The position numbers were made by a program, and so were the translations under genes. A stretch of DNA of 64,000 nt from Bacillus sp. es.034. GTDB lineage: Bacteria > Bacillota > Bacilli > Bacillales > Bacillaceae_B. Of the stretch, positions 1-64,000 are shown piece after piece; position 1 is the first letter of the stretch, and each line of letters begins with the position of its first letter. Where the stretch lies: contig NZ_PDIY01000001.1 of NCBI RefSeq assembly GCF_002563655.1, positions 4,084,501 to 4,148,500 on the forward strand. Reading direction: 5' to 3'. A model generated the notes under the pieces. It worked only from the letters and a program-made list of their open reading frames with translations. It was not told the origin of the DNA and ran no database searches.

Positions 1-1130
1 GCTTCTGCTTTACCGCGTTCACGGATGACATCGGCTTCGGCAGACCCTTCTTCCCTGCGGATCTTCGCTTTTGCTTCCCCGTCGATTTCAGACTTACGTG
101 CTTCCGCTTCTGCTTTACGGGTCGTTTCGTAATAATCTGCATCGGCTTTTGTTTTACGGACCTTGGATTCTTCCGCTTCAAGTTTAACTGCACGCTCCCG
201 TTCAAGGAATTGAAGGGTCAGCTCTTCTTCTTTTACTTCCTTGGCAAGTTTCGCTTTTTCAAGCTCATAGGACTGTTCGGACTTCGCTCTTGCACGTTCG
301 GTTTCTTCTTTGAAGGCAGCATCTTTGATGTCTTTTTCCTTTTTCGATTCTGCAATCGTGATTTGGCGTTTGTATTCTTCTTCTTTCGCTTCCTGGTCGG
401 TTTGGGCACGGTGAATACGTGTTTCACGTTCTGTGTTCGCTTCAGCGATTTCAGCTTGTTTCCGCACCTCAGCGATACGCGGTCGGCCAAGATTTTCTAA
501 GTATCCATTTTGCTCGTCAGCATCCCGGATGTCCGTCAAACCGAGTGACGTAATTTTAAAGCCCATCAGATCAAGCTGTTTCTGGGCGATTTCCGACACA
601 TCGGCATTGAATTTTTCGCGGTTGCTGTTTATGTCTTCCACGGTCATTTTTGAGAGAATCGCGCGGAGGTTACTTCCCAGCACCTCGATGATTTCATCTT
701 CAATTTCTTTTTGATCCTTGCCGAGGAACTGCTCGGCGTAGTTTGCGATCCCGTTCAAGGTATCGGCAACCTTCACCATCGCAACGGCATCGGCCACTAT
801 CGGAACTCCTCCGTTTGTGTACACTCTTGGTGTCGATAGTTTCAATTGGAATGATGTAAGGTTAACAGGAGTGGACGTCTGGAAACGTCTTAATCTGTAT
901 CCCCCACCACGGATGATTTTCATGGAACGGCCTTCCTGGTCGGTGAAAATATTCGATTCCTTCTCAGGATCCCCCAGTTTCGGTCCGGTAATGATCAATG
1001 CCTGGTTGGATTTCGCTGTACGATAGCGGAACCTCATCCAGAAATAATATGCGATCCCCACAATTGCTGCAATAACCAGAACAGGAATCAGGAAAACGAA
1101 AAATCCAATCACACTCAATGATCCTAGCAT
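1..1130 (-). CDS. floT: Flotillin FloT (YuaG-like), cut by window edge
   Basis: Flotillin family scaffold of membrane microdomains. Seen: an N-terminal hydrophobic hairpin-like segment (about residues 5-28), then an SPFH/PHB domain, then a long charged Ala/Glu/Lys-rich coiled coil that runs off the left edge, so the C-terminus is missing (about 376 residues remain). The ATG at 1130 is preceded by GAGAGGGG. An ECF-type promoter lies about 80 bp upstream. In B. subtilis floT follows the NfeD-type gene yuaF and is under SigW; no yuaF homologue is seen directly upstream here. Confidence 0.9.
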   Translation of the reverse strand, partial: MLGSLSVIGFFVFLIPVLVIAAIVGIAYYFWMRFRYRTAKSNQALIITGPKLGDPEKESNIFTDQEGRSMKIIRGGGYRLRRFQTSTPVNLTSFQLKLSTPRVYTNGGVPIVADAVAMVKVADTLNGIANYAEQFLGKDQKEIEDEIIEVLGSNLRAILSKMTVEDINSNREKFNADVSEIAQKQLDLMGFKITSLGLTDIRDADEQNGYLENLGRPRIAEVRKQAEIAEANTERETRIHRAQTDQEAKEEEYKRQITIAESKKEKDIKDAAFKEETERARAKSEQSYELEKAKLAKEVKEEELTLQFLERERAVKLEAEESKVRKTKADADYYETTRKAEAEARKSEIDGEAKAKIRREEGSAEADVIRERGKAE

Positions 1131-1207
1131 TCTGACAACCCCTCTCAACAATTTTTAAATCAGGTATCTGATTTAATTTACATAAAAGTGCCTGCTACAC
1201 TACTATA

Positions 1208-1234
1208 TACGGATCTGAGATCGAAAAAGTTTCA
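1208..1234 (-). promoter_or_regulatory. ECF sigma (SigW-like) promoter of floT
   Basis: On the minus strand TGAAAC (1234-1229) is followed by a 17-nt spacer starting with TTTTT and then CGTA (1211-1208). This resembles the Bacillus ECF promoter TGAAAC-N16/17-CGTA and lies about 78 bp before the floT start. SigW control of floT is known in B. subtilis; here it is inferred from the motif only. Confidence 0.6.
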
Positions 1235-1268
1235 ATAAATTAGGCGAATCTCCTATTTTTATATAAAA

Positions 1269-1297
1269 AAAGCCTGAACCTCTAGAAGTTCAAGCTT
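1269..1297 (-). terminator. Terminator after DUF1761-like gene
   Basis: Stem GCTTGAAC/GTTCAGGC around TCTAGA-containing centre, followed on the minus strand by seven T. It separates the small membrane protein gene from the floT promoter. Confidence 0.7.
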
Positions 1298-1302
1298 TCA
1301 TA

Positions 1303-1671
1303 CTATAGAAACAAACCGTGCAATGCACCAAGCAAAGTGAAAACGATGAGATGGTCGCCGATGGCAATCAGGAACATCCGTTTTGAGATGAGTCCAAATA
1401 GTGCATTTTTCATAAAGACGATGGAGATGAGAATACCAATAAGTCCACCAATCAATGCCCCTGAAGTCAAACCGCCGGAATTCGTCGCTTGAACAAGAAC
1501 TCCCACCAGGGCTGAACTGATGAACGCCACTGAGACAGCAACTACATATTTCACCGGTCCAGCTCCATCCTGATCTTTCTTTCCAAGCAGTATCGAATAA
1601 TAAATCCCCCCGTATATCATATACAACACGGCCCCCACCATAAATGCGGGCAAATTCAAATCAACTGTCAT
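1303..1671 (-). CDS. Small membrane protein, DUF1761-like
   Basis: Protein of 122 residues with four predicted hydrophobic helices and short loops, resembling DUF1761 proteins of unknown function. The ATG at 1671 is chosen over an earlier in-frame ATG because GGAGG lies 7 nt before it. It starts 13 nt after the stop of the AraC-type regulator, so the two are probably co-transcribed. A terminator follows. Confidence 0.7.
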   Translation of the reverse strand: MTVDLNLPAFMVGAVLYMIYGGIYYSILLGKKDQDGAGPVKYVVAVSVAFISSALVGVLVQATNSGGLTSGALIGGLIGILISIVFMKNALFGLISKRMFLIAIGDHLIVFTLLGALHGLFL

Positions 1672-1684
1672 CCCTATTCCTCCA

Positions 1685-2617
1685 TTAATTCGGTTCAATG
1701 GCCAGAGCGATCGCTTTTATTCGGCATTTAATATCAAGCGATCCTTGTACACCCGTTACCTCAACAAGCTCCACCGGGTTCCCCAGATATCTAAAGCCGC
1801 TTTGTGGCAGCCAGTAGCTATACAGTTCTGAGTAACATTCAATCAGCATGCCCCTGTCCTCATAGTCGACAGGGCCTGGAAACTCATATATTACATGCTT
1901 GCCTCCCGAAAAATGATTGAGGTCTTCGCCCGATATGCTTAGATCCTTAACTGCCAGGCGGCATTCGTACCTGTTTTTATCTGCTGGGGTAATGTAGGGA
2001 TTACTCTTTGGAACTCCGAATAGTAATGGACTTCCCTTCATCAGATTTCTTGCATTTCCCCAATGATAGAGGTCTCGCCACGCCCCAGGGATTCCCTCTT
2101 TATAGGAACCTGTATGATATCGATTGATGGTGGTACACTCAGGTAACTCGGCAACCTTCACTTCAGAAAGATCCAGCCATTTAAATCCATTATAGGATTC
2201 TCTCATTTGGAATGCTTTCGGATTTGTGCTGAATGTTTTAGATTTCTTGCTATTCATATATTCCCGTGGAAATCGCTCTAAATATGCACCCTCCCTCCAA
2301 CTTTTCGGATTACTGTGGAAATACGAATTAAACGAATAGGTGAAATAAGATAACGAAGCGAATCCATTTATCATGGCAACTTCTGTAACAGGGATTTCAG
2401 GATCATATATCAGCATATGTGCCGCGTTCTCAAGCCGGATCCGTTTCACATATCCGGCAGGGGTTTCACCGATGAACCCTTTAAACAATCGTTGAAAATG
2501 ATAGGGCGAATAGGTAGATACTTTGGCAAGTTGTTCTAACGATAAATCTTCTGTTAAATGTTGATCTATGTAATCAATAACTTTATTAATCCGTTTTTGC
2601 TGGTCACTGTAGGTCAT
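1685..2617 (-). CDS. AraC family regulator with GyrI-like effector domain
   Basis: Transcription factor of 310 residues. Residues about 5-105 form two AraC-type helix-turn-helix motifs (SPYHFQRLFKGFIGETPAGY and SLSYFTYSFNSYFHSNPKSW are recognisable). Residues about 150-310 look like a GyrI/AraC_E_bind small-molecule binding domain (MarA/Rob-like architecture). The ATG at 2617 has GAGAGG upstream and fits the usual N-terminus; 13 extra in-frame residues upstream lack a binding site. Its target may include the membrane protein just downstream. Confidence 0.85.
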   Translation of the reverse strand: MTYSDQQKRINKVIDYIDQHLTEDLSLEQLAKVSTYSPYHFQRLFKGFIGETPAGYVKRIRLENAAHMLIYDPEIPVTEVAMINGFASLSYFTYSFNSYFHSNPKSWREGAYLERFPREYMNSKKSKTFSTNPKAFQMRESYNGFKWLDLSEVKVAELPECTTINRYHTGSYKEGIPGAWRDLYHWGNARNLMKGSPLLFGVPKSNPYITPADKNRYECRLAVKDLSISGEDLNHFSGGKHVIYEFPGPVDYEDRGMLIECYSELYSYWLPQSGFRYLGNPVELVEVTGVQGSLDIKCRIKAIALAIEPN

Positions 2618-2759
2618 GTCAATTCCTCTCTTATCTTTATAAAAAAACACTACCATACCTTCATGTTGAATAAGATGGGTGGATCTCCCATTTTATCATA
2701 AATAGCCTCATCCAAAGGAAGTCTATGATAAAATAATACCGTTCACAATTTAATCATTG

Positions 2760-2940
2760 CTCATTGGTGAAAATGATTTCGGGTCATTTTCTTAAAAGGG
2801 AAGTTGGTGAAAATCCAACGCGGTCCCGCCACTGTAAAGCTGAGATTTCATATGTATCCACTGTTTCACGTCGGAATGGGAAGGAGTATGAAATTGGAGA
2901 CGCTTAAGCCAGGAGACCTGCCAAGCTGAGAAGAACACAT
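2760..2940 (+). ncRNA. Cobalamin riboswitch aptamer
   Basis: Contains the conserved cobalamin-aptamer blocks in order: AAAAGGGAA, GGTGAAAATCC, CGGTCCCGCCACTGT and AAGCCAGGAGACCTGCC. The closing helix can form between CTCATTGG (2760-2767) and CCAAGCTGAG (2931-2940). It is followed by a 16-codon reading frame, a terminator and an acyl-CoA thioesterase gene on the same strand. Confidence 0.93.
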
Positions 2941-2974
2941 AAGTTCCTACGGGAGATAGGAGGGTGTTGCGCAT

Positions 2975-3025
2975 ATGAAACGTCATACAGGGAACCAAGA
3001 GATCCTGGACGCTCGTTTGGAGTAG
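2975..3025 (+). CDS. Possible 16-codon leader ORF between riboswitch and terminator
   Basis: ATG at 2975, stop TAG at 3023, encoding MKRHTGNQEILDARLE. AGGAGGG lies 10-11 nt upstream. The stop sits 3 nt before the terminator stem, a position that would let translation affect terminator folding. It could equally be chance within the expression platform. Confidence 0.25.
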   Translation: MKRHTGNQEILDARLE

Positions 3026-3027
3026 CT

Positions 3028-3062
3028 GCATCTTCTTTTCACAAAGGAAGATGCTTTTTTTT
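3028..3062 (+). terminator. Riboswitch-associated intrinsic terminator
   Basis: Stem GCATCTTC/GAAGATGC extended by TTT/AAA, followed by eight T. It lies 88 nt after the aptamer and about 35 nt before the thioesterase start, as expected for a transcriptional cobalamin switch. Confidence 0.85.
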
Positions 3063-3096
3063 GTTTCGCCATTATACAATCAGGGAGATGAATAGA

Positions 3097-3570
3097 TTGG
3101 AACAAGTTTATTCTATTGAGCGTTCACGAACCGTCCAAACCAGATTGGTACTACCACCGGATACCAATCATATGCAGACAATCTTCGGGGGAAAGGTATT
3201 GGCATTTATCGATGAAATCGCTGCACTGTCAGCCATGAAGCATTCGAGTTCTGTGGTGGTCACGGCTTCGATCGATTCGGTCGATTTCCTGTCATCCGCA
3301 ACTGTCGGGGACGCACTCAGCCTAGAGGCGATTGTAACTTCCACGGGAAGGACTTCGATGGAGGTGTATGTAAAAGTTTTCTCTTCGAATCTATTGACAG
3401 GTATCAAAACCTTGACGACGGAATCATTCCTTACCATGGTTGCGGTGGATGAAAACGGTAAGCCGAAACCGGTGCCGAAAGTGATACCGGAAACAGAAGA
3501 GGAGAAGCGATTGTTCAAATCAGCTGTTCTGAGGAAGGAACATCGTAAAAACCGGGCATTGATAAAATAA
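3097..3570 (+). CDS. Acyl-CoA thioesterase (hotdog fold)
   Basis: Hotdog-fold acyl-CoA thioester hydrolase, about 157 residues, of the YciA/Acot type. Motifs are VLPPDTNHMQTIFGGKVLAF with the central helix, and a basic C-terminus typical of Bacillus members. The start is uncertain: the ATG at 3088 abuts GGGAG with no spacing, whereas TTG at 3097 is 9 nt from it, so TTG is preferred. Only about 35 nt separate the riboswitch terminator from this start, leaving no room for an own promoter, so expression probably depends on riboswitch read-through. The acyl substrate is unknown. Confidence 0.85.
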   Translation: MEQVYSIERSRTVQTRLVLPPDTNHMQTIFGGKVLAFIDEIAALSAMKHSSSVVVTASIDSVDFLSSATVGDALSLEAIVTSTGRTSMEVYVKVFSSNLLTGIKTLTTESFLTMVAVDENGKPKPVPKVIPETEEEKRLFKSAVLRKEHRKNRALIK

Positions 3571-3576
3571 GTTTAT

Positions 3577-3602
3577 AGGTATGAACAGCACGCTGTTCAT
3601 AC
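3577..3602 (+). terminator. Hairpin after thioesterase gene
   Basis: Perfect stem GGTATGAACAG/CTGTTCATACC around CACG, followed by CTTTATT. It lies between convergent genes and may work for both. Confidence 0.75.
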
Positions 3603-3626
3603 CCTTTATTCACAATAAATATTGTC

Positions 3627-4988
3627 TTACCAGTAAAAGAAAACCGAGCAGATGATGACGGCGATCCATGCTGCGGATGACCAAATTCCTGCCCGCATTA
3701 AGTCCTTGTCGGTAAAATAACCGTACGAGTAGCTGATCAGATGAACCGGGGACTGGGTGACGAGAAAAAAGCCCGGGACGCATGCCAGGAATACCGGCAT
3801 GGCAATTTGCATGGGTGATAAACCCGGGATTGTGTGCCCAATCGTGATGCTGAGAGGGAGCATGATGGTCAAAAACCCCAGGATATTGACGAATACGATC
3901 CGAATAATACTCGTACATAAGATGAGGAGCAGGATGATCACCCAGGATGGGCGGCCAGTAAGTATAGAATTCAACCCTTCTGCCATCCATTCAATCGTCC
4001 CTGTCTCGACCAGCATCCCTGATACCATCAGAGTAGAGGCAAAAAAGAGCATCAGATCCCAATCAATGGATTCCCGCGCTTCTTCCCACTTCCATACTCC
4101 CGCAAAAGGAATGACGGTCATACATGCGCCCAGAAGGCCAACCTGAGGAATGGAATATCCATGCAGAGGCTGTGCAATCCACAGGATCAACGTTCCTCCG
4201 ATGATACACATGATTTTCTTTTCATTGATGCCGACCGGCCCAAGCTCACCGATTCTTTCTTCGATCAATGCCAATAACAGCTTTCGTTCAATCTTCTCAG
4301 GGGGAAAGATCATTAAGAATATTCCCCACAATATCACGATAAAAAGCAGCACCGGTATTCCAAAAATAAGGAACCATCTTATATAATTCAGATCGCTTGA
4401 AACATCGCTCAGGATCCCGAAAGCGTAGATAGTGGAACTGGCCCCAGTCGCGACAAATGACCCTGAAATGGCAGCCAGATAGGCAACCCCTATAAACAGC
4501 GACTTGCCCAGATAATGGACATCCGCTATTTTTCGCAGACTTTTCATCAGGCTGTCGAGTACCGATGATAACAGGCTGCCCTTCCCTACATTCGACGGTA
4601 TCAGGACAGACAGGACAGTCATGAGCAGAAACGAAATGAAAATCAACGCTTTCCCAGACCCTCCAGACAGCTTTAACATATAGAGCGATACCCTGCTTGC
4701 CAGACCGGTTTTGATGAATGCAGTTGAGATAATGAATGTGGAAAACAAGAGCCAAACAATACCCGAACTAAAATATCTCAAAGTCTGTTCATAACTGAAA
4801 AAATGAAACGATATCAGCAATATAAGCAGCAGCGAACTGAACGCAAGAGGAAATACTTTGCCGATCCACAGGATTTGTATGATGATGAGTGCAGCGATAG
4901 CCTTCCATGTTTCATCCCATTCAAAAAATGGGAGAAAGAATAAGGCATATAATAGAAACGTGATAACCAGTAACAGTTGTTTTCTCAT
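3627..4988 (-). CDS. SLC13/DASS-type anion carrier
   Basis: Polytopic membrane protein of 453 residues with about 11-12 helices, of the SLC13 (divalent anion:Na+ symporter)/ion transporter superfamily. Recognisable are IPSNVGKGSLLSSVLDS near residue 130, GSFVATGASSTIYAFG near 180 and a second repeat with FVNILGFLTIMLPLSI. The ATG at 4988 is chosen because GGGAG lies 8 nt upstream. Placed next to the tricarboxylate genes, it may carry a di- or tricarboxylate, but a terminator separates it from tcuA and the substrate is not shown. Confidence 0.8.
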   Translation of the reverse strand: MRKQLLLVITFLLYALFFLPFFEWDETWKAIAALIIIQILWIGKVFPLAFSSLLLILLISFHFFSYEQTLRYFSSGIVWLLFSTFIISTAFIKTGLASRVSLYMLKLSGGSGKALIFISFLLMTVLSVLIPSNVGKGSLLSSVLDSLMKSLRKIADVHYLGKSLFIGVAYLAAISGSFVATGASSTIYAFGILSDVSSDLNYIRWFLIFGIPVLLFIVILWGIFLMIFPPEKIERKLLLALIEERIGELGPVGINEKKIMCIIGGTLILWIAQPLHGYSIPQVGLLGACMTVIPFAGVWKWEEARESIDWDLMLFFASTLMVSGMLVETGTIEWMAEGLNSILTGRPSWVIILLLILCTSIIRIVFVNILGFLTIMLPLSITIGHTIPGLSPMQIAMPVFLACVPGFFLVTQSPVHLISYSYGYFTDKDLMRAGIWSSAAWIAVIICSVFFYW

Positions 4989-5016
4989 GACGATTACTCC
5001 CATCTTTCAATCAAAG

Positions 5017-5046
5017 GAAAAAGCCACCGGCGATGGGGTGACTTTT
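5017..5046 (-). terminator. Terminator after tcuA
   Basis: Stem AAAAGTCACC/GGTGGCTTTT around CCATCGCC, followed by CC and TTT on the minus strand. It ends the tctCBA-tcuA transcript before the SLC13 gene. Confidence 0.75.
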
Positions 5047-5064
5047 CCTTTTCATCAATAACTG

Positions 5065-6579
5065 TCAGTGAATGATCGTTGAGTCCTGTTTATTGCCAAG
5101 GGCATACCGGGCAGCTGAAGAACCGGCTGTTTTCCCATATACAGCCCCGGACATCAATCCCGATCCTCCAGGATAATTGTGATAAAAAATACCGCCGACC
5201 ATTTCTCCAGCAGCGAACAGGCCGGATAGTGGTTGATCATCTTTTTTTAACACCTCACCTGAAGGATTGACCCGGAGTCCCCCAAATGAAAACGTAATGC
5301 CGCACGTAACCGGGAATGCATAGAATGGCCCCTTTGCGATCCTCAATGCCCAGTTCGTCTTTTCTGGTGTAAGCCCTGCTGTTTTCTTGCCGTCTTTTTC
5401 CGTAGGATTGTATTCCCCGTCTTGAACGGCTGCATTATATTCCTCAATCGTCTGCAGGAATTGCTTCTTGTTAACGGAAAGCTGATTAACAAGCTCCTCC
5501 AGGGTTTCACCGTTGTAACAGGTCGCTTCCTCAAGATCATATTCCTTCCTGAGCAGTGGACGAACTTGAGAGTCGTAAACCTGATAGGCGACATGATCAG
5601 GTTGTTTCAGGATTTCCCTCCCGTACTTTGCGTACGTATAATTCCGGAAATCCGCACCTTCGTCTACAAATCGTTTTCCATCTTTATTCAGCATGATGCT
5701 GAGGGGATAGGAATGTTTCTTGAAGATGTCACCGGGTTTTTTAAAGTCACCGACTTTCGGTGCATGATAATCTGTGCCGATTGAATGACAGCCGGAGTAT
5801 TCACCAAACTTCTCCGCTCCTGCCGCAACCGCCATTGTAATCCCGTCCCCTGTGTTATATTCGGTTCCGCGTACGATTGCCGCTTCCCATTCTTCCCCGA
5901 TTTGTTGTTTCCGAAGCTTTTTGTCTGCTTCAAAACTGCCGCAGGCAAGAATGACACCTGTGGATTCAACGTTGATCCTCTCCTCATCCTTCTGTACAAC
6001 CACACCGCTTATCTTTCCGCCTTCTTTTACAAGCTCCACTGCAGCAGCCTCATACCAAATATCGATACCCATTTCCCCTGCACGGGAAAAAAGCTGCTTC
6101 ATCAACCCGATGCCTTTGTTTTCCGTCTTGATCGGAAGACCTCCCCAGAAATGCCGCTTGCCTTCCTTTTCATAAGATTGATTATCATAATTGAGTTCGA
6201 ATTTCACTCCGTGCCCCTTCATCCACACGAGCGTTTCAAACGAGCGGTCCACCAGTTGTCTGGCAAGCTCCGGCAGACTCTCCCCTTCTGTTACGCGCAT
6301 GATATCATCATAATAATCTTCCTCATTGTAGTCGGGCATGACGATTGTATCCGCTTCTTCCTCAGAGAGATCCGTCACGACCTTCCGAATATCTGTGAGA
6401 TCATGATAGGCCACCCGAATCGCTCCATCGGTGAAAAATGAATTTCCGCCTCTTTTATGTTCAGGACCTTTTTCCAGGACCAGTACTTCCGCACCTTCTT
6501 CACGGGCTGAAATGGCCGCACATAAGGCTGCATTCCCCGCTCCAACGACAACTACGTCGTATGAGTTCTTTTTTGACAT
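5065..6579 (-). CDS. tcuA: FAD-dependent tricarballylate dehydrogenase-like TcuA
   Basis: Flavoprotein of the fumarate reductase/succinate dehydrogenase flavoprotein family, 504 residues. The N-terminus has the dinucleotide motif VVVVGAGNAALCAA; C-terminal GGLRVNPSGEVL and GLFAAGEMVGGIFYHNYPGG are typical of TcuA, which oxidises tricarballylate to cis-aconitate. It follows tctA by 15 bp and is the last gene of tctCBA-tcuA. In Salmonella TcuA is re-oxidised by the Fe-S/haem protein TcuB; no tcuB is seen in the window, so the electron acceptor here is unknown and the substrate assignment rests on family and context. Confidence 0.85.
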   Translation of the reverse strand: MSKKNSYDVVVVGAGNAALCAAISAREEGAEVLVLEKGPEHKRGGNSFFTDGAIRVAYHDLTDIRKVVTDLSEEEADTIVMPDYNEEDYYDDIMRVTEGESLPELARQLVDRSFETLVWMKGHGVKFELNYDNQSYEKEGKRHFWGGLPIKTENKGIGLMKQLFSRAGEMGIDIWYEAAAVELVKEGGKISGVVVQKDEERINVESTGVILACGSFEADKKLRKQQIGEEWEAAIVRGTEYNTGDGITMAVAAGAEKFGEYSGCHSIGTDYHAPKVGDFKKPGDIFKKHSYPLSIMLNKDGKRFVDEGADFRNYTYAKYGREILKQPDHVAYQVYDSQVRPLLRKEYDLEEATCYNGETLEELVNQLSVNKKQFLQTIEEYNAAVQDGEYNPTEKDGKKTAGLTPEKTNWALRIAKGPFYAFPVTCGITFSFGGLRVNPSGEVLKKDDQPLSGLFAAGEMVGGIFYHNYPGGSGLMSGAVYGKTAGSSAARYALGNKQDSTIIH

Positions 6580-6594
6580 CGATACTCCTCCTTA

Positions 6595-8109
6595 TTACAT
6601 GTCTTTTGAGATAGGGTCGATAGGATTCTTCCCTTTCTTTTTAAACGCTTTGATCAGCAATGGATAAAATAGTGATAAAAGAGTCAATGCACCCAATGCG
6701 ATGGCAATCGGCGTATCAAAGAATATACCGAGGTTGCCATTTGACGAAAGCACGGCCATCCTGAAGTTCTGCTCCATATCCGCTCCGACGATCAATGCCA
6801 GAACAAGCGGGGCAATCGGAAAATCCATGACCTTGAGGAATAACCCGAATATTCCGAAAATCAATAGCAGGAAGAAATCCACTGCACTGTAACTGAGTGT
6901 GTAAGTTCCGATAAATGCCAGGATCACGATCACCGGATATAATACTTTCGCCGGAGTATCAAGAATCTTTACCAACAAGCCGACCAGCAGGATATTGATG
7001 ATGACAAGTGCAATATTCCCGATGAACATACTATTGATCAGTGTCCAGACGGTATTGGGATCATTTTCGAACAAAAGCGGTCCAGGCTTCATGCCAAGCA
7101 TGACGAGAGCTCCTAGCATGACAGCGGTTGTACCCGATCCCGGGATCCCCATCGTCAATAGCGGAATCATAGCCCCTACTGAAGCTGCATTATTGGCAGA
7201 TTCAGGTGCTGCAAGCCCTTCTACTGCACCTTTCCCGAATTCTTCAGGTTTTTTGGAAATTTGCTTCTCTGTCGAATAACTGATCATGGATGCGATCGAT
7301 CCCCCGGCTCCCGGAAGGACACCCACCACGAATCCAAGCGGCCCGCTTCTGAGAATCGGCCATAATGACCGTTTCCACTGCTTTTTCGTAAACCAGATCT
7401 TCCCGACTTTCTTTTTCTCTTTTTTCACCTGATCGATCGTCAAATAATTGTAAAGGACTTCCCCGACTGCATATACACCGATGATCACGATCAGGAAATC
7501 GATCCCTTCACTTAAATGTGAACTTCCGAAAGTGAAACGATAGACTCCGCTCTGAGTATCAATGCCCACCGTACTGAGCATCAACCCAAGGAACATCGCG
7601 ATGAAGCCCTTTACCATTTTCCCTACCGATAAAGCAACAATGGCGGAAAGAGTCAGCAGCATCAATAAAAAGTATTCAGCAGGACCGAATTTCAAGGCAA
7701 AGCTTGCAAGCGGCTCGGCAAGGAAGATAAATCCGATGACAGCCATCATTCCTCCGATGAAAGAGGCGACTGCCGATATAGCCATGGCCTGTCCTGCCTG
7801 GCCTTTCTGAGCCATCGGATAGCCATCGAATGTGGCAGCAATGGCTGAACCGTCACCTGGTGTATTTAATAGAATCGAACTCCTCGATCCCCCGTACATC
7901 GCCCCATAATAAATGGCAGCCATCAGGATGATGGCACTGACGGGCTCCATGCCGAATGTAATCGGGATCAAGACAGCCACGGCAGTTGCCGGCCCGAGCC
8001 CGGGGAGCATACCGACGATCGTCCCGAGAAATCCTCCAATGACAACCCACATAATATTTATTGGTTCCAACGCAGTTGTTAACCCCTGCATAAAATTGCT
8101 AAAATCCAT
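6595..8109 (-). CDS. tctA: Tripartite tricarboxylate transporter, large membrane subunit TctA
   Basis: Protein of 504 residues with about 12 helices. The N-terminal family signature GMLPGLGPATAVAVLIPIT is followed by YGGSRSSILLNTPGD, and a repeated half contains VLPGAGGSIASMISY and GMIPLLTMGIPGSGTTAVML-like sequence. It forms the channel of a TTT system with TctB and the lipoprotein TctC. It starts 12 bp after tctB. Confidence 0.95.
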   Translation of the reverse strand: MDFSNFMQGLTTALEPINIMWVVIGGFLGTIVGMLPGLGPATAVAVLIPITFGMEPVSAIILMAAIYYGAMYGGSRSSILLNTPGDGSAIAATFDGYPMAQKGQAGQAMAISAVASFIGGMMAVIGFIFLAEPLASFALKFGPAEYFLLMLLTLSAIVALSVGKMVKGFIAMFLGLMLSTVGIDTQSGVYRFTFGSSHLSEGIDFLIVIIGVYAVGEVLYNYLTIDQVKKEKKKVGKIWFTKKQWKRSLWPILRSGPLGFVVGVLPGAGGSIASMISYSTEKQISKKPEEFGKGAVEGLAAPESANNAASVGAMIPLLTMGIPGSGTTAVMLGALVMLGMKPGPLLFENDPNTVWTLINSMFIGNIALVIINILLVGLLVKILDTPAKVLYPVIVILAFIGTYTLSYSAVDFFLLLIFGIFGLFLKVMDFPIAPLVLALIVGADMEQNFRMAVLSSNGNLGIFFDTPIAIALGALTLLSLFYPLLIKAFKKKGKNPIDPISKDM

Positions 8110-8121
8110 CTAGTGCACCTC

Positions 8122-8568
8122 CTATGGAAGACTGACTCCTAATAAAACGCTGAATGCATACCATGATAGAAAAGAAAAGCTGATTGCCACTATCACATTC
8201 ACAACATATTTCTTCCTGTTGACCGTAAATAACAAAGCACCCAAAAATAAAATAGTAGAAAATAAGAACCCGACCCGTTCAAATATAAACGCATAAACAG
8301 CCCCGTATAAAACAGTCAGGGCAATCAATTTCGGTGTTCTCCCTTTCAGCAGAAGCTTGATATCTTCATTATGAACATGACGGCTCTTCCACTCCTGAAA
8401 TAAGTAAACCACGCTGAATACCAGCATGAATACACTTAATCCGACCGGAAAATAGAGCGGCCCGTTTGGGTTCCCGAGATTGGCCTTTGGCAAATTGATG
8501 GATGCTATTAAAAAAAAGAAGCTTAATAGAATTAAAAAAATGGGCATCCCGAGTTTGATTGCTCTCAT
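8122..8568 (-). CDS. tctB: Tripartite tricarboxylate transporter, small membrane subunit TctB
   Basis: Protein of 148 residues with four hydrophobic helices, the usual size and pattern of TctB. The ATG at 8568 is chosen because AGGAGG lies 9 nt upstream; an in-frame TTG at 8577 abuts that site. It sits between tctC and tctA as in known TTT operons. Confidence 0.88.
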   Translation of the reverse strand: MRAIKLGMPIFLILLSFFFLIASINLPKANLGNPNGPLYFPVGLSVFMLVFSVVYLFQEWKSRHVHNEDIKLLLKGRTPKLIALTVLYGAVYAFIFERVGFLFSTILFLGALLFTVNRKKYVVNVIVAISFSFLSWYAFSVLLGVSLP

Positions 8569-8637
8569 GCATTTCAACCTCCTCTATGACAGGGGACCGG
8601 CGGGAGACTCTCATCAGTCCCCCACCCGTCCGTCAGA

Positions 8638-9615
8638 TTAATTTTTCAACCCGGAGCTTTCAACAAGATCCGAATATAATTTTTCCTGCTCTTTCATGAA
8701 TTCTTTCGATTCTTTACTGTCTTTGTAAAAATCATCCCAGTCGTTGTTTTCAAGCATTTTCTTCCATTCGTCCGTTTTGACCATTTCTCCGATTTTTTCA
8801 TCCCAATAGGCGATTTCTTCTTCGGTCATATCGCCAGGTCCCATGATGCCTCTCCAGTGAGGGAACACCATGTCCACCCCTTCTTCCGTCCAGGTTGGAA
8901 CGTCATCCAGCCCTTCAAGCCTTTCTTCAGAAGATACCGCAAGGATCTTCAGCTTCCCTGCCAAGTGCTGCTCTTTCACTTCTGAAAGGGAGGTCGTCAC
9001 TGCATCTACATGTCCGCCGAGCAGCGCCGTCACAACGTCGCCGCCGCCTTCATAGACAAGAAAGTCGAGTTTAGTAGGATCGATCCCCTTCTCGCTTGCT
9101 GCCTGTACAATCGACAGGTGGTCATCATTGCCGAGTCCAGGCCCGACTCCGATTTTGATGGATTTTGGATCTTTCTTCATCTGGTCCAACAGTTCAGTTG
9201 CCGTTTCATACTTTGAATCCACAGGAACTGCGAGGGCCTGCCATTCAGTTGCCAAAGTGGCAATCGGCGTGAATTGTTCATGTGATAGATCGCTTTGTCC
9301 CAATAGTTTATTTGTCAGTACCAGACTTGAATTGATTGCAAGATGGTGCGCATCCTTCTTCTCTAGATATTTCCATCCCGCTTCTCCGCCTCCGCCCGGT
9401 TTGTTGATGACATTGATGTTTTTATCAACGATGTCGTTGTCACGTAACACCTTCTGGACAGAACGTGCCGTTAAATCCCAGCCTCCACCCGGAGAAGCCG
9501 GTGCGATGATTTCAATATTCTTTGACGGAAATTCCTTGTCACCCGAAGCAGAGCTCGAACAGGCAGTCATCAAAGCCATTACACAAATGATCAGTACAAA
9601 GCCAAACTTTTTCAT
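8638..9615 (-). CDS. tctC: Tripartite tricarboxylate transporter, lipoprotein binding subunit TctC
   Basis: Extracytoplasmic solute receptor of 325 residues, Bug/TctC family. The signal peptide ends in LMTAC, a lipobox with the lipidated Cys near residue 19. Family motifs include NIEIIAPASPGGGWDLTAR, INKPGGGGEAGW and VYEGGGDVVTALLGGHVD. The ATG at 9615 has AGGGG upstream; 30 extra residues further upstream are not signal-like. First gene of the tct operon, preceded by a cre site and a tandem repeat. Citrate or tricarballylate are likely ligands by context. Confidence 0.93.
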   Translation of the reverse strand: MKKFGFVLIICVMALMTACSSSASGDKEFPSKNIEIIAPASPGGGWDLTARSVQKVLRDNDIVDKNINVINKPGGGGEAGWKYLEKKDAHHLAINSSLVLTNKLLGQSDLSHEQFTPIATLATEWQALAVPVDSKYETATELLDQMKKDPKSIKIGVGPGLGNDDHLSIVQAASEKGIDPTKLDFLVYEGGGDVVTALLGGHVDAVTTSLSEVKEQHLAGKLKILAVSSEERLEGLDDVPTWTEEGVDMVFPHWRGIMGPGDMTEEEIAYWDEKIGEMVKTDEWKKMLENNDWDDFYKDSKESKEFMKEQEKLYSDLVESSGLKN

Positions 9616-9714
9616 TATTTCTGCACCCCTTTTATCTTGTTTGTACTCACCGAAAACATCCTCTGTCAAAAAGGTGAAATACGTTAAGTTAATCCTAGTC
9701 GGCAAACGAGTCTA

Positions 9715-9728
9715 TGTAAACGTTTCCA
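9715..9728 (-). promoter_or_regulatory. CcpA cre site before tctC
   Basis: TGTAAACGTTTCCA on the plus strand matches the cre consensus TGWAANCGNTNWCA at 13 of 14 positions. It lies about 100 bp before the tctC start, suggesting carbon catabolite repression of tctCBA-tcuA. Confidence 0.75.
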
Positions 9729-9758
9729 AAATATTATCTTTTAAAAAATTTATGGGGA

Positions 9759-9776
9759 TTTTGTTCATTTTGTTCA
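9759..9776 (-). promoter_or_regulatory. Tandem 9-bp repeat, possible CitT-type binding site
   Basis: TTTTGTTCA occurs twice without a gap (minus strand TGAACAAAA twice), about 145-160 bp before tctC and upstream of the cre site. CitB/DcuR-type regulators bind AT-rich direct repeats, so this is a candidate site for the neighbouring response regulator (inference). Confidence 0.4.
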
Positions 9777-9804
9777 CTGGTTTCTTTCCATTTTAAATAA
9801 AGAA

Positions 9805-9851
9805 GTCTGCCGCAATGGATTAAAGTGATCACTTTAATCCATGCGGCAGAC
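9805..9851 (-). terminator. Strong terminator after citT-like gene
   Basis: Nearly perfect long hairpin, GTCTGCCGC...GCGGCAGAC outside and ATGGATTAAAGT/ACTTTAATCCAT inside, with one bulged A. On the minus strand it is followed by TTCTTTATTT. Confidence 0.88.
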
Positions 9852-9867
9852 ACGATAGTCCCGGAAT

Positions 9868-10563
9868 CTATTTCACTGCATTCTCACTTCCCATCCGGTA
9901 TCTCCTTTCCGGACGTCCGACGATCCCATATACATGCTCCACCGTAGCATCTCTTACCCCGACCAGATATTCGAGATATCTCCGTGCGGTTGTCCGGGAT
10001 GCCCCCATCTTTTCGCCGACTCTTTCCGACGTGATGCCTTCTTTCTCCTCTTGCAAGATTGCTGTCACTTTATGAAGAGTCAAATAATCGATGCCCGGCG
10101 GAAGATCGTATCTTTTTTCGGGGGCTTTCTTTTTTTCTTTCACAAAGAATTGATCCAGCATCTGTTGATTGACCTCTTCCGCAGAATTAAGCGCCGCTTT
10201 TTTCTGAAGATAGGACGTGATTGCTTCTTGGAATTTCTCCAGTGTCACCGGTTTGATCAAATAATGTTCTACACCATACCGGAGTGCCTTTTCTAAAAAA
10301 ACCTTATCTTTTGCAGCCGTGATCATGATGATATCAACGGAAGGATAATCAGAGCGTATTTTATGCAGTAATTCAGTACCAAGCTGATCAGGCATATATA
10401 CATCAAGTAAAAGCAAATCAACATATTGTTTATCGAGAATGGTCAATGTTTCCTTAGCATTCATCGCTTTACCGACTAATGTCAGCTGCTCATTCTTCGC
10501 AAGAAATTCTTCATGTATCTGTGCAATGCGAAAATCATCTTCGGCAATGACAACTTTAATCAT
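9868..10563 (-). CDS. citT: CitT/DcuR-family response regulator
   Basis: Protein of 231 residues. The receiver domain (about 1-120) has acidic residues at 9-10, the phosphoacceptor Asp54 in LLLLDVYMP and Lys104 in LIKP. The C-terminal part (about 160-225) is the helix-turn-helix typical of CitB/DcuR/CitT regulators (SERVGEKMGASRTTARRYLEYL). It follows the sensor kinase by 2 bp and lies just upstream of the tct operon in the same direction, so it is likely the citrate/tricarboxylate activator. The symbol is by family, not proof. Confidence 0.88.
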   Translation of the reverse strand: MIKVVIAEDDFRIAQIHEEFLAKNEQLTLVGKAMNAKETLTILDKQYVDLLLLDVYMPDQLGTELLHKIRSDYPSVDIIMITAAKDKVFLEKALRYGVEHYLIKPVTLEKFQEAITSYLQKKAALNSAEEVNQQMLDQFFVKEKKKAPEKRYDLPPGIDYLTLHKVTAILQEEKEGITSERVGEKMGASRTTARRYLEYLVGVRDATVEHVYGIVGRPERRYRMGSENAVK

Positions 10564-10565
10564 AC

Positions 10566-12170
10566 CTATTCCCCTTTTGTGTGTGATTTCGGCAGGATGA
10601 CAGTGAAAACCGTCCCTTTATCCTTTTTGGAATCCCATTCAATCGTACCCCCGAGCAGGGATAGTTCTTCCTGGACGTTTGTAAGTCCATACCCCCGGTG
10701 GTCGCCCTTGGATGAGACTCCTTTCTGAAGAATACGACCCTCTTCTTCTTCAGATATCCCTCTTCCGTTATCTGCAATTTCAAAGATGACATCGTTGCCA
10801 ATATCGGTAACGAAAAAAGAAACGACCTTGATCTTTTGGTTATTGTCCATCACCGCTTCGAATGCATTATCAATCAGATTACCCAATATAACGATAAGGG
10901 GTGAAAGACCGATGAATACAGGAAGCGGGGAAAGCGAACTTTCACCGTCGATTTGGAAATCTATTTTCTTTTCTGATGCTTTTGCAATTTTTCCTAATAG
11001 AATGGCCTGAACTTTCTCATCCAGGATACTCTGAAAGAATATGGTCGAATGATACTCCTGCAGATCCGATTCCTCCTTGAGGAATGTGATGGCTTCTTCA
11101 TATTTTTGCAGCTGAAGCAACCCGAGAAGTACATGCAGGTTGTTTTTGAATTCGTGCGTCTGTGCCCGTAAGTCCTGCGAGTATTGCTGAACGTCCGAAA
11201 GGGCATCCACCATTTGTTTAATTTCTGTCCTGTCCCTGAAGCTGAACACAGTTCCTGCCTTCTGATTATTTTCGATGATAGGCTGGGCATTTACGATCAT
11301 CGTCTTTTCTTTATATTGAAGTTCGATGTTGGAAATATGTAAAGAAGAAGCCAGCATTTCGGACATCTTATGAGAAGAAATGACTTCTGTCACGAATTCA
11401 CCCTCAACGTTTTGCTGAATATCAAGTAACTCATGGGCAGATTGGTTCATCATCGTAATCACACCTTGTGTGTCGATGGCTAAAATCCCTTCCTTCACAG
11501 ATTGCAGAACCGCATTTCTTTCCCTGAAGAGCGCACTGATCTGATACGGTTCCAGACCGAGGGTATCCCTTCTGATACTCCTGGCCAAAAACAGACTGCC
11601 GAATACCCCGAGGATCAGGACTCCCCCGGAAAGAGCAAGCATGGTGCGGATTTCATAGGCAATCTTATCCCGAATGGTTTTCATATCAAACTCCACCGTT
11701 ACGGTGCCTTCGACTTTTTTGTAGTTGTCATACCGGATCATGACCGGGACAATCCCCTTTAACACTTCCTCGTCGCCATCCCCGGTATGAATCAGATTAT
11801 TACTTCCGAATACCAAAGCACGATACCGTTCTTCGGGATCCCCCTCCCCGATTGCTTGTCCGACAAAACTGAATATCTGCCCGTCCCTGTTTTCAATCAG
11901 GACAGCAGAAGCATCCACCTGATCGCGGATTTGTTCCGTGACCACACTTAGATCTTCTACAGGCTCCTCATTCTTAAAAGAATCCTGAATGACTGGCATA
12001 TAAGAAAGTGTTTTGGCCGTTTGCATCGCCAGATCTTCTGCCTGCGAAACGTCTTCCTGTGATTCCCGGTATGCAAACATCCATGTAAGCAGCCCGATCA
12101 CGATCAGCAGCAGCGAAATGACCAAGCCCAATATTTTGACCTGAAGCGGCACCTTAAGAAGTCTATTCAT
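10566..12170 (-). CDS. citS: CitS/DcuS-family sensor histidine kinase
   Basis: Membrane sensor of 534 residues. Two membrane segments (about 10-30 and 180-200) flank an extracytoplasmic PAS-like sensor; a cytoplasmic PAS domain follows (about 215-325), then the SpoOB-type dimerisation helix with phosphoacceptor His in RAQTHEFKNNLHVLLGLLQL and a HATPase with NLIDNAFEAV, DNGRGI and GYGLTNV. This is the layout of citrate/C4-dicarboxylate sensors. AGGGG precedes the ATG. Confidence 0.9.
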   Translation of the reverse strand: MNRLLKVPLQVKILGLVISLLLIVIGLLTWMFAYRESQEDVSQAEDLAMQTAKTLSYMPVIQDSFKNEEPVEDLSVVTEQIRDQVDASAVLIENRDGQIFSFVGQAIGEGDPEERYRALVFGSNNLIHTGDGDEEVLKGIVPVMIRYDNYKKVEGTVTVEFDMKTIRDKIAYEIRTMLALSGGVLILGVFGSLFLARSIRRDTLGLEPYQISALFRERNAVLQSVKEGILAIDTQGVITMMNQSAHELLDIQQNVEGEFVTEVISSHKMSEMLASSLHISNIELQYKEKTMIVNAQPIIENNQKAGTVFSFRDRTEIKQMVDALSDVQQYSQDLRAQTHEFKNNLHVLLGLLQLQKYEEAITFLKEESDLQEYHSTIFFQSILDEKVQAILLGKIAKASEKKIDFQIDGESSLSPLPVFIGLSPLIVILGNLIDNAFEAVMDNNQKIKVVSFFVTDIGNDVIFEIADNGRGISEEEEGRILQKGVSSKGDHRGYGLTNVQEELSLLGGTIEWDSKKDKGTVFTVILPKSHTKGE

Positions 12171-12255
12171 CCAAATACCCCTGATTATACTGAATTTTCT
12201 ATTATATTAATATATCATACTCATTACAGGATAAGGAACTTAAAAAAGCCTTAGT

Positions 12256-12303
12256 TTATAACAGCAACCCTTCTCAATCAGAAGAAGAGAAGATGCTGTT
12301 TAA
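12256..12303 (-). terminator. Terminator after decayed permease gene
   Basis: AACAGCA-CTTCTC pairs with GAGAAG-TGCTGTT, followed on the minus strand by AAGGCTTTTTT. It overlaps the stop of the permease remnant. Confidence 0.5.
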
Positions 12304-12750
12304 AACGGGACCTTTGCGTAAAGAACGACTACAAGCAAGGGACGCAGGAAGATCTGCTGAATGTTGATGGCGATCGTCGCTGCCCATTCGTTCGTTTCTG
12401 AGAAATAAACCGGAATGGTTTCCATGATGCCGAAGTTGGCGATTTTAAGTCCTCCGAGGCACATATGAAGGATGCCGAGCTGATGAGTAAGGCAATCGTC
12501 TGGGAAACCTGTTCTGAAAATAATACGATCGAGTGCCTTCTGAACTTGGGCAGCAGATGCTGCTTGAACAGGTGGAACCTTCCTGCACCAATCGAACGTG
12601 ACACCTGGATGAATTCATTTCCCATAAAAAGCTTCATCTCTTCTCCTAAGTAGATTCCGAGAGACGGGACTGTCACAGCCGCAATCGCAATCACTTGGAT
12701 GAAGAAATACCGGTTGGAAGGGAGAATTCCTCCCCCCACAGAATCGCCCA
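12300..12750 (-). pseudogene. Decayed ABC transporter permease (DppC/OppC-like)
   Basis: Two frames together resemble the inner-membrane domain of a peptide-type ABC permease. One frame carries VTVPSLGIYLGEEMKLF, then an EAA-like stretch EFIQVSRSIGAGRFHLFKQH and SQTIALLISS. The match then continues in another frame as GILHMCLGGLKI and TNEWAATIAINIQQI to a stop at 12300. The shift is near 12472-12480. The N-terminal half is missing, a terminator lies directly in front, and no ATPase or binding protein is adjacent, so this is a remnant. Confidence 0.7.
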
Positions 12751-12755
12751 TAAAT

Positions 12756-12792
12756 AAAAAGCTTGAGGAAATCTCCTCAAGCTTTTTAACAA
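12756..12792 (-). terminator. Terminator after beta-propeller/peroxidase gene
   Basis: Fourteen-bp stem AAAAAGCTTGAGGA/TCCTCAAGCTTTTT with a 4-nt loop, followed by ATTT on the minus strand. Confidence 0.85.
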
Positions 12793-12819
12793 TAATTAAT
12801 CTGGTTTCTAACACAACAT

Positions 12820-14790
12820 TTAATCAAGGGACCTTACATAATCGGCAATCTTGGACATTTCGATTTGACTCAGCTCCGATTTCTCTTCATATTGGTGACG
12901 CTGAATGGATTCCTCGATGGTCCCGGCACTTCCATCATGAAGATATGGGCCAGTCGCCCACACTCCCACCAGACTTGGTGTATCAAAACTTTTTCCATCC
13001 CGTGGATTTGTGAAGTCCGCCCTGGCGTCGCCTTTTGTTGACACGTCATACCGGTTGGCTGTCCCGATATCATGTAGATAGTCTGTCACATCCGTTGTCA
13101 GCTTTCCGTCCTCACCGGTTGCTTCCACACTATCCGTAAACTGACTGCCGCTATGACAGGAGATACAGGAGGCTTTGGCTTCAAAAAGAGCCTTTCCGTC
13201 TTTCGCCGAGCTTGTTAATTCCCCATTTTTCTTATAAGGACTCTGTGGAACGGGGAAAGATAACGGATCCTTCAGATAGGCAAATAAATCATCATACATC
13301 TTCTCAACATCCGCCGGCAGTTTTTCCCCAGGCTCATATTTCATCATACCTCCCATTTCACCCTGGACCGTGAGGAGATAATCCGTAAAGTCATCCCGGC
13401 TGCCGTCCCACGTAAAGAGTCCGGTTTCCGCAGTCCTTGTGTTCGTAGGGACATTCCGCTGCCCCCTTCCAGTCATCAAGGTCAATCCGTTGATCTCTCC
13501 ATCACTGTGACAGGAAACACAGCTCATCCAGTTGTTACCGGTGATATCCGCTTCAAACTCATCGCTATTGGCACTGTAAAAAATGGTTTTCCCCTTACGA
13601 ACCTGTGGATCGAGAGGATCTTTTTCAATCAGGGAGATGTTATCCTGAAGCTTTTTCGCCCTTGAATGAGTCGAGCTGCCTCCCGAATCAATGGTCGCAA
13701 GGTCGTGACTCATGGCATTATGGACGTAAAGAGTTTCTCCGTTGTTACTTAATAAGATTCCTCGGGGATTATCCCCTTCGATCCTTCGTAGAATCTGCGT
13801 GGCATTCCCACCGCGCTTCAGATCAAAAACGACTAAGTCTTCACTTCCCGACATCACCACATATGCTTTCGATCCATCCTTTTGGAACGCCACATCATAG
13901 GGATTTGATACGATCATCGTCTCATTTTTTGAATTCAGCACGTTGATTTCATCAAACAATTCTTTTCTTTTATCCACCAATTCCTCATCTTTTTCAAGAT
14001 CGATGATGGAGATCGCTGGAAAGATTGTTTCCTCAAACTGAATGGGAGTATCTATATTGGTCACCAAGTGAGGGATCCATGCCGTTTTACCATCGGGTGC
14101 AATCACAAATTGCTCAAGGGTATTGGGGATCCCCTGGCTCTTTTTCCGGTCAGAAACATCAGGCGAGTCTGCCAGTTTAATGGTTTTTGCAACCTTTTTC
14201 TTTTCTGTATCCAGCACGGATATTTCACCGGATAGATAATGAGGAATATATAACTTTTTCGCATCTGCTGTTTCAGCCATCGTTCTTGGTCGATCGTCGA
14301 CTGGAATCGTCTCAGTTACGTCCCCACTCTTCACGTCCACCATCATAATCGTGCTCTCACGGTAATTGGCTACATACAGGGTCTTACCATCCTGGCTCGT
14401 CAGGAGTCCAAAAGGCTCCGTTCCCACCTCATAGGAATCTACTACTTTCCCTTCTCCAAGCGAGATGACAGCAATCTTATTATCATACCGGCACGAAACA
14501 TACAGGCGATCTTCATCCGGTGATAAAGCCAATTGAACCGGTTCTTTCCCGACAGGAATTTCTTTTTCAACCTTCTGTGTTTTCTCATTCACGATAGAAA
14601 CCGTATTTGCATCAAGATTGGCAATATATAGCTCGGTTCCTTCTTTATTCTGGAGCATGTTATCACTATTGACCGATTCCTTACGAACTGACTCGAAGCT
14701 TGGGTCATCTTTGGTTGCCGTTTGAACTGAACATGCAACAAGCGTTCCTGCTAAGAGAAACGCTGTTGCATATCCTATCATTTTCTTCAT
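12820..14790 (-). CDS. Lipoprotein: YVTN beta-propeller fused to di-haem cytochrome c peroxidase
   Basis: Protein of 656 residues. The signal peptide ends in LVAC (lipidated Cys20), so it is anchored outside the membrane. Residues about 45-385 are YVTN-type beta-propeller repeats (ELYIANLDANTVSIV, RLYVSCRYDNKIAVI, TLYVANYRESTIMMV). Residues about 395-656 resemble the CcP/MauG family: haem motifs CVSCH (424-428) and CISCH (542-546), and GPYLHDGSAGTIEES near the end. It starts 12 bp after the 691-residue lipoprotein gene, so both are in one operon behind Fur-like boxes. Peroxidase or electron-transfer activity is inferred; the natural reaction is unknown. Confidence 0.88.
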   Translation of the reverse strand: MKKMIGYATAFLLAGTLVACSVQTATKDDPSFESVRKESVNSDNMLQNKEGTELYIANLDANTVSIVNEKTQKVEKEIPVGKEPVQLALSPDEDRLYVSCRYDNKIAVISLGEGKVVDSYEVGTEPFGLLTSQDGKTLYVANYRESTIMMVDVKSGDVTETIPVDDRPRTMAETADAKKLYIPHYLSGEISVLDTEKKKVAKTIKLADSPDVSDRKKSQGIPNTLEQFVIAPDGKTAWIPHLVTNIDTPIQFEETIFPAISIIDLEKDEELVDKRKELFDEINVLNSKNETMIVSNPYDVAFQKDGSKAYVVMSGSEDLVVFDLKRGGNATQILRRIEGDNPRGILLSNNGETLYVHNAMSHDLATIDSGGSSTHSRAKKLQDNISLIEKDPLDPQVRKGKTIFYSANSDEFEADITGNNWMSCVSCHSDGEINGLTLMTGRGQRNVPTNTRTAETGLFTWDGSRDDFTDYLLTVQGEMGGMMKYEPGEKLPADVEKMYDDLFAYLKDPLSFPVPQSPYKKNGELTSSAKDGKALFEAKASCISCHSGSQFTDSVEATGEDGKLTTDVTDYLHDIGTANRYDVSTKGDARADFTNPRDGKSFDTPSLVGVWATGPYLHDGSAGTIEESIQRHQYEEKSELSQIEMSKIADYVRSLD

Positions 14791-14802
14791 AGGATCCCTT
14801 CT

Positions 14803-16878
14803 TTATCGTTTTTCGACTGTCACAGGAAGCAATACGGGAGCTATCCCGTTTTGACCATGTCCGGCCTGAATCTGCGGAACATTGTCACCATCAGTATTTC
14901 CTGATGAGTCCTTGCTGTCATAGTAATCCCCTGTGTCCCAGAATTCACTTGCCTGCATTCCTTCTTCACTGGACGGACCATCGATGACCGTATCGTAGAA
15001 ATCACTGTAACGGTCCGTGATCGCATCGATTTCAAGGCTTTCAGGTCCATCGGAATCCGATTCCCTGTTACTTAAATTTTGCAGGGCGACCCGGTATGTG
15101 GCAGACAATGCGCCTGCTGTATATGGGGTATACTCCATTTTCCCTTTCGATGTTTCGTACACTTTCAGCTCGTCATCCCAAAGCTTAGAGTCCATAGCAT
15201 CGTAGATCGAGCGAGCTGCTTTACGATATTTCTCATCTTCAGTGGCTAAATAAGCAGCCGTCAATCCTCTTATGGCCCCTAATTGCGCATCCAATGTAAC
15301 ATCTCTGTCTGCACCGTTTTCAAGGTCGAACCCTTTTGCAACGAGACCAGAATCCATGACCAGGTTGTCTATCATGAAGTCTGCCTGCTTACGGATCATT
15401 TCGAGTGCACGTTTGCCTTCAGATGTTTTCAGGCCTTCAGCTGACTCCCCTGATGCGTACCCGACAGGAAGCCCATCGATTGCACGCTGGAAGATCCTCA
15501 TCGATTCCATTGTGTATCCTGCCTGGAACGTATCCATATACGTCCCTTGTTCTTTTCCATCATTTTCTGTTACAAACATCCCTTTATCGTCATTGAAATG
15601 CATGGCATCAATATTCTTGAATACATGAAGCATCACATTCTGATTGGCAGTGAACGGATCCGTTCCTTTCACATCGTTGTCGGATGAGTCATCCGTATTC
15701 TCTTTAGGTGCAGAAGGATATGGTGCACCGTCAAACAACGCCTGGAATGATGGTGTCTTGTTCGGATTGCTTTCCCTTTGGTCCGTCATTCCATAGAATT
15801 CTGAACTTGGCCAAAGCATCATCCACTGGTCTTGAAGTACACTGCTGGAGTCTTTGACGGAAAGTGACTTGGCGTTTGGTGCCTCCTTACCGTCTTCTGT
15901 CACCTCTATGCTATGTGGTAAATAAACATATCCTTTCGACGGATCATACTGGCTTCCGAGTCCCGCTGCCGCCAAATCCCCTGTAGAAGCATCAACGAAC
16001 AGTTCATTCCCGATGTAATTCACTTTATTCCATATTTCTTCCGTCAGGACCGCTCCCTGGAAACCATCGGCTGAGCTGACTCCCAATGCAACATTCTCAT
16101 CATCATCATCCTTTGACGTTTCTCCGGCAAGCTCCTCGTCCCCATCAATCGTGTGGAAGCCGCCCATGAAATCACCGGCCCATAGCGCCTGCTTTAAGAA
16201 CGTTGCCCCATACGCTGAAGGGACAAGGGTTTTCTCCATTTTATCACGATCCCATCGGAGTGATTCGAAGTTTACTTGATACATAGGTACATAGCTTCCG
16301 TCATCATTTGCTGCATACTCACTTGTATCTACTTTACTTTTATAATGGGGATCGCCGGCAGAGTATTCGATGAAAGTCGGATACATATTCCTAAAAATTT
16401 CATCTTCCGGATATCCGACAGCACCCGCCAATTCATAAAAGCGGCTTCCCAATATTTCATCTGCTGTTTTTCCATTTTGAAGGATGTCCACTGCTGGACC
16501 ATTGATCAAATGCAATCCCAGACCCGATTTTTCAACTACTTCATACATGGCTTCCTCTGAATATTCATAGGATTCAACGCCGGCAGTATAATCAAATTTT
16601 GTCGGTTGATCCAGTTTATTGATATCCAATATATCCAAATCCAGTCCCAGGCTTTCTGCCAACGGTTCACCGGATAATTCAAATTCTGCATAAGCAAACA
16701 TATTCCCGGCAGTATCAAACGTATAATCAGATACATTCACTCTGCTTGCACCCTTTTTCGCTTCTTCAGATTGATTTCCGTCTGCTTCTGATGCTCCATC
16801 CTTCCCGCTTACACATCCAGCAAGTAGGAGTGAAGATGCCAAAACGGACGCGGATAATACTTTCCATGGTCTATTCAT
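14803..16878 (-). CDS. Large lipoprotein of unknown function, toroid-like C-terminal half
   Basis: Protein of 691 residues. The signal peptide ends in LLLAGC (Cys22). I do not recognise a named family. The N-terminal half is acidic and has a run of four Asp near residue 260. The C-terminal part (about 425-625) has repeated helical segments (MESMRIFQRAIDGL, ALEMIRKQADFMIDNLV, DAQLGAIRGLTAAYLATEDE, AGALSATYRVALQNL) like alpha/alpha-toroid proteins. It is the first gene of the operon with the di-haem peroxidase. GAGAGGGG precedes the ATG. Two Fur-like boxes lie upstream, suggesting iron-limited expression. Confidence 0.75.
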   Translation of the reverse strand: MNRPWKVLSASVLASSLLLAGCVSGKDGASEADGNQSEEAKKGASRVNVSDYTFDTAGNMFAYAEFELSGEPLAESLGLDLDILDINKLDQPTKFDYTAGVESYEYSEEAMYEVVEKSGLGLHLINGPAVDILQNGKTADEILGSRFYELAGAVGYPEDEIFRNMYPTFIEYSAGDPHYKSKVDTSEYAANDDGSYVPMYQVNFESLRWDRDKMEKTLVPSAYGATFLKQALWAGDFMGGFHTIDGDEELAGETSKDDDDENVALGVSSADGFQGAVLTEEIWNKVNYIGNELFVDASTGDLAAAGLGSQYDPSKGYVYLPHSIEVTEDGKEAPNAKSLSVKDSSSVLQDQWMMLWPSSEFYGMTDQRESNPNKTPSFQALFDGAPYPSAPKENTDDSSDNDVKGTDPFTANQNVMLHVFKNIDAMHFNDDKGMFVTENDGKEQGTYMDTFQAGYTMESMRIFQRAIDGLPVGYASGESAEGLKTSEGKRALEMIRKQADFMIDNLVMDSGLVAKGFDLENGADRDVTLDAQLGAIRGLTAAYLATEDEKYRKAARSIYDAMDSKLWDDELKVYETSKGKMEYTPYTAGALSATYRVALQNLSNRESDSDGPESLEIDAITDRYSDFYDTVIDGPSSEEGMQASEFWDTGDYYDSKDSSGNTDGDNVPQIQAGHGQNGIAPVLLPVTVEKR

Positions 16879-16912
16879 TCTATGTAGCCCCTCTCAACGT
16901 TCACGAACCATT

Positions 16913-16927
16913 CGAGAATGATTCTCA
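16913..16927 (-). promoter_or_regulatory. Fur-like box 1
   Basis: CGAGAATGATTCTCA, with a perfect inner palindrome GAGAAT-G-ATTCTC, aligns with the Bacillus Fur 7-1-7 box TGATAATNATTATCA. It lies 35 bp before the lipoprotein start. Confidence 0.6.
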
Positions 16928-16952
16928 TTACTGTCTATTAGTATAGTTTAAT

Positions 16953-16967
16953 TGAGAAAGAATCTCA
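16953..16967 (-). promoter_or_regulatory. Fur-like box 2
   Basis: TGAGAAAGAATCTCA, with outer arms TTGAGA/TCTCAA, is a weaker match to the same 7-1-7 box, 40 bp from box 1. Paired boxes support Fur-type control of the lipoprotein operon and possibly of the divergent gene. Confidence 0.45.
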
Positions 16968-17026
16968 ATAAGAATTTTCATAAAAAAGAAATCGATTTCA
17001 TTTTTTCAAATCATTATCCATTCATT

Positions 17027-17053
17027 TGAAACTTTGTCCTTTTGAGAACCGTA
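17027..17053 (+). promoter_or_regulatory. ECF sigma-type promoter before VC0807-like gene
   Basis: TGAAAC (17027-17032), a 17-nt spacer beginning TTTG, and CGTA (17050-17053). Same layout as the floT promoter, and 37 bp before the GTG start. Confidence 0.5.
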
Positions 17054-17089
17054 CTCTTTGTAAATGGAAAAAAAGGAAGAGTGATAAAA

Positions 17090-17752
17090 GTGAAGAAAAA
17101 TATTGTACTATTGGATCTGATGATTTACGTCGCCCTCCCTCTATTTGTATGGAATATCATGAGGGATTACACCGGAGATTATTACGCCATGCTCCTTTCA
17201 TCTGTTCCCGGGATCATTTATACCGTCTACCGATTCATCGAGATGAAAAAAGTGAATACATTCGGCCTGTTCATTTTGCTCACCTTGATTGTCGGTACCC
17301 TGATAGACGTACTGGCCGGTTCGTCATTACAGCTTCTTTGGAATAATGTTTATTACGCTGCCGGGATCAGTTTGTTTTTCTTTGTTACCATGGTCGTCAG
17401 AAGGCCCATCACCTTATACTTTGGCCTTGATTTCGCAGAGCTCCAAGGCCATGACCGTACGTTTGGTAAGAGACTTTTCTATAAGAAACCTCTGTATATC
17501 TTGTTTCAGTTGATCACGCTTTGCTTCGCACTGAGGAGCGGGATCCTCGCTGTTGTGAAAGCATGGCTCATTATGGAATATGGTGTGGAGGCATTTGATA
17601 AAGGCATCATCCTGCGTCAGGCGTTCAGCTGGATCATAACCGGTATCACCGTTGCCGGATTCTTCTATATCGGGAAGATCATCAATGACTCCCCTCATTT
17701 AGTTCAGGAAGTACAGAATGAACTCCAAGAAGAAAAGACTGATGCCGTGTAG
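17090..17752 (+). CDS. Membrane protein, VC0807-like family
   Basis: Protein of 220 residues with about six hydrophobic segments, resembling proteins labelled VC0807 family (function unknown). The GTG at 17090 follows AAGGAAG at suitable spacing; the longer in-frame extension overlaps the promoter. It is divergent from the Fur-box lipoprotein operon, and its promoter looks ECF-dependent. Confidence 0.65.
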   Translation: MKKNIVLLDLMIYVALPLFVWNIMRDYTGDYYAMLLSSVPGIIYTVYRFIEMKKVNTFGLFILLTLIVGTLIDVLAGSSLQLLWNNVYYAAGISLFFFVTMVVRRPITLYFGLDFAELQGHDRTFGKRLFYKKPLYILFQLITLCFALRSGILAVVKAWLIMEYGVEAFDKGIILRQAFSWIITGITVAGFFYIGKIINDSPHLVQEVQNELQEEKTDAV

Positions 17753-17859
17753 CCTTTTGGATGTTTCTGCCTTCAGACCTCCGTCTTGTCCCACCCCTAT
17801 GGAACATAGAGAATATTTTTCCTATAATGGATAATAAAACGTTCACGCCGAGGTGTACT

Positions 17860-19110
17860 ATGATTGAAGGTAAATTGATTAAATTTCATCGGGAAGAATC
17901 AGGATTGACCCAGGAGCAGCTTGCACAGGGGATCTGCTCCACCACACATCTAAGTAAAATCGAAAGGGGGATCACAGAGTACTCAAGTGAAATCACCGAT
18001 TTACTTGCTAAAAGGCTTGGAGTCGATATGGTCGCAGAACGTTCGCGATATGAATCCCTGCAGCATACATTGGCCAAGTGGAACGATGCGATCATTATGA
18101 TCCGGCCCCATGAAATCCATCAACTGAAATCAGAAATCGAAAAAGAGCCTTTACGATTTTTATCCGATTTCTTTTTCCAATATCATTTATTATTAGCAAG
18201 GTACCATCTGTTCTTGAATAACCCTCTAAAAGCAAACGAAATCCTGAGCATGATCAAAACGAAACAGGACTCTCTTTCCCCTTATGAGCACAACCTTTTA
18301 CTGCATGTAAGAGGAATCTATTATTATTCAACGAGAAAATTCGACTGCTGCATCCAGGCCTTAAAGCAAATTGATGATGAATACCCGAACGCTGAATATT
18401 ATTTTCATCTGGCAACAGCCTATCATTCCATCCATTCAAATACGTTTGCCTATTACTACGGCCAAAGGGCACTGCAGTATTTCCAAAAAACATTAAATAT
18501 CCTCAGAGTCATCGATTCTGAAATTCTCATATTAATTCAATTGAACGCGAAAGAACCTTTCGATATGGAACAGACCAAACAACAGTATAATAAACTCCTT
18601 AGAGTCTGTGAATCGGTCAACTCCATGGAAAGGGCACATAAAATCCATAATAACCTGGGATTCGAATATTTCCGCAGAAAACGATATAAGGAATCGAAAG
18701 TAGCATATGAAAGGGCATTGGATCTCACGACAGAGAAAACCCCTGCTTCTTCTTATTTAGTCACACTCAGTGGATACATCCTTTCCTGTATAAAAGGGAG
18801 CCTTCTTCCTGAAGAAGAGCTCATTCACCTGGCAAACAGTGGGCTGAAGAAAGCCAGGGAGCACCAGGACCCCACCTTTGTATTCTTCGAGATCTATCTT
18901 CTTACACTGAAAAACAATAATGAAGAACTCTATCAGTATATTGAAAAAAACGCCCTTCCCCACTTCAAAAGGACGGGCAGTCAGTTAATGTACCAGCATT
19001 ATGAACGGCAACTCTTTTTGTATTATGTCAAAACCGGCCAAACAGAAAAAGGGTTCGAGCTCGCATCCGAAAAGATGGCGAATGAAATCAGTTACTACGA
19101 ATTGGAATGA
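17860..19110 (+). CDS. XRE-family regulator with TPR repeats (NprR/RRNPP-like)
   Basis: Protein of 416 residues: N-terminal helix-turn-helix (about 1-60, LTQEQLAQGICSTTHLSKIERG) then helical TPR-like repeats to the end (IHNNLGFEYFRRKRYKESKVAYERAL is a clear unit, near residue 265). This is the layout of RRNPP peptide-sensing regulators such as NprR/PlcR. No exported propeptide gene is obvious immediately downstream, so peptide sensing is unproven. GAGGTG precedes the ATG at 17860, and TATAAT at 17823 may be its -10. Its last codons lie in a 47-bp tandem duplication. Confidence 0.8.
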   Translation: MIEGKLIKFHREESGLTQEQLAQGICSTTHLSKIERGITEYSSEITDLLAKRLGVDMVAERSRYESLQHTLAKWNDAIIMIRPHEIHQLKSEIEKEPLRFLSDFFFQYHLLLARYHLFLNNPLKANEILSMIKTKQDSLSPYEHNLLLHVRGIYYYSTRKFDCCIQALKQIDDEYPNAEYYFHLATAYHSIHSNTFAYYYGQRALQYFQKTLNILRVIDSEILILIQLNAKEPFDMEQTKQQYNKLLRVCESVNSMERAHKIHNNLGFEYFRRKRYKESKVAYERALDLTTEKTPASSYLVTLSGYILSCIKGSLLPEEELIHLANSGLKKAREHQDPTFVFFEIYLLTLKNNNEELYQYIEKNALPHFKRTGSQLMYQHYERQLFLYYVKTGQTEKGFELASEKMANEISYYELE

Positions 19111-19174
19111 TCCCTGCACGATGTGTGAATGAAATCAGTTACTACGAATTGGAATGATCCCTGCACGATGTGTG
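19081..19174. repeat. 47-bp perfect tandem duplication
   Basis: The 47 bp at 19081-19127 are repeated exactly at 19128-19174, with the next eight bases starting a partial third copy. The first copy contains the last codons and stop of the XRE-TPR gene; the second lies downstream, so the protein is unchanged. Confidence 0.95.
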
Positions 19175-19251
19175 AATGAAAACACTTACCATTATTGGGT
19201 TCAACTTCTCAATCCCTCCTTCATATACTATCGTGAAAGGAGGCGATTAGA

Positions 19252-19437
19252 ATGGATCGATTCATTCTTTTATTAGTAGCAGGTATTCTTTCCGGTTTCG
19301 CATTGTTAAGGGCACCACTTAACGGAACATTTTTAGAAAGCGTGTCACCGGTAACGGACATCATCGGTATTTTAGCTATCCTCGTATTCTCACTCTTCTT
19401 AATCTATAAAGGGATTATGGCGATGCTCGGTAAGTAA
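19252..19437 (+). CDS. Small two-helix membrane protein, 61 residues
   Basis: Not recognised. Two hydrophobic helices (about 3-20 and 36-58) joined by a short loop. A very good site (AAGGAGG, 8-9 nt before the ATG) and a strong terminator directly after the stop support it as a real short gene. Confidence 0.75.
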   Translation: MDRFILLLVAGILSGFALLRAPLNGTFLESVSPVTDIIGILAILVFSLFLIYKGIMAMLGK

Positions 19438-19441
19438 ATGA

Positions 19442-19471
19442 AGAGACCCGGATTCATTCCGGGTCTCTTTT
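19442..19471. terminator. Bidirectional terminator
   Basis: Stem AGAGACCCGGA/TCCGGGTCTCT with a 5-nt loop and a T run on the plus side. It sits between the convergent 61-residue gene and the NAT gene, overlapping the NAT stop region. Confidence 0.85.
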
Positions 19472-20251
19472 ATCTGATTGAAAAAACCAAAGGTTTAAAA
19501 ATTCCTGGTACTCCTCTGAATTTATTTCACTTTTCTTTACGTTCCCTTTCTTCCATTGAGTAAAGGACGTATCTGTCAAGGTCACACTCCCGTCATCCGT
19601 TCGTTTTGTCAGTAACCGATGTTTATTAAAGGGGGAGTCCGGATGATCTTCCACTGTGACACGCACGTCGTCAAGGAAACGAACATCCTTGATCGTTCGT
19701 TTGGAATCAAATGCATACCCGATTCTCCAATCGGTGTCTTTATGCTTTAATTTCATTTCTAATTTATAATCCCCATAAGCCGTTTCACCTGCCCGTATTC
19801 TGAATTCCCCATTGGCGGAAGAGATCGTCTCCCCCGATAATGGTACGGGTTTCATCGGAATATTCCCTCCGAAGCCCCCATCCAGAATATAATAATGTTT
19901 TTCGTGACACACCTTAACGGCTACATGTGTCCTGCCGATTCGCCCGAACGTGCCTGAAGCATGATCATAGACCGCTCCCTGTATTAAGGAAGCTTCGAAT
20001 CCGTTTTCTATCAGGAATAAATAAAGGAGTGAATTTAGTTCATAACAAAGACCTCCCTCATTCAAGATGAGCATTTTATTCAATAGATGATCTTTGGTCA
20101 GTTTATGGGACCTTTCTTCAACAATGCATATATTTTCAAATGGAATATGATGCGCCATTTTTTCTAATATGATATCCAGATCCTGAAAGGTTACGGGATC
20201 TGGACTTGAATACTGAATCCTTTTGCGGAATAGTTTGTCCAGATTGTTAAT
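19454..20251 (-). CDS. Arylamine N-acetyltransferase, apparent ATT start
   Basis: NAT family enzyme transferring acetyl from acetyl-CoA to arylamines. With a start at ATT (20251) the protein is 265 residues, the usual length, and the triad falls at the canonical places: Cys69 in EGGLCYELN, His109 in GRTHVAV and Asp124 in LDGGFGG. The first in-frame ATG (20158) would remove 31 residues of a well-conserved N-terminus. No ATG, GTG or TTG occurs between that ATG and the in-frame stop upstream. So the start codon is either a rare ATT or a mutated ATG. Confidence 0.75.
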   Translation of the reverse strand: MNNLDKLFRKRIQYSSPDPVTFQDLDIILEKMAHHIPFENICIVEERSHKLTKDHLLNKMLILNEGGLCYELNSLLYLFLIENGFEASLIQGAVYDHASGTFGRIGRTHVAVKVCHEKHYYILDGGFGGNIPMKPVPLSGETISSANGEFRIRAGETAYGDYKLEMKLKHKDTDWRIGYAFDSKRTIKDVRFLDDVRVTVEDHPDSPFNKHRLLTKRTDDGSVTLTDTSFTQWKKGNVKKSEINSEEYQEFLNLWFFQSDKRDPE

Positions 20252-20390
20252 GGCGAGTACATCCTTTCTTGGAGGTTAGTCTTTAAAGTTTACCTGCTTC
20301 TCATTGTCGATTTCAAGGGAAGAGGTTATCGCCTGACATTCAGCTTGGGATTCAGGCGCGGCCAATCGCCTTTATTTCGGTCAAAATTCA

Positions 20391-21344
20391 CTAAAGCTGA
20401 ATCCGCAACTTCTCCGCTCTTGCCCTGGAAACACATGTTAAGATCGAGTGGTGTTCATTCCTCTCACTTTCACTCAAGAAAGAATCACCGTGGTCGACTT
20501 CCCCTTCCAATACCTTCACCTCACATGTCCCGCAACGACCGACCCGGCAGGAATACGGCGCATTGACCCCTGCCTTGAGAAGGGCTTCTAATAAATTCCT
20601 GTCCTTTGGAACTTTAATGATAGGTCCACTTTTTAATTCCACCCAAAAATCATGAGGCACGATTGACTGAGGAGGAGTGAATCGCTCAAAGTGAATGCTT
20701 GCCCGGGGGTATCCGATGGAAAGGGCACTTTCAGTCCATTCATCAATAAATGATGGCGGACCGCAAAAGTATACATGGGTACCGATTCTATGTTCGTGAA
20801 GACTATCATCTGTTAATCTATTTTCTGATGAGAAATAAAAATGGACCTCTTTAGGATACATGGTCTTTAACTGATTATAGAATGAACAATGTTCCTCGGA
20901 CTTTGCAGCATAATGAAGTTCAAAGGATCGACCTTCCTTTTTAAGTTCAGCCATCATGGACAGGAAGGGAGTGATCCCGATTCCCGCTGCATAGAAAACA
21001 TGATGCTTCGCCCGAAAGCTCAATGGGAAATGATTCTGTGGAAGACTGATGCGGAGGGTGTCTCCTGTTTTCATCTGCTTATGCCAATAACGGGATCCTC
21101 CCTTGGATCGTTCATGGCAGCGAATGGCTATGTGATATGCATCCCTTTGGCATGGTGGGTTCGTAACGGAATAGGACCGTGCAATCGTCTCCCCTCCTGT
21201 CTCAATATACGTCGTGATGTGGGAACCCCCGCTAAAAGGAGGAAGAAGTTCATCCTCGGCTGGAGTTAGTGAAAACCGTTTAACATAAGGCGTTTCCTGA
21301 TGGATCGATTGGACAGTGACGTTTATGGTTTTAGCTTGATTCAC
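20391..21344 (-). CDS. Reductase subunit of N-demethylase/oxygenase system (ferredoxin reductase plus 2Fe-2S)
   Basis: Phthalate dioxygenase reductase-type protein, 317 residues. A flavin-binding barrel (RSYSVTNPP) is followed by an NAD(P)H domain (FYAAGIGITPFLSM, YFCGPP) and a C-terminal plant-type 2Fe-2S ferredoxin (SCRVGRCGTCEVKV plus a last Cys in ILTCVSRA). It would pass electrons from NAD(P)H to the haem oxygenase subunit in the same operon. Its GTG start overlaps the stop of the preceding gene, indicating translational coupling. Confidence 0.85.
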   Translation of the reverse strand: MNQAKTINVTVQSIHQETPYVKRFSLTPAEDELLPPFSGGSHITTYIETGGETIARSYSVTNPPCQRDAYHIAIRCHERSKGGSRYWHKQMKTGDTLRISLPQNHFPLSFRAKHHVFYAAGIGITPFLSMMAELKKEGRSFELHYAAKSEEHCSFYNQLKTMYPKEVHFYFSSENRLTDDSLHEHRIGTHVYFCGPPSFIDEWTESALSIGYPRASIHFERFTPPQSIVPHDFWVELKSGPIIKVPKDRNLLEALLKAGVNAPYSCRVGRCGTCEVKVLEGEVDHGDSFLSESERNEHHSILTCVSRARAEKLRIQL

Positions 21345-21829
21345 TATTGATCACTCCCTGCTCTGTCGGGTGCTGCATACCCGAGATAGGCTTCATGTAA
21401 TGGAGAAAAATGAGTGGAAACGGATAACTTCAAGTGACAATGAGGACAGGTCGTGATTTGATCGATTGGCTCGCCATTCACTTCCATTTTCTGATGGCAT
21501 TTAGAACAGAATACATGGATGAATCTGACTCCGTGTCCGATATATTGTGTCTCTTCTGAAGAAAAACCATGAGCCTCTGCCATTTTTTTGAAATAGAAGA
21601 GCTTGTTCCATTCCATCGAAATGTATAGAAAACTCCCCATTTTCTGACCTTCCAGCCAACGAGAAATATCCGTTTCCTCCCTTTCATCCAACAACACCGA
21701 TTGATTAGGATATTCATCCTTTATTACTTTTTGGATGACAGGGGACAGTCGCTTCATTCCTTCTTCATCACCCAAGAATAAATACTTTCGTTTGCCCGGT
21801 ACGAACAAAGGTTGCAGGAGTGTCTTCAC
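21344..21829 (-). CDS. DmmA-like subunit with zinc ribbon
   Basis: Protein of 161 residues resembling the DmmA-like subunit of dimethylamine monooxygenase. The N-terminal part (about 10-100) is an alpha/beta fold; the C-terminal part has a zinc-ribbon pattern CSKCHQK...CPHCHLK. GTG start, overlapping the upstream stop (ATGTGA). The order oxygenase, DmmA-like, reductase matches haem-dependent oxidative N-demethylase operons. Role probably in electron transfer or assembly (inference). Confidence 0.7.
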   Translation of the reverse strand: MKTLLQPLFVPGKRKYLFLGDEEGMKRLSPVIQKVIKDEYPNQSVLLDEREETDISRWLEGQKMGSFLYISMEWNKLFYFKKMAEAHGFSSEETQYIGHGVRFIHVFCSKCHQKMEVNGEPIDQITTCPHCHLKLSVSTHFSPLHEAYLGYAAPDRAGSDQ

Positions 21830-22765
21830 ATACCCACCTTCTTTTCATTCAAGTACCCGATGACATCTTCTTTAAATAAGGTGATCCCTTTATAATCGGC
21901 TATATAGTCAGGAAGCTCCTGGAGAATATGATAAAACTCATTCGTCCATTCATGATTCTTCGCAAATTCTTCAAGTGGAAGGAGATGGGTATGGATGGTA
22001 AAGAGCAGCCCATTACAACCTGACAAACGGAACAGCTTCTGCACCTCTACACGAAAATGAACGAATTCCCCGACATTTTCCTTTGAAACCTTTCTTCTTC
22101 CTTTTCCCCACTCATCAAAGGTTTCCAGGGAAGTATCCAGACGATTTCCCCCCCATTAACGACCAGTTCCGCCTTACCCAGGGATCTCCCGCTTCCATCC
22201 GCATCAAAAACATCAGGATCCGCTGATCCAATCCCTCTTCCTTAAACCCCGGGATGGGTCCATGTATCTCCTTGAAGCTCATACCGATATTAAATGCAAG
22301 GGACCAGTTGGCCGGGAAACATAACTGTCCCGCATCCATATATAAATCCCCATCCCGCTGCATCATAAAAATCAGATCCTCCTGTACATGACGACCGATA
22401 AAATCGAGGGGCTCCAAGGATAGCGTGGCTTTATCCCCAAATGTAAACGTTGTGTTCTCCTCTAAAATGTGATTGTGGAACGTCCAGGCCCCTTCATTTT
22501 TTTCCAGGGAAAACTGCTGAGGATAATAGGTTGTGAGATGTGTAATCACCATCTCCACTATTTCCCATTGAGCTTTCAAGGTATGTGGACGGGACTGGAA
22601 ACACCTCTCAGGATGTTCGGTAAGCAGTTTCCGTTTCAGCTTGACCTCCTCTCGATACGAAGCGGTAACCTCTACACAACCTGCCTCTTCCAATGGAACC
22701 GAATTATTAGAATAACGATACACATCCCCCTTAAAGGGATAAGGAAACGAATCCACACTCATCAT
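21826..22765 (-). pseudogene. Haem-dependent oxidative N-demethylase alpha subunit (DUF3445), frameshifted
   Basis: Catalytic subunit family that removes N-methyl groups from secondary amines. The N-terminal 216 codons run from the ATG at 22765 (AAAGGTG upstream; second ATG at 22762) to GYFPGNL and a stop at 22115. The conserved C-terminus (VQKLFRLSGCNGLLFTIHTH, HILQELPDYIADYKGI) is in another frame ending at 21826. Removing one G from the run of seven G at 22148-22154 joins the two parts into one protein of about 312 residues. Either the gene is broken, the run is phase variable, or it is a sequencing error. Confidence 0.85.
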
Positions 22766-22810
22766 ACAATCACCTTTTTTAGAATATTCTTACTTTTATC
22801 TTATCGTATA

Positions 22811-22840
22811 GAGGGACGGACCTCAAGAGGTCCGTCCCTC
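22811..22840. repeat. GAGGGACGGACCT palindrome, shc 3' end
   Basis: Arms GAGGGACGGACCT and AGGTCCGTCCCTC around CAAG form a perfect hairpin that overlaps the cyclase stop codon by 2 bp. It lacks a clear T run, so it may be the repeat element rather than a good terminator. Confidence 0.85.
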
Positions 22841-24710
22841 ACCCGAATTTCTCTTTGTAGCGGCTGAGTGTGATAAGCGGCCATATCCATTGGTAGCTGT
22901 GGTAGTGAATATAGAAGTTTCCTGGAAGACCAATGCCTGTGGGGTATGCTTTGGATGCCTCATTGTCTGCACCGTTCTTTAATTCGAGAAGCGCCATGAT
23001 ACCGAGATCGATGGCAGGTGTCGGTTTGTCTTCGATAGAGATGAGCGCCTCCAGTGCCCATGCCGTTTGTGAAAGGGTACTGAAAGGAAGGGATACAAAA
23101 GTTTTTTCCTGATCGCTGTAGCATGACTCCCCCCAGCCCCCGTCTTTTCGTTGAATGCTTTCCAGCCAAGTTTTTGTTTTTTGTATATGTTTATCAGAAG
23201 AGGATACCCCCACGGCATTCATTCCCGTGATGGCCGCCCATGTTCCATAGATGTAGCAGACGCCCCAGCGACCGTACCAGGATCCCTCCTCTTTTTGCAT
23301 CAGTTTCAGCCACTCAACAGCCTTCTTCACCTGTGGATGTTCCGTGGTCAACCCTGCCCGGCTGCCCAGAAATTCAAGGGCTCTCCCCGTTAAATCAGGA
23401 GTGGAGGGGTCGATGGCTGCCGCCTCGGCCCCGTCCATTGGAAAAGAAGTAAGAATTGGTTTTGTCTTATTTATTTCAAAAGCGGGCCAGCCTCCGTCAC
23501 GATTCTGCATACCGAACACCCATTCAATCCCACGATCCCATGACTGTCTGATAAGGGGCTTCCCTGCAGCTGAATACGTAATGGCCCTGAGAGCAGCCGT
23601 TGTGTCGTCCACATCAGGGTGAATGCTGTTGCTCTCTGAAAAGCCCCATCCCCCCGGTCTCACCCCGGCCTCTATCGCCCAGTCCCCATATTTGAATTGC
23701 TGCCTCTTCAGAAGATAATCCACTGATTTTTGTATAACATCTTCATTTGCATCCACCCCCGCCTCCTGAAGGGCATGGCTGATCAAAGCGGTGTCCCATA
23801 CGGTAGAAGGAGAGTTTTGGATATGGATGCCTTTCTTCGTTTCGCATGCCATTTCCTTTAACCCCTGTAATGCCTTTACGATGACCGGGTCATTTTTCTT
23901 ATAACCCAGTGCCAACATGGCATAAATCATATAAAACGTCGTGCTGAAATAACTGAGATAGGTCCCATCACGCTCCATCCGCTGCAGCATATACTCCAGG
24001 GCAAACTGCCTTGCCTGCTGATGAAGTTGGGAGGGAATGCCCGCAAGTGACTGAATGCCTTCACTTATTTTCGAAAACAATCTCCATTCCCGTTCGTTGT
24101 ACCTCTCTTCATTTACATCACGGGACAAATCCTGTATTTGTGGTGTATTACTTGTTTTGATCGTGAATTTCTGATCTTTCAGCAGCATCATCGGCGCCAG
24201 ATGCCCTCTTGTATAACTGCTCAAATCCCAAAAATTCAGGGGAAATGTCTTCGGAAGCAACAGGAATTCAATGGGGACCGGCAGGAGATGCTTCCATTCA
24301 TATTGACCATGCAGTGCCAGCATGAATTTCGTCATGGAATGGGCCTTGTGAAACCCTCCCTTTTTCTCTATGAACCGCTTGGCTCTCAGAAGTCTTTTAT
24401 CCTCCTCGTTGACCATGCCGCTGAATATCAGGGCAAAGTATGCCTCGATGGTAGATGACAGGTTCCCTTCCTTCTCATCTTCAAAGAGCTTCCACGTGCC
24501 CTCCCTTGACTGGCATTTCCAGAGGCGGTCCACCAGCTGTCCAATCAGTTCATCCTCATCCCCGGCGAGAGTTCGCAGAAGGATGATCATATACGCATCG
24601 GTCATCACGACATTTTCAAAACAAAAGGACCAGCTTCCATCTCCCCTTTGCATCTTCTGTAGATCGCTTGTCATATTCCGGATCGTGCTCTCTATCTTCT
24701 TTTTCATCAT
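22839..24710 (-). CDS. shc: Squalene-hopene / tetraprenyl-beta-curcumene cyclase
   Basis: Class II triterpene cyclase, 623 residues, close in length to B. subtilis SqhC. The catalytic acid motif DVDDT is at 366-370; QW-like repeats occur through the protein (GDGSWSF, REGTWKLF, RDGGWPAF, EEGSWYGRWG, KDGGWGES). Product is either hopene from squalene or sporulenol-type terpenoid from tetraprenyl-beta-curcumene; the sequence alone does not decide. Single-gene unit; the first of two tandem ATGs is used. Confidence 0.9.
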   Translation of the reverse strand: MMKKKIESTIRNMTSDLQKMQRGDGSWSFCFENVVMTDAYMIILLRTLAGDEDELIGQLVDRLWKCQSREGTWKLFEDEKEGNLSSTIEAYFALIFSGMVNEEDKRLLRAKRFIEKKGGFHKAHSMTKFMLALHGQYEWKHLLPVPIEFLLLPKTFPLNFWDLSSYTRGHLAPMMLLKDQKFTIKTSNTPQIQDLSRDVNEERYNEREWRLFSKISEGIQSLAGIPSQLHQQARQFALEYMLQRMERDGTYLSYFSTTFYMIYAMLALGYKKNDPVIVKALQGLKEMACETKKGIHIQNSPSTVWDTALISHALQEAGVDANEDVIQKSVDYLLKRQQFKYGDWAIEAGVRPGGWGFSESNSIHPDVDDTTAALRAITYSAAGKPLIRQSWDRGIEWVFGMQNRDGGWPAFEINKTKPILTSFPMDGAEAAAIDPSTPDLTGRALEFLGSRAGLTTEHPQVKKAVEWLKLMQKEEGSWYGRWGVCYIYGTWAAITGMNAVGVSSSDKHIQKTKTWLESIQRKDGGWGESCYSDQEKTFVSLPFSTLSQTAWALEALISIEDKPTPAIDLGIMALLELKNGADNEASKAYPTGIGLPGNFYIHYHSYQWIWPLITLSRYKEKFG

Positions 24711-24781
24711 TCGTCCTCCCGGATGCCTTATCTGTTGTTATGTATATGTGAGGGATGGGGGTACTAGTAGTGGGAATCAAA

Positions 24782-24823
24782 GAAGAGCCTGCCGCCGGTT
24801 TACCGGGAGGCAGGCTCTTACTG
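24782..24823 (-). terminator. Terminator after DUF2161 gene
   Basis: Stem AAGAGCCTGCC/GGCAGGCTCTT with an inner CCGG pairing, followed by CTTTGATT on the minus strand. It overlaps the 3' end of the DUF2161 gene. Confidence 0.75.
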
Positions 24824-25534
24824 GTTTTCCTCTGTTTTTTGTGAGTAATAGCTTACAAGTTCAGGATACTTCTGCATTTCCTCTCTGCCGGTGTCCGTGA
24901 GTTGATACACGCCCCTTTTCACCCTCTCGAACCACCGGTAATAATTCTTCTGGAGGATGGATGGCGTCTTGTCACCAGTCCCCAGCCTTGTTAAATTCTT
25001 CGGGGACATGGGTCCGTGTTTTTCCAGGCAGCAGGCAATGTGTATGCAGCTCTCCTTATAGGCGGTCATGATCTTCGTTTTATTGCTGCCGCCTACATTG
25101 TAATCCGCGCTTCGGCCATCGATTTCCTTCACCAGGGCCGCCCGCTTCTTTTTGCTATTTCTCATCACCTTTTTTCGGTCAAAAGGTTCCGGGTGAGTGA
25201 CAAAATCAAGCTTGGGCGTCTTTGTCGTAAAGGAAACCGTAATCAGACCAAGTTCAAGACGCCTGACCAAATGACGTACATCATTCCACCGCTTCGACCG
25301 GAGGCGCTTCGGTTTCGGAATCGCAATGTACACAAGATCCGTCAGACGCTGGCGCTTCGTTGCCTGGATGAGAAGCTCGACATTCAAGGAAAGCTTCAGC
25401 TCCACGATCACAAGATCCCCCTCTTTCATCGCCGTCAGATCACAGTCATTCACTTCACCGTTCACCTGATATCCCTGTTTATGAAAATGCTTCTGGATCG
25501 GCCGATAAAGATCCGATTCTTTCAATTTCGTCAT
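24818..25534 (-). CDS. DUF2161 protein, putative PD-(D/E)XK nuclease-like
   Basis: Protein of 238 residues. The N-terminal part (about 1-110) has a PD-(D/E)XK-like pattern, NDCDLTAMKEGDLVIVELKL, with Asp, Glu and Lys at the expected spacing. The C-terminal part is basic and ends in a winged-helix-like segment (RWFERVKRGVYQLTDTGREE). The family is described as putative phosphodiesterases; the biological role is unknown. Confidence 0.75.
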   Translation of the reverse strand: MTKLKESDLYRPIQKHFHKQGYQVNGEVNDCDLTAMKEGDLVIVELKLSLNVELLIQATKRQRLTDLVYIAIPKPKRLRSKRWNDVRHLVRRLELGLITVSFTTKTPKLDFVTHPEPFDRKKVMRNSKKKRAALVKEIDGRSADYNVGGSNKTKIMTAYKESCIHIACCLEKHGPMSPKNLTRLGTGDKTPSILQKNYYRWFERVKRGVYQLTDTGREEMQKYPELVSYYSQKTEENQ

Positions 25535-25637
25535 GGGTAAAAAACCTTTCCGGAAAAAATTCTATAAGATAAAGTATAGACTATTGGAGAGATTTTTGCA
25601 GTTTAAGAGAAAGAAAGACCTGCCCTTAAGAATGACC

Positions 25638-27080
25638 TTACCCCCGAATCTTCTCTATCTCATCCGCTACAAATTGTACCGAAGTGCCAACAATCACTTG
25701 AATACTATTTTCACCCATCACATGGATGCCCGGAACCCCCGTTGCTTTGATCCGTTCCTGATCCACTGCCTCCATATCCTTCACTTCCACTCTCAATCTG
25801 GTAATGCAATTCTCAACCGAGGTGACATTTTCATCTCCGCCGAGTCCGGCATAGATCTCTGCTGCCATGACAGCGAACTTGTCTTCTCGAGTGAATGCAG
25901 AAGCCTTCTCTCCTTCTTCTACTTCTTCTTCACGGCCCGGTGTCATAAGATTGAATTTCGCAATCATAAAACGGAATAAGAAATAATAAAGGAAAGCAAA
26001 TACCACACCTTGAATCAGCAGCATATATGGCAGATTGGCCAATGGAAGCCTTGAGCTCAGAACAAAATCAACGAAGCCGGCACTGAAGCCGAAGCCTGCC
26101 GTCCAGTGAAAGAAAGATGCGATCGCAAGGGATACCCCTGTCAGCACTGCATGTGCTACATATAAAGCCGGTGCCACGAACATAAAGGCAAATTCAAGAG
26201 GCTCTGTCACTCCTGTAAAAAAGGAAGCAAAACCTGCTGCAAGCATCAGAGAAGCAATCTGCTTTTTCTTACCTGGTTTCGCTGCATGATAAATGGCAAG
26301 ACCAGCTGCAGGGAGACCAAACATCATGACAGGGAAGAATCCCGCCTGATACATCCCCGTCACACCTTTTTCCCCGTTGCCCGACCAGAAGTTCCCGATA
26401 TCATTGATTCCGGCAACATCGAACCAGAACACAGAATTCAACGCATGATGCAACCCTGTAGGAATCAATAAGCGATTAAAGAATCCATATAAACCTGCGC
26501 CTGTAAATCCAAGCCCGCTGATTTCCTTCCCGAAGGAAACAAGCGCTGTATAGATGACCGGCCAGACAAAAAGCATCACGCCTGAAACAACGAGCATGGC
26601 GATAGCCGACATGATTGGCACCAATCGTTTCCCGCTGAAAAAAGCAAAAGCATCCGGTAGCTTTACAGCACTGAAGCGGTTGTACATCCCTGCCGCTACA
26701 ATACCCGACAGAATACCGACAAATTGATTTCCAATCTTATCAAAGGCCGGATTCACTGCCTCTTTTTCTATCCCTTGTAACAACGCAATGGAATCCGTCG
26801 ACAGCAATGTGGTAATGACGAGATACGCGACCAGTCCGCTTAGTGCAGCTGATCCATCCTTCGCTTTTGCCATCCCGAGTGCGACGCCGACAGCAAACAG
26901 AATCGCCATATTATCAATGATCGATGCCCCTGCCTTGATCAAGAAAGCGGCAATCGGACTATCCGCCCCCCAGCCGGACGGGTCAATCCAATACCCGATT
27001 CCCATCAAAATCGCTGCAGCCGATAACACGGCAACAGGAAGCATCAACGAACGACCAATGCGCTGCAAGTATTTCATCAT
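25638..27080 (-). CDS. nagP: N-acetylglucosamine/glucose-type PTS EIIBC
   Basis: PTS permease of 480 residues. The EIIC domain (about 1-370) has the glucose/GlcNAc-family motif IPTGLHHALNSVFWFD and GVTEPLEFAFMF. EIIB (about 400-480) has the phospho-Cys in SVENCITRLRVEV. It would import GlcNAc with phosphorylation at position 6, feeding nagAB; assignment to GlcNAc over glucose is by overall similarity. GGGGG precedes the tandem ATGs at 27080/27077. A phased repeat array lies 210-300 bp upstream. Confidence 0.85.
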   Translation of the reverse strand: MMKYLQRIGRSLMLPVAVLSAAAILMGIGYWIDPSGWGADSPIAAFLIKAGASIIDNMAILFAVGVALGMAKAKDGSAALSGLVAYLVITTLLSTDSIALLQGIEKEAVNPAFDKIGNQFVGILSGIVAAGMYNRFSAVKLPDAFAFFSGKRLVPIMSAIAMLVVSGVMLFVWPVIYTALVSFGKEISGLGFTGAGLYGFFNRLLIPTGLHHALNSVFWFDVAGINDIGNFWSGNGEKGVTGMYQAGFFPVMMFGLPAAGLAIYHAAKPGKKKQIASLMLAAGFASFFTGVTEPLEFAFMFVAPALYVAHAVLTGVSLAIASFFHWTAGFGFSAGFVDFVLSSRLPLANLPYMLLIQGVVFAFLYYFLFRFMIAKFNLMTPGREEEVEEGEKASAFTREDKFAVMAAEIYAGLGGDENVTSVENCITRLRVEVKDMEAVDQERIKATGVPGIHVMGENSIQVIVGTSVQFVADEIEKIRG

Positions 27081-27227
27081 TTTGTTTTCCCCCAATCAGT
27101 CTGTTTTTAAAGTCTTTAATGAGGACAAAGCCCTTCTTTAAAAAATATTCCGGCATTAAGTTATTTAGAAGTGGATGCCGGTGTGTATTCAGTGAGATTG
27201 AAAGGTTTATTTTAAATGATTGAAGAT

Positions 27228-27240
27228 GAGGGACGGACCT
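27228..27240 (+). repeat. GAGGGACGGACCT single copy
   Basis: Isolated arm of the palindrome family in the nagP upstream region. Confidence 0.85.
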
Positions 27241-27289
27241 TGAAGGGGGAATATGTAGTATTGCGATTGGCGATTTCCATAAAATAGAA

Positions 27290-27381
27290 AAAGGCGCAAT
27301 CCTCCCCTTAAATGACGCAATTATAGAAAAAATGACGCAATAAATTTTAAAATGACGCAATCCCCCTCTAAAATGACGCAA
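27290..27381. repeat. Phased array of AATGACGCAA repeats
   Basis: Four exact AATGACGCAA copies start at 27311, 27331, 27351 and 27372, and a degenerate AAAGGCGCAA starts at 27290. Spacings are 21, 20, 20 and 21 bp, close to two helical turns. The array lies 210-300 bp upstream of nagP and 290 bp beyond the end of gltD. Function unknown. Confidence 0.9.
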
Positions 27382-27598
27382 TTACCTTCCATTCCTTTTA
27401 TGGAATCTTCACCTAGACCGTCTAAAAGAGTCATTTGGCTATTATTATTAGATTTAAGTACCTTCTTAGAGTCATGCGAGATGGAATCTCCACCATTTCC
27501 CCCTTAAAACAGCTAACTTTCCTCATTTTTCAAGGATTGTTCAAGCCCCGCCAAGGCTATAGCCAGCTCTCCCCATAAAAACATCCAAACCACGACGA

Positions 27599-27663
27599 AG
27601 GTCCGTCCCTCAAACATCAAAAAACCCCCATCAGGCATCCAGCCCGACGGAGGTCCGTCCCTC
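27599..27663 (-). terminator. gltD terminator flanked by GAGGGACGGACCT repeats
   Basis: On the minus strand the stem CCTCCGTCGGGC/GCCTGATGGGGG (about 27627-27655, with G-U pairs) is followed by TTTTTT. AGGTCCGTCCCTC occurs on both sides, at 27651-27663 and 27599-27611. The 27382-27598 stretch otherwise holds nothing I can identify. Confidence 0.75.
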
Positions 27664-27668
27664 TAAAA

Positions 27669-29159
<1,491 letters not shown>

Positions 29160-29173
29160 ATCCCCCTCCCTCT

Positions 29174-32100
29174 TTATTTCGCGGGTTCCAATACTTTTTT
29201 CTCTTCTTTTGTACCTTCTTCAAATGCGGCCATTTCCGCATCGAATTTCTCTAATCCACTATTTTCAAGCTCACTGATCCGCTCTCTCATCTTGAGATAG
29301 GATTTTGGTATCACACGCACAAATTTTGATACGTAGGATTCCCAGTTCGCTAAAATCTTCTTCCCGTTGTTACTATTTGTATAATGAACGTATCTTTCGA
29401 TCATGTCGTATACATCTTTCATCTCTTCCGGATCAAACAATGGCTGAACAAGGACAAGCTCCTGATTACATCTTGAACGGAAGCTTTCATCTTCATCCAG
29501 GACATAAGCGACCCCACCGGACATACCGGCAGCGAAGTTCCGTCCGGTCAAACCAAGGACCACGACTTTTCCTCCCGTCATGTATTCACATCCGTGATCC
29601 CCGACGCTTTCCACGACTACCTGGGCTCCACTATTACGGACACAGAAACGCTCTCCTGCTACGCCGTAAATATAAGCTTCTCCACCGGACGCCCCGTAGA
29701 AAGAAACGTTTCCGATGATCGTGTTCCGCTCAGGGATGAAGGTAGCGGTCGGATCCGGATGGACGATGATTTTCCCGCCTGATAATCCTTTTCCGACGAA
29801 GTCGTTGGAGTCCCCGACAAGTCTCAATGTCAATCCTTTAGGAATATATGCACCGAAGCTTTGACCTGCAGATCCCTTGAAGGTCAGACGGATCGTATCT
29901 TCAGGTAATCCTTCTGCTCCATATCGCTTGGTGATTTCACTGCCGAGCATCGTCCCGGTCACACGGTGAATATTCCGGATCGCCGTCGTCCATTCAACCG
30001 GCTCCCCTGTTTCAATCGCATTGCGGCAGCGTGGAATCAGTTCTTGGAAATCCAGTGTCTTCTCAAGCTCATGATCCTGCTTACGGGTCGCATATCTGCC
30101 GACTTTCTCAGGTACATCCGGTTGATAGAGAAGGGCTGACAGGTCGATCCCCTTTCCTTTCCAATGATCGATCGCTTCGTTCGCTTGGAGGACATCAGTT
30201 CGTCCAATCATTTCATTGATCGTTCTGAAGCCAAGCTCAGCCATGAGCTCCCTTGTTTCCTGAGCAACGAAACGCATGAAGTTCGCTACATGTTCCGGGT
30301 CCCCTGTATACTTTTTACGAAGCTCAGGGTCTTGTGTCGCAATTCCGACAGGGCATGTATTCATATGACAGACTCGCATCATGACACAGCCAAGGACAAC
30401 AAGTGGTGCAGTCGAAAATCCGTATTCCTCTGCTCCAAGAAGGGATGCGACGACCACATCCCGGCCCGTCATCATCTTGCCATCCGTCTCAACGACAATC
30501 CTGTCACGGAGGCGATTTAACAGTAAGGTCTGATGGGCTTCGGCAAGACCGATTTCCCAAGGCAGTCCCGTATGTTTCAGACTGGTTCGAGGTGCAGCAC
30601 CGGTCCCTCCGTCATATCCACTGATCAACACAACATCGGCTCTGCCTTTTGCCACACCTGCTGCAATCGTTCCGACACCTACGGCGGATACCAGCTTGAC
30701 GCTGATGCGTGCCTCGGGGTTCGCATTTTTCAGGTTATAAATAAGCTCGGCAAGATCCTCGATCGAGTAGATATCATGATGAGGCGGTGGTGAGATCAAC
30801 TCTACCCCCGGTGTCGATCCCCTTACTTCAGCAACCCAAGGATAGACCTTTTTACCAGGGAGATGTCCCCCTTCTCCGGGTTTGGCCCCTTGAGCGACCT
30901 TGATTTGAATCTCATCTGCATTCACAAGGTAATGACTCGTCACGCCGAAGCGACCTGAGGCTACTTGTTTGATCGAACTGCGCCTTGAATCTCCATTCTC
31001 ATCCGGGATGAAACGGCTGGGGTGTTCCCCGCCTTCTCCTGAATTGCTACGTCCGCCGATTTTATTCATGGCGATCGCCAATGCTTCATGGGCTTCCTGA
31101 CTGATGGAACCGAATGACATGGCACCGGTCTTGAAGCGGCGGCAGATTTCTTCGACTGATTCCACCTCTTCAATCGGCACGGGCTTCGTTTCTTTAAACG
31201 AAAGAAGGCCGCGCAGGGATTGGAGATTCTGCTTTTCATCTGTCAGCATATTGGAATATTTCTTGAACAGTTCATAATTATTCGTGCGGCATGCATGTTG
31301 CAGAGTATGGATCGTGCTCGGATTGTACGCATGATCCTCCCCATTTTTACGATATTGGAATTCGTCACCGGATTCCAGGGTACTCTGGTTATCTTTCCGG
31401 TCATTGAATGCCTTTCTGTGTCGTAAGAGAACTTCTTTTTCAATGATATCCATCCCGATTCCGCCGAGTCTTGAAGCGGTACGGGTGAAATATTTATCTA
31501 TGACATCCTTATGAATTCCGACTGCTTCAAAGATTTGGGCACCACGGTAACTTTGGATCGTGGAAATCCCCATTTTGGATAGGACCTTGATGACCCCATC
31601 TGTTCCCGATTTCACAAAACGCTGCACCGCTTTTTCATAAGTGGTATCTTGAATCTCGCCCTTTTCAATTAAATCACGCAGCGTTTCATAGGCCAGATAC
31701 GGATTGATGGCTTCTGCACCATATCCCAGCAGGGTGGCAAAATGATGTACTTCCCTTGGCTCCCCTGATTCCAGGAGGATACTTACGGTTGTACGCGTCC
31801 CCTGACGTATTAAGTGATGATGCAGTCCGGAAACGGCAAGGAGTGCTGGAATCGCTGCTTTATCCTTCACGACTCCCCGGTCAGATAAAATAAGGAGTGT
31901 GGCACCAGCTACAACGGCCTGGTCAGCTTTTTCATACAGAGCATCCAGCGTGCCTTCGAGCTGGTTTTCTTCATCTGTTACGTTAAATAAAGTCGATAAC
32001 GTAACAGCATTGAAGCCCTTCTCTTTTTGATGACGAAGCTTCTCAAGCTCTTCCCCGGTTAAAATCGGAGACTTCAAATGGATGTGCCTGCAGCTTTCAG

Positions 32101-33772
32101 GACCCGGATTCACCAGGTTCCCTTCTGCTCCGATCGTTGTTCCCACAGATGTGATGATTTGTTCCCGGATCGCATCGATCGGCGGGTTTGTGACTTGAGC
32201 AAATAGTTGTTTGAAGTAATTATAAAGAAGCTGTGGCTTCTTGGATAACACGGCGAGAGGGGAATCATACCCCATGGAACCGACCGGGTCTTTCCCATCC
32301 GTCACCATCGGTTTGATGATTTTGTTCAGTTCCTCTGTCGTGTAGCCGAATGCCTGCTGCTGCAGGAGGACTTCATCAGAATCAAATTGCACCACTTCCT
32401 GGGTCGTTTCCGGAAGATCCTCAAGTTCAAACTTATTATTATCCAGCCAGTGTCTGTACGGCTGCTCGGAAGCAACTCGCAGCTTGATTTCTTCATCCGG
32501 GATGATTCTTCCCTTTTCCAAATCGACGAGAAGCATTTTCCCAGGCTGCAGGCGGTCTTTGTATACAATATCATCGGCAAAAATATCCAGCGCCCCTACT
32601 TCAGATCCAAGAACGATCATGCCGCTCTTTGTCACATAGTATCGGGCCGGGCGTAGTCCATTTCGATCCAGACAGGCCCCGATCTGCGTTCCATCCGTGA
32701 ACACGAGGGCTGCCGGTCCATCCCACGGTTCCATCAAACAGCTGTGATATTCATAGAAATCCTTCTTCTTTGGATGGATCGTGTCATCGTTCTCCCATGG
32801 TTCCGGCACCATCATCATGGCTGTATGTGCAAGGGATCTTCCTGATAAGTGAAGGAATTCAAAGCAGTTATCAAACATGGAGGAATCACTGCCTGTCTCA
32901 TCGATAACGGGTAGGATTTTTTCCAGGTCTTCTTCATTGAAGGCACTTGAGCTGCACAGTTTTTCACGTGCGCGCATCCAGTTCACATTTCCTCGCAATG
33001 TATTGAATTCTCCATTATGAATGGTATATCTGTTTGGATGAGACCGTTGCCAGCTTGGGAAAGTGTTTGTACTAAAACGGGAATGTACAAGAGCTAAAGC
33101 TGAACGGAACTCAGGGTGGTTGAGGTCAATATAAAAGGAATCGAGTTGTTCCGGGATGAGCATCCCTTTGTAGACGATGGTCGTGGAAGACAAACTGCAA
33201 AGGTAAACGTCCTCTTGTCCTTCGACGGTCGCCACTTCTTTTTCGATACGCTTACGGATCACATAAAGCTTGCGCTCAAAATCCATCCGTGACTGCATGT
33301 CTTCCGATGCCCCGATGAACACCTGACGGATGAACGGCTTCGACTTCGATGCCACTTTCCCTACAAAGGAATCATTAAGTGGAACAGGTCTCCATCCCAG
33401 TGTCTTCTGACCCTCTTCTTCAATGATGCGTTCAAAGATTTCTTTACTCTTCTGGCGCTTGTCATAATTTTCAGGTAGGAACACCATCCCTATCCCATAT
33501 TCACCTTTCCTTGGGAGGATGATGTCTTCTTTCTCACATTGCTTCTTAAAGAAATGATGAGGGATTTGGGTAAGGATACCTGCACCGTCCCCGGTACTTG
33601 TATCAGCAGATTGTCCTCCGCGGTGCTCTAAGTTACATAGAATATTAATGGCATTTTGAACGATGCTGTGACTTTTCGTCCCATCGATATTTGCAATCAT
33701 GCCAATTCCACATGCTTCATGTTCTTGCGCAGGATCATACATGCCTTGCGCTACAGGAAGATTCGTTTTCAT
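29174..33772 (-). CDS. gltB: Glutamate synthase large subunit
   Basis: GOGAT alpha subunit, 1532 residues. The N-terminal class II glutaminase has its nucleophile Cys21 after a short propeptide (HEACGIGM). The central and FMN domains follow ([25 protein letters not shown]), with the 3Fe-4S Cys cluster in [15 protein letters not shown] and a C-terminal beta-helix with repeated Gly. It makes glutamate from glutamine and 2-oxoglutarate. GAGGAGG precedes the ATG. In B. subtilis the gene (called gltA there) is activated by divergently placed GltC; no LysR gene is adjacent here. Confidence 0.97.
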
Positions 33773-34133
33773 CCAATGTCCTCCTCTACTAAACTTGTAT
33801 ATTTTTTGAATAATTAACCGGTTAATTAAATTTTCTTAATTTTCGTTAGTATATCATGAAATTTAGAAAAAACGAAAAATTATGTTAATAGTAAACGTGC
33901 ATATTTTCCAAATATATATGTAATTGTTAGAAAGAACGTTGATTTTTAAATAATACCTTTAACTTAATATTCAGAATACTTAAAACCTTGATACAAACAC
34001 AAAGAAATCGCTTACAATAATTCGTGTCCCTAAGCATATTTCAACAAAATCCCACATGAATTTTCATGCAAAAACATCAATAAAAAAATTTTTTTAACAA
34101 CAAAAATCCGTCACCAAATCGGGCCTTTTGTTG
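33773..34133. other. AT-rich gltB upstream region
   Basis: No gene seen. Very AT-rich. An 18-bp palindrome near the gltB start is the only clear element; promoter hexamers cannot be assigned with confidence. Confidence 0.5.
33811..33828 (-). promoter_or_regulatory. Palindrome before gltB, possible operator
   Basis: Perfect 18-bp palindrome TAATTAACCGGTTAATTA, 39-56 bp upstream of the gltB ATG. It does not match the TnrA or GltC boxes I know. It could be the binding site of an unidentified repressor or activator. Confidence 0.45.
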
Positions 34134-34146
34134 GAGGGACGGACCT
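34134..34146 (+). repeat. GAGGGACGGACCT single copy
   Basis: Isolated arm 72 bp from the full palindrome at 34218-34255. Confidence 0.85.
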
Positions 34147-34217
34147 CTAAATATACAAACGGAATTCTATGATAATTTCCCTTCTTTTCCCTCATGTTGA
34201 CCTTTTCAAACAAAAAA

Positions 34218-34255
34218 GAGGGACGGACCTTCGAACATTCGAAGGTCCGTCCCTC
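34218..34255 (-). terminator. Terminator built from GAGGGACGGACCT repeat
   Basis: Arms GAGGGACGGACCT and AGGTCCGTCCCTC are extended by TTCGAA pairing. On the minus strand a T6 run follows, making a strong terminator for the MerR-SRPBCC operon. Confidence 0.9.
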
Positions 34256-34260
34256 TTTCT

Positions 34261-34716
34261 TCATGCTTCTTTCATCGCTTCACTTTCTACGAGGTTCATG
34301 AAATCTGTGACGACTTTGTTGTTGTTTTTCTCCCCGCCAAGTTTCAGTAGTACTTTTCCGAGGAAGTTCAAGCCTTTTTTTTCCCCTTTATAAACGAATT
34401 TCGTCTGATTCTCATCGATTTTATGAAGAGTGAATGCGGCCTCGATTTCAAATGCCTTGGCCAGTGTGAAGCCAATTTTATTATGCTTCTTCTCCGGGGT
34501 ATTTTCGTACTCCAGGTCCTCTACTATATACGTTTCAATCCTTTTCCCTTCTTTGTATTTCTGTTGGTAGGTCGATCCCACCACGCCCTCTTTTCGCTCA
34601 ATGACCTTGTTTTCAACGACGTTCGGCATTATGCGCTGAATATTTTCAAGCTCGAATAAATGCCAGACTGTTTCAATATTGACTGGTATGATCCGTTCCT
34701 CATGCCATGTAATCAT
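34261..34716 (-). CDS. SRPBCC-family (START-like) protein
   Basis: Protein of 151 residues with the helix-grip ligand-binding layout of SRPBCC/polyketide cyclase-like proteins: N-terminal strand, VNIETVWHLFELENIQRIMP, strands, and a long C-terminal helix. The ligand is unknown. The ATG at 34716 has GGAGG 9 nt upstream and overlaps the MerR gene by 17 bp, so the pair is translationally linked; the ligand may relate to what the MerR regulator senses (inference). Confidence 0.75.
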   Translation of the reverse strand: MITWHEERIIPVNIETVWHLFELENIQRIMPNVVENKVIERKEGVVGSTYQQKYKEGKRIETYIVEDLEYENTPEKKHNKIGFTLAKAFEIEAAFTLHKIDENQTKFVYKGEKKGLNFLGKVLLKLGGEKNNNKVVTDFMNLVESEAMKEA

Positions 34717-35065
34717 CTCTTCCGTCCTCCATTCCCATTTCAAAGAAATCTTCCATTTCCTGAATCACAGTTTGTATACGTTCAATTTCAGCTTCCAGCC
34801 CCCGCTTTTTCGCCTTGATCAACTCCTCCAGATTTTCAAATGATTCATCATTCACGACGGTGAGCATCTCCTGGATGGTAAAGTTAAACCTCCTCAAGTA
34901 AACAAGTAATCGACCTACGAGATAAGATCCATTATCATAATAGCGATAGTTGTTTGCAGGATCGATATACACTGGTTCAAGTAGCTTGACCTCTGCATAG
35001 TACCTCAGTGTTTCCTTACTCAGTCCTGTCATCCTGGAAAACTCGCTTACTTTGTACACCCTCAT
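34700..35065 (-). CDS. MerR-family regulator
   Basis: Protein of 121 residues: winged helix (YKVSEFSRMTGLSKETLRYYAEVKLL, about 4-70) and a C-terminal coiled coil (about 80-115). No Cys-rich metal-binding loop is seen, so metal sensing is unlikely. Start chosen at the ATG (35065). Overlaps the SRPBCC gene. Confidence 0.85.
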   Translation of the reverse strand: MRVYKVSEFSRMTGLSKETLRYYAEVKLLEPVYIDPANNYRYYDNGSYLVGRLLVYLRRFNFTIQEMLTVVNDESFENLEELIKAKKRGLEAEIERIQTVIQEMEDFFEMGMEDGRDDYMA

Positions 35066-35170
35066 CACCTCACACCTAGATCATAAACCATGTGGTGCAC
35101 TACACGGTCAACCTTTACATAAAAACTCATCAAAGAAGAGAGACCTTCCCCATCCTCATGGGCAAAGGTC

Positions 35171-36211
35171 TCAGTGATTGGAAACCAAGGGGCTTTTTTC
35201 AGGAAGAAGCTTCTTGATCTCTTGGTATGCTTCTTCGATTGAATGCACCTTAACCGTGGTCTTTCGATCCTCAGGATATTGATTCCACATATGTAAGTAC
35301 CTCGGATCATAATAGTATTCGATGAGCAGTTCCAATATCCGTTCATAGTTTCCCTTCTGCAGCTCAGCCTCTATTTCATTTGCAACCGGACTGTGAATCC
35401 TCCGCTTGATGGACCTGAATGCTTTTACAAACTCTTCATGGTGTTCGTGGAGGCGGTACTCGTCTAAAATATGCCGGACCCTCTCTTTCATGGGCATTTC
35501 GATAAAGATATGAAATGCCTCTTCCTTCTCCTGAATGAGAAAATCAGGAAGGAGAACCTTTCCAATCCGCTTACTTTCCGCTTCAAATAACAGAAAAGGA
35601 GAACCTTGCTTCTTCATCAGTTCCCGAAGGAGGAGAGAATCGAATGTTTTCTGGTTGTTGGCCGTAAGTCCGATTTCCCCGAATATGGACCCTCTATGGT
35701 TGGCGAGGCCTTCTATATCAAGAACCGGATATCCTTCTTCTTGAAGCTTCTTCAAGATCGCGGTCTTTCCGGTGCCTGTCCCGCCGTTCAGTACAAAAGA
35801 AGCAGGCTTCATGTCAATATTTTCAAGCCCCTTCAACACCCAGTGGCGATAAGCCCTGACTCCTCCCGGAATCCGGGAAGTCCTGATCCCCATCAGGTCA
35901 AGGAAAGTGGCGGCTGCTTTACTTCGCATGCCACCCCGCCAGCAAAACACGACGATTTCACCCTCAAGTTTCCTGAATTCGTTAATGAATCGGGGAAGCT
36001 TACCTGAAAAAATCTCCAGTCCCCGTTCCGTCGCCACTTCCTTACTCACCTGCTTATATAATGTCCCTACTTCTGCTCTTTCTACATCATCGAAAACGGG
36101 TATATTCAGGCTGCCCGGAATCGTCATTTCCCTGTACTCAGAAGGAGACCGTACGTCCACGAATGTATACTTATCTAAATCGCATTGATCGATCGATAGA
36201 TCTTTGAACAT
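35171..36211 (-). CDS. mnmH: tRNA 2-selenouridine synthase MnmH
   Basis: Protein of 346 residues. The rhodanese domain (about 10-125) carries catalytic Cys90 in VVFCWRGGMRSKA; a P-loop domain follows with GGTGTGKT at 142-149. MnmH acts on 2-thiouridine at tRNA position 34, via geranylation to selenouridine. No selD is in the window, so selenation cannot be confirmed. Single-gene unit. Confidence 0.92.
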   Translation of the reverse strand: MFKDLSIDQCDLDKYTFVDVRSPSEYREMTIPGSLNIPVFDDVERAEVGTLYKQVSKEVATERGLEIFSGKLPRFINEFRKLEGEIVVFCWRGGMRSKAAATFLDLMGIRTSRIPGGVRAYRHWVLKGLENIDMKPASFVLNGGTGTGKTAILKKLQEEGYPVLDIEGLANHRGSIFGEIGLTANNQKTFDSLLLRELMKKQGSPFLLFEAESKRIGKVLLPDFLIQEKEEAFHIFIEMPMKERVRHILDEYRLHEHHEEFVKAFRSIKRRIHSPVANEIEAELQKGNYERILELLIEYYYDPRYLHMWNQYPEDRKTTVKVHSIEEAYQEIKKLLPEKSPLVSNH

Positions 36212-36447
36212 GTCATCCTCTCCTTTTTATATCTCTCTTTTATTTTACACCACTTCCGTATTCATTCTTTCCCTTTTTATTCTTTTTAGAAGTATTCACC
36301 TGGTCCTTTCCTACTGTTTATCGATTGAATATTCAGTTTTTTCACCTCATTGGTACTATATACCAGAGTAATAGAACCCCTTATAATGAAAAGAGAAATA
36401 ATATTTCATGTTTTTTTAAAAATTCATGAAGTATTATTTCAATTAAA

Positions 36448-36461
36448 TGAAAGCGGTTTCT
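36448..36461 (+). promoter_or_regulatory. cre site before family 10 glycosylhydrolase
   Basis: TGAAAGCGGTTTCT matches the cre consensus at 13 of 14 positions and ends 27 bp before the ATG. That is downstream of the likely promoter, where CcpA would act as a road block. Confidence 0.7.
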
Positions 36462-36488
36462 TTGTAACCGTAAGAGAGGAGTAGAGAA

Positions 36489-38039
36489 ATGAAAGCAGTA
36501 AAGTACATGATTATGGCCGTGATGTTGTTCTCACTGGCTCTTCCCTTTTCTACCGGGAAAGCGAAGGCCTCCGGGGCAACTGAACCGAAGCATGAGATGC
36601 GGGCCGCGTGGATTGCGACCGTGACGAATATTGACATGGCGCCTGGAATGGACAAGCAGGAATTTACGGATTGGGTGGTGAACACCCTGGACGAGTTGAA
36701 AGAATTGAACTTCAATACGGTGATTTATCAAGTCAAGCCGACTGCCGATGCCTTGTATCCTTCCGAACTTGCCCCATGGTCCCAGTATATTACGGGTGAT
36801 GAGCAGGGAACCAATCCAGGCTATGACCCACTTGCCATCATGTTAGACGAATCTCATAAACGTGGAATCGAAGTACACGCGTGGGTGAACCCTTACCGGA
36901 TCACGATGCCGAATCAAACGATCGAGTCCCTCGCGGATGACAACGTGGCCAAACTTCACCCGGAGTGGGTACTGAAATATGGAAAACAATACTATCTCAA
37001 TCCTGGAATTCCCGAAGTACAAGATTACTTGATTGATACAGTGAAAGAACTAGTAAGCAACTACGACATAGAAGCGGTTCACATGGATGATTATTTCTAT
37101 CCTTATAAAATTGCAGGAGAAAGCTTCCCAGATCAAGATACATACGAGAAATATGGCAGCACATTCGACAATATCGATGACTGGAGACGGAACAACGTCG
37201 ATGAACTGGTGGCTGACATCAACACTGAAATCAAAGGAATCAAAGACTATGTCCAATTCGGGATTTCCCCATTTGGCGTGTGGAGAAATATCGCCGATGA
37301 TCCGACAGGAAGCGAGACAGAAGCAGGACAAACGAATTTCGATGACTTGTATGCCGACACCCGTCAATGGATCAAGGATGGAAGCATCGACTACATCACC
37401 CCGCAAATCTACTGGTCGAGGAAACTCGCCGTCGCCAACTACTCTGTCCTGCTCGATTGGTGGAGTCGGGAAGTGAATGAGTATTCTTATGAACATCCGG
37501 TCAATCTGTACATCGGGATGGCCGATTATAAGGTCGGGGACAACTTTGACCAGGAATGGTTCAATCCTTATGAACTGCCGGGACAAATCATGGACAACCG
37601 GGCTAACGATACGGCGCTCGGCCAAATGCATTTCTCCTTAAGACAAATTTTCGAAAACCCACTTGGGTACGCCGACATCTTACGAAATGAAGTATATACG
37701 GAAAAGGCATTGACGCCTGCCACTCCTTGGAACAACGATGATCTTCCAAAAAAACCGAACACGGTAAAAGCGGATAAGCAGGAAGACGGTATCACCTTGA
37801 CCATCGATGATAAGAAGCATTCCGATGCCAGAAAGTATGTGATTTACCGCTTTGATGGCGTAAAAGAAGGAGACTACCAGAATCCGGCGAATATCATTGA
37901 TGTCGTGTATTCCCAAGATAGTCTGACAACCTATGAAGATACTTCTGCTCTGAAAGATGGAATGTACACGTATGGTGTTACATCCGTTTCTCCGACAGGT
38001 GTGGAAAGTAAGGGTGCGAAAACAGTGAGAGTACGATAA
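36489..38039 (+). CDS. Secreted family 10 glycosylhydrolase (GHL10/DUF187)
   Basis: Protein of 516 residues similar to B. subtilis YngK-type proteins. The signal peptide (about 1-28) ends near KAKASG without a lipobox, so it is secreted. The catalytic barrel (about 35-400) starts with EMRAAWIATVTNIDM and contains AWVNPYRI, VHMDDYFYP and YITPQIYWS. The C-terminal about 90 residues look like a fibronectin-type domain (ARKYVIYRFDG, YTYGVTSVSPTGVES). Substrate unknown. GAGAGGAG precedes the ATG; a cre site suggests glucose repression. Confidence 0.88.
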   Translation: MKAVKYMIMAVMLFSLALPFSTGKAKASGATEPKHEMRAAWIATVTNIDMAPGMDKQEFTDWVVNTLDELKELNFNTVIYQVKPTADALYPSELAPWSQYITGDEQGTNPGYDPLAIMLDESHKRGIEVHAWVNPYRITMPNQTIESLADDNVAKLHPEWVLKYGKQYYLNPGIPEVQDYLIDTVKELVSNYDIEAVHMDDYFYPYKIAGESFPDQDTYEKYGSTFDNIDDWRRNNVDELVADINTEIKGIKDYVQFGISPFGVWRNIADDPTGSETEAGQTNFDDLYADTRQWIKDGSIDYITPQIYWSRKLAVANYSVLLDWWSREVNEYSYEHPVNLYIGMADYKVGDNFDQEWFNPYELPGQIMDNRANDTALGQMHFSLRQIFENPLGYADILRNEVYTEKALTPATPWNNDDLPKKPNTVKADKQEDGITLTIDDKKHSDARKYVIYRFDGVKEGDYQNPANIIDVVYSQDSLTTYEDTSALKDGMYTYGVTSVSPTGVESKGAKTVRVR

Positions 38040-38046
38040 TCATAGA

Positions 38047-38084
38047 AAGAAGCGTTTCCCCTAATGGAGAAACGCTTCTTCTTA
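38047..38084. terminator. Bidirectional terminator
   Basis: Stem AGAAGCGTTTC/GAAACGCTTCTT followed by CTTATTTT, between the convergent glycosylhydrolase and cysteine dioxygenase genes. Confidence 0.85.
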
Positions 38085-38633
38085 TTTTAACTGTATTTCC
38101 TTTACCTTTTCTCTCATATGATCCGGCCACCATGCCCCGCATTCATCGGATACCACACAGGCCGCACACTTCTCCAAATCGTACACCATCATCCCTTGAA
38201 TCGGGGGTGAATAGAGGTGGAGAGTCACAAGATTCCTTGCACTCCCCTTTTTCATTTTATGAACGCCTTTCTTCGGTGCAAAAAAGAAGGAGCCTTTCCT
38301 ATATTCCCGGTCAAATAACTCCTCGGGAAGCTGGTTATCCTTCACTTCAAAGATCGTGTTGACTGAAGTCCCATTCATCACCTGGATCCATCCCTTCGAA
38401 TCCCCGTGATCGTGGGGGGCACATTCCATATCGGACCAATTCATGACGAGGAGCTCCACTGCTTCATTTTGATAAAGGAGCTTTCGATAATAAGGTTTTC
38501 CTTCCGGAGACTCCAGATAAGGCTGTAAATCCTCAAAACATATATTCAGAGACTGCAAGACTTCTTTCAGTACTTTTGTTGAAGGATTAGACAATTCATC
38601 CAATCGATTCTTTATCTCTTCCTTTAAGGACAC
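38082..38633 (-). CDS. Cysteine dioxygenase family protein
   Basis: Cupin thiol dioxygenase, 183 residues, oxidising cysteine to cysteine sulfinate with a non-haem iron. The His ligands are visible in CAPHDHGDSKGW, with the third in KKGVHKMKK. GTG start at 38633 follows AGGGGGG by 7 nt; the longer in-frame extension overlaps the EamA gene. It overlaps nothing essential: the EamA stop lies 20 bp upstream, suggesting one transcript. Confidence 0.85.
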   Translation of the reverse strand: MSLKEEIKNRLDELSNPSTKVLKEVLQSLNICFEDLQPYLESPEGKPYYRKLLYQNEAVELLVMNWSDMECAPHDHGDSKGWIQVMNGTSVNTIFEVKDNQLPEELFDREYRKGSFFFAPKKGVHKMKKGSARNLVTLHLYSPPIQGMMVYDLEKCAACVVSDECGAWWPDHMREKVKEIQLK

Positions 38634-38652
38634 TGTGGATCCCCCCCTGATG

Positions 38653-39576
38653 TTATCGTTTCCTCCATAGAAACCGATGAAGGACAGAAACCATCTGGCC
38701 GTTGACAATGACAACTCCTATTATAATTATGACTCCACCCAGGATGCTTATGAGAAAAATTTTCTCGTGCAGGAGGAGAATGGCGGCAATGAGAGTTGTG
38801 ACAGGCTCCAAGTAGAGAAACATCGACACCTTGGACGCATCCAATACTTCCAATGCCTTCGCCCAGTACCAATACGCGATTCCCGAAACGAATACACCGA
38901 GGAACATCAAGTGTGCCCACTCTACATTTGATAGTTGGGAAATGCCTTCCCAGCCGCGGTTGCGAATGAGAAACGGGATGGTCAAACTGAATCCCAGCAG
39001 GCTCATATAAAATGTAATCACGAGAGATGGGAGCTCAATGCGAAGTTTTTTCAGAAGCACAGAGTATACCGCCCAGTTCAATGTACTGAGAATCATCAGG
39101 AGATACCCGATGTTGACAGCAAATCCGATCGACTTGTCGCTCCCCGCAGTCGTTACCATCAGCACACCCGTAATCGCGATGATCATCCCCATCGCTTTAG
39201 GGAGAGTCATTTTTTCATGAAGGAACATCATGGAAAGGATGACGGTGAACACCGGGGAAAAAGAAATCATCCATCCTGCCGACGATGCATCAATGTTCAA
39301 GAGTGCCGTCGCTTGGATGACTTGATGAATGAAGACCCCGAGGACCCCCAGGACGATCAAGTGAGGGACATACTTCAGAGGGATGGGGAGCCTGTATCCT
39401 TTTAGCAATAGAAGCATGAGCAGAAACAGAGCTCCGATCCCAAAGCGGAGGACGAGGAGCGTATAGGGATCAAGCGTACCCAGCACCGCTTTCGTCGAGA
39501 CGAAGGAAATGCCCCAGAAGCTGATGGACATTGTGGCATATAGGGAAGCGGCAGCTTTTGTTTTCATCGGGATCAT
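38653..39576 (-). CDS. EamA (DMT superfamily) transporter
   Basis: Protein of 307 residues with ten predicted helices in two EamA repeats (about 10-140 and 155-290). Family cues are FWGISFVSTKAVLG, FLHEKMTLPKAMGMIIAITG and EPVTTLIAAILLLHEK. Probably exports a small metabolite; the pairing with cysteine dioxygenase hints at a sulfur compound (inference). The ATG at 39576 is chosen because GGGTG is 8 nt upstream. Confidence 0.88.
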   Translation of the reverse strand: MIPMKTKAAASLYATMSISFWGISFVSTKAVLGTLDPYTLLVLRFGIGALFLLMLLLLKGYRLPIPLKYVPHLIVLGVLGVFIHQVIQATALLNIDASSAGWMISFSPVFTVILSMMFLHEKMTLPKAMGMIIAITGVLMVTTAGSDKSIGFAVNIGYLLMILSTLNWAVYSVLLKKLRIELPSLVITFYMSLLGFSLTIPFLIRNRGWEGISQLSNVEWAHLMFLGVFVSGIAYWYWAKALEVLDASKVSMFLYLEPVTTLIAAILLLHEKIFLISILGGVIIIIGVVIVNGQMVSVLHRFLWRKR

Positions 39577-39725
39577 GGACGGGGCACCCTTTCTGGACAT
39601 GGTTTCTTTTTATCAAGGTATGCTCGTCCCGGGGAAAGATGTGCAGAGGTTTAATAAAACAGGGGATTACTGCATCCAGCGTACTTATCGTTTAAGAGAT
39701 CACGTTAAGTGCGCCAGAGTTGATA

Positions 39726-39915
39726 AATAGACGGAAATATTCCGCTTATAGAGTCATTACGATTGGAAAAGGCTGAAATAGACGGAAATATTCCGCCTAT
39801 CAGCTCAAAAAATACGAAAAATTGATTGTTTTTCTTTACTTAAGCGGAAAACCTCCGCTTATATATCCCCAAAATAAGTTAGATTCTAAATGTAACCGGA
39901 AAATTTCCGATTATT
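39726..39915. repeat. Array of CGGAAA-TTCCG short palindromes
   Basis: Four palindromic units: AATAGACGGAAATATTCCGC (39726 onward), a near copy at 39777, TAAGCGGAAAACCTCCGCTTA at 39841-39861 (first 20 bases diagnostic) and TAACCGGAAAATTTCCGATT at 39893. Unit spacing is about 51-63 bp. They lie in a gene-free stretch of over 500 bp between the EamA start and the GH4 gene. Confidence 0.85.
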
Positions 39916-39987
39916 TACCTTTTGCTCGTTCTTTGTTTATGATGAACCGTATCACATATACTCAATGTTGGTACTCCCAATAAAGAA

Positions 39988-40014
39988 AGCTCGCGCAAAT
40001 TACTACGGCGAGCT
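39988..40014 (-). terminator. Terminator after GH4 gene
   Basis: Stem AGCTCGC/GCGAGCT around a 13-nt loop, followed on the minus strand by TTCTTTATT. The stretch 40015-40112 holds nothing further I can identify. Confidence 0.75.
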
Positions 40015-40112
40015 ACACTTTTTCATATACCATGATTGATGCTACCACAACTGTCATTTCGGATTAACATAACGTACCACAAATCAAATCATCATTGGAA
40101 CGCTTATTACCT

Positions 40113-41444
40113 TCAGTTATGGGTCACCCGCCCACCAAACTGAGGCAAATACTCTTTATGGACCTCAAGCATTTCATCCAATAGCTGTTTCGCTTTCACA
40201 TCACTCGTCACCAACGGATTGATGGTCATGGCAAGCAGTGCTTTTTCATAGGAACCGGTTACGGATGCTTCTGCCGCCACCCGCTCAAAGGATTTGATCT
40301 GTTGCACAAGTCCACTGACCGAAACGGGGAGTCCCCCGATGGCAATCGGCTTAGGTCCCCCTTTCGTCACGACACAGTTCACTTCCACGGCAGACTCCCT
40401 TGGCAAATCACTGATTGCTCCATCATTGCGCACATTCAAAGTCTGGATATCCCCGCTATCATTATAGATGGACGATATGAGATTGCATGCTGCATCACTG
40501 TAATAGGCTCCTCCCCGCTCTTCAAGCTGCGGAGGCTTAACCGCTAAACTCTCATCCTTATACAATTCGAACAGCTCGGTTTCCAATTTCTGAACAACCT
40601 CCGCACGAGTCGTACCCGACTGGAATTCCTCAAGCTGCTTTTCTAAAATATCACCCGTTTTGTAGTAATAACGGTGATATGGACAAGGGATGACTCCCAG
40701 ACTCCTGATGAATTCCGGTTCCCACGGCAGGGGCGCGATATTTCTCATACTCACCTGCCTCTCGGGATCGCTCATGAGGTCGAGTACTTCCCCCAATACA
40801 GATTCCCCGTCCACCAGCACGTCCAATCCATAGACCATATGATTGAGTCCGGCAAAATCGATATGCAGGCGTTCCACCTCGACGCCGAGGAGCCTTGCTA
40901 ACGTCATCCTCGTATTGATGGGAAGATTGCAAACGCCCACGACCTTCGGATGAGACCCATAGCGAAGCATTGCTTCTGTCACCATGCCAGCAGGGTTCGT
41001 GAAATTGATCAGCCAGGCATCGGGGCACATTTCCTGCATTTCCTTCGAGATTTCCAAAAGGACAGGGATCGTCCTCATTCCCTTAAAAAGTCCCCCGGCC
41101 CCATTCGTTTCCTGACCGATCATGCCGTATTTGATCGGCAGACGCTCGTCCTGAATCCGGGCTTTCAGCTGCCCGACCCGCATCTGGGTGGTGACAAAGT
41201 CAGCTCCACTCAACGCCTCTATCCTGTCCAGTGTCAGATGGATCTCCATCGGGACCCCTGCCTTATCCACCATTCTCTTCGCTAAATTCCCGACAATACT
41301 CAGCTTCTCTCTTCCCTCTGCGATATCCACAAGCCACAGCTCACTCACCGGAAGCTCATCATACCGTTTGATCAATCCTTCTACAAACTCAGGGGTATAG
41401 CTCGAGCCCCCGCCGATCGTGACGATCTTGATTCCTTTTCTCAT
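40113..41444 (-). CDS. licH: 6-phospho-beta-glucosidase, GH4
   Basis: NAD- and metal-dependent glycosidase, 443 residues, very similar to LicH/CelF. NAD motif IVTIGGGSSYTPE at the N-terminus; NFTNPAG, the metal-ligand Cys in GVCNLPI and His in GLNHMVYG are all present, as is ERGGAYYSDAACNLI. It hydrolyses 6-phospho-beta-glucosides delivered by the CelABC PTS; in this locus a 6-phospho-chitobiose-like substrate is also possible. The ATG at 41444 has GGAGG 8 nt upstream. Confidence 0.92.
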   Translation of the reverse strand: MRKGIKIVTIGGGSSYTPEFVEGLIKRYDELPVSELWLVDIAEGREKLSIVGNLAKRMVDKAGVPMEIHLTLDRIEALSGADFVTTQMRVGQLKARIQDERLPIKYGMIGQETNGAGGLFKGMRTIPVLLEISKEMQEMCPDAWLINFTNPAGMVTEAMLRYGSHPKVVGVCNLPINTRMTLARLLGVEVERLHIDFAGLNHMVYGLDVLVDGESVLGEVLDLMSDPERQVSMRNIAPLPWEPEFIRSLGVIPCPYHRYYYKTGDILEKQLEEFQSGTTRAEVVQKLETELFELYKDESLAVKPPQLEERGGAYYSDAACNLISSIYNDSGDIQTLNVRNDGAISDLPRESAVEVNCVVTKGGPKPIAIGGLPVSVSGLVQQIKSFERVAAEASVTGSYEKALLAMTINPLVTSDVKAKQLLDEMLEVHKEYLPQFGGRVTHN

Positions 41445-41459
41445 TGCAAGAGCCTCCAT

Positions 41460-41750
41460 TTACCTGGCCACAAAAGCCAAAATAAAACTGATGACGAAAC
41501 TGACCACGACTGCCAGTAGCATCCGCTTCTTTTTAACAGAAGCGTCTTCCACCGGTCCTTCAATTTTCAATAAAATGTATGAAAGCCCGATGGAAGCTGA
41601 AATGCCCGTAGCCAAAAACACGCTCCATTCTTTTGCAAGCCCCGTGCTCATCAATGGTTTAGAAAGAAGTAAAAGTCCAATAGATACAGAGATCAATAAT
41701 ACAAACACACTTTTAAATCCGATTCTCTTCGGCACAACGGTTTCTGTCAT
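41460..41750 (-). CDS. Small two-to-three helix membrane protein
   Basis: Not recognised. Protein of 96 residues with hydrophobic segments near 17-32, 42-60 and 78-95. The ATG at 41750 has GGAG 8 nt upstream. It ends 15 bp before the GH4 start, so the two are probably co-transcribed and separated from celB by the 124-bp repeat pair. Confidence 0.65.
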   Translation of the reverse strand: MTETVVPKRIGFKSVFVLLISVSIGLLLLSKPLMSTGLAKEWSVFLATGISASIGLSYILLKIEGPVEDASVKKKRMLLAVVVSFVISFILAFVAR

Positions 41751-41828
41751 GTCCATCACTCCTGACCTAGTAAAGAAGTGGGAATCCTTGGACTCCCACT
41801 TCTGGTTATTTATGATTATCGTTTACTA

Positions 41829-42076
41829 TTTTCTCTGTCCAGCTACAGGGGCTTGAGGCTCGAGGTCATAAGTCAATTCATCCAAAAAGGCAAAGGACGC
41901 CTTTCCGGATGACTCGCCTTATGCTTGTCGCCTCAGGGCTAGCCCCTTCCGCTTTTCTCTGTCCAGCTACAGGGGCTTGAGGCTCGAGGTCATAAGTCAA
42001 TTCATCCAAAAAGGCAAAGGACGCCTTTCCGGATGACTCGCCTTATGCTTGTCGCCTCAGGGCAAGCCCCTTCCGC
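41829..42076. repeat. 124-bp structured element in tandem
   Basis: Two copies, 41829-41952 and 41953-42076, differ at one base (T41940/A42064). Each can fold: GGGGCTTGAGG pairs with CCTCAGGGCAAGCCCC, an inner CGAGGTCATAAG with CTTATGCTTGTCG, and a top hairpin AAAGGC/GCCTTT. Similar structured intergenic repeats occur in Bacillaceae. The second copy ends 4 bp before the celB stop on the opposite strand. Confidence 0.92.
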
Positions 42077-42080
42077 TTTT

Positions 42081-43361
42081 CTATGCCGCTTGTTGTTCGC
42101 TCTCTTCCATCTTCAACATTTTCCTGTCATACATTTTCAAGAATGGGAAGTAGATAGCAAATGAGATTCCGACATTGATCAGAACCATGACGATCGCTCT
42201 CCAGTCACCACCCGTTGCAAGGTACGCTCCGATTGGTGCAGGCAGCGTCCATGGCGGCATGATGTAGGTTGGTGATACCAAACCGACAGTGGTGGCCACA
42301 TACGAAAGAGTCGCTGTGATCAAAGGTACCGTGATGAATGGGATGATCAAGATTGGGTTCAATACGATTGGAGCACCGAATATGACAGGCTCATTAATAT
42401 TGAAAAGGCCCGGTACCAGACATGTTTTCCCTAATGCTTTTAAATATTTTGAGCGGGAGAAGAACACCATCGCAAGGACCAATCCAAGCGTGGCTCCTGA
42501 TCCACCGATCCAGATGAACCATTGGTAGAACGTCTCAGGCGCAATATGCGGGATCGCTTGCCCACTTGCAACCGCATCAGCGTTGTTCACAAGGAATACT
42601 TCCCACAGTGGACGGGCGACGGTCCCTACAACGGATACGCCGTGGATCCCGAATGACCAGAAGAAATCGATCAGGAATACCGGAACCAATACTCCGAATA
42701 TGCTGTCACCTGCTGTAACCAGTGGAGCAACGGCGACACCGACCAACTTATGCAGATCTACCCCTGCTAAGACCGTCACGGATGATATCAATAAAATTAC
42801 GATTGCTACAGGTATAAGTGCTTCAAAGCTTCGTGAAACGGATGCCGGAACTTGCTCAGGCATTTTGATCGTGATGTTCTTCGTCTTACAGAAGCGCAGG
42901 ATTTCAACTGCCAGAATCGAGACGACCATGGAAACGAATAATCCCTGCCCACCGAGATTGGTCATTGGAAGGACCCAGCCTTCTCCGTCCATTACTTTCG
43001 GTGTGATGGTCAATAGAAGTGCTGCGACTGAGATCTGTGCCCCGGATAAAGGATCCAGTTTATAGCTTTTCGAGAGATTGTATCCGATTCCGAAGGCGAC
43101 ATAGAGCGACATGATGAACATGGTCAGACGGTACGGAATCAGGATCTCGACAATATTGTCTGCTGCCCACTGTTTGATGTCACCGAATATCCATGCATCA
43201 GGCAGTGGCGGAAACGCTAAGATCAAAAAGAATGAACCGACGATAATAAATGGCAGTGCTGAAATAACTCCATCCCGGATTGCTTGCAAATGCCTTTGTT
43301 CAGAGAGTCTGGCCATTGGACCTGACAAGTTATTCTCCAGAAAGTTCACAAACGTTTGCAT
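42081..43361 (-). CDS. celB: Cellobiose/chitobiose-type PTS EIIC
   Basis: Lactose/cellobiose-family EIIC, 426 residues, about 9-10 helices. Motifs include FFWSFGIHGVSVVG and GLFNINEPVIFGAPIVLNP. It works with CelA (IIB) and CelC (IIA), encoded divergently, to import and phosphorylate a disaccharide. The ligand is not fixed by sequence; neighbours suggest a cell-wall or chitin-derived disaccharide. Confidence 0.93.
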   Translation of the reverse strand: MQTFVNFLENNLSGPMARLSEQRHLQAIRDGVISALPFIIVGSFFLILAFPPLPDAWIFGDIKQWAADNIVEILIPYRLTMFIMSLYVAFGIGYNLSKSYKLDPLSGAQISVAALLLTITPKVMDGEGWVLPMTNLGGQGLFVSMVVSILAVEILRFCKTKNITIKMPEQVPASVSRSFEALIPVAIVILLISSVTVLAGVDLHKLVGVAVAPLVTAGDSIFGVLVPVFLIDFFWSFGIHGVSVVGTVARPLWEVFLVNNADAVASGQAIPHIAPETFYQWFIWIGGSGATLGLVLAMVFFSRSKYLKALGKTCLVPGLFNINEPVIFGAPIVLNPILIIPFITVPLITATLSYVATTVGLVSPTYIMPPWTLPAPIGAYLATGGDWRAIVMVLINVGISFAIYFPFLKMYDRKMLKMEESEQQAA

Positions 43362-43388
43362 GTTACTACCCCCTTGTTTCCTATTAAG

Positions 43389-43694
43389 TTAGTTTGTTAA
43401 TTCCTTTACTGTTTTCAGTAAAGTCGGCCCACCAAGCGGCGTGTACGCCTGTGGCGGAATCGGCCCGCATGGAACATTGGCCTCATCGGCGGCTTTCTTC
43501 ACTTGATCAAATCGGTGTCTGATCTGAGGTGCTACCATACATACATCCCATCCCTTAGAGATTTCCTCGGATACTTCCCCAGTTCCGATTGCATGGACTT
43601 CCATTTCAATCCCCTCTTTTGTTCCTTCTTTTTTCAGGGCATTGACGACGATCGCACTGGACATCCCTCCAGAGCATACGAATAATACTTTCAT
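43389..43694 (-). CDS. celA: Cellobiose/chitobiose-type PTS EIIB
   Basis: Protein of 101 residues with the phospho-accepting Cys near the N-terminus (VLFVCSGGMSSAIV, Cys7). Starts 2 bp after the RpiR regulator gene; celB follows by 27 bp. Confidence 0.93.
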   Translation of the reverse strand: MKVLFVCSGGMSSAIVVNALKKEGTKEGIEMEVHAIGTGEVSEEISKGWDVCMVAPQIRHRFDQVKKAADEANVPCGPIPPQAYTPLGGPTLLKTVKELTN

Positions 43695-43696
43695 CC

Positions 43697-44563
43697 CTAT
43701 TCCTCCTCCTCTTTCATTCGCTGAACCACTTCATGTGTATGAATAATTTGCTCGTAAACGCCATGTCCTTTTTTCATGCATAATGCCACGAATAAAGCGT
43801 CTATCACGACGAGTTGAGCAATTCTTGCCGTCATGGTACCGATTCGGATATTATGTTCCTCCTCAGAAATCGTCAGGACGATATCGGCGAGCTTTCTTGC
43901 CGGTGATTTACCGTGCTGTGTCAACAGGACGATGGTGGCTCCCTTTTCCTGTGCGACGTTCATCAGCTTCAGGATTTCCTTCGTCTGACCGGATGTTGAG
44001 ACGACGAAGAGAACGTCTCTTTCCGTTAAGTTCGCAGCCATCATCATCTGCACATGGAAATCACTTGCCTGGAACGCCAGATAGTTCAACCTCAACAGCT
44101 TCTGGGTGAAATCTTCCGCTACCACAGCGGAACCACCCACTCCATACAGATAGACTCTTTCAGCTTCATGAAACGCATTGACCGCCCTACCCAGTTCATC
44201 AATGGAAAAAAGCTTTTCCGTATTCTTGATGGCTTGATAGGTATTGACCAATACTTTATTGAAGACGGTTTCAAGATTATCTTCAAAAGAAAGAAGCGTA
44301 TTGATGTCATGACTCTTCGTTTCTTCGATGTTCGTACTTTTTGCGAGCTCGATTTTCAAGCCGCTGAAACTGTTGATCCCGATCCGTTTGCAGAACCGGA
44401 TGATGGCGGCTTCACTGCTGCCGCATGAGTGTGATAGTTGCTTTGTGGTCATCTCCATCACTTTCTCCGGAAATTCGACTACATATTGAGCAACCGCTAT
44501 TTCAGACGGTGTAAAGCTCTCCATCTGACTTTTGATGTGTTTTAAAACCTGGAATTCTGTCAT
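43697..44563 (-). CDS. murR: MurR/RpiR-family regulator
   Basis: Protein of 288 residues: N-terminal RpiR helix-turn-helix (about 1-77, MTTKQLSHSCGSSEAAIIRF) and C-terminal SIS sugar-phosphate domain (about 120-260, VYLYGVGGSAVVAEDF, VVSTSGQTKE). It probably senses an amino-sugar phosphate such as MurNAc-6P and controls both divergent operons. GGAGGTG precedes the ATG. Upstream are a cre-like site and a 15-bp palindrome. Confidence 0.85.
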   Translation of the reverse strand: MTEFQVLKHIKSQMESFTPSEIAVAQYVVEFPEKVMEMTTKQLSHSCGSSEAAIIRFCKRIGINSFSGLKIELAKSTNIEETKSHDINTLLSFEDNLETVFNKVLVNTYQAIKNTEKLFSIDELGRAVNAFHEAERVYLYGVGGSAVVAEDFTQKLLRLNYLAFQASDFHVQMMMAANLTERDVLFVVSTSGQTKEILKLMNVAQEKGATIVLLTQHGKSPARKLADIVLTISEEEHNIRIGTMTARIAQLVVIDALFVALCMKKGHGVYEQIIHTHEVVQRMKEEEE

Positions 44564-44589
44564 GGTCACCTCCAAAAAAATGATTGTCT

Positions 44590-44603
44590 TGAAAAGGCTT
44601 TCA
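44590..44603 (-). promoter_or_regulatory. cre-like site before murR
   Basis: TGAAAAGGCTTTCA matches cre at 13 of 14 positions, but the usually invariant central CG is GG, so the call is weaker. It lies 27 bp before the murR start. Confidence 0.4.
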
Positions 44604-44627
44604 GTTTAATATGATTATATGCGATAA

Positions 44628-44642
44628 TGAAATTAAATTTCA
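44628..44642. promoter_or_regulatory. RpiR-type operator candidate
   Basis: TGAAATTAAATTTCA, a perfect 7-1-7 palindrome in the divergent murR/celC region. It has the same length and AT core as the HexR (RpiR family) box TGTAATTAAATTACA. Probable site of the adjacent MurR-like regulator. Confidence 0.6.
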
Positions 44643-44723
44643 ATATTATTTTAAAATATTTAAATTTTTATTTTACAAAATTAGTAGAAAAGAGTTCTAA
44701 AAAGGTTCAGGGAGGAATACACG

Positions 44724-45062
44724 ATGGCAGAGATCCGCAACGTGGAAATGGAGATATTTGAGATCATATCAAACGGTGGGAATGCGAAGAGTACGGCTTA
44801 TGAAGCCCTCGTTAAAGCACATGAGGGGAAATTCGATGAGGCGGAAGAGATGATCAAGACCGCCCATGACGAATTGAATAAAGCCCACAAGACACAAACA
44901 AGCCTGATCCAGGCCGAAATCAACGGGGAAGAATTTGAAAAATCCCTTCTTATGATTCATGCGCAGGATCACTTGATGACGTCAATCAGTGAAATCTCAT
45001 TAATTGAACAAATGATACCGATGTTAAAGAGAATCCATGCACTCGAAAGCCAATCTAATTAA
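44724..45062 (+). CDS. celC: Lactose/cellobiose-type PTS EIIA
   Basis: Protein of 112 residues, all-helical IIA of the lactose/cellobiose family, with the active His in LLMIHAQDHLM near residue 77-81. First gene of the celC-mupG-kinase-anmK operon; 12 bp before the MupG-like gene. CAGGGAGG precedes the ATG. Confidence 0.92.
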   Translation: MAEIRNVEMEIFEIISNGGNAKSTAYEALVKAHEGKFDEAEEMIKTAHDELNKAHKTQTSLIQAEINGEEFEKSLLMIHAQDHLMTSISEISLIEQMIPMLKRIHALESQSN

Positions 45063-45074
45063 GGAGGAGTCCCA

Positions 45075-46172
45075 ATGAGTAAAAAACTGGGCGTTTCAAT
45101 CTATCCGAATCATTCTACAACTGAAAAAGATAAAGAGTATTTGGCCCTTGCCGCTTCATACGGATTCCAACGTGTGTTTACCTGCTTATTATCCGTTGAG
45201 GGAGACAAGGAAGGCATCATTGCGAACTTCAAAGAAACGATCAAGTTTGCTCGCGAGAAGAATATGGAAGTCATAGCCGACATCAGTCCACGTATTTTTA
45301 AAGAGCTGGATATTTCTTACGATGATCTATCCTTTTTTGCCGACCTGGGTGCTCACGGTATCCGCCTTGACCTTGGATATACCGGTCATGAAGAATCCAT
45401 GATGTCGTACAACCCCTATGATTTGAAAATCGAATTGAACATGAGTAATGCCACGAAATACATCGATAATATCATGACGTATCAGCCCAATAAGGACCAA
45501 TTATTAGGGTGCCATAACTTTTATCCGCACCGTTACTCCGGTTTATCTTATCCTTTCTTTATCGAATGCAGCCAGAAATTCAAGGACTTCGGCATGAGAA
45601 CGGCAGCCTTTGTGTCTTCCGCAGATGCCACATTTGGTCCATGGCCTGTCACAGAAGGATTGCCTACACTGGAAATGCACCGTTCCCTTCCTATTGATGT
45701 ACAGGCGAAGCATCTGTTTGCGACTGGACTGATTGACGACGTCATCATCAGCAATGCCTATGCGTCCGAACGTGAAATGCAGCTGCTCAGTGAATTGAAT
45801 ACATCGAAGCTCACTTTCACCGTCGAAACCCATGAAACGACTACGGATTTAGAGAAAACGATCATCTTTGAAGAACCCCATTTTTACCGTGGAGATGTAT
45901 CGGATTATATGATTCGTTCCACTCAAAGTCGCGTCAAATACAGAGGAAGAGAATTTGCACCACATAACAACGTTGACATCAAGCGTGGGGACATCATCAT
46001 TGAAAACGACTTATATGCCCAATATGCAGGAGAACTTCAGATTGCCCTGAAGGATATGGAGAACTCCGGGAAGACGAATGTGGTGGGCAGGATCCGGGAA
46101 GAAGAAGTCTTCCTTCTTGATTATTTGAAACCCTGGAGCAATTTTGCCTTTCAGCCAAGTAAGAAGGTTTAA
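45075..46172 (+). CDS. mupG: DUF871 protein, MupG-like 6-phospho-N-acetylmuramidase
   Basis: Protein of 365 residues: N-terminal TIM barrel (about 1-235, KLGVSIYPNHST, GHGIRLDLGY-like AHGIRLDLGY, CHNFYPHRYSGL) and a C-terminal cyclophilin-like domain (about 245-360). S. aureus MupG cleaves MurNAc-6P-GlcNAc. Its place after celC and before two amino-sugar kinases supports a role in peptidoglycan sugar recovery. AAGGAGGAG precedes the ATG. Confidence 0.88.
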   Translation: MSKKLGVSIYPNHSTTEKDKEYLALAASYGFQRVFTCLLSVEGDKEGIIANFKETIKFAREKNMEVIADISPRIFKELDISYDDLSFFADLGAHGIRLDLGYTGHEESMMSYNPYDLKIELNMSNATKYIDNIMTYQPNKDQLLGCHNFYPHRYSGLSYPFFIECSQKFKDFGMRTAAFVSSADATFGPWPVTEGLPTLEMHRSLPIDVQAKHLFATGLIDDVIISNAYASEREMQLLSELNTSKLTFTVETHETTTDLEKTIIFEEPHFYRGDVSDYMIRSTQSRVKYRGREFAPHNNVDIKRGDIIIENDLYAQYAGELQIALKDMENSGKTNVVGRIREEEVFLLDYLKPWSNFAFQPSKKV

Positions 46173-46175
46173 GAG

Positions 46176-47090
46176 ATGACTAGAGTAATAGGGATCGATG
46201 CAGGCGGAACAAAAATTCAGGGACTCGTCATGGATATGGAAAAGAATATCCTTTTCCAAAGTTTATCCGGACACGGGAACCCGTCAGTCTCGTATGAGGA
46301 AGCATTGCGTAATCTCTCCTCAGTCGTTCAACAATGCCTGGACCATACTGCTTCAGATGGTGCCACCCACATTGTCATCGGAATGGCAGGTGGAGGGTCG
46401 GGGAACATTTCCCACCGAATTCAGTCAGAATTGAGCAGGATGACTTCCCTTCCCATCATTCTGATAAACGATGCGACACTTGCCTATTTCAGCTTGATCG
46501 GTAACCGGAATGGTGTGATGACCATCGCGGGCACGGGATCGATTTGTTACGGAAGGAACGGAGTAAGAGAAGGAACGACCGGGGGCTGGGGTCACTTACT
46601 TGGAGATGAAGGCAGTGCCTACCACCTTGCCATCGAAGCGAGCAAACAGATTGTCAGGGAAATGGACTCAGGCATCCCCCTCTCCCCCCTTTCCCTCAGC
46701 ATACTGAACAACATCAACGCTACTGACGCCAAAGGATTGAAAGGATTCATCTATTCTTCTTCAAAAGGGGAGATTGCCCGGCTTGCGAAAGTGATCCACA
46801 TGGAAGCAGAGGCCGGGGATGAAACGGCCCTTACCTTATTGAAAAACGCCGGCAAACAGCTTGCCGCACAGACCATCGCATTGATCGAAACGTTACAGAT
46901 TGAAACAAAGCCGGTCATAGCTTTGAAAGGGAGTGTCCTCGAACACAATCCCGTGGTTCAATCCACGTTTAAAGAAACGATCTCAACAGTGTTTATGGAT
47001 CCGATTTTTATCGTTGATTCTACGTCCCCCGCTACAGGTGCAGTGGACATAGTTGAAGCAATCCGGAAAGGAAGGTTGTCATATGAGTAA
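46176..47090 (+). CDS. BadF/BadG-type N-acetylglucosamine/MurNAc kinase
   Basis: ASKHA-fold sugar kinase, 304 residues. Phosphate 1 motif GIDAGGTKIQG, IAGTGSICYGR, then GGWGHLLGDEGSAYHL. It probably phosphorylates GlcNAc released by MupG; MurNAc kinase activity (MurK-like) is also possible. Starts 3 bp after mupG and overlaps anmK by 8 bp. Confidence 0.85.
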   Translation: MTRVIGIDAGGTKIQGLVMDMEKNILFQSLSGHGNPSVSYEEALRNLSSVVQQCLDHTASDGATHIVIGMAGGGSGNISHRIQSELSRMTSLPIILINDATLAYFSLIGNRNGVMTIAGTGSICYGRNGVREGTTGGWGHLLGDEGSAYHLAIEASKQIVREMDSGIPLSPLSLSILNNINATDAKGLKGFIYSSSKGEIARLAKVIHMEAEAGDETALTLLKNAGKQLAAQTIALIETLQIETKPVIALKGSVLEHNPVVQSTFKETISTVFMDPIFIVDSTSPATGAVDIVEAIRKGRLSYE

Positions 47091-48249
47091 ACGATTAGCA
47101 GTCGGACTGATGTCCGGCACGTCCGTGGACGGAGTGGACGCCGCCCTTGTTTCCATCGAAGGAGCAGGGACGGATACCGTGGTGGAGCTTGTCCATTATT
47201 CGACTACGCCCTTTTCACAACCGGTGAAAAAGAAAATCTTTGATGTCATGAGTCCTGATCTTTCCTCCACCCCCCTTTTATCCAGCCTGCATTTTGAACT
47301 TGGGGACGTATACGCCGATGCCGTAGAGAAAGTATGTAAGGAGGCAGGCATCTCTGTTGATGACCTTAGCTTTATCGGATCCCATGGACAAACAGTCTAT
47401 CATCAGCCCTTTCGTACGGAAGATTCGGTTGCTTCCACTCTTCAAATCGGAGAACCGAGCGTGATTGCCTACCGGACCAACACACAGGTGGTAGCCAATT
47501 TCCGTTCCATGGATATGGCTGCAGGAGGAGAAGGCGCCCCACTTGTCCCTTATACAGAGTTCCTTCTCTACGGAAAAAAGGATGGGGGCAGGCTCCTCCA
47601 AAACATCGGGGGAATCGGGAATGTGACCGTCCTTCCGAAGGACTGCTCCCTTGAAGAGGTGTTTGCTTTTGACACTGGTCCCGGGAATATGGTGATCGAT
47701 GGATTATGCGAAAAATTATTCGGTTTAGCTTTTGACGAGGATGGTTCGATTGCCGCCAGGGGAACGGTTCACCCTGAAGCAGCACGGAAATGGATGGAGT
47801 GGGAAAAGGATTTCTTTCAGAAAGCGCCGCCTAAGTCCACCGGCCGGGAACTGTTTGGTGAGGTGTTCGTGAACCGTATTCTAAAGGAATACAGCGATAT
47901 CCCGAAAGAAGATCTGATTGCAACGGCAACCTACTTTACCGCCCTATCCATTTCGGATGCTTATAAAACATTCGTCTTCCCTCAGCATCCGATCAACGAG
48001 GTCATCATCGGCGGCGGGGGAAGCTATAACGGAACGCTTCTCCAAATGATGAGGGAACTTCTCCCTGAAGTGACAATCCTTATTCAGGAAGATATCGGAT
48101 ACTCCTCCGATGCTAAGGAAGCGATTGCCTTTGCCCTATTAGCCAACGAAACCCTGCACGGCAATTCAGGCAATGTCCCAGGGGCAACCGGAGCGAAAAA
48201 ACCCGTCATCCTCGGGTCGATCACACCAAGCCCCACAAGCAAAAAATAA
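47083..48249 (+). CDS. anmK: Anhydro-N-acetylmuramic acid kinase AnmK
   Basis: Protein of 388 residues that opens and phosphorylates 1,6-anhydroMurNAc to MurNAc-6P. Motifs: GLMSGTSVDGVDAAL, FIGSHGQTVYHQP, NIGGIGNVT and DTGPGNMVID. The ATG at 47083 follows GGAAGG; ten extra upstream residues are ignored. The MurQ etherase expected next in the pathway is not in the window. Confidence 0.95.
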   Translation: MSKRLAVGLMSGTSVDGVDAALVSIEGAGTDTVVELVHYSTTPFSQPVKKKIFDVMSPDLSSTPLLSSLHFELGDVYADAVEKVCKEAGISVDDLSFIGSHGQTVYHQPFRTEDSVASTLQIGEPSVIAYRTNTQVVANFRSMDMAAGGEGAPLVPYTEFLLYGKKDGGRLLQNIGGIGNVTVLPKDCSLEEVFAFDTGPGNMVIDGLCEKLFGLAFDEDGSIAARGTVHPEAARKWMEWEKDFFQKAPPKSTGRELFGEVFVNRILKEYSDIPKEDLIATATYFTALSISDAYKTFVFPQHPINEVIIGGGGSYNGTLLQMMRELLPEVTILIQEDIGYSSDAKEAIAFALLANETLHGNSGNVPGATGAKKPVILGSITPSPTSKK

Positions 48250-48260
48250 AAACCCTTTTG

Positions 48261-48310
48261 GAGGGACGGACCTTGACCCCAGTCGGGTACCGTCTCTCTG
48301 CTCTTTTTAA
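48261..48310 (+). terminator. Degenerate GAGGGACGGACCT hairpin after anmK
   Basis: One arm is exact (48261-48273); the other is decayed to GGTACCGTCTCTC (48286-48298), followed by CTGCTCTTTTT. Probably a weak terminator. Confidence 0.6.
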
Positions 48311-48350
48311 AGAAGATATGAAAAACATGTTAAAAAAGGTGGAAATTAGT

Positions 48351-49763
48351 ATGATCACTCCTGATATCAAGAATCGTTTCCTCAGCATCGTCGGTAAAGA
48401 TCATTACCGTGATACCCCTGCTGAAAAACTTGTCTATTCCTATGATGCAACACCCAACTATCAATCCATGCCCGATGCCATCATCGTTCCCCGGTCAACG
48501 GGGGAAGTATCGGCAATCGTGAAGATCTGCAATGAAAACGGCATTCCCATTGTCCCGCGGGGATCCGGCACGAATCTTTGTGCCGGTACGTGCCCAACCG
48601 AAGGCGGTGTTGTCCTGCTTTTCACCCATATGAACAACATTCTCGAATTGGATGAAGAAAATTTAACGATCACCGTCCAGCCCGGAATAGTAACACTTGA
48701 TTTGATTCACGCCGTTGAAGCCAAGGGACTCTTCTATCCTCCAGACCCGAGCTCCATGAAGATCTCCACCATCGGAGGGAATATCAATGAAAACTCCGGT
48801 GGTTTGAGAGGGTTGAAGTATGGAGTCACACGTGATTATGTGCTTGCCCTTGAAGCGGTCCTTCCGAATGGTGATATCATCCGGACCGGCGGGAAACTCG
48901 CAAAAGATGTGGCCGGGTATGACTTGACCCGCCTATTTGTCGGGTCGGAAGGAACCCTTTGTGTGATCACGGAAGCGACATTGAAGCTCGTTCCCATGCC
49001 GGAGACAAAACAGACGATGCTTGCCCTTTACCAGGACATAGAAGCAGCTGCAAAAAGTGTATCGAACATCATCTCGAATCCGATCATCCCGACGACCCTG
49101 GAATTTCTGGATCAGCCTACATTGGAAGTGGTCGAGGATTTTGCCAAAATCGGACTGCCTACGGATGTGAAAGCAGTCCTGCTGATTGAACAGGATGGTC
49201 CTCCTGAGGTAGTCGCACGTGATATGAAGCGTATAGAGGAAGTGTGTGTTGAAAACGATGCCGTATCCGTTCAACTCGCTAAAACCGAAATCGAAGCAGA
49301 AGCCCTTCGCACTGCCCGGCGCTCTGCCCTCTCGGCTCTTGCCCGACTTAAGCCGACGACGATCTTGGAGGATGCCACGGTACCCCGTTCCGAAATTGCC
49401 AAGATGGTGAAAGCGATCAATGAGATAGCCGAGCGCCATGAGTTGAAGATTTGCACCTTTGGCCATGCAGGGGACGGAAACCTTCATCCGACCGTTGCCA
49501 CAGACGCCAGGGACCATGATGAAATGAAGCGGGTCGAAGCAGCCTTTGAAGAGATCTTCGCCCATGCCATCGATTTGGGCGGGACCATCACGGGAGAACA
49601 CGGCGTCGGGATGATGAAGGCGCCTTATCTCGAATGGAAACTCGGACCTGAAGGGATCGGCGCCATGAAGATGATCAAGCAATCCTTCGACCCCACTAAC
49701 ATCATGAATCCGAATAAAGTATTTGCAAAAGAATCGAGAAAACGTGTGGTGATTACAAGATGA
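48351..49763 (+). CDS. glcD: Glycolate/lactate oxidase FAD subunit GlcD
   Basis: FAD-linked 2-hydroxyacid oxidase, 470 residues. FAD-binding PCMH domain (about 40-220, PRGSGTNLCAGTCPTEGGVVL, TIGGNINENSGGLRGLKYG), then the GlcD C-terminal domain (FGHAGDGNLHPTV, GGTITGEHGVGMMKAPYL). The ATG at 48351 follows AAGGTGG. Its stop overlaps the glcF start (ATGA). Confidence 0.92.
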   Translation: MITPDIKNRFLSIVGKDHYRDTPAEKLVYSYDATPNYQSMPDAIIVPRSTGEVSAIVKICNENGIPIVPRGSGTNLCAGTCPTEGGVVLLFTHMNNILELDEENLTITVQPGIVTLDLIHAVEAKGLFYPPDPSSMKISTIGGNINENSGGLRGLKYGVTRDYVLALEAVLPNGDIIRTGGKLAKDVAGYDLTRLFVGSEGTLCVITEATLKLVPMPETKQTMLALYQDIEAAAKSVSNIISNPIIPTTLEFLDQPTLEVVEDFAKIGLPTDVKAVLLIEQDGPPEVVARDMKRIEEVCVENDAVSVQLAKTEIEAEALRTARRSALSALARLKPTTILEDATVPRSEIAKMVKAINEIAERHELKICTFGHAGDGNLHPTVATDARDHDEMKRVEAAFEEIFAHAIDLGGTITGEHGVGMMKAPYLEWKLGPEGIGAMKMIKQSFDPTNIMNPNKVFAKESRKRVVITR

Positions 49764-51079
49764 CGACCGTCCAGGAAAAGCAAAAGATTCAACAGGCATT
49801 CAAGGACCGCATGGATGAAGATGAATTATTGAATTGTATGAGATGCGGATTCTGCCTTCCCTCCTGTCCCACATATATCGAATCCGGATTCAAGGAATCA
49901 CACTCCCCACGGGGGCGCATCGCCCTTATGAAGGCAGTCGTCGACGGGGTGATCGAGCCGGATGAAGAAGTCGAGCGCACACTGGACCTTTGTCTCGGAT
50001 GCAGGGCCTGTGAACCGGTCTGTCCATCCGGTGTGAACTATGGTCACTTATTAGAAGAAGCACGGGATATCATTAATCAATATAAAAAGCATTCCCTCCC
50101 TGTCCGGGTTGTGAGGAAGACCGTATTCGAAGGTTTATTCCCACATCCCGACAGAATGAGGATGCTCACGAACCTTCTCGGAATCTATCAGCGTTCAGGT
50201 TTACAAAAGGTCCTCCATACTACGGGCGTGATGAAGCTGTTCCCGGAAAGCATGGCAACGATGGAACGCGTCCTTCCTCAGGTTCCAAAGCTGAAAGCGA
50301 TGAAGGAACGCCCGACTTCCCTTTCTTCCATTGGTGAGGTTCGGAAAAAAGTCGCATTCTTTTCCGGTTGTTTGATGGATACGATGTTCCTGGAAACCAA
50401 TAATGCCACAACGAAACTCCTTCAACTGGCAGGCTGTGACATCGTAATTCCGAAGACGCAAACCTGCTGCGGGGCCTTACATGGACACAGCGGTGAAAAG
50501 GATGCTGCCAAGGGACTCGCAAAACGGAATATTGAGGCATTTGAAGCTTCCGGCGTCGATTACATCATCACGAATGCCGGTGGCTGCGGAGCTTTTCTTG
50601 TCGATTACGATCACTTACTGAAAGATGATCCCGAGTGGAAAGACCGTGCTGTCCGATTTAAAAACAAGATTAAGGACATTTCCTCGATTCTGGTAGATTT
50701 GGAGTTTCATAAAAAGACATTGAATGTGGCACCACAACGAATTACGTACCAAGATTCCTGTCACTTAAGAAACGTACAGAGAACATTCATGGAACCAAGG
50801 GTACTCCTTCAATCCGTGGAAGGTGCCGATTACGTTGAGATGAAACAAGCCGACCACTGCTGCGGATCTGCAGGAATTTACAACATAGTCGAATCCGACA
50901 TGTCCATGAAGATCCTCGATCACAAAATGGAAAACGTCGAAGACACCCGGGCCACCACCATCATCACATCCAACCCGGGCTGCCTCCTCCAAATGAAACT
51001 CGGTATCGAACGAGAAGGACTATCAGACAACATGCGAGCCATCCACATTGTCGACTTCTTATTGGAAGCAGTCGACTGA
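49760..51079 (+). CDS. glcF: Glycolate oxidase Fe-S subunit GlcF
   Basis: Protein of 439 residues. Two 4Fe-4S motifs (CMRCGFCLPSCPTY and CLGCRACEPVCPSG), then two CCG domains (TCCGALHG, HCCGSAG). It takes electrons from GlcD to the respiratory chain. Translationally coupled to glcD. No GlcE is seen, as is common in Bacillus. Confidence 0.93.
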   Translation: MTTVQEKQKIQQAFKDRMDEDELLNCMRCGFCLPSCPTYIESGFKESHSPRGRIALMKAVVDGVIEPDEEVERTLDLCLGCRACEPVCPSGVNYGHLLEEARDIINQYKKHSLPVRVVRKTVFEGLFPHPDRMRMLTNLLGIYQRSGLQKVLHTTGVMKLFPESMATMERVLPQVPKLKAMKERPTSLSSIGEVRKKVAFFSGCLMDTMFLETNNATTKLLQLAGCDIVIPKTQTCCGALHGHSGEKDAAKGLAKRNIEAFEASGVDYIITNAGGCGAFLVDYDHLLKDDPEWKDRAVRFKNKIKDISSILVDLEFHKKTLNVAPQRITYQDSCHLRNVQRTFMEPRVLLQSVEGADYVEMKQADHCCGSAGIYNIVESDMSMKILDHKMENVEDTRATTIITSNPGCLLQMKLGIEREGLSDNMRAIHIVDFLLEAVD

Positions 51080-51150
51080 GAGGGACGGACCTCCCCAACC
51101 ATCCTTTTGCTCCCGCAAAAAAGATGATTGGAGGTCCGTCCCTATTTTTT
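51080..51150 (+). terminator. Large GAGGGACGGACCT hairpin after glcF
   Basis: Arms at 51080-51092 and 51132-51143 with further pairing inside (CCAA...TTGG, GCAAAA/TTTTGC), followed by a T run. It also overlaps the stop of the small gene on the minus strand. Confidence 0.85.
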
Positions 51151-51303
51151 TTTGATTTTAAAGAATGAAAAGTAGACGAGGAATGAGAGGATGATTCCAT
51201 AGGCTGCAAGCAGTGTGAGGGCATTGGTAACATTGGTTGTGAGCCAGATTATGATGACGGCGATGGCGACGAGTACAGCGCTGATTGTGATGAGTCTGTT
51301 CAT
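51142..51303 (-). CDS. Small membrane protein, 53 residues
   Basis: Not recognised. Two hydrophobic helices (about 4-21 and 28-48) and a basic tail KIKKK. AAAGGAGG lies 7 nt before the ATG, an unusually good site for a chance frame. Stop lies inside the repeat terminator. Confidence 0.6.
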   Translation of the reverse strand: MNRLITISAVLVAIAVIIIWLTTNVTNALTLLAAYGIILSFLVYFSFFKIKKK

Positions 51304-51431
51304 GGGAGGGCCTCCTTTATGAGTAGAATAGGTTCTATAGGTATATACGATTGGGATGAGGGAAGGTTTCTTTTTTGTTTAGCTAACAGCAGATTTTCTG
51401 CTTTTGATTCAGCTATTGATTTTACTCTGAT

Positions 51432-51470
51432 AATCAGCAGGTGAATACACCCTCTCATTCAGCTGCTGAA
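51432..51470. repeat. Inverted repeat of the ATTCAGCAGCTGAAT family
   Basis: AATCAGCAGGTGAAT (51432-51446, two mismatches) and ATTCAGCTGCTGAA (51457-51470) form an imperfect inverted repeat. The perfect version is at 61416-61455. Confidence 0.7.
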
Positions 51471-51493
51471 CCCACCCCCACCCATAAAAAAAA

Positions 51494-51520
51494 CACCGGA
51501 CACCCCAAAGGCATCCGATG
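51494..51520 (-). terminator. Terminator after panE
   Basis: Eleven-bp stem CATCGGATGCC/GGTGTCCGGTG with G-U pairs, followed by T8 on the minus strand. Confidence 0.75.
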
Positions 51521-51530
51521 TCTCCCATAT

Positions 51531-52448
51531 TCATTGACTCGCAATCTCATAAATTTTCAAATTCCCATAAATCAACCGTAAATCAGGAGCCACTATGTCC
51601 TGACTCTCGGCAGCGTCCAGCAAGAAACCGTATAAATGATCGGCCTCGACTGAAAGATTCTTCTCCATATCACGCTGCAGGGAAGACTTCATGCTGTAGC
51701 CCATCCCGCTGATTTTATCGTAAAGTGCGTCTTCAATCTTTTCTGCAAGAGGCGCCCCCAACTTCCTCATGACCATCGCTGCCTGAGAAAGGACCGCCTT
51801 GATCCGTCCCTCTCCTTCACCGGTCTCCCGGATCGGACCGATCGGGGCACGATAGAGGGAAGTGACTCCTGAAAGGGTGGTGATAAAGAGATATTTGTGC
51901 CACATTTCCTGCTCGATGCTATCGGATAATCGGAAGCTCGCTTTCGTTCCAGAGAAAGCTTCTTCCAAACTGGTGATGCGGTCCGTCCGATCTCCATTTC
52001 TCTCTCCAAACACCAGGTCATGGATAGGGCTTGTCTGAATGACTTTACCTGAACCATCAAGTGTGGACTCGACAAAGCATAGGCCGCCTATCACCTTTTC
52101 TTCCCCGAAGGCCTCGATCAGGTCATCGACGTGGGACATGCCGTTCAACAGTGGAAGAATCATTGTGTTCTCCCCTACAAACGGATGTAGACTATCGATG
52201 GCCCCTTCTAGGTGATACGCTTTGGTGGATAATATGACAACGTCAAATGGCTCTGCTTTTTCTTCAGCCTTAAGGGTCTTCGGCTGATAGTGATAATCGC
52301 CATGAACGCTTTCGATGTGAAGTCCATGTTCTTTCAACTGATGTTCCCTTTTATCCCGCACGAGAAATGTGACGTCCTCACCCTTCTCTGCCAATCTGCC
52401 TCCAAAGTATCCGCCGACGGCTCCTGCTCCTACAACCAATATTCTCAT
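51531..52448 (-). CDS. panE: 2-dehydropantoate 2-reductase
   Basis: Ketopantoate reductase family, 305 residues, NADPH-dependent step to pantoate for CoA. N-terminal MRILVVGAGAVGGYFGGRLA, conserved Lys in ILSTKAYHL, C-terminal SSLQRDMEKN-SVEADHLYG pattern. The ATG at 52448 is chosen (GGAGG 8 nt upstream). Bacillus usually has several paralogues, so the exact substrate is not certain. Confidence 0.85.
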   Translation of the reverse strand: MRILVVGAGAVGGYFGGRLAEKGEDVTFLVRDKREHQLKEHGLHIESVHGDYHYQPKTLKAEEKAEPFDVVILSTKAYHLEGAIDSLHPFVGENTMILPLLNGMSHVDDLIEAFGEEKVIGGLCFVESTLDGSGKVIQTSPIHDLVFGERNGDRTDRITSLEEAFSGTKASFRLSDSIEQEMWHKYLFITTLSGVTSLYRAPIGPIRETGEGEGRIKAVLSQAAMVMRKLGAPLAEKIEDALYDKISGMGYSMKSSLQRDMEKNLSVEADHLYGFLLDAAESQDIVAPDLRLIYGNLKIYEIASQ

Positions 52449-52522
52449 TCCATCCGCCTCCCTTTTTATTAGATCTTCTATTTCATTCTCCAATATGAAA
52501 GCGGATAAATCAAAAGTTCTGA

Positions 52523-53131
52523 TCAGTACATCAACCCATAAACCAGAAAACGCTCATATTCGTTCTTCGCGAACTCCCCTGTTAACACGACTTCTTTTCG
52601 CAGCTGAAATAATGGATGATCCTCCAGGAAATGAACATAATCATCGGAGCTGTAGTACAGAAGAATCTCGATGTCCCGGGGGAAGGATTCCACTGATAAA
52701 AGAATATGATTGATGACTTTTATAAAAATTTGAACGGAAAAGGGATTGAAAAAGTAGAAACGATTGTCTGCCGGGTTAATTTCATAGTCCTCAGCCAGGC
52801 AATGGCAAAAGGAAATCGTACCGTTCCTGAATTTTGTTTTCTCACGATAGGTTGAAAGATTCTTCATGCAATCTTCGTAAAACTCGTCGTTCATTTCCAC
52901 ACCGATGACAGTCGATCGAAAAAGATGATGAACGAAGAAGTTCAAGCGGCCTTTCCCACATCCGAAATCCACGACCCGGTCACTGCTTTTCAGTTCATAC
53001 TCCTGAAACAACTCCTGTAAAGCCGCGTATGGAGTCGGTTCATAGCGATGATAATGAAAGGATCTATGAAAGCCTATTTGACGATCGCCGGTTTTGATAT
53101 TCAGTAATGTATCATAATCATGTTCGTTCAT
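52523..53131 (-). CDS. Class I SAM-dependent methyltransferase
   Basis: Protein of 202 residues. SAM-binding motif VVDFGCGKGRLNFF near residue 55, followed by an acidic residue in VIGVEMNDEF, and FYFFNPFS in place of the motif IV region. Substrate unknown. The ATG at 53131 has AAGGAG upstream. Confidence 0.8.
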   Translation of the reverse strand: MNEHDYDTLLNIKTGDRQIGFHRSFHYHRYEPTPYAALQELFQEYELKSSDRVVDFGCGKGRLNFFVHHLFRSTVIGVEMNDEFYEDCMKNLSTYREKTKFRNGTISFCHCLAEDYEINPADNRFYFFNPFSVQIFIKVINHILLSVESFPRDIEILLYYSSDDYVHFLEDHPLFQLRKEVVLTGEFAKNEYERFLVYGLMY

Positions 53132-53209
53132 TCTGTTCTCCTTATTGAACCTGCCGTATAGACGCTCTTCCATCGTACCACGATTCCCGATTCCTTTCAG
53201 ACATTAAAA

Positions 53210-53240
53210 AAGCAAACCCCTCCTAAAGGGATTTGCTTTC
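53210..53240 (-). terminator. Terminator after feo operon
   Basis: Stem AAGCAAATCCCTT/GGGGTTTGCTT followed by TTTTTT on the minus strand. Confidence 0.8.
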
Positions 53241-53247
53241 ATATTCC

Positions 53248-54651
53248 TTATACCCAGCCCAGTGCCCTGACAATCGTTGCTACCAGAAATGTGACCCCGA
53301 TCGCAATCGCTGTCGGAATCGCAAAAGACAGGAACGTCCATTTCTTGCTTTTCGTTTCCTTATAAATATTCACAAGGGTCGTGCCGCAAGGGAAATGGAG
53401 AAGGGAAAAGAGCATCATATTCAGTGCCGTTAACCACGTCCATCCGTGACTGACGAAGACCGCCTTTAACTCGGTCAGATCATCAAGTTCAAGCATCGCC
53501 CCTTGAGAAAGATAGGCCATGATCAGGATCGGCACGACAATTTCGTTTGCCGGCAGTCCGATGATAAAGGCTGCCAGGATGAACCCATCCATCCCAAGTG
53601 CCTGCCCGAAAGGATCCAGGAACTGAACGAAATGCATCAGGATGCTCGTGTCACCGATATGGATATTGGCGATGATCCACGTGATGATCGAAGCTGGCGC
53701 GGCCACGATCACGGCCCTTTTTAACACATACCAGGATTTATCTTTACTCGAGCGCAAAATGGTACTCCAGATTTTCGGACGACGATATGGAGGTAACTCG
53801 AGTGTGTAATGAGTCGGAACTCCTTTAAGTGCCGTTTTGGACAGTATCCAGGACACCGAAATCGTCACGACAATTCCGATCAACACCATGGTCATGACCA
53901 TTCCGGCGGTCACTAGGGAAGCCATCCCCCCGGCATACCCCGCTGCCATGAATAGGGAAGCGAGCAGGATCAAAGTCGGCCAGCGACCATTGCAAGGAAC
54001 AAAGTTATTAGTCAGGATGGCAAGCATCCGTTCTCTCGGTGATTCGATGATCCTGGTCGACATGATGGCAGCAGCATTACACCCGAAGCCCATCGCCATC
54101 GTCAAGGATTGCTTTCCGTGCCCTCCTGCTTTCTTAAACAGGCGGTCCATATTGAAGGCGACACGGGGTAAATACCCATAATTCTCAAGAAGAGCAAAAG
54201 CCGGGAAGAAAATCGCCATCGGAGGAAGCATGACGCTGATCACCCATCCGGTACCCCTGAAGAAACCCAGTACGAGTACACCGTGAAGCCATGCTGGTGC
54301 ATTCATGGCGTTAAATAGAATGGTCAGCTGCCCTTCCATCCAGGAGAATCCTTGTGCCAGCATGCTGGATGGGATATTTGCCCCCGCAATCGTCAGATAA
54401 AACACCGCTCCAAGCATGGCAAGCATGATAGGGAATCCCCAAATGGGTGAAGTCAGCACTTTATCCAGCTTTTCGGAATGGATCCGTTCTTTGTTTTTGT
54501 ATTTTACGACTTCTTTGCAGATCCCTCTGCTCGTCGAATAAATGTTTTCGACAATTTCATCCCTCAGGTTGTCACTTGACATCCCTTTCGCATGATTGAA
54601 TAAGTACGCAAGTCCCTGATCTCCCTCATGTGGTTGCATTGACTGAGACAT
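53248..54651 (-). CDS. feoB: FeoB membrane domain encoded separately
   Basis: Protein of 467 residues carrying the two Gate (nucleoside-recognition) repeats and core of FeoB: FFRGTGWVISVMLPPMAIFF, MGFGCNAAAIMSTRIIESPRERMLAILTNNFVPCNGRWP (parts), and GLPANEIVVPILIMAYL. No GTPase domain. The ATG at 54651 follows AAAGGAGG and overlaps the GTPase gene by 26 bp. Together the two proteins make a full ferrous iron transporter. Confidence 0.88.
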   Translation of the reverse strand: MSQSMQPHEGDQGLAYLFNHAKGMSSDNLRDEIVENIYSTSRGICKEVVKYKNKERIHSEKLDKVLTSPIWGFPIMLAMLGAVFYLTIAGANIPSSMLAQGFSWMEGQLTILFNAMNAPAWLHGVLVLGFFRGTGWVISVMLPPMAIFFPAFALLENYGYLPRVAFNMDRLFKKAGGHGKQSLTMAMGFGCNAAAIMSTRIIESPRERMLAILTNNFVPCNGRWPTLILLASLFMAAGYAGGMASLVTAGMVMTMVLIGIVVTISVSWILSKTALKGVPTHYTLELPPYRRPKIWSTILRSSKDKSWYVLKRAVIVAAPASIITWIIANIHIGDTSILMHFVQFLDPFGQALGMDGFILAAFIIGLPANEIVVPILIMAYLSQGAMLELDDLTELKAVFVSHGWTWLTALNMMLFSLLHFPCGTTLVNIYKETKSKKWTFLSFAIPTAIAIGVTFLVATIVRALGWV

Positions 54652-55351
54652 TGGAAAATCCTCCTTTCTTTCGTTCCCTCCGGAAGTAATCATTCAACGA
54701 ATTGAGTATGCTTTCATCTCCATCCAATAATCGCAGGGAAATCCATCGAATCGGAAACTCATCCCCGATCATTTGCCGTACTTTTGGAGAAAGCTCTTCT
54801 ATTTTCGCTTCGATATCCGCAGAATAGGTCATGCGGTATGGAGTGGTCGGTACATTTCCTAGAGCCATTTCATGTATGGTATCCAGTAACTCCTTGATGC
54901 CCGTATTATTTCTCGCCGATATTTTCACAACTGGTACGCCCAGTTTTTTGCTTAATGCTTCACTGTTTACTTCGATTCCTTTTTTCTTCGCTTCATCCAT
55001 CAAATTGAGGGCTACTATCACTCGATCCGTCATTTCCATCACTTGAAGGGCGAGATTCATATTTCTCTCAAGGGACGTTGCGTCCAGTACCACCAGTGTC
55101 ACGTCCGGTTTATCAAAGATAATATAGTCCCTCGCAACCTCTTCATCTGTTGAATTGGAGTAGAGGGAGTAGGTCCCGGGCAGATCGACGATGGTGAAAT
55201 CCGTCTTATTGTGTATGAAGTCACCTTCTGCGTGGATGACCGTTTTACCAGGCCAGTTCCCTGTGTGTTGTCTTAACCCCGTCAATAGATTAAATAATGT
55301 ACTTTTCCCTGTATTCGGATTTCCTGCAAGAGCAATTCTGTATGCTTCCAT
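54626..55351 (-). CDS. feoB: FeoB GTPase domain encoded separately
   Basis: Protein of 241 residues: P-loop GNPNTGKS (10-17), switch DLPG (56-59), NLMD (116-119), then the helical GDI-like region to about 235. Corresponds to the cytosolic N-terminal part of FeoB. Starts 2 bp after feoA. Confidence 0.9.
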   Translation of the reverse strand: MEAYRIALAGNPNTGKSTLFNLLTGLRQHTGNWPGKTVIHAEGDFIHNKTDFTIVDLPGTYSLYSNSTDEEVARDYIIFDKPDVTLVVLDATSLERNMNLALQVMEMTDRVIVALNLMDEAKKKGIEVNSEALSKKLGVPVVKISARNNTGIKELLDTIHEMALGNVPTTPYRMTYSADIEAKIEELSPKVRQMIGDEFPIRWISLRLLDGDESILNSLNDYFRRERKKGGFSNVSVNATT

Positions 55352-55353
55352 CC

Positions 55354-55605
55354 TTACACACCTCCTATTTTCTCAACTTGAATCCTTGAACTTTCTTCTT
55401 TACGGAGGGCAATCGTGGTGTCACTCACCCGAAAGGCCATTGGATCTCCCAGTGGACTTTTTTGAACGACCGCTACCTCTGATCCCCTTACAAATCCCAG
55501 ATCCAATAATCTTCTTCTCATGGTACCTTCTAATGATAGTGATGTTATAAGAACGCGGTCGCCTGGTTTACATTCTGATAGAAGTAATTTCTTGACTTCG
55601 GACAT
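55354..55605 (-). CDS. feoA: FeoA
   Basis: SH3-like protein of 83 residues, accessory to FeoB. Family pattern: LSECKPGDRVLITSL, GTMRRRLLDLGFVRGSEV, DTTIALRKEES. First gene of feoA-feoB(N)-feoB(C). CGGAGG precedes the ATG. No clear Fur box is seen in the 110 bp upstream. Confidence 0.93.
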   Translation of the reverse strand: MSEVKKLLLSECKPGDRVLITSLSLEGTMRRRLLDLGFVRGSEVAVVQKSPLGDPMAFRVSDTTIALRKEESSRIQVEKIGGV

Positions 55606-55762
55606 ATTTCATTCCTCCGGTAAATTATATTGTCTTTATATTAAAAAGTTTCCCTTGTGCAAATTATATGTTCATCTTATTCCCTTCACCCCAAAAATGT
55701 CAAACAAAGTTTCATATTTTTGGGGATTTTTTAAATGGTCGACCATTCATGACATAAAAAAA

Positions 55763-55795
55763 GAAGCATCTGGCAGCCAGATACCCCTTTTTGAA
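55763..55795 (-). terminator. Terminator after GNAT gene
   Basis: Stem GTATCTGGC/GCCAGATGC, followed by TTCTTTTTTT on the minus strand. Confidence 0.7.
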
Positions 55796-55817
55796 ACAGA
55801 CATATGGAAAGCACTTA

Positions 55818-56363
55818 TTAACCAAGATACCCTAATAGATCAAGCTCTCCCTCTTCCCAACCTTTCTCACCAACCGCTTTAACCATGAGTTCATCGATGA
55901 CTTCATGTCCGATCCCGTATGTCGTTTGATTCTTATCGTTGATCTTTAACCACCTGCAGCGATTCTGTACCCTTTGGAACCCGTTGCGTTCATATAAATC
56001 AGGGTCATCAGCGAATAACACAATATAATCAATGTCCCGATCTTGACAAAATTCATCTATTTTACTCAACAATTGAGATCCGATCCCCTGGGAACGCATA
56101 GTGGATGCAACACAGACATCAATGAGGCTTAACACATTTATACGCTTTCCATTCAAATTCATCACCCGATAATCACATGCGATATGTCCAACTAAACGAT
56201 CTTCTATGTATGCCAGAAATCTTACGTGAGGCTTCTGTTTGAAATAGATCCTGTCCACAGGATAATCCCCTCCGAAGCACTCACATAATAACCGCTGCAA
56301 GTGACCTTGAACGTCTCCGTTTAGATCAAATTCCGAAACTTTTCTTATTTCAACAGTATTCAA
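55818..56363 (-). CDS. GNAT family N-acetyltransferase
   Basis: Protein of 181 residues. The acetyl-CoA motif A is VASTMRSQGIGSQLLSKI near residue 85-105, and the C-terminal LYERNGFQRV is typical. Substrate unknown. TTG start at 56363 preceded by GGGGGAAG. Confidence 0.8.
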   Translation of the reverse strand: MNTVEIRKVSEFDLNGDVQGHLQRLLCECFGGDYPVDRIYFKQKPHVRFLAYIEDRLVGHIACDYRVMNLNGKRINVLSLIDVCVASTMRSQGIGSQLLSKIDEFCQDRDIDYIVLFADDPDLYERNGFQRVQNRCRWLKINDKNQTTYGIGHEVIDELMVKAVGEKGWEEGELDLLGYLG

Positions 56364-56397
56364 AGTCTCTTCCCCCTTATTATCAATATGACTGTCC

Positions 56398-56682
56398 CTA
56401 TACAGGCTTTAAAATCGTCCTTTGCAAAGGGACCCCTCCCATTGAAACATTCCGTTCAATCAATAAATAACGCCGACCGTCTATAAGGAATTTCCTGTCT
56501 CCCTCATATTCCACGTTTCTCCCCTGCTCTACAAGCTCTCGTTTGATCGCTTCAATATACTCTTTTTCTTTAAAATACCGCTCTTCAAAATCGATTTGAA
56601 TATGTCCTTTTCTGTAGCCCATCAGCCAATTGAATAGAAAAAGTGCCCCGCCCCCCGCAAGGATGATCCAGATGAATTCCAT
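56398..56682 (-). CDS. Small membrane-anchored protein
   Basis: Not recognised. Protein of 94 residues with one N-terminal membrane helix (about 3-22) and a soluble basic/acidic part to the end. The ATG at 56682 is preferred because AGGAG is 9 nt upstream; the ATG at 56691 abuts it. Confidence 0.65.
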   Translation of the reverse strand: MEFIWIILAGGGALFLFNWLMGYRKGHIQIDFEERYFKEKEYIEAIKRELVEQGRNVEYEGDRKFLIDGRRYLLIERNVSMGGVPLQRTILKPV

Positions 56683-56846
56683 TTCGTTCATCTCCTTTTA
56701 CTTCTTTTACCTATATACGGATAGAATCAACCATTTGTTTCACGATACATAAAAAAAGAGTTCACCCAATCACATCACATGATTAACCTTCGGAACTTGT
56801 GGTAAGTTAAACATGTTGGAATTAATAGATAAGGAGTGGATATTTG

Positions 56847-57521
56847 ATGTCTAATAAAGATCAAACCAAGCAAGATATTCTCGATGCATACCATTTCAGA
56901 CATGCAACCAAAGAATTTGATCCGAATAAGAAAGTATCTGATGACGATTTCAGATTCATTATGGAAACGGGCCGCCTGTCTCCAAGTTCCTTCGGATTCG
57001 AACCATGGAGATTCCTGGTCATCCAAAATCCTGAACTTAGAGAAAAGATTAAGAACACCGCTTGGGGAGCATACGGTAAACTCCCTGATGCCAGTCATTT
57101 CGTCGTAATCCTGGCTAGAACCAAACAGGATACCAAGTACGATTCTGACTATTTACAGGATCATTTCAAAAATAAGAAAAATATGCCTGAAGATCATTTG
57201 GCAAAATACTTAGAGAGGATTGAACAGTTCCAGAAGGTTGATTTCGATTTACTTGAAGGCGACCGTCCTCTATACGACTGGGCCGGAAAGCAGACGTATA
57301 TTGCCCTTGGTAATATGATGACCGCTGCTGCCCAGATCGGTGTAGATTCCTGCCCGATCGAAGGATTTGATGTTGAGAAGATGAATACATTACTGAATGA
57401 AGAAGGCCTGCTTGAAGACGGTCACTTCGGTATTTCCGTCATGGTTGCATTCGGTTACCGGGTCAAGGATCCAGCACCGAAATCCCGTCGCTCATTTGAG
57501 GATATCGTGAAGTTCGTATAA
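56847..57521 (+). CDS. NAD(P)H-dependent nitroreductase
   Basis: FMN nitroreductase family, 224 residues, similar to YfkO/YdgI types. FRHATKEFDPNKKV at the N-terminus, SPSSFGFEPWRFLVI, and the C-terminal SVMVAFGYR. Reduces nitro or quinone compounds; natural substrate unknown. AAGGAG precedes the ATG at 57 kb left edge of the gene. Confidence 0.88.
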   Translation: MSNKDQTKQDILDAYHFRHATKEFDPNKKVSDDDFRFIMETGRLSPSSFGFEPWRFLVIQNPELREKIKNTAWGAYGKLPDASHFVVILARTKQDTKYDSDYLQDHFKNKKNMPEDHLAKYLERIEQFQKVDFDLLEGDRPLYDWAGKQTYIALGNMMTAAAQIGVDSCPIEGFDVEKMNTLLNEEGLLEDGHFGISVMVAFGYRVKDPAPKSRRSFEDIVKFV

Positions 57522-57530
57522 TAAAATGAA

Positions 57531-57562
57531 AGGAATCCCGCGTCCGTCGGGATTCCTTTTTT
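57531..57562. terminator. Bidirectional terminator
   Basis: Stem GGAATCCCG/CGGGATTCC with a 7-nt loop and a T7 run, between the convergent nitroreductase and kinase genes. Confidence 0.9.
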
Positions 57563-57569
57563 TCTCTTG

Positions 57570-58817
57570 TTAGCCTGCCTCTGTCTTAATGGCTCTTTGC
57601 AATTCGATCATCACCGTTGTACCTTTGTTCAGTTCACTTTCCACTTCCATTTTCCCCTTCATGGAATGAACAATGATCGTGGCTGCCATTATCCCGAGGC
57701 CCGTGCCTTCATCCTTTGTTGTAAAGAACGGTTCACCGAAACGTCGGATCTGCTCATCGGTCATTCCTTTTCCTGAATCAGAGATCGAAATAATAACCTT
57801 TTCCTTCTCGATCACCCCAATCGAAACTTGCCCACCCTGAGGCATGGATTCTATAGCATTGGTCATGATGTTTCCCATGCATTTAATAAAATTGTGGCGT
57901 TGCCCTTCTACATGAACACCATCTAAGAGTTGATAACGGAAGGAAATATGTGGAGCCTTTGGTTTTACGATTTCAATCAGCTCCATAAGAGAATCCTTTA
58001 CATCGATACTTTCCGCCTTTTCTGGCGTTGAATTAGTAAACGTCAAATATTCCTCTATGACATGGGTTGCCTGATCAATCCCTTTTAAAGACAAATGAAT
58101 AAATTCTTTCTGTATTTTTTCGTCTTTTTCTTCTTGTACCAGCTGCAAAAATCCTTTTGACGAAGTTAATGGATTTCGAATTTCATGTGAAAGACTCGCC
58201 GCCAACCGGCTCAAAACCTGAAGCTTCTCGTGTTGAGACAGAGTCTTTTTCATCTCCATTAATTTCCGTATCATCTCCGCAATCATCACAGAGATAACAG
58301 TGGCTGCCAGCGGAATGAGAACGAGGTACAGATACTCATCCATCGTGATTTCAGCTTCATGAATATATCCAAACAGAAGATTAAATATCGTCATACTGAA
58401 ACAAATGATAACCAGGAATAGCATTTTTACTTTTCTCTTAGCACGAAGAAATCCTTTTGAAAAGGCTGCCAAAATTAAAAAGGTGACAAAATAGTTGAGA
58501 ATCACTAAATGGATAAGACCGCTCCCAATGATGAAATATCTGATTGCTATGATCATGATCATGAGAACGAAGGAAACGACCGGGCCGAAATATAAGCTGG
58601 CCAGAAAAAAAGGGATCCTTCGCAAATCTACATAAATACCATTTGCCAGCTTATAACTGAACATCACACATAATAGAATCGTGATCGTGGAAAGGAGGAT
58701 GACAATCCCTTTTGAAGGTTGCTTCTTTGTGGTGTCATAATAAATGGCGAAAAGGAGTAGTCCCACTACAATAAATAAAAAGTTCATTAATAAGTTCGTT
58801 AAAACAGAATCATACAA
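57570..58817 (-). CDS. Sensor histidine kinase, KinB-like (5TMR-LYT)
   Basis: Protein of 415 residues. N-terminal six-helix 5TMR-LYT-type membrane domain (about 5-190), HisKA with SHEIRNPLTSSKGFLQL (His near 209) and HATPase (NIMTNAIESM, DSGKGM, GTGLGI). The layout matches sporulation phosphorelay kinases such as KinB. No response regulator is adjacent, which fits phosphorelay kinases. The XRE-PAS regulator lies just upstream. Confidence 0.85.
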   Translation of the reverse strand: MYDSVLTNLLMNFLFIVVGLLLFAIYYDTTKKQPSKGIVILLSTITILLCVMFSYKLANGIYVDLRRIPFFLASLYFGPVVSFVLMIMIIAIRYFIIGSGLIHLVILNYFVTFLILAAFSKGFLRAKRKVKMLFLVIICFSMTIFNLLFGYIHEAEITMDEYLYLVLIPLAATVISVMIAEMIRKLMEMKKTLSQHEKLQVLSRLAASLSHEIRNPLTSSKGFLQLVQEEKDEKIQKEFIHLSLKGIDQATHVIEEYLTFTNSTPEKAESIDVKDSLMELIEIVKPKAPHISFRYQLLDGVHVEGQRHNFIKCMGNIMTNAIESMPQGGQVSIGVIEKEKVIISISDSGKGMTDEQIRRFGEPFFTTKDEGTGLGIMAATIIVHSMKGKMEVESELNKGTTVMIELQRAIKTEAG

Positions 58818-58837
58818 TCAAACACCCCTCCCTCATT

Positions 58838-59425
58838 TCAATCGGTATCCTTCATCAGGAGTGAATTTTCATAATCAGGATTCCGATCTTCCTCCTTTAT
58901 CAGCTGCGTGGAGGCCGAACTCCCCCCGATCAGCTCTCCTTTATGATTAAATAATGGATGGCAGTTCACATCATACTCATACATTTGATCGGCTATCGGA
59001 AAGGAAATAACCTTTCTCAATGATGTACGGTTCTTTATTACCTCTTGTTTTATTTTCATTAATGCCCTTGTGCCTCGGTTATCCCCTAATTCCACATCGT
59101 TCCTTCCAATCACCGAGACGGGGTCAAGTTCAGGATTCGGGTTAAAAATCCACGTATATCTAAGATCCAAATCAAAATGGGCAATCACCATGGGAGAATC
59201 TTGGAGGGCAATATAAAAGGGACTTTCCTCTAATTCAAAGACGGAAACATGAAATTTCAATAAGTCTGCCAAGTTCTCTGCAAGCCTCTTACTTGGAATT
59301 CTTACGCCACTTTCAATCTTTGAATAATAAGATCGATCGATGTGAACTAAATAGGCAATGTCTTCTTGGCTATAACCCTTCATTTTTCTTAATCTCTCTA
59401 GCCAATTTCTCTTCTGATGACTCAT
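58838..59425 (-). CDS. XRE-family regulator with PAS domain
   Basis: Protein of 195 residues: helix-turn-helix (about 8-63, YSQEDIAYLVHIDRSYYSKI) and a PAS-like domain (about 70-175). Starts at the ATG (59425), 7 nt from GGAGG. It lies 20 bp upstream of the KinB-like kinase and is probably co-transcribed, suggesting a joint signalling unit (inference). Confidence 0.8.
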   Translation of the reverse strand: MSHQKRNWLERLRKMKGYSQEDIAYLVHIDRSYYSKIESGVRIPSKRLAENLADLLKFHVSVFELEESPFYIALQDSPMVIAHFDLDLRYTWIFNPNPELDPVSVIGRNDVELGDNRGTRALMKIKQEVIKNRTSLRKVISFPIADQMYEYDVNCHPLFNHKGELIGGSSASTQLIKEEDRNPDYENSLLMKDTD

Positions 59426-59610
59426 TCGCATCCCTCCTACAAAACCTTTCTAGTTCTATTATACTGATTCACTATTCAAAAACTATGTGACTATTTTGTC
59501 ACTATTGCAAAATACCGTAAAACCGACTAAAAGCCCTACAATTAAGGAAAAAACAGAAAAATTCTTCTAGTAAAATGGAAGTTACGTCCCCATCCATTCA
59601 TAAAAAAAGA

Positions 59611-59637
59611 ACTCCAGGAGTAAACCTGAAGTCCTAC
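59611..59637 (-). terminator. Terminator after C45 gene
   Basis: Ten-bp stem GGACTTCAGG/CCTGGAGTTC with G-U pairs, followed by T7 on the minus strand. Confidence 0.8.
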
Positions 59638-59639
59638 AT

Positions 59640-60698
59640 TTAGTTCCTGAACCAATCCGCCCCCTCATCCATATGAACAAACGGAATATCAGTATCCACT
59701 TTGCCTGTCATTTTTTCCTGTTCAACATCCTTCCCCTTTAGCCATTCGGCAAAATCGAAGATAACAGGCTCCCGGTCTCCGCCAAGGGCAAACCATGCTT
59801 TCATTTCTTTTGGAAAATAAGCTGATGTATGAATCGTGCCGGCCCAACTGCCGTAAAGATCCGAGAATACCCCTTTATCACTGTCATTCATTAATCGGAA
59901 GGCCCTATGAGCGTCTTGATCACCCGATTCCTTGATGATGCTCAATCGTCGCTTGGAATCGACCAGGTGATTTCGGTTCTCATCGGTCATGATTTCAAAA
60001 TGATTGGTGCATGCATTGGATTGCCTTACCTCCACCCCACGAGGTGAGGTTTCCACTATAAACGTTTCCCCGCTCCTGTCATACACGACATAGCTGAACG
60101 AATGCCTATGAGGGATTTCCTTCAACATATCGACGGCTTCGGTACCATCTTTACAGGATTCAAGGATCAATCGTCCGATCATACAGCAAATGAAACCATC
60201 TCCGGGATTTTTCCGGTGCATGAAGTTATACCCCAGTGCCAGGCCATGTTCGTTCATTCCGTCCATCCTGCCGGTCACACGCTGACTTGGACCGATGATG
60301 GCATATCCTGTATCCGTCGGTTGAAAGAACGTATAGCGTCCCTCATACGTTTTCGGATGATAATCATAATTCCTGATCAGATAGTCTGTACCCGTTACGA
60401 TCGAGCAGCCGGACTTCACATAATCCACCCGGTAGCCGCCAAACTCCTTCAGCACCCGCTCCATCGGCCACTTGAGGGCTTCTTGTAACCCCAGGAGTTC
60501 ATCCCAGAGGCCTGGGGCAAATCGATTGATTGCTCCCTTTGTTTCCTCAACGCTGATGGAGAAGCGGGGCTTACGTACTTTCCATTGATTTTCCCGATTT
60601 CTAACCGTTATGGAATCCTTTATCCGTTCCCCTTGCATAAATCCGAAGTCATAATGGGAACCGCGAAATTGAACCACATCGCTATGTATTGTTTTCAT
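59640..60698 (-). CDS. C45 autoproteolytic acyltransferase/hydrolase
   Basis: Penicillin acyltransferase-like (C45) family, 352 residues. The self-cleavage nucleophile is Cys98 in KSGCSIVTG, followed by LIRNYDYHP. GRMDGMNEHGLALGYNF is also typical. Ntn-hydrolase that acts on an amide bond; substrate unknown. GAGGT precedes the ATG. Confidence 0.85.
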   Translation of the reverse strand: MKTIHSDVVQFRGSHYDFGFMQGERIKDSITVRNRENQWKVRKPRFSISVEETKGAINRFAPGLWDELLGLQEALKWPMERVLKEFGGYRVDYVKSGCSIVTGTDYLIRNYDYHPKTYEGRYTFFQPTDTGYAIIGPSQRVTGRMDGMNEHGLALGYNFMHRKNPGDGFICCMIGRLILESCKDGTEAVDMLKEIPHRHSFSYVVYDRSGETFIVETSPRGVEVRQSNACTNHFEIMTDENRNHLVDSKRRLSIIKESGDQDAHRAFRLMNDSDKGVFSDLYGSWAGTIHTSAYFPKEMKAWFALGGDREPVIFDFAEWLKGKDVEQEKMTGKVDTDIPFVHMDEGADWFRN

Positions 60699-60777
60699 GC
60701 TAAAACCTCATTTTCATCATAATCTATTCTACAAGGATAATAGAAGGGATTGGAAAAGGAAAGCAATCGCCATCCTT

Positions 60778-61296
60778 CTATACACGCCTATCAACCGGAA
60801 GAAAAACAATGATCATAAAACATATGAGGAACGCCATACCGGTCACCACTAACCCAAGGAAAAAACCGATGAAAGCCATAAATCCGTCTTCACCTGGATA
60901 CTGAGGTACATACGTGTTCCATTGGTACAGGATAAACAAAAAAAGCAACAAATAAAAACTGCTTCCGAGCGTTCCTGCTTTCCATCGCTCCCCTTTCCCC
61001 CACACTTTTGTACGGACAAGTGAACTCCATAGGAGAAGACTCAACACAGTGGCAAGCATCATAATAATGAGGTGAACGTATGGAATCATCAGGAGAGTCG
61101 TACCATACAATAGCAGCCCGGTTGTACCGAATAATAATAGATTCATCCCAAACAAAAACACCCCGACTAACCAGGGATTCTGAAACCACTTATGCTTATT
61201 CAGAGAATGAATCCATTTAAACGTAAAGATTCTCTCCCTCGGAATTTTCATGAAAATAAAGAGCCCGACAAGACCCAAAATAAAAAATAATGTCAC
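60778..61296 (-). CDS. Membrane protein of unknown function
   Basis: Not recognised. Protein of 172 residues with about five hydrophobic helices. GTG start preceded by GGGGGG. Stands alone between the C45 gene and the repeat region before clpP. Confidence 0.65.
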   Translation of the reverse strand: MTLFFILGLVGLFIFMKIPRERIFTFKWIHSLNKHKWFQNPWLVGVFLFGMNLLLFGTTGLLLYGTTLLMIPYVHLIIMMLATVLSLLLWSSLVRTKVWGKGERWKAGTLGSSFYLLLFLFILYQWNTYVPQYPGEDGFMAFIGFFLGLVVTGMAFLICFMIIVFLPVDRRV

Positions 61297-61366
61297 TTGT
61301 TATCCCCCCTGTCACTCGTGGTTTATTTTACCATATACCTTTTACGTTTTGGTATATATTGTGATG

Positions 61367-61408
61367 ATTGTACCAGGTACAGAATCACCACTCTGTACCT
61401 GGTACAAT
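61367..61408. repeat. Perfect 17-bp inverted repeat, TGTACCAGGTACA type
   Basis: ATTGTACCAGGTACAGA and TCTGTACCTGGTACAAT flank an 8-nt loop. Each arm itself contains the palindrome TGTACC-A/T-GGTACA. Could act as a bidirectional terminator-like hairpin or a binding site. Confidence 0.85.
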
Positions 61409-61415
61409 CCTGCTC

Positions 61416-61455
61416 ATTCAGCTGCTGAATTCATCCAGTTATTCAGCAGCTGAAT
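61416..61455. repeat. Perfect 15-bp inverted repeat ATTCAGCAGCTGAAT
   Basis: ATTCAGCTGCTGAAT and ATTCAGCAGCTGAAT separated by 10 nt, followed on the plus strand by an A8 run. A related, partly decayed copy is at 51432-51470. Confidence 0.85.
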
Positions 61456-61464
61456 AAAAAAAAG

Positions 61465-61488
61465 AACGGCCATCCAGACCGTCCCACA
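61465..61488 (-). terminator. Terminator after clpP
   Basis: Stem ACGGTC/GGCCGT around TGGAT followed by TCTTTTTTTT on the minus strand. Confidence 0.8.
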
Positions 61489-61497
61489 TCCATCACA

Positions 61498-62082
61498 TCA
61501 CTTCTTCTTCTCGATAATCTCATCAATGATCCCATATTCCTTCGCCTCATAGGCACTCATGAAGTAGTCACGATCCGTATCAAATGCTACTTTTTCAACC
61601 GATTGCCCCGTTTTCTCAGCTATGATTTCGTTGATATGCTCCCTTAACTTCAGGATGCGCTTAGCCGAAATCTCAAGGTCTGTCGCCTGCCCTCTAGCTC
61701 CTCCCAACGGCTGATGGATCATGATTTCACTATTAGGCAGGGCAAACCGTTTTCCTTTCGTGCCTGCCAAGAGCAGCATTGCGCCGAATGACGCCGCCAT
61801 GCCCGTACAGATCGTCCGCACATCGGGGCTGATGTACTCCATCGTATCAAAGATGGCGAACCCCGCAGAAGTCGAGCCCCCGGGACTGTTGATATACAAG
61901 GAAATGTCTTTATCGGGATCATCTGCTGCGAGGAATAATAATTGAGCAACGATGCTATTGGCCATATGATCATTCACTTCGTCACTCACCATGATGATCC
62001 GGTCCTTTAATAACCGTGAATAAATATCGTAGGAACGTTCTCCTTTGCTTGATTGTTCAATTACATAAGGTATTGCGTTCAT
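61498..62082 (-). CDS. clpP: ClpP-family serine protease (probable second ClpP)
   Basis: ATP-dependent Clp protease proteolytic subunit, 194 residues, the standard length. Triad Ser98 (GMAASFGAM), His123 (MIHQPLGG) and Asp172 (DTDRDYFM) at the canonical places. Sequence differs enough from the housekeeping Bacillus ClpP to suggest a paralogue. The ATG at 62082 (GGGAGG upstream) starts 21 bp after the sigma factor stop, so the two are one operon. Confidence 0.9.
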
Positions 62083-62103
62083 ATCTTCTTCCTCCCTCAT
62101 TCG

Positions 62104-62775
62104 TTATGCAGCCATCGAGAGAATGGTCGAAGGCGAAGGAGATACCGGTAGCACCATCTGGACCGGTCCATAGGCAAGCAGCGTCGGAATATAGGCGATT
62201 AGCAGACTCGGATCCTGTGCTTTCAGGCTCCGATATAAGATGGCGTTCAGCTCTTTTTGGAGATTCTCATCCCAGTATGCGTCACTTCCTACCCATTCAT
62301 CATCGACGGAGATTTTTTTCAGTTTGGCCCTCGACCGGTTCAATAAAGCCTTCACAGCTGTTTCTGTCAGGTTTAGTAGTACGGCCACTTCAGAAATTTT
62401 GTACTGAAAGGCTTCCTTTAATACGAAGGCAACCAGTTGCTTGGGAGTCAATCTGTTAGAAAGCAGGCCGATCATCTCAGGACTGATCCACTCTTTTGGA
62501 TGATTTTCCACACAAGACTCCGGGACAGATCCGATTGTTTCCCTGCTCTCTTTCCGGCCCTTGTCGATCCACAGATGATAGGCCATTTTCTTTAGTAAAG
62601 CAGGACTCCAATCCTGACGATCAGGGTAGCGACTGAGGGCTTTATAAACCGATTCCTGGGCAAGATCCTCCCCGTCCCATTTGTCCTTCGTCAGAAAATA
62701 GCAATACCGGAACAGTTTTGGGACCATTTCTTCTATCCCTTTTTCGTCCAGGTTGAATACCGATCTCATTTGCAT
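62104..62775 (-). CDS. Sigma-70 family (ECF-like) RNA polymerase sigma factor
   Basis: Protein of 223 residues: region 2 (about 15-80, LFRYCYFLTKDKWDGEDLAQESVYKA split across helices) and region 4 (about 105-160, LTPKQLVAFVLKEAFQYKIS, NLTETAVKALLNRSRAKLKK), with a C-terminal extension of about 60 residues. The ATG at 62775 has AGGAG 8 nt upstream. No anti-sigma gene is adjacent; the partner gene is clpP. Confidence 0.85.
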   Translation of the reverse strand: MQMRSVFNLDEKGIEEMVPKLFRYCYFLTKDKWDGEDLAQESVYKALSRYPDRQDWSPALLKKMAYHLWIDKGRKESRETIGSVPESCVENHPKEWISPEMIGLLSNRLTPKQLVAFVLKEAFQYKISEVAVLLNLTETAVKALLNRSRAKLKKISVDDEWVGSDAYWDENLQKELNAILYRSLKAQDPSLLIAYIPTLLAYGPVQMVLPVSPSPSTILSMAA

Positions 62776-62962
62776 TGTCTTCACTCCTTTGCATCCTCTC
62801 ATGCTTATAACGGATAAGGTTGTGAAAAAGATATGGGTAAAAGGATGATTTTATTATTATTATATCCAACAGGTGGGAGTTGGGTAATAAATTGGTTTCA
62901 TCTCCGTCACTTGTGCTAAAGTGAAATCATAAAAAAACGATGACAGAAATGAGGTGCTCCCG

Positions 62963-63637
62963 ATGATATCGATTCTTGTCGTTGATGATGATCCCCATCT
63001 GCGAAAGCTCGTCCGCGTTTATTTGGAGCAGAATGGATACCTGGTGACAGAAGCACCGGATGGCGAAGCTGCTTCCGTCATTCTTCTCCATCAAACCATC
63101 GACCTTGCCATTATCGACCTGATGATGCCGAATAAAGATGGATTTCAGTTGGCAAGTGAGATAAGGGAAGACTATGATATCCCCATCATCATGCTGACTG
63201 CGAGAGGCAGCATCACGGATAAAGCGAAAGGATACCAGTCCGGGACCGATGATTATATGGTGAAACCCTTTGAGAAAGAAGAACTCCTTTTCCGGGTGCA
63301 GGCGATCCTGAGACGATTCGACCGGGCAGGTTCCCAAACCGTCCGCTTGGGAGACATGACGCTTGATAAACGGTCTTATGAGGTGAAAGCCGGGAATAGG
63401 ACCATGATTCTTCCCCTCAAGGAATTCGAACTGCTATATTATCTTGCAAGCTTTCCAAACAGGACATTTACGCGGGATGAACTTATCCAGCATGTATGGG
63501 GAATTGACTTTGAAGGGGACGACCGGACCATCGATGTGCATATTAAACGACTGCGTGAACGTTTCCGGGGTTCCGCCAATACCTTCACGATCACGACCGT
63601 ACGGGGAGTCGGCTACAAATTGGAGGTACCTAAATGA
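62963..63637 (+). CDS. hssR: OmpR-family response regulator, HssR-like
   Basis: Protein of 224 residues. Receiver with phosphoacceptor Asp52 (AIIDLMMPNKDGF) and Lys in MVKPFEKEEL, then a winged helix (TRDELIQHVWG, FEGDDRTIDVHIKRLRERF). Close in layout and sequence to S. aureus HssR, which senses haem stress with HssS and induces the HrtAB exporter. GAGGTG precedes the ATG. The stop overlaps the next start (ATGA). Confidence 0.82.
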   Translation: MISILVVDDDPHLRKLVRVYLEQNGYLVTEAPDGEAASVILLHQTIDLAIIDLMMPNKDGFQLASEIREDYDIPIIMLTARGSITDKAKGYQSGTDDYMVKPFEKEELLFRVQAILRRFDRAGSQTVRLGDMTLDKRSYEVKAGNRTMILPLKEFELLYYLASFPNRTFTRDELIQHVWGIDFEGDDRTIDVHIKRLRERFRGSANTFTITTVRGVGYKLEVPK

Positions 63638-64000
63638 AAACCCTTTATATCCGGATCGTCGTCGTCACCTTGTTGATCATGGTCGTAAGCAGCGTGATTG
63701 CGTTTATCGGTTCGAACCTTTATTATCAATTGATTTTAAAGCCTTCCAATGATGAAAAGAACACCGAAATCGCCCGGGACGTTGTGGAACTTACGGTCCT
63801 GGACCAAATTTCCATGAAGGTAAACAGCGGGGAATTCGGGGCGATACTCGGCCCGTCCGGTTCGGGGAAAAGCACCCTCCTCTCCATCATCGGGGCATTG
63901 ACCAGCCCCACAAGAGGTGAGGTGACTCTAAACGGAAGAAATGTACATGATATGACAGGAAAAGAACAAACGGCTCTTCGCCTGAAGGAAATCGGCTTCA
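63634..64000 (+). CDS. In-frame chimera: HssS-like kinase N-terminus fused to HrtA-like ABC ATPase, cut by window edge
   Basis: Starts as a sensor kinase: MKTLYIRIVVVTLLIM with one membrane helix and SNLYYQLILKPSNDEKN, like HssS. After about residue 50 (IARDVVEL) it continues without a frame break as an ABC ATPase from just before the Walker A: LDQISMKVNSGEF, GPSGSGKSTLL, SPTRGEVTLNG, LRLKEIGF. The kinase sensor, HAMP, HisKA and HATPase regions and the ATPase N-terminus are all missing. The frame is open to the window end. Best explained by a deletion between hssS and a downstream hrtA-like gene, or an assembly join. Confidence 0.8.
   Translation, partial: MKTLYIRIVVVTLLIMVVSSVIAFIGSNLYYQLILKPSNDEKNTEIARDVVELTVLDQISMKVNSGEFGAILGPSGSGKSTLLSIIGALTSPTRGEVTLNGRNVHDMTGKEQTALRLKEIGF

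Follow-up and report, generated by a model that had tools for sequence, protein, structure and literature searches.

An open reading frame at the right-hand end of this DNA begins as the haem-sensor kinase HssS and continues, with no stop codon in between, as the haem-exporter ATPase HrtA. This raises the question of whether it is a new gene, an assembly error or the remnant of a damaged locus. The window is the whole stretch of 64,000 nucleotides that was analysed, and it comes from the genome of Bacillus sp. es.034 (G000). An earlier, sequence-only reading of the window had offered a loss of regulation, a new constitutive arrangement and an assembly artefact as options. With a probability of about 0.92, we read the feature as a deletion scar of ~2386 bp in a haem-sensing and haem-export locus, which has left the fusion inert or degraded and the response regulator HssR orphaned. 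The features in the window are as follows.

62963..63637, + strand: hssR, an intact OmpR-type response regulator of 224 aa with Response_reg and Trans_reg_C domains.
63634..63792, + strand: hssS remnant, codons 1-53 of 456, 96% identical to the HssS of locus L016 over 52 residues.
63790..63792, + strand: deletion junction placed by the blastn pieces, a CTT codon that fits both HssS L53 and HrtA L21.
63793..64000, + strand: first part of the hrtA remnant, from codon 22; it extends to G000:C1:4148982 and has lost the hrtA stop.

The frame is open from 63634 to 64000 on the + strand and overlaps the stop codon of hssR through an ATGA. Beyond the window end it reaches 282 codons in total (L003:1635-2483, which is G000:C1:4148134-4148982). 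The composition described earlier, an HssS-like start followed without a stop by an HrtA-like ATPase with its Walker A motif, directly after hssR with the ATGA overlap, was confirmed, and the switch lies at codon 53. The HssS part is 96% identical over 52 residues to HssS of Rossellomorea vietnamensis NBRC 101237 (L016), and a 196-residue stretch of the HrtA part matches HrtA of the same strain at 96% identity; these identities rule out a chance resemblance of the two halves. From hydropathy, the hssS remnant encodes a single hydrophobic helix (residues ~8-28), followed by the start of the predicted extracellular domain. Pfam places an ABC_tran domain at residues 56-204 of the whole frame (E = 9e-39) and finds no kinase domain in it, so the suggestion that the kinase output domains are gone holds. 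The ABC motifs Walker A (GPSGSGKST), signature (LSGGEQQR) and Walker B (LILADEP) are all kept.

The nearest named matches to the locus are records of R. vietnamensis, R. aquimaris and Bacillus sp., and by sequence similarity its host is placed in Rossellomorea and the locus nearest to R. vietnamensis. In R. vietnamensis NBRC 101237 the same genes flank the locus on both sides, with a DNA identity of 92% and 89% on either side of the junction, and this strain holds the 2386 bp missing from the window genome. Its gene order is hssR (L016:1788-2462), hssS (2459-3829, 456 codons), hrtB (3881-4939, 352 codons) and hrtA (4941-5594, 217 codons), which supplies the intact hssS of about 450 codons that had been suggested as a check in relatives. 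L016 is identical in sequence to G019 over the 4.5 kb compared, and seven loci (L016-L021 and L090, the last from G025) show the order hssR-hssS-hrtB-hrtA in open frames. In L016, Pfam assigns HAMP, HisKA and HATPase_c domains to hssS and an FtsX domain to hrtB. Among solved structures, hrtB matches chain 7w78_B (E = 1.8e-31) and hrtA matches 7w78_A (E = 9.8e-48, among 604 distinct sequences, the best of which is MJ0796 with E = 6.8e-52). The structure listing names 7w78 only as a putative ABC transport system; we take it to be the haem exporter HrtBA of Corynebacterium diphtheriae.

The relatives' locus thus resembles the HssRS-HrtBA system of S. aureus, B. anthracis and other Firmicutes, with its kinase, FtsX-type permease, ATPase and, ahead of hrtB, a GTTCAT-N5-GTTCAT direct repeat. 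The window genome shares with this system an intact HssR, an OmpR-type regulator with receiver and winged-helix domains that is 93% and 95% identical to those of G019 and G025 (both with the full locus), and fusion residues 1-53, which match an HssS-type kinase; it differs by the deletion of the kinase body, repeat, permease and ATPase N-terminus. The hrt locus is patchy across the genus: this type of HrtB is present in 14 of the 35 other genomes, 4 have only a distant one (32-39% identity), and 17 have none at E ≤ 1e-40.

Aligned by blastn, the window genome follows L016 up to L016:2617 and resumes at L016:5001, the two pieces overlapping by 3 bases, so that 2386 bases are missing at the junction relative to L016. 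Both pieces were found in 14 of the 35 other genomes of the genus, at a spacing 2383-2387 bases greater than here, which bears out the supposed internal deletion in an HssRS/HrtBA-type locus. In all 14, an HrtB frame of 74-100% identity and free of internal stops lies between the pieces. When a 356-base query across the junction was run against 36 genus genomes (own included), an end-to-end match was obtained in the window genome alone. Such a singleton would also be produced if the strain carried the full locus and the assembler had dropped 2.4 kb, the artefact that the sequence-only reading had allowed for. We nevertheless consider this very improbable. Going by L016, only 2-3 bases (CT or CTT) are common to the two breakpoints and no repeat lies at them, which makes a real deletion likelier than an assembly collapse. 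In addition, the contig is single and chromosome-sized (4,514,426 bases, 4.51 Mb; completeness 100, contamination 0.13), the missing DNA does not turn up at another place in the assembly, and a second lesion, the lost hrtA stop, sits in the same gene.

Direct repeats of 11 and 8 bases occur near the breakpoints (within 150 bases), but both lie away from the junction sites themselves; in L016 the 11-base repeat begins 87 bases inside the left breakpoint and 17 bases short of the right. A repeat-mediated deletion was therefore rejected. No inverted repeat of at least 8 bases was found in the same range. Relocation of the 2.4 kb within the genome was likewise rejected, as the missing stretch has only two weak matches elsewhere in G000, of 62 and 181 bp. 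We suggest that ~2386 bp were lost from the standard hssR-hssS-hrtB-hrtA locus of a Rossellomorea near R. vietnamensis, joining hssS codon 53 to hrtA codon 21, most simply via illegitimate recombination. The joined ends would have fallen in the same frame by chance, an outcome expected in one case out of three, giving the frame of 282 codons.

The deletion removed hssS codons 54-456, all of hrtB and HrtA residues 1-20. In G000, HssS finds a match at high identity (94%) over residues 1-54 alone, all other matches being kinases at ≤43%; no full-length hssS was found anywhere in the genome, and beside hssR there is no kinase with two TM helices, HAMP, HisKA and HATPase_c. The proposal that HssR was left without its kinase is upheld by this result. 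HrtB gave no match in G000 at E ≤ 1e-3, so the FtsX-type permease of an HrtBA pair is missing, while the positive control detected HrtB at 74-100% identity in 14 genomes of the genus, including the genome that supplied the query. Following the sequence past position 64000, as had been proposed, thus yielded the rest of the ATPase but not the HrtB permease, and no permease gene lies 3' of the fusion frame. The deleted HrtA residues form an N-terminal strand and include TKTY, aligned with TKTYK of MJ0796, a segment that presumably holds the adenine-stacking tyrosine. The other end of the ATPase is altered as well: the hrtA stop, kept in 7/7 relatives read, was lost in the window genome in a separate, second change, and the frame ends in 33 foreign residues, encoded by the hairpin region that follows hrtA and by the antisense strand of the next gene. 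A complete HrtA of ~217 residues is thus absent, with the first 20 residues gone and 33 foreign ones at the end.

Whether the fusion could work depends in part on its topology. HssS starts with a short N-terminus in the cytoplasm, crosses the membrane in a first TM helix and then forms an extracellular domain, which in S. aureus spans about residues 35-168 (PMC11237747). Hydropathy shows one helix only in the fusion, and since the junction at residue 53 falls within the HssS extracellular domain, the ATPase part is predicted to lie outside the cell. With the permease gone, the first 20 residues missing and the HssS topology placing the ATPase outside, a working membrane-anchored ATPase is unlikely. 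The earlier ideas of a membrane-anchored exporter ATPase or a new constitutive arrangement find no support, as hrtB is deleted and the ATPase has lost both its first 20 residues and the hrtA stop. We propose instead that the fusion would be transcribed with hssR and translated through the old ATGA coupling, that the HssS signal anchor would carry the ATPase part across the membrane, and that, with no permease there, the product would be inert or degraded. Most likely the fusion does nothing useful and looks like ordinary gene decay.

A functional product, either a membrane-anchored ATPase serving another permease or a new regulator within the hssR transcript, might be argued from the 282-codon open frame, the retained Walker A, signature and Walker B motifs and the preserved ATGA overlap with hssR. 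We regard this as highly implausible, given the loss of HrtA residues 1-20 with TKTY, the single hydrophobic helix followed by what is extracellular in HssS (PMC11237747), the absence of HrtB from the genome, and the 33 C-terminal residues taken from the post-hrtA hairpin region and next-gene antisense. There is also no second case, either in the best 120 of 1387 protein matches or in the 35 other genus genomes. A known domain-fusion family was rejected on the same search, as a 110-residue query found no HssS-HrtA join in the best 120 of 1387 matches. There, HssS homologues covered 48% of the query and close HrtA proteins 53-54%, with a maximum of 70% for two 240-residue ABC ATPases; the absence of other fusions from the protein collection is weak evidence, as our own fusion is not among the matches listed. 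In the open-licence literature, as represented by titles and the starts of abstracts, no report of the scar or of a fused hssS-hrtA was found, and kinase-ATPase fusions returned nothing related.

The scar is probably recent and, with kinase, repeat and permease all gone, probably one of lost function. On its own branch, hssR has 7 nonsynonymous to 12 synonymous codons versus 13:24 on two sister branches (p = 1.0), and the hrtA part has 4:10 versus 4:39 (p = 0.09), counting only codons at which the two sisters agree. By these counts, substitution rates do not prove decay, and hssR appears to be without a sign of relaxed selection. Two of the four nonsynonymous hrtA changes are common to P0001, the nearest listed intact HrtA (98% identity, a normal 217 residues), and likely predate the deletion because an intact protein shares them. 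R94, F172 and L237 in the HrtA part of the fusion differ from P0001; all 13 HrtA alignment rows have S at 94 and Y at 172, and L016, outside those rows, also has R at 94. That the counts do not prove relaxed selection and that P0001 is so similar and of normal length together suggest a recent deletion.

The deletion also bears on what HssR can do. A direct repeat, GTTCATCTTCCGTTCATACT, is found in the hssS-hrtB gap (L016:3829-3884) in 12/12 Rossellomorea-type loci read, two of which (L023 and L030) have it with one base different. Searched in 61 genomes, the exact repeat pattern gave 15 matches, each no more than ~70 bases upstream of an hrtB; they comprise 12 of the 14 intact loci and G001, G002 and G018, which have a more distant hrtB. 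The known HssR repeat resembles GTTCATCTTCCGTTCATACT in its letters. From its place and this resemblance, the repeat before hrtB is the likely HssR box, and its linkage to hrtB (15/15 exact matches in 61 genomes) makes it useful for annotating likely HssR sites in the genus. In B. anthracis, HssR acts via a direct repeat in the hrt promoter, according to PMC3968170. The repeat was removed by the deletion, and a search for its exact pattern gave 0 matches in G000. Without this exact repeat in the genome, HssR has no apparent output.

Within the scar reading, HssR is very probably an orphan, with neither a cognate kinase nor an hrtB target site, and inducible HrtBA-type haem tolerance is predicted from the gene content to be lost. 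In vitro, HssR is a substrate of the kinase HitS in B. anthracis (PMC3968170), and by analogy another kinase might in principle phosphorylate the intact HssR here. A regulator sharing 52% identity with HssR is encoded, together with a kinase, next to ABC-transporter genes of the window genome (about C1:1904000-1907560; L095, G000:C1:1904000-1910500), and the likeness of these genes to HitRS of B. anthracis is one of layout only. It would surprise us greatly if the fusion had taken on a new role as an HrtA-like protein anchored in the membrane, or if HssR took phosphate from the HitRS-like kinase (G000:C1:1906437-1907555) to act on new targets. On the preferred reading of a deletion scar, the strain is a natural carrier of an orphan HssR, and its own sensitivity to haem can be set against that of close relatives. 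The case also cautions annotators that a deletion scar can take the form of an open frame in which two well-conserved pieces of protein are joined; beyond annotation its significance is small.

A few observations concern the surroundings of the locus. The gene after the fusion frame is a convergent ORF, which the fusion frame overlaps; it has no Pfam match at E ≤ 1e-3 and no match in G025 at E ≤ 1e-30, and it is split in two at G021:C2:123200-124221, G001:C1:114363-115372 and G035:C1:4058326-4059175. In G025, hrtA is followed by a 456-codon frame (L090:5157-6527), which by eye we take to be a transposase. Upstream in the window, 59640-60698 on the - strand matches Pfam AAT (E = 8.6e-67), the acyl-CoA:6-aminopenicillanic acid acyl-transferase family.
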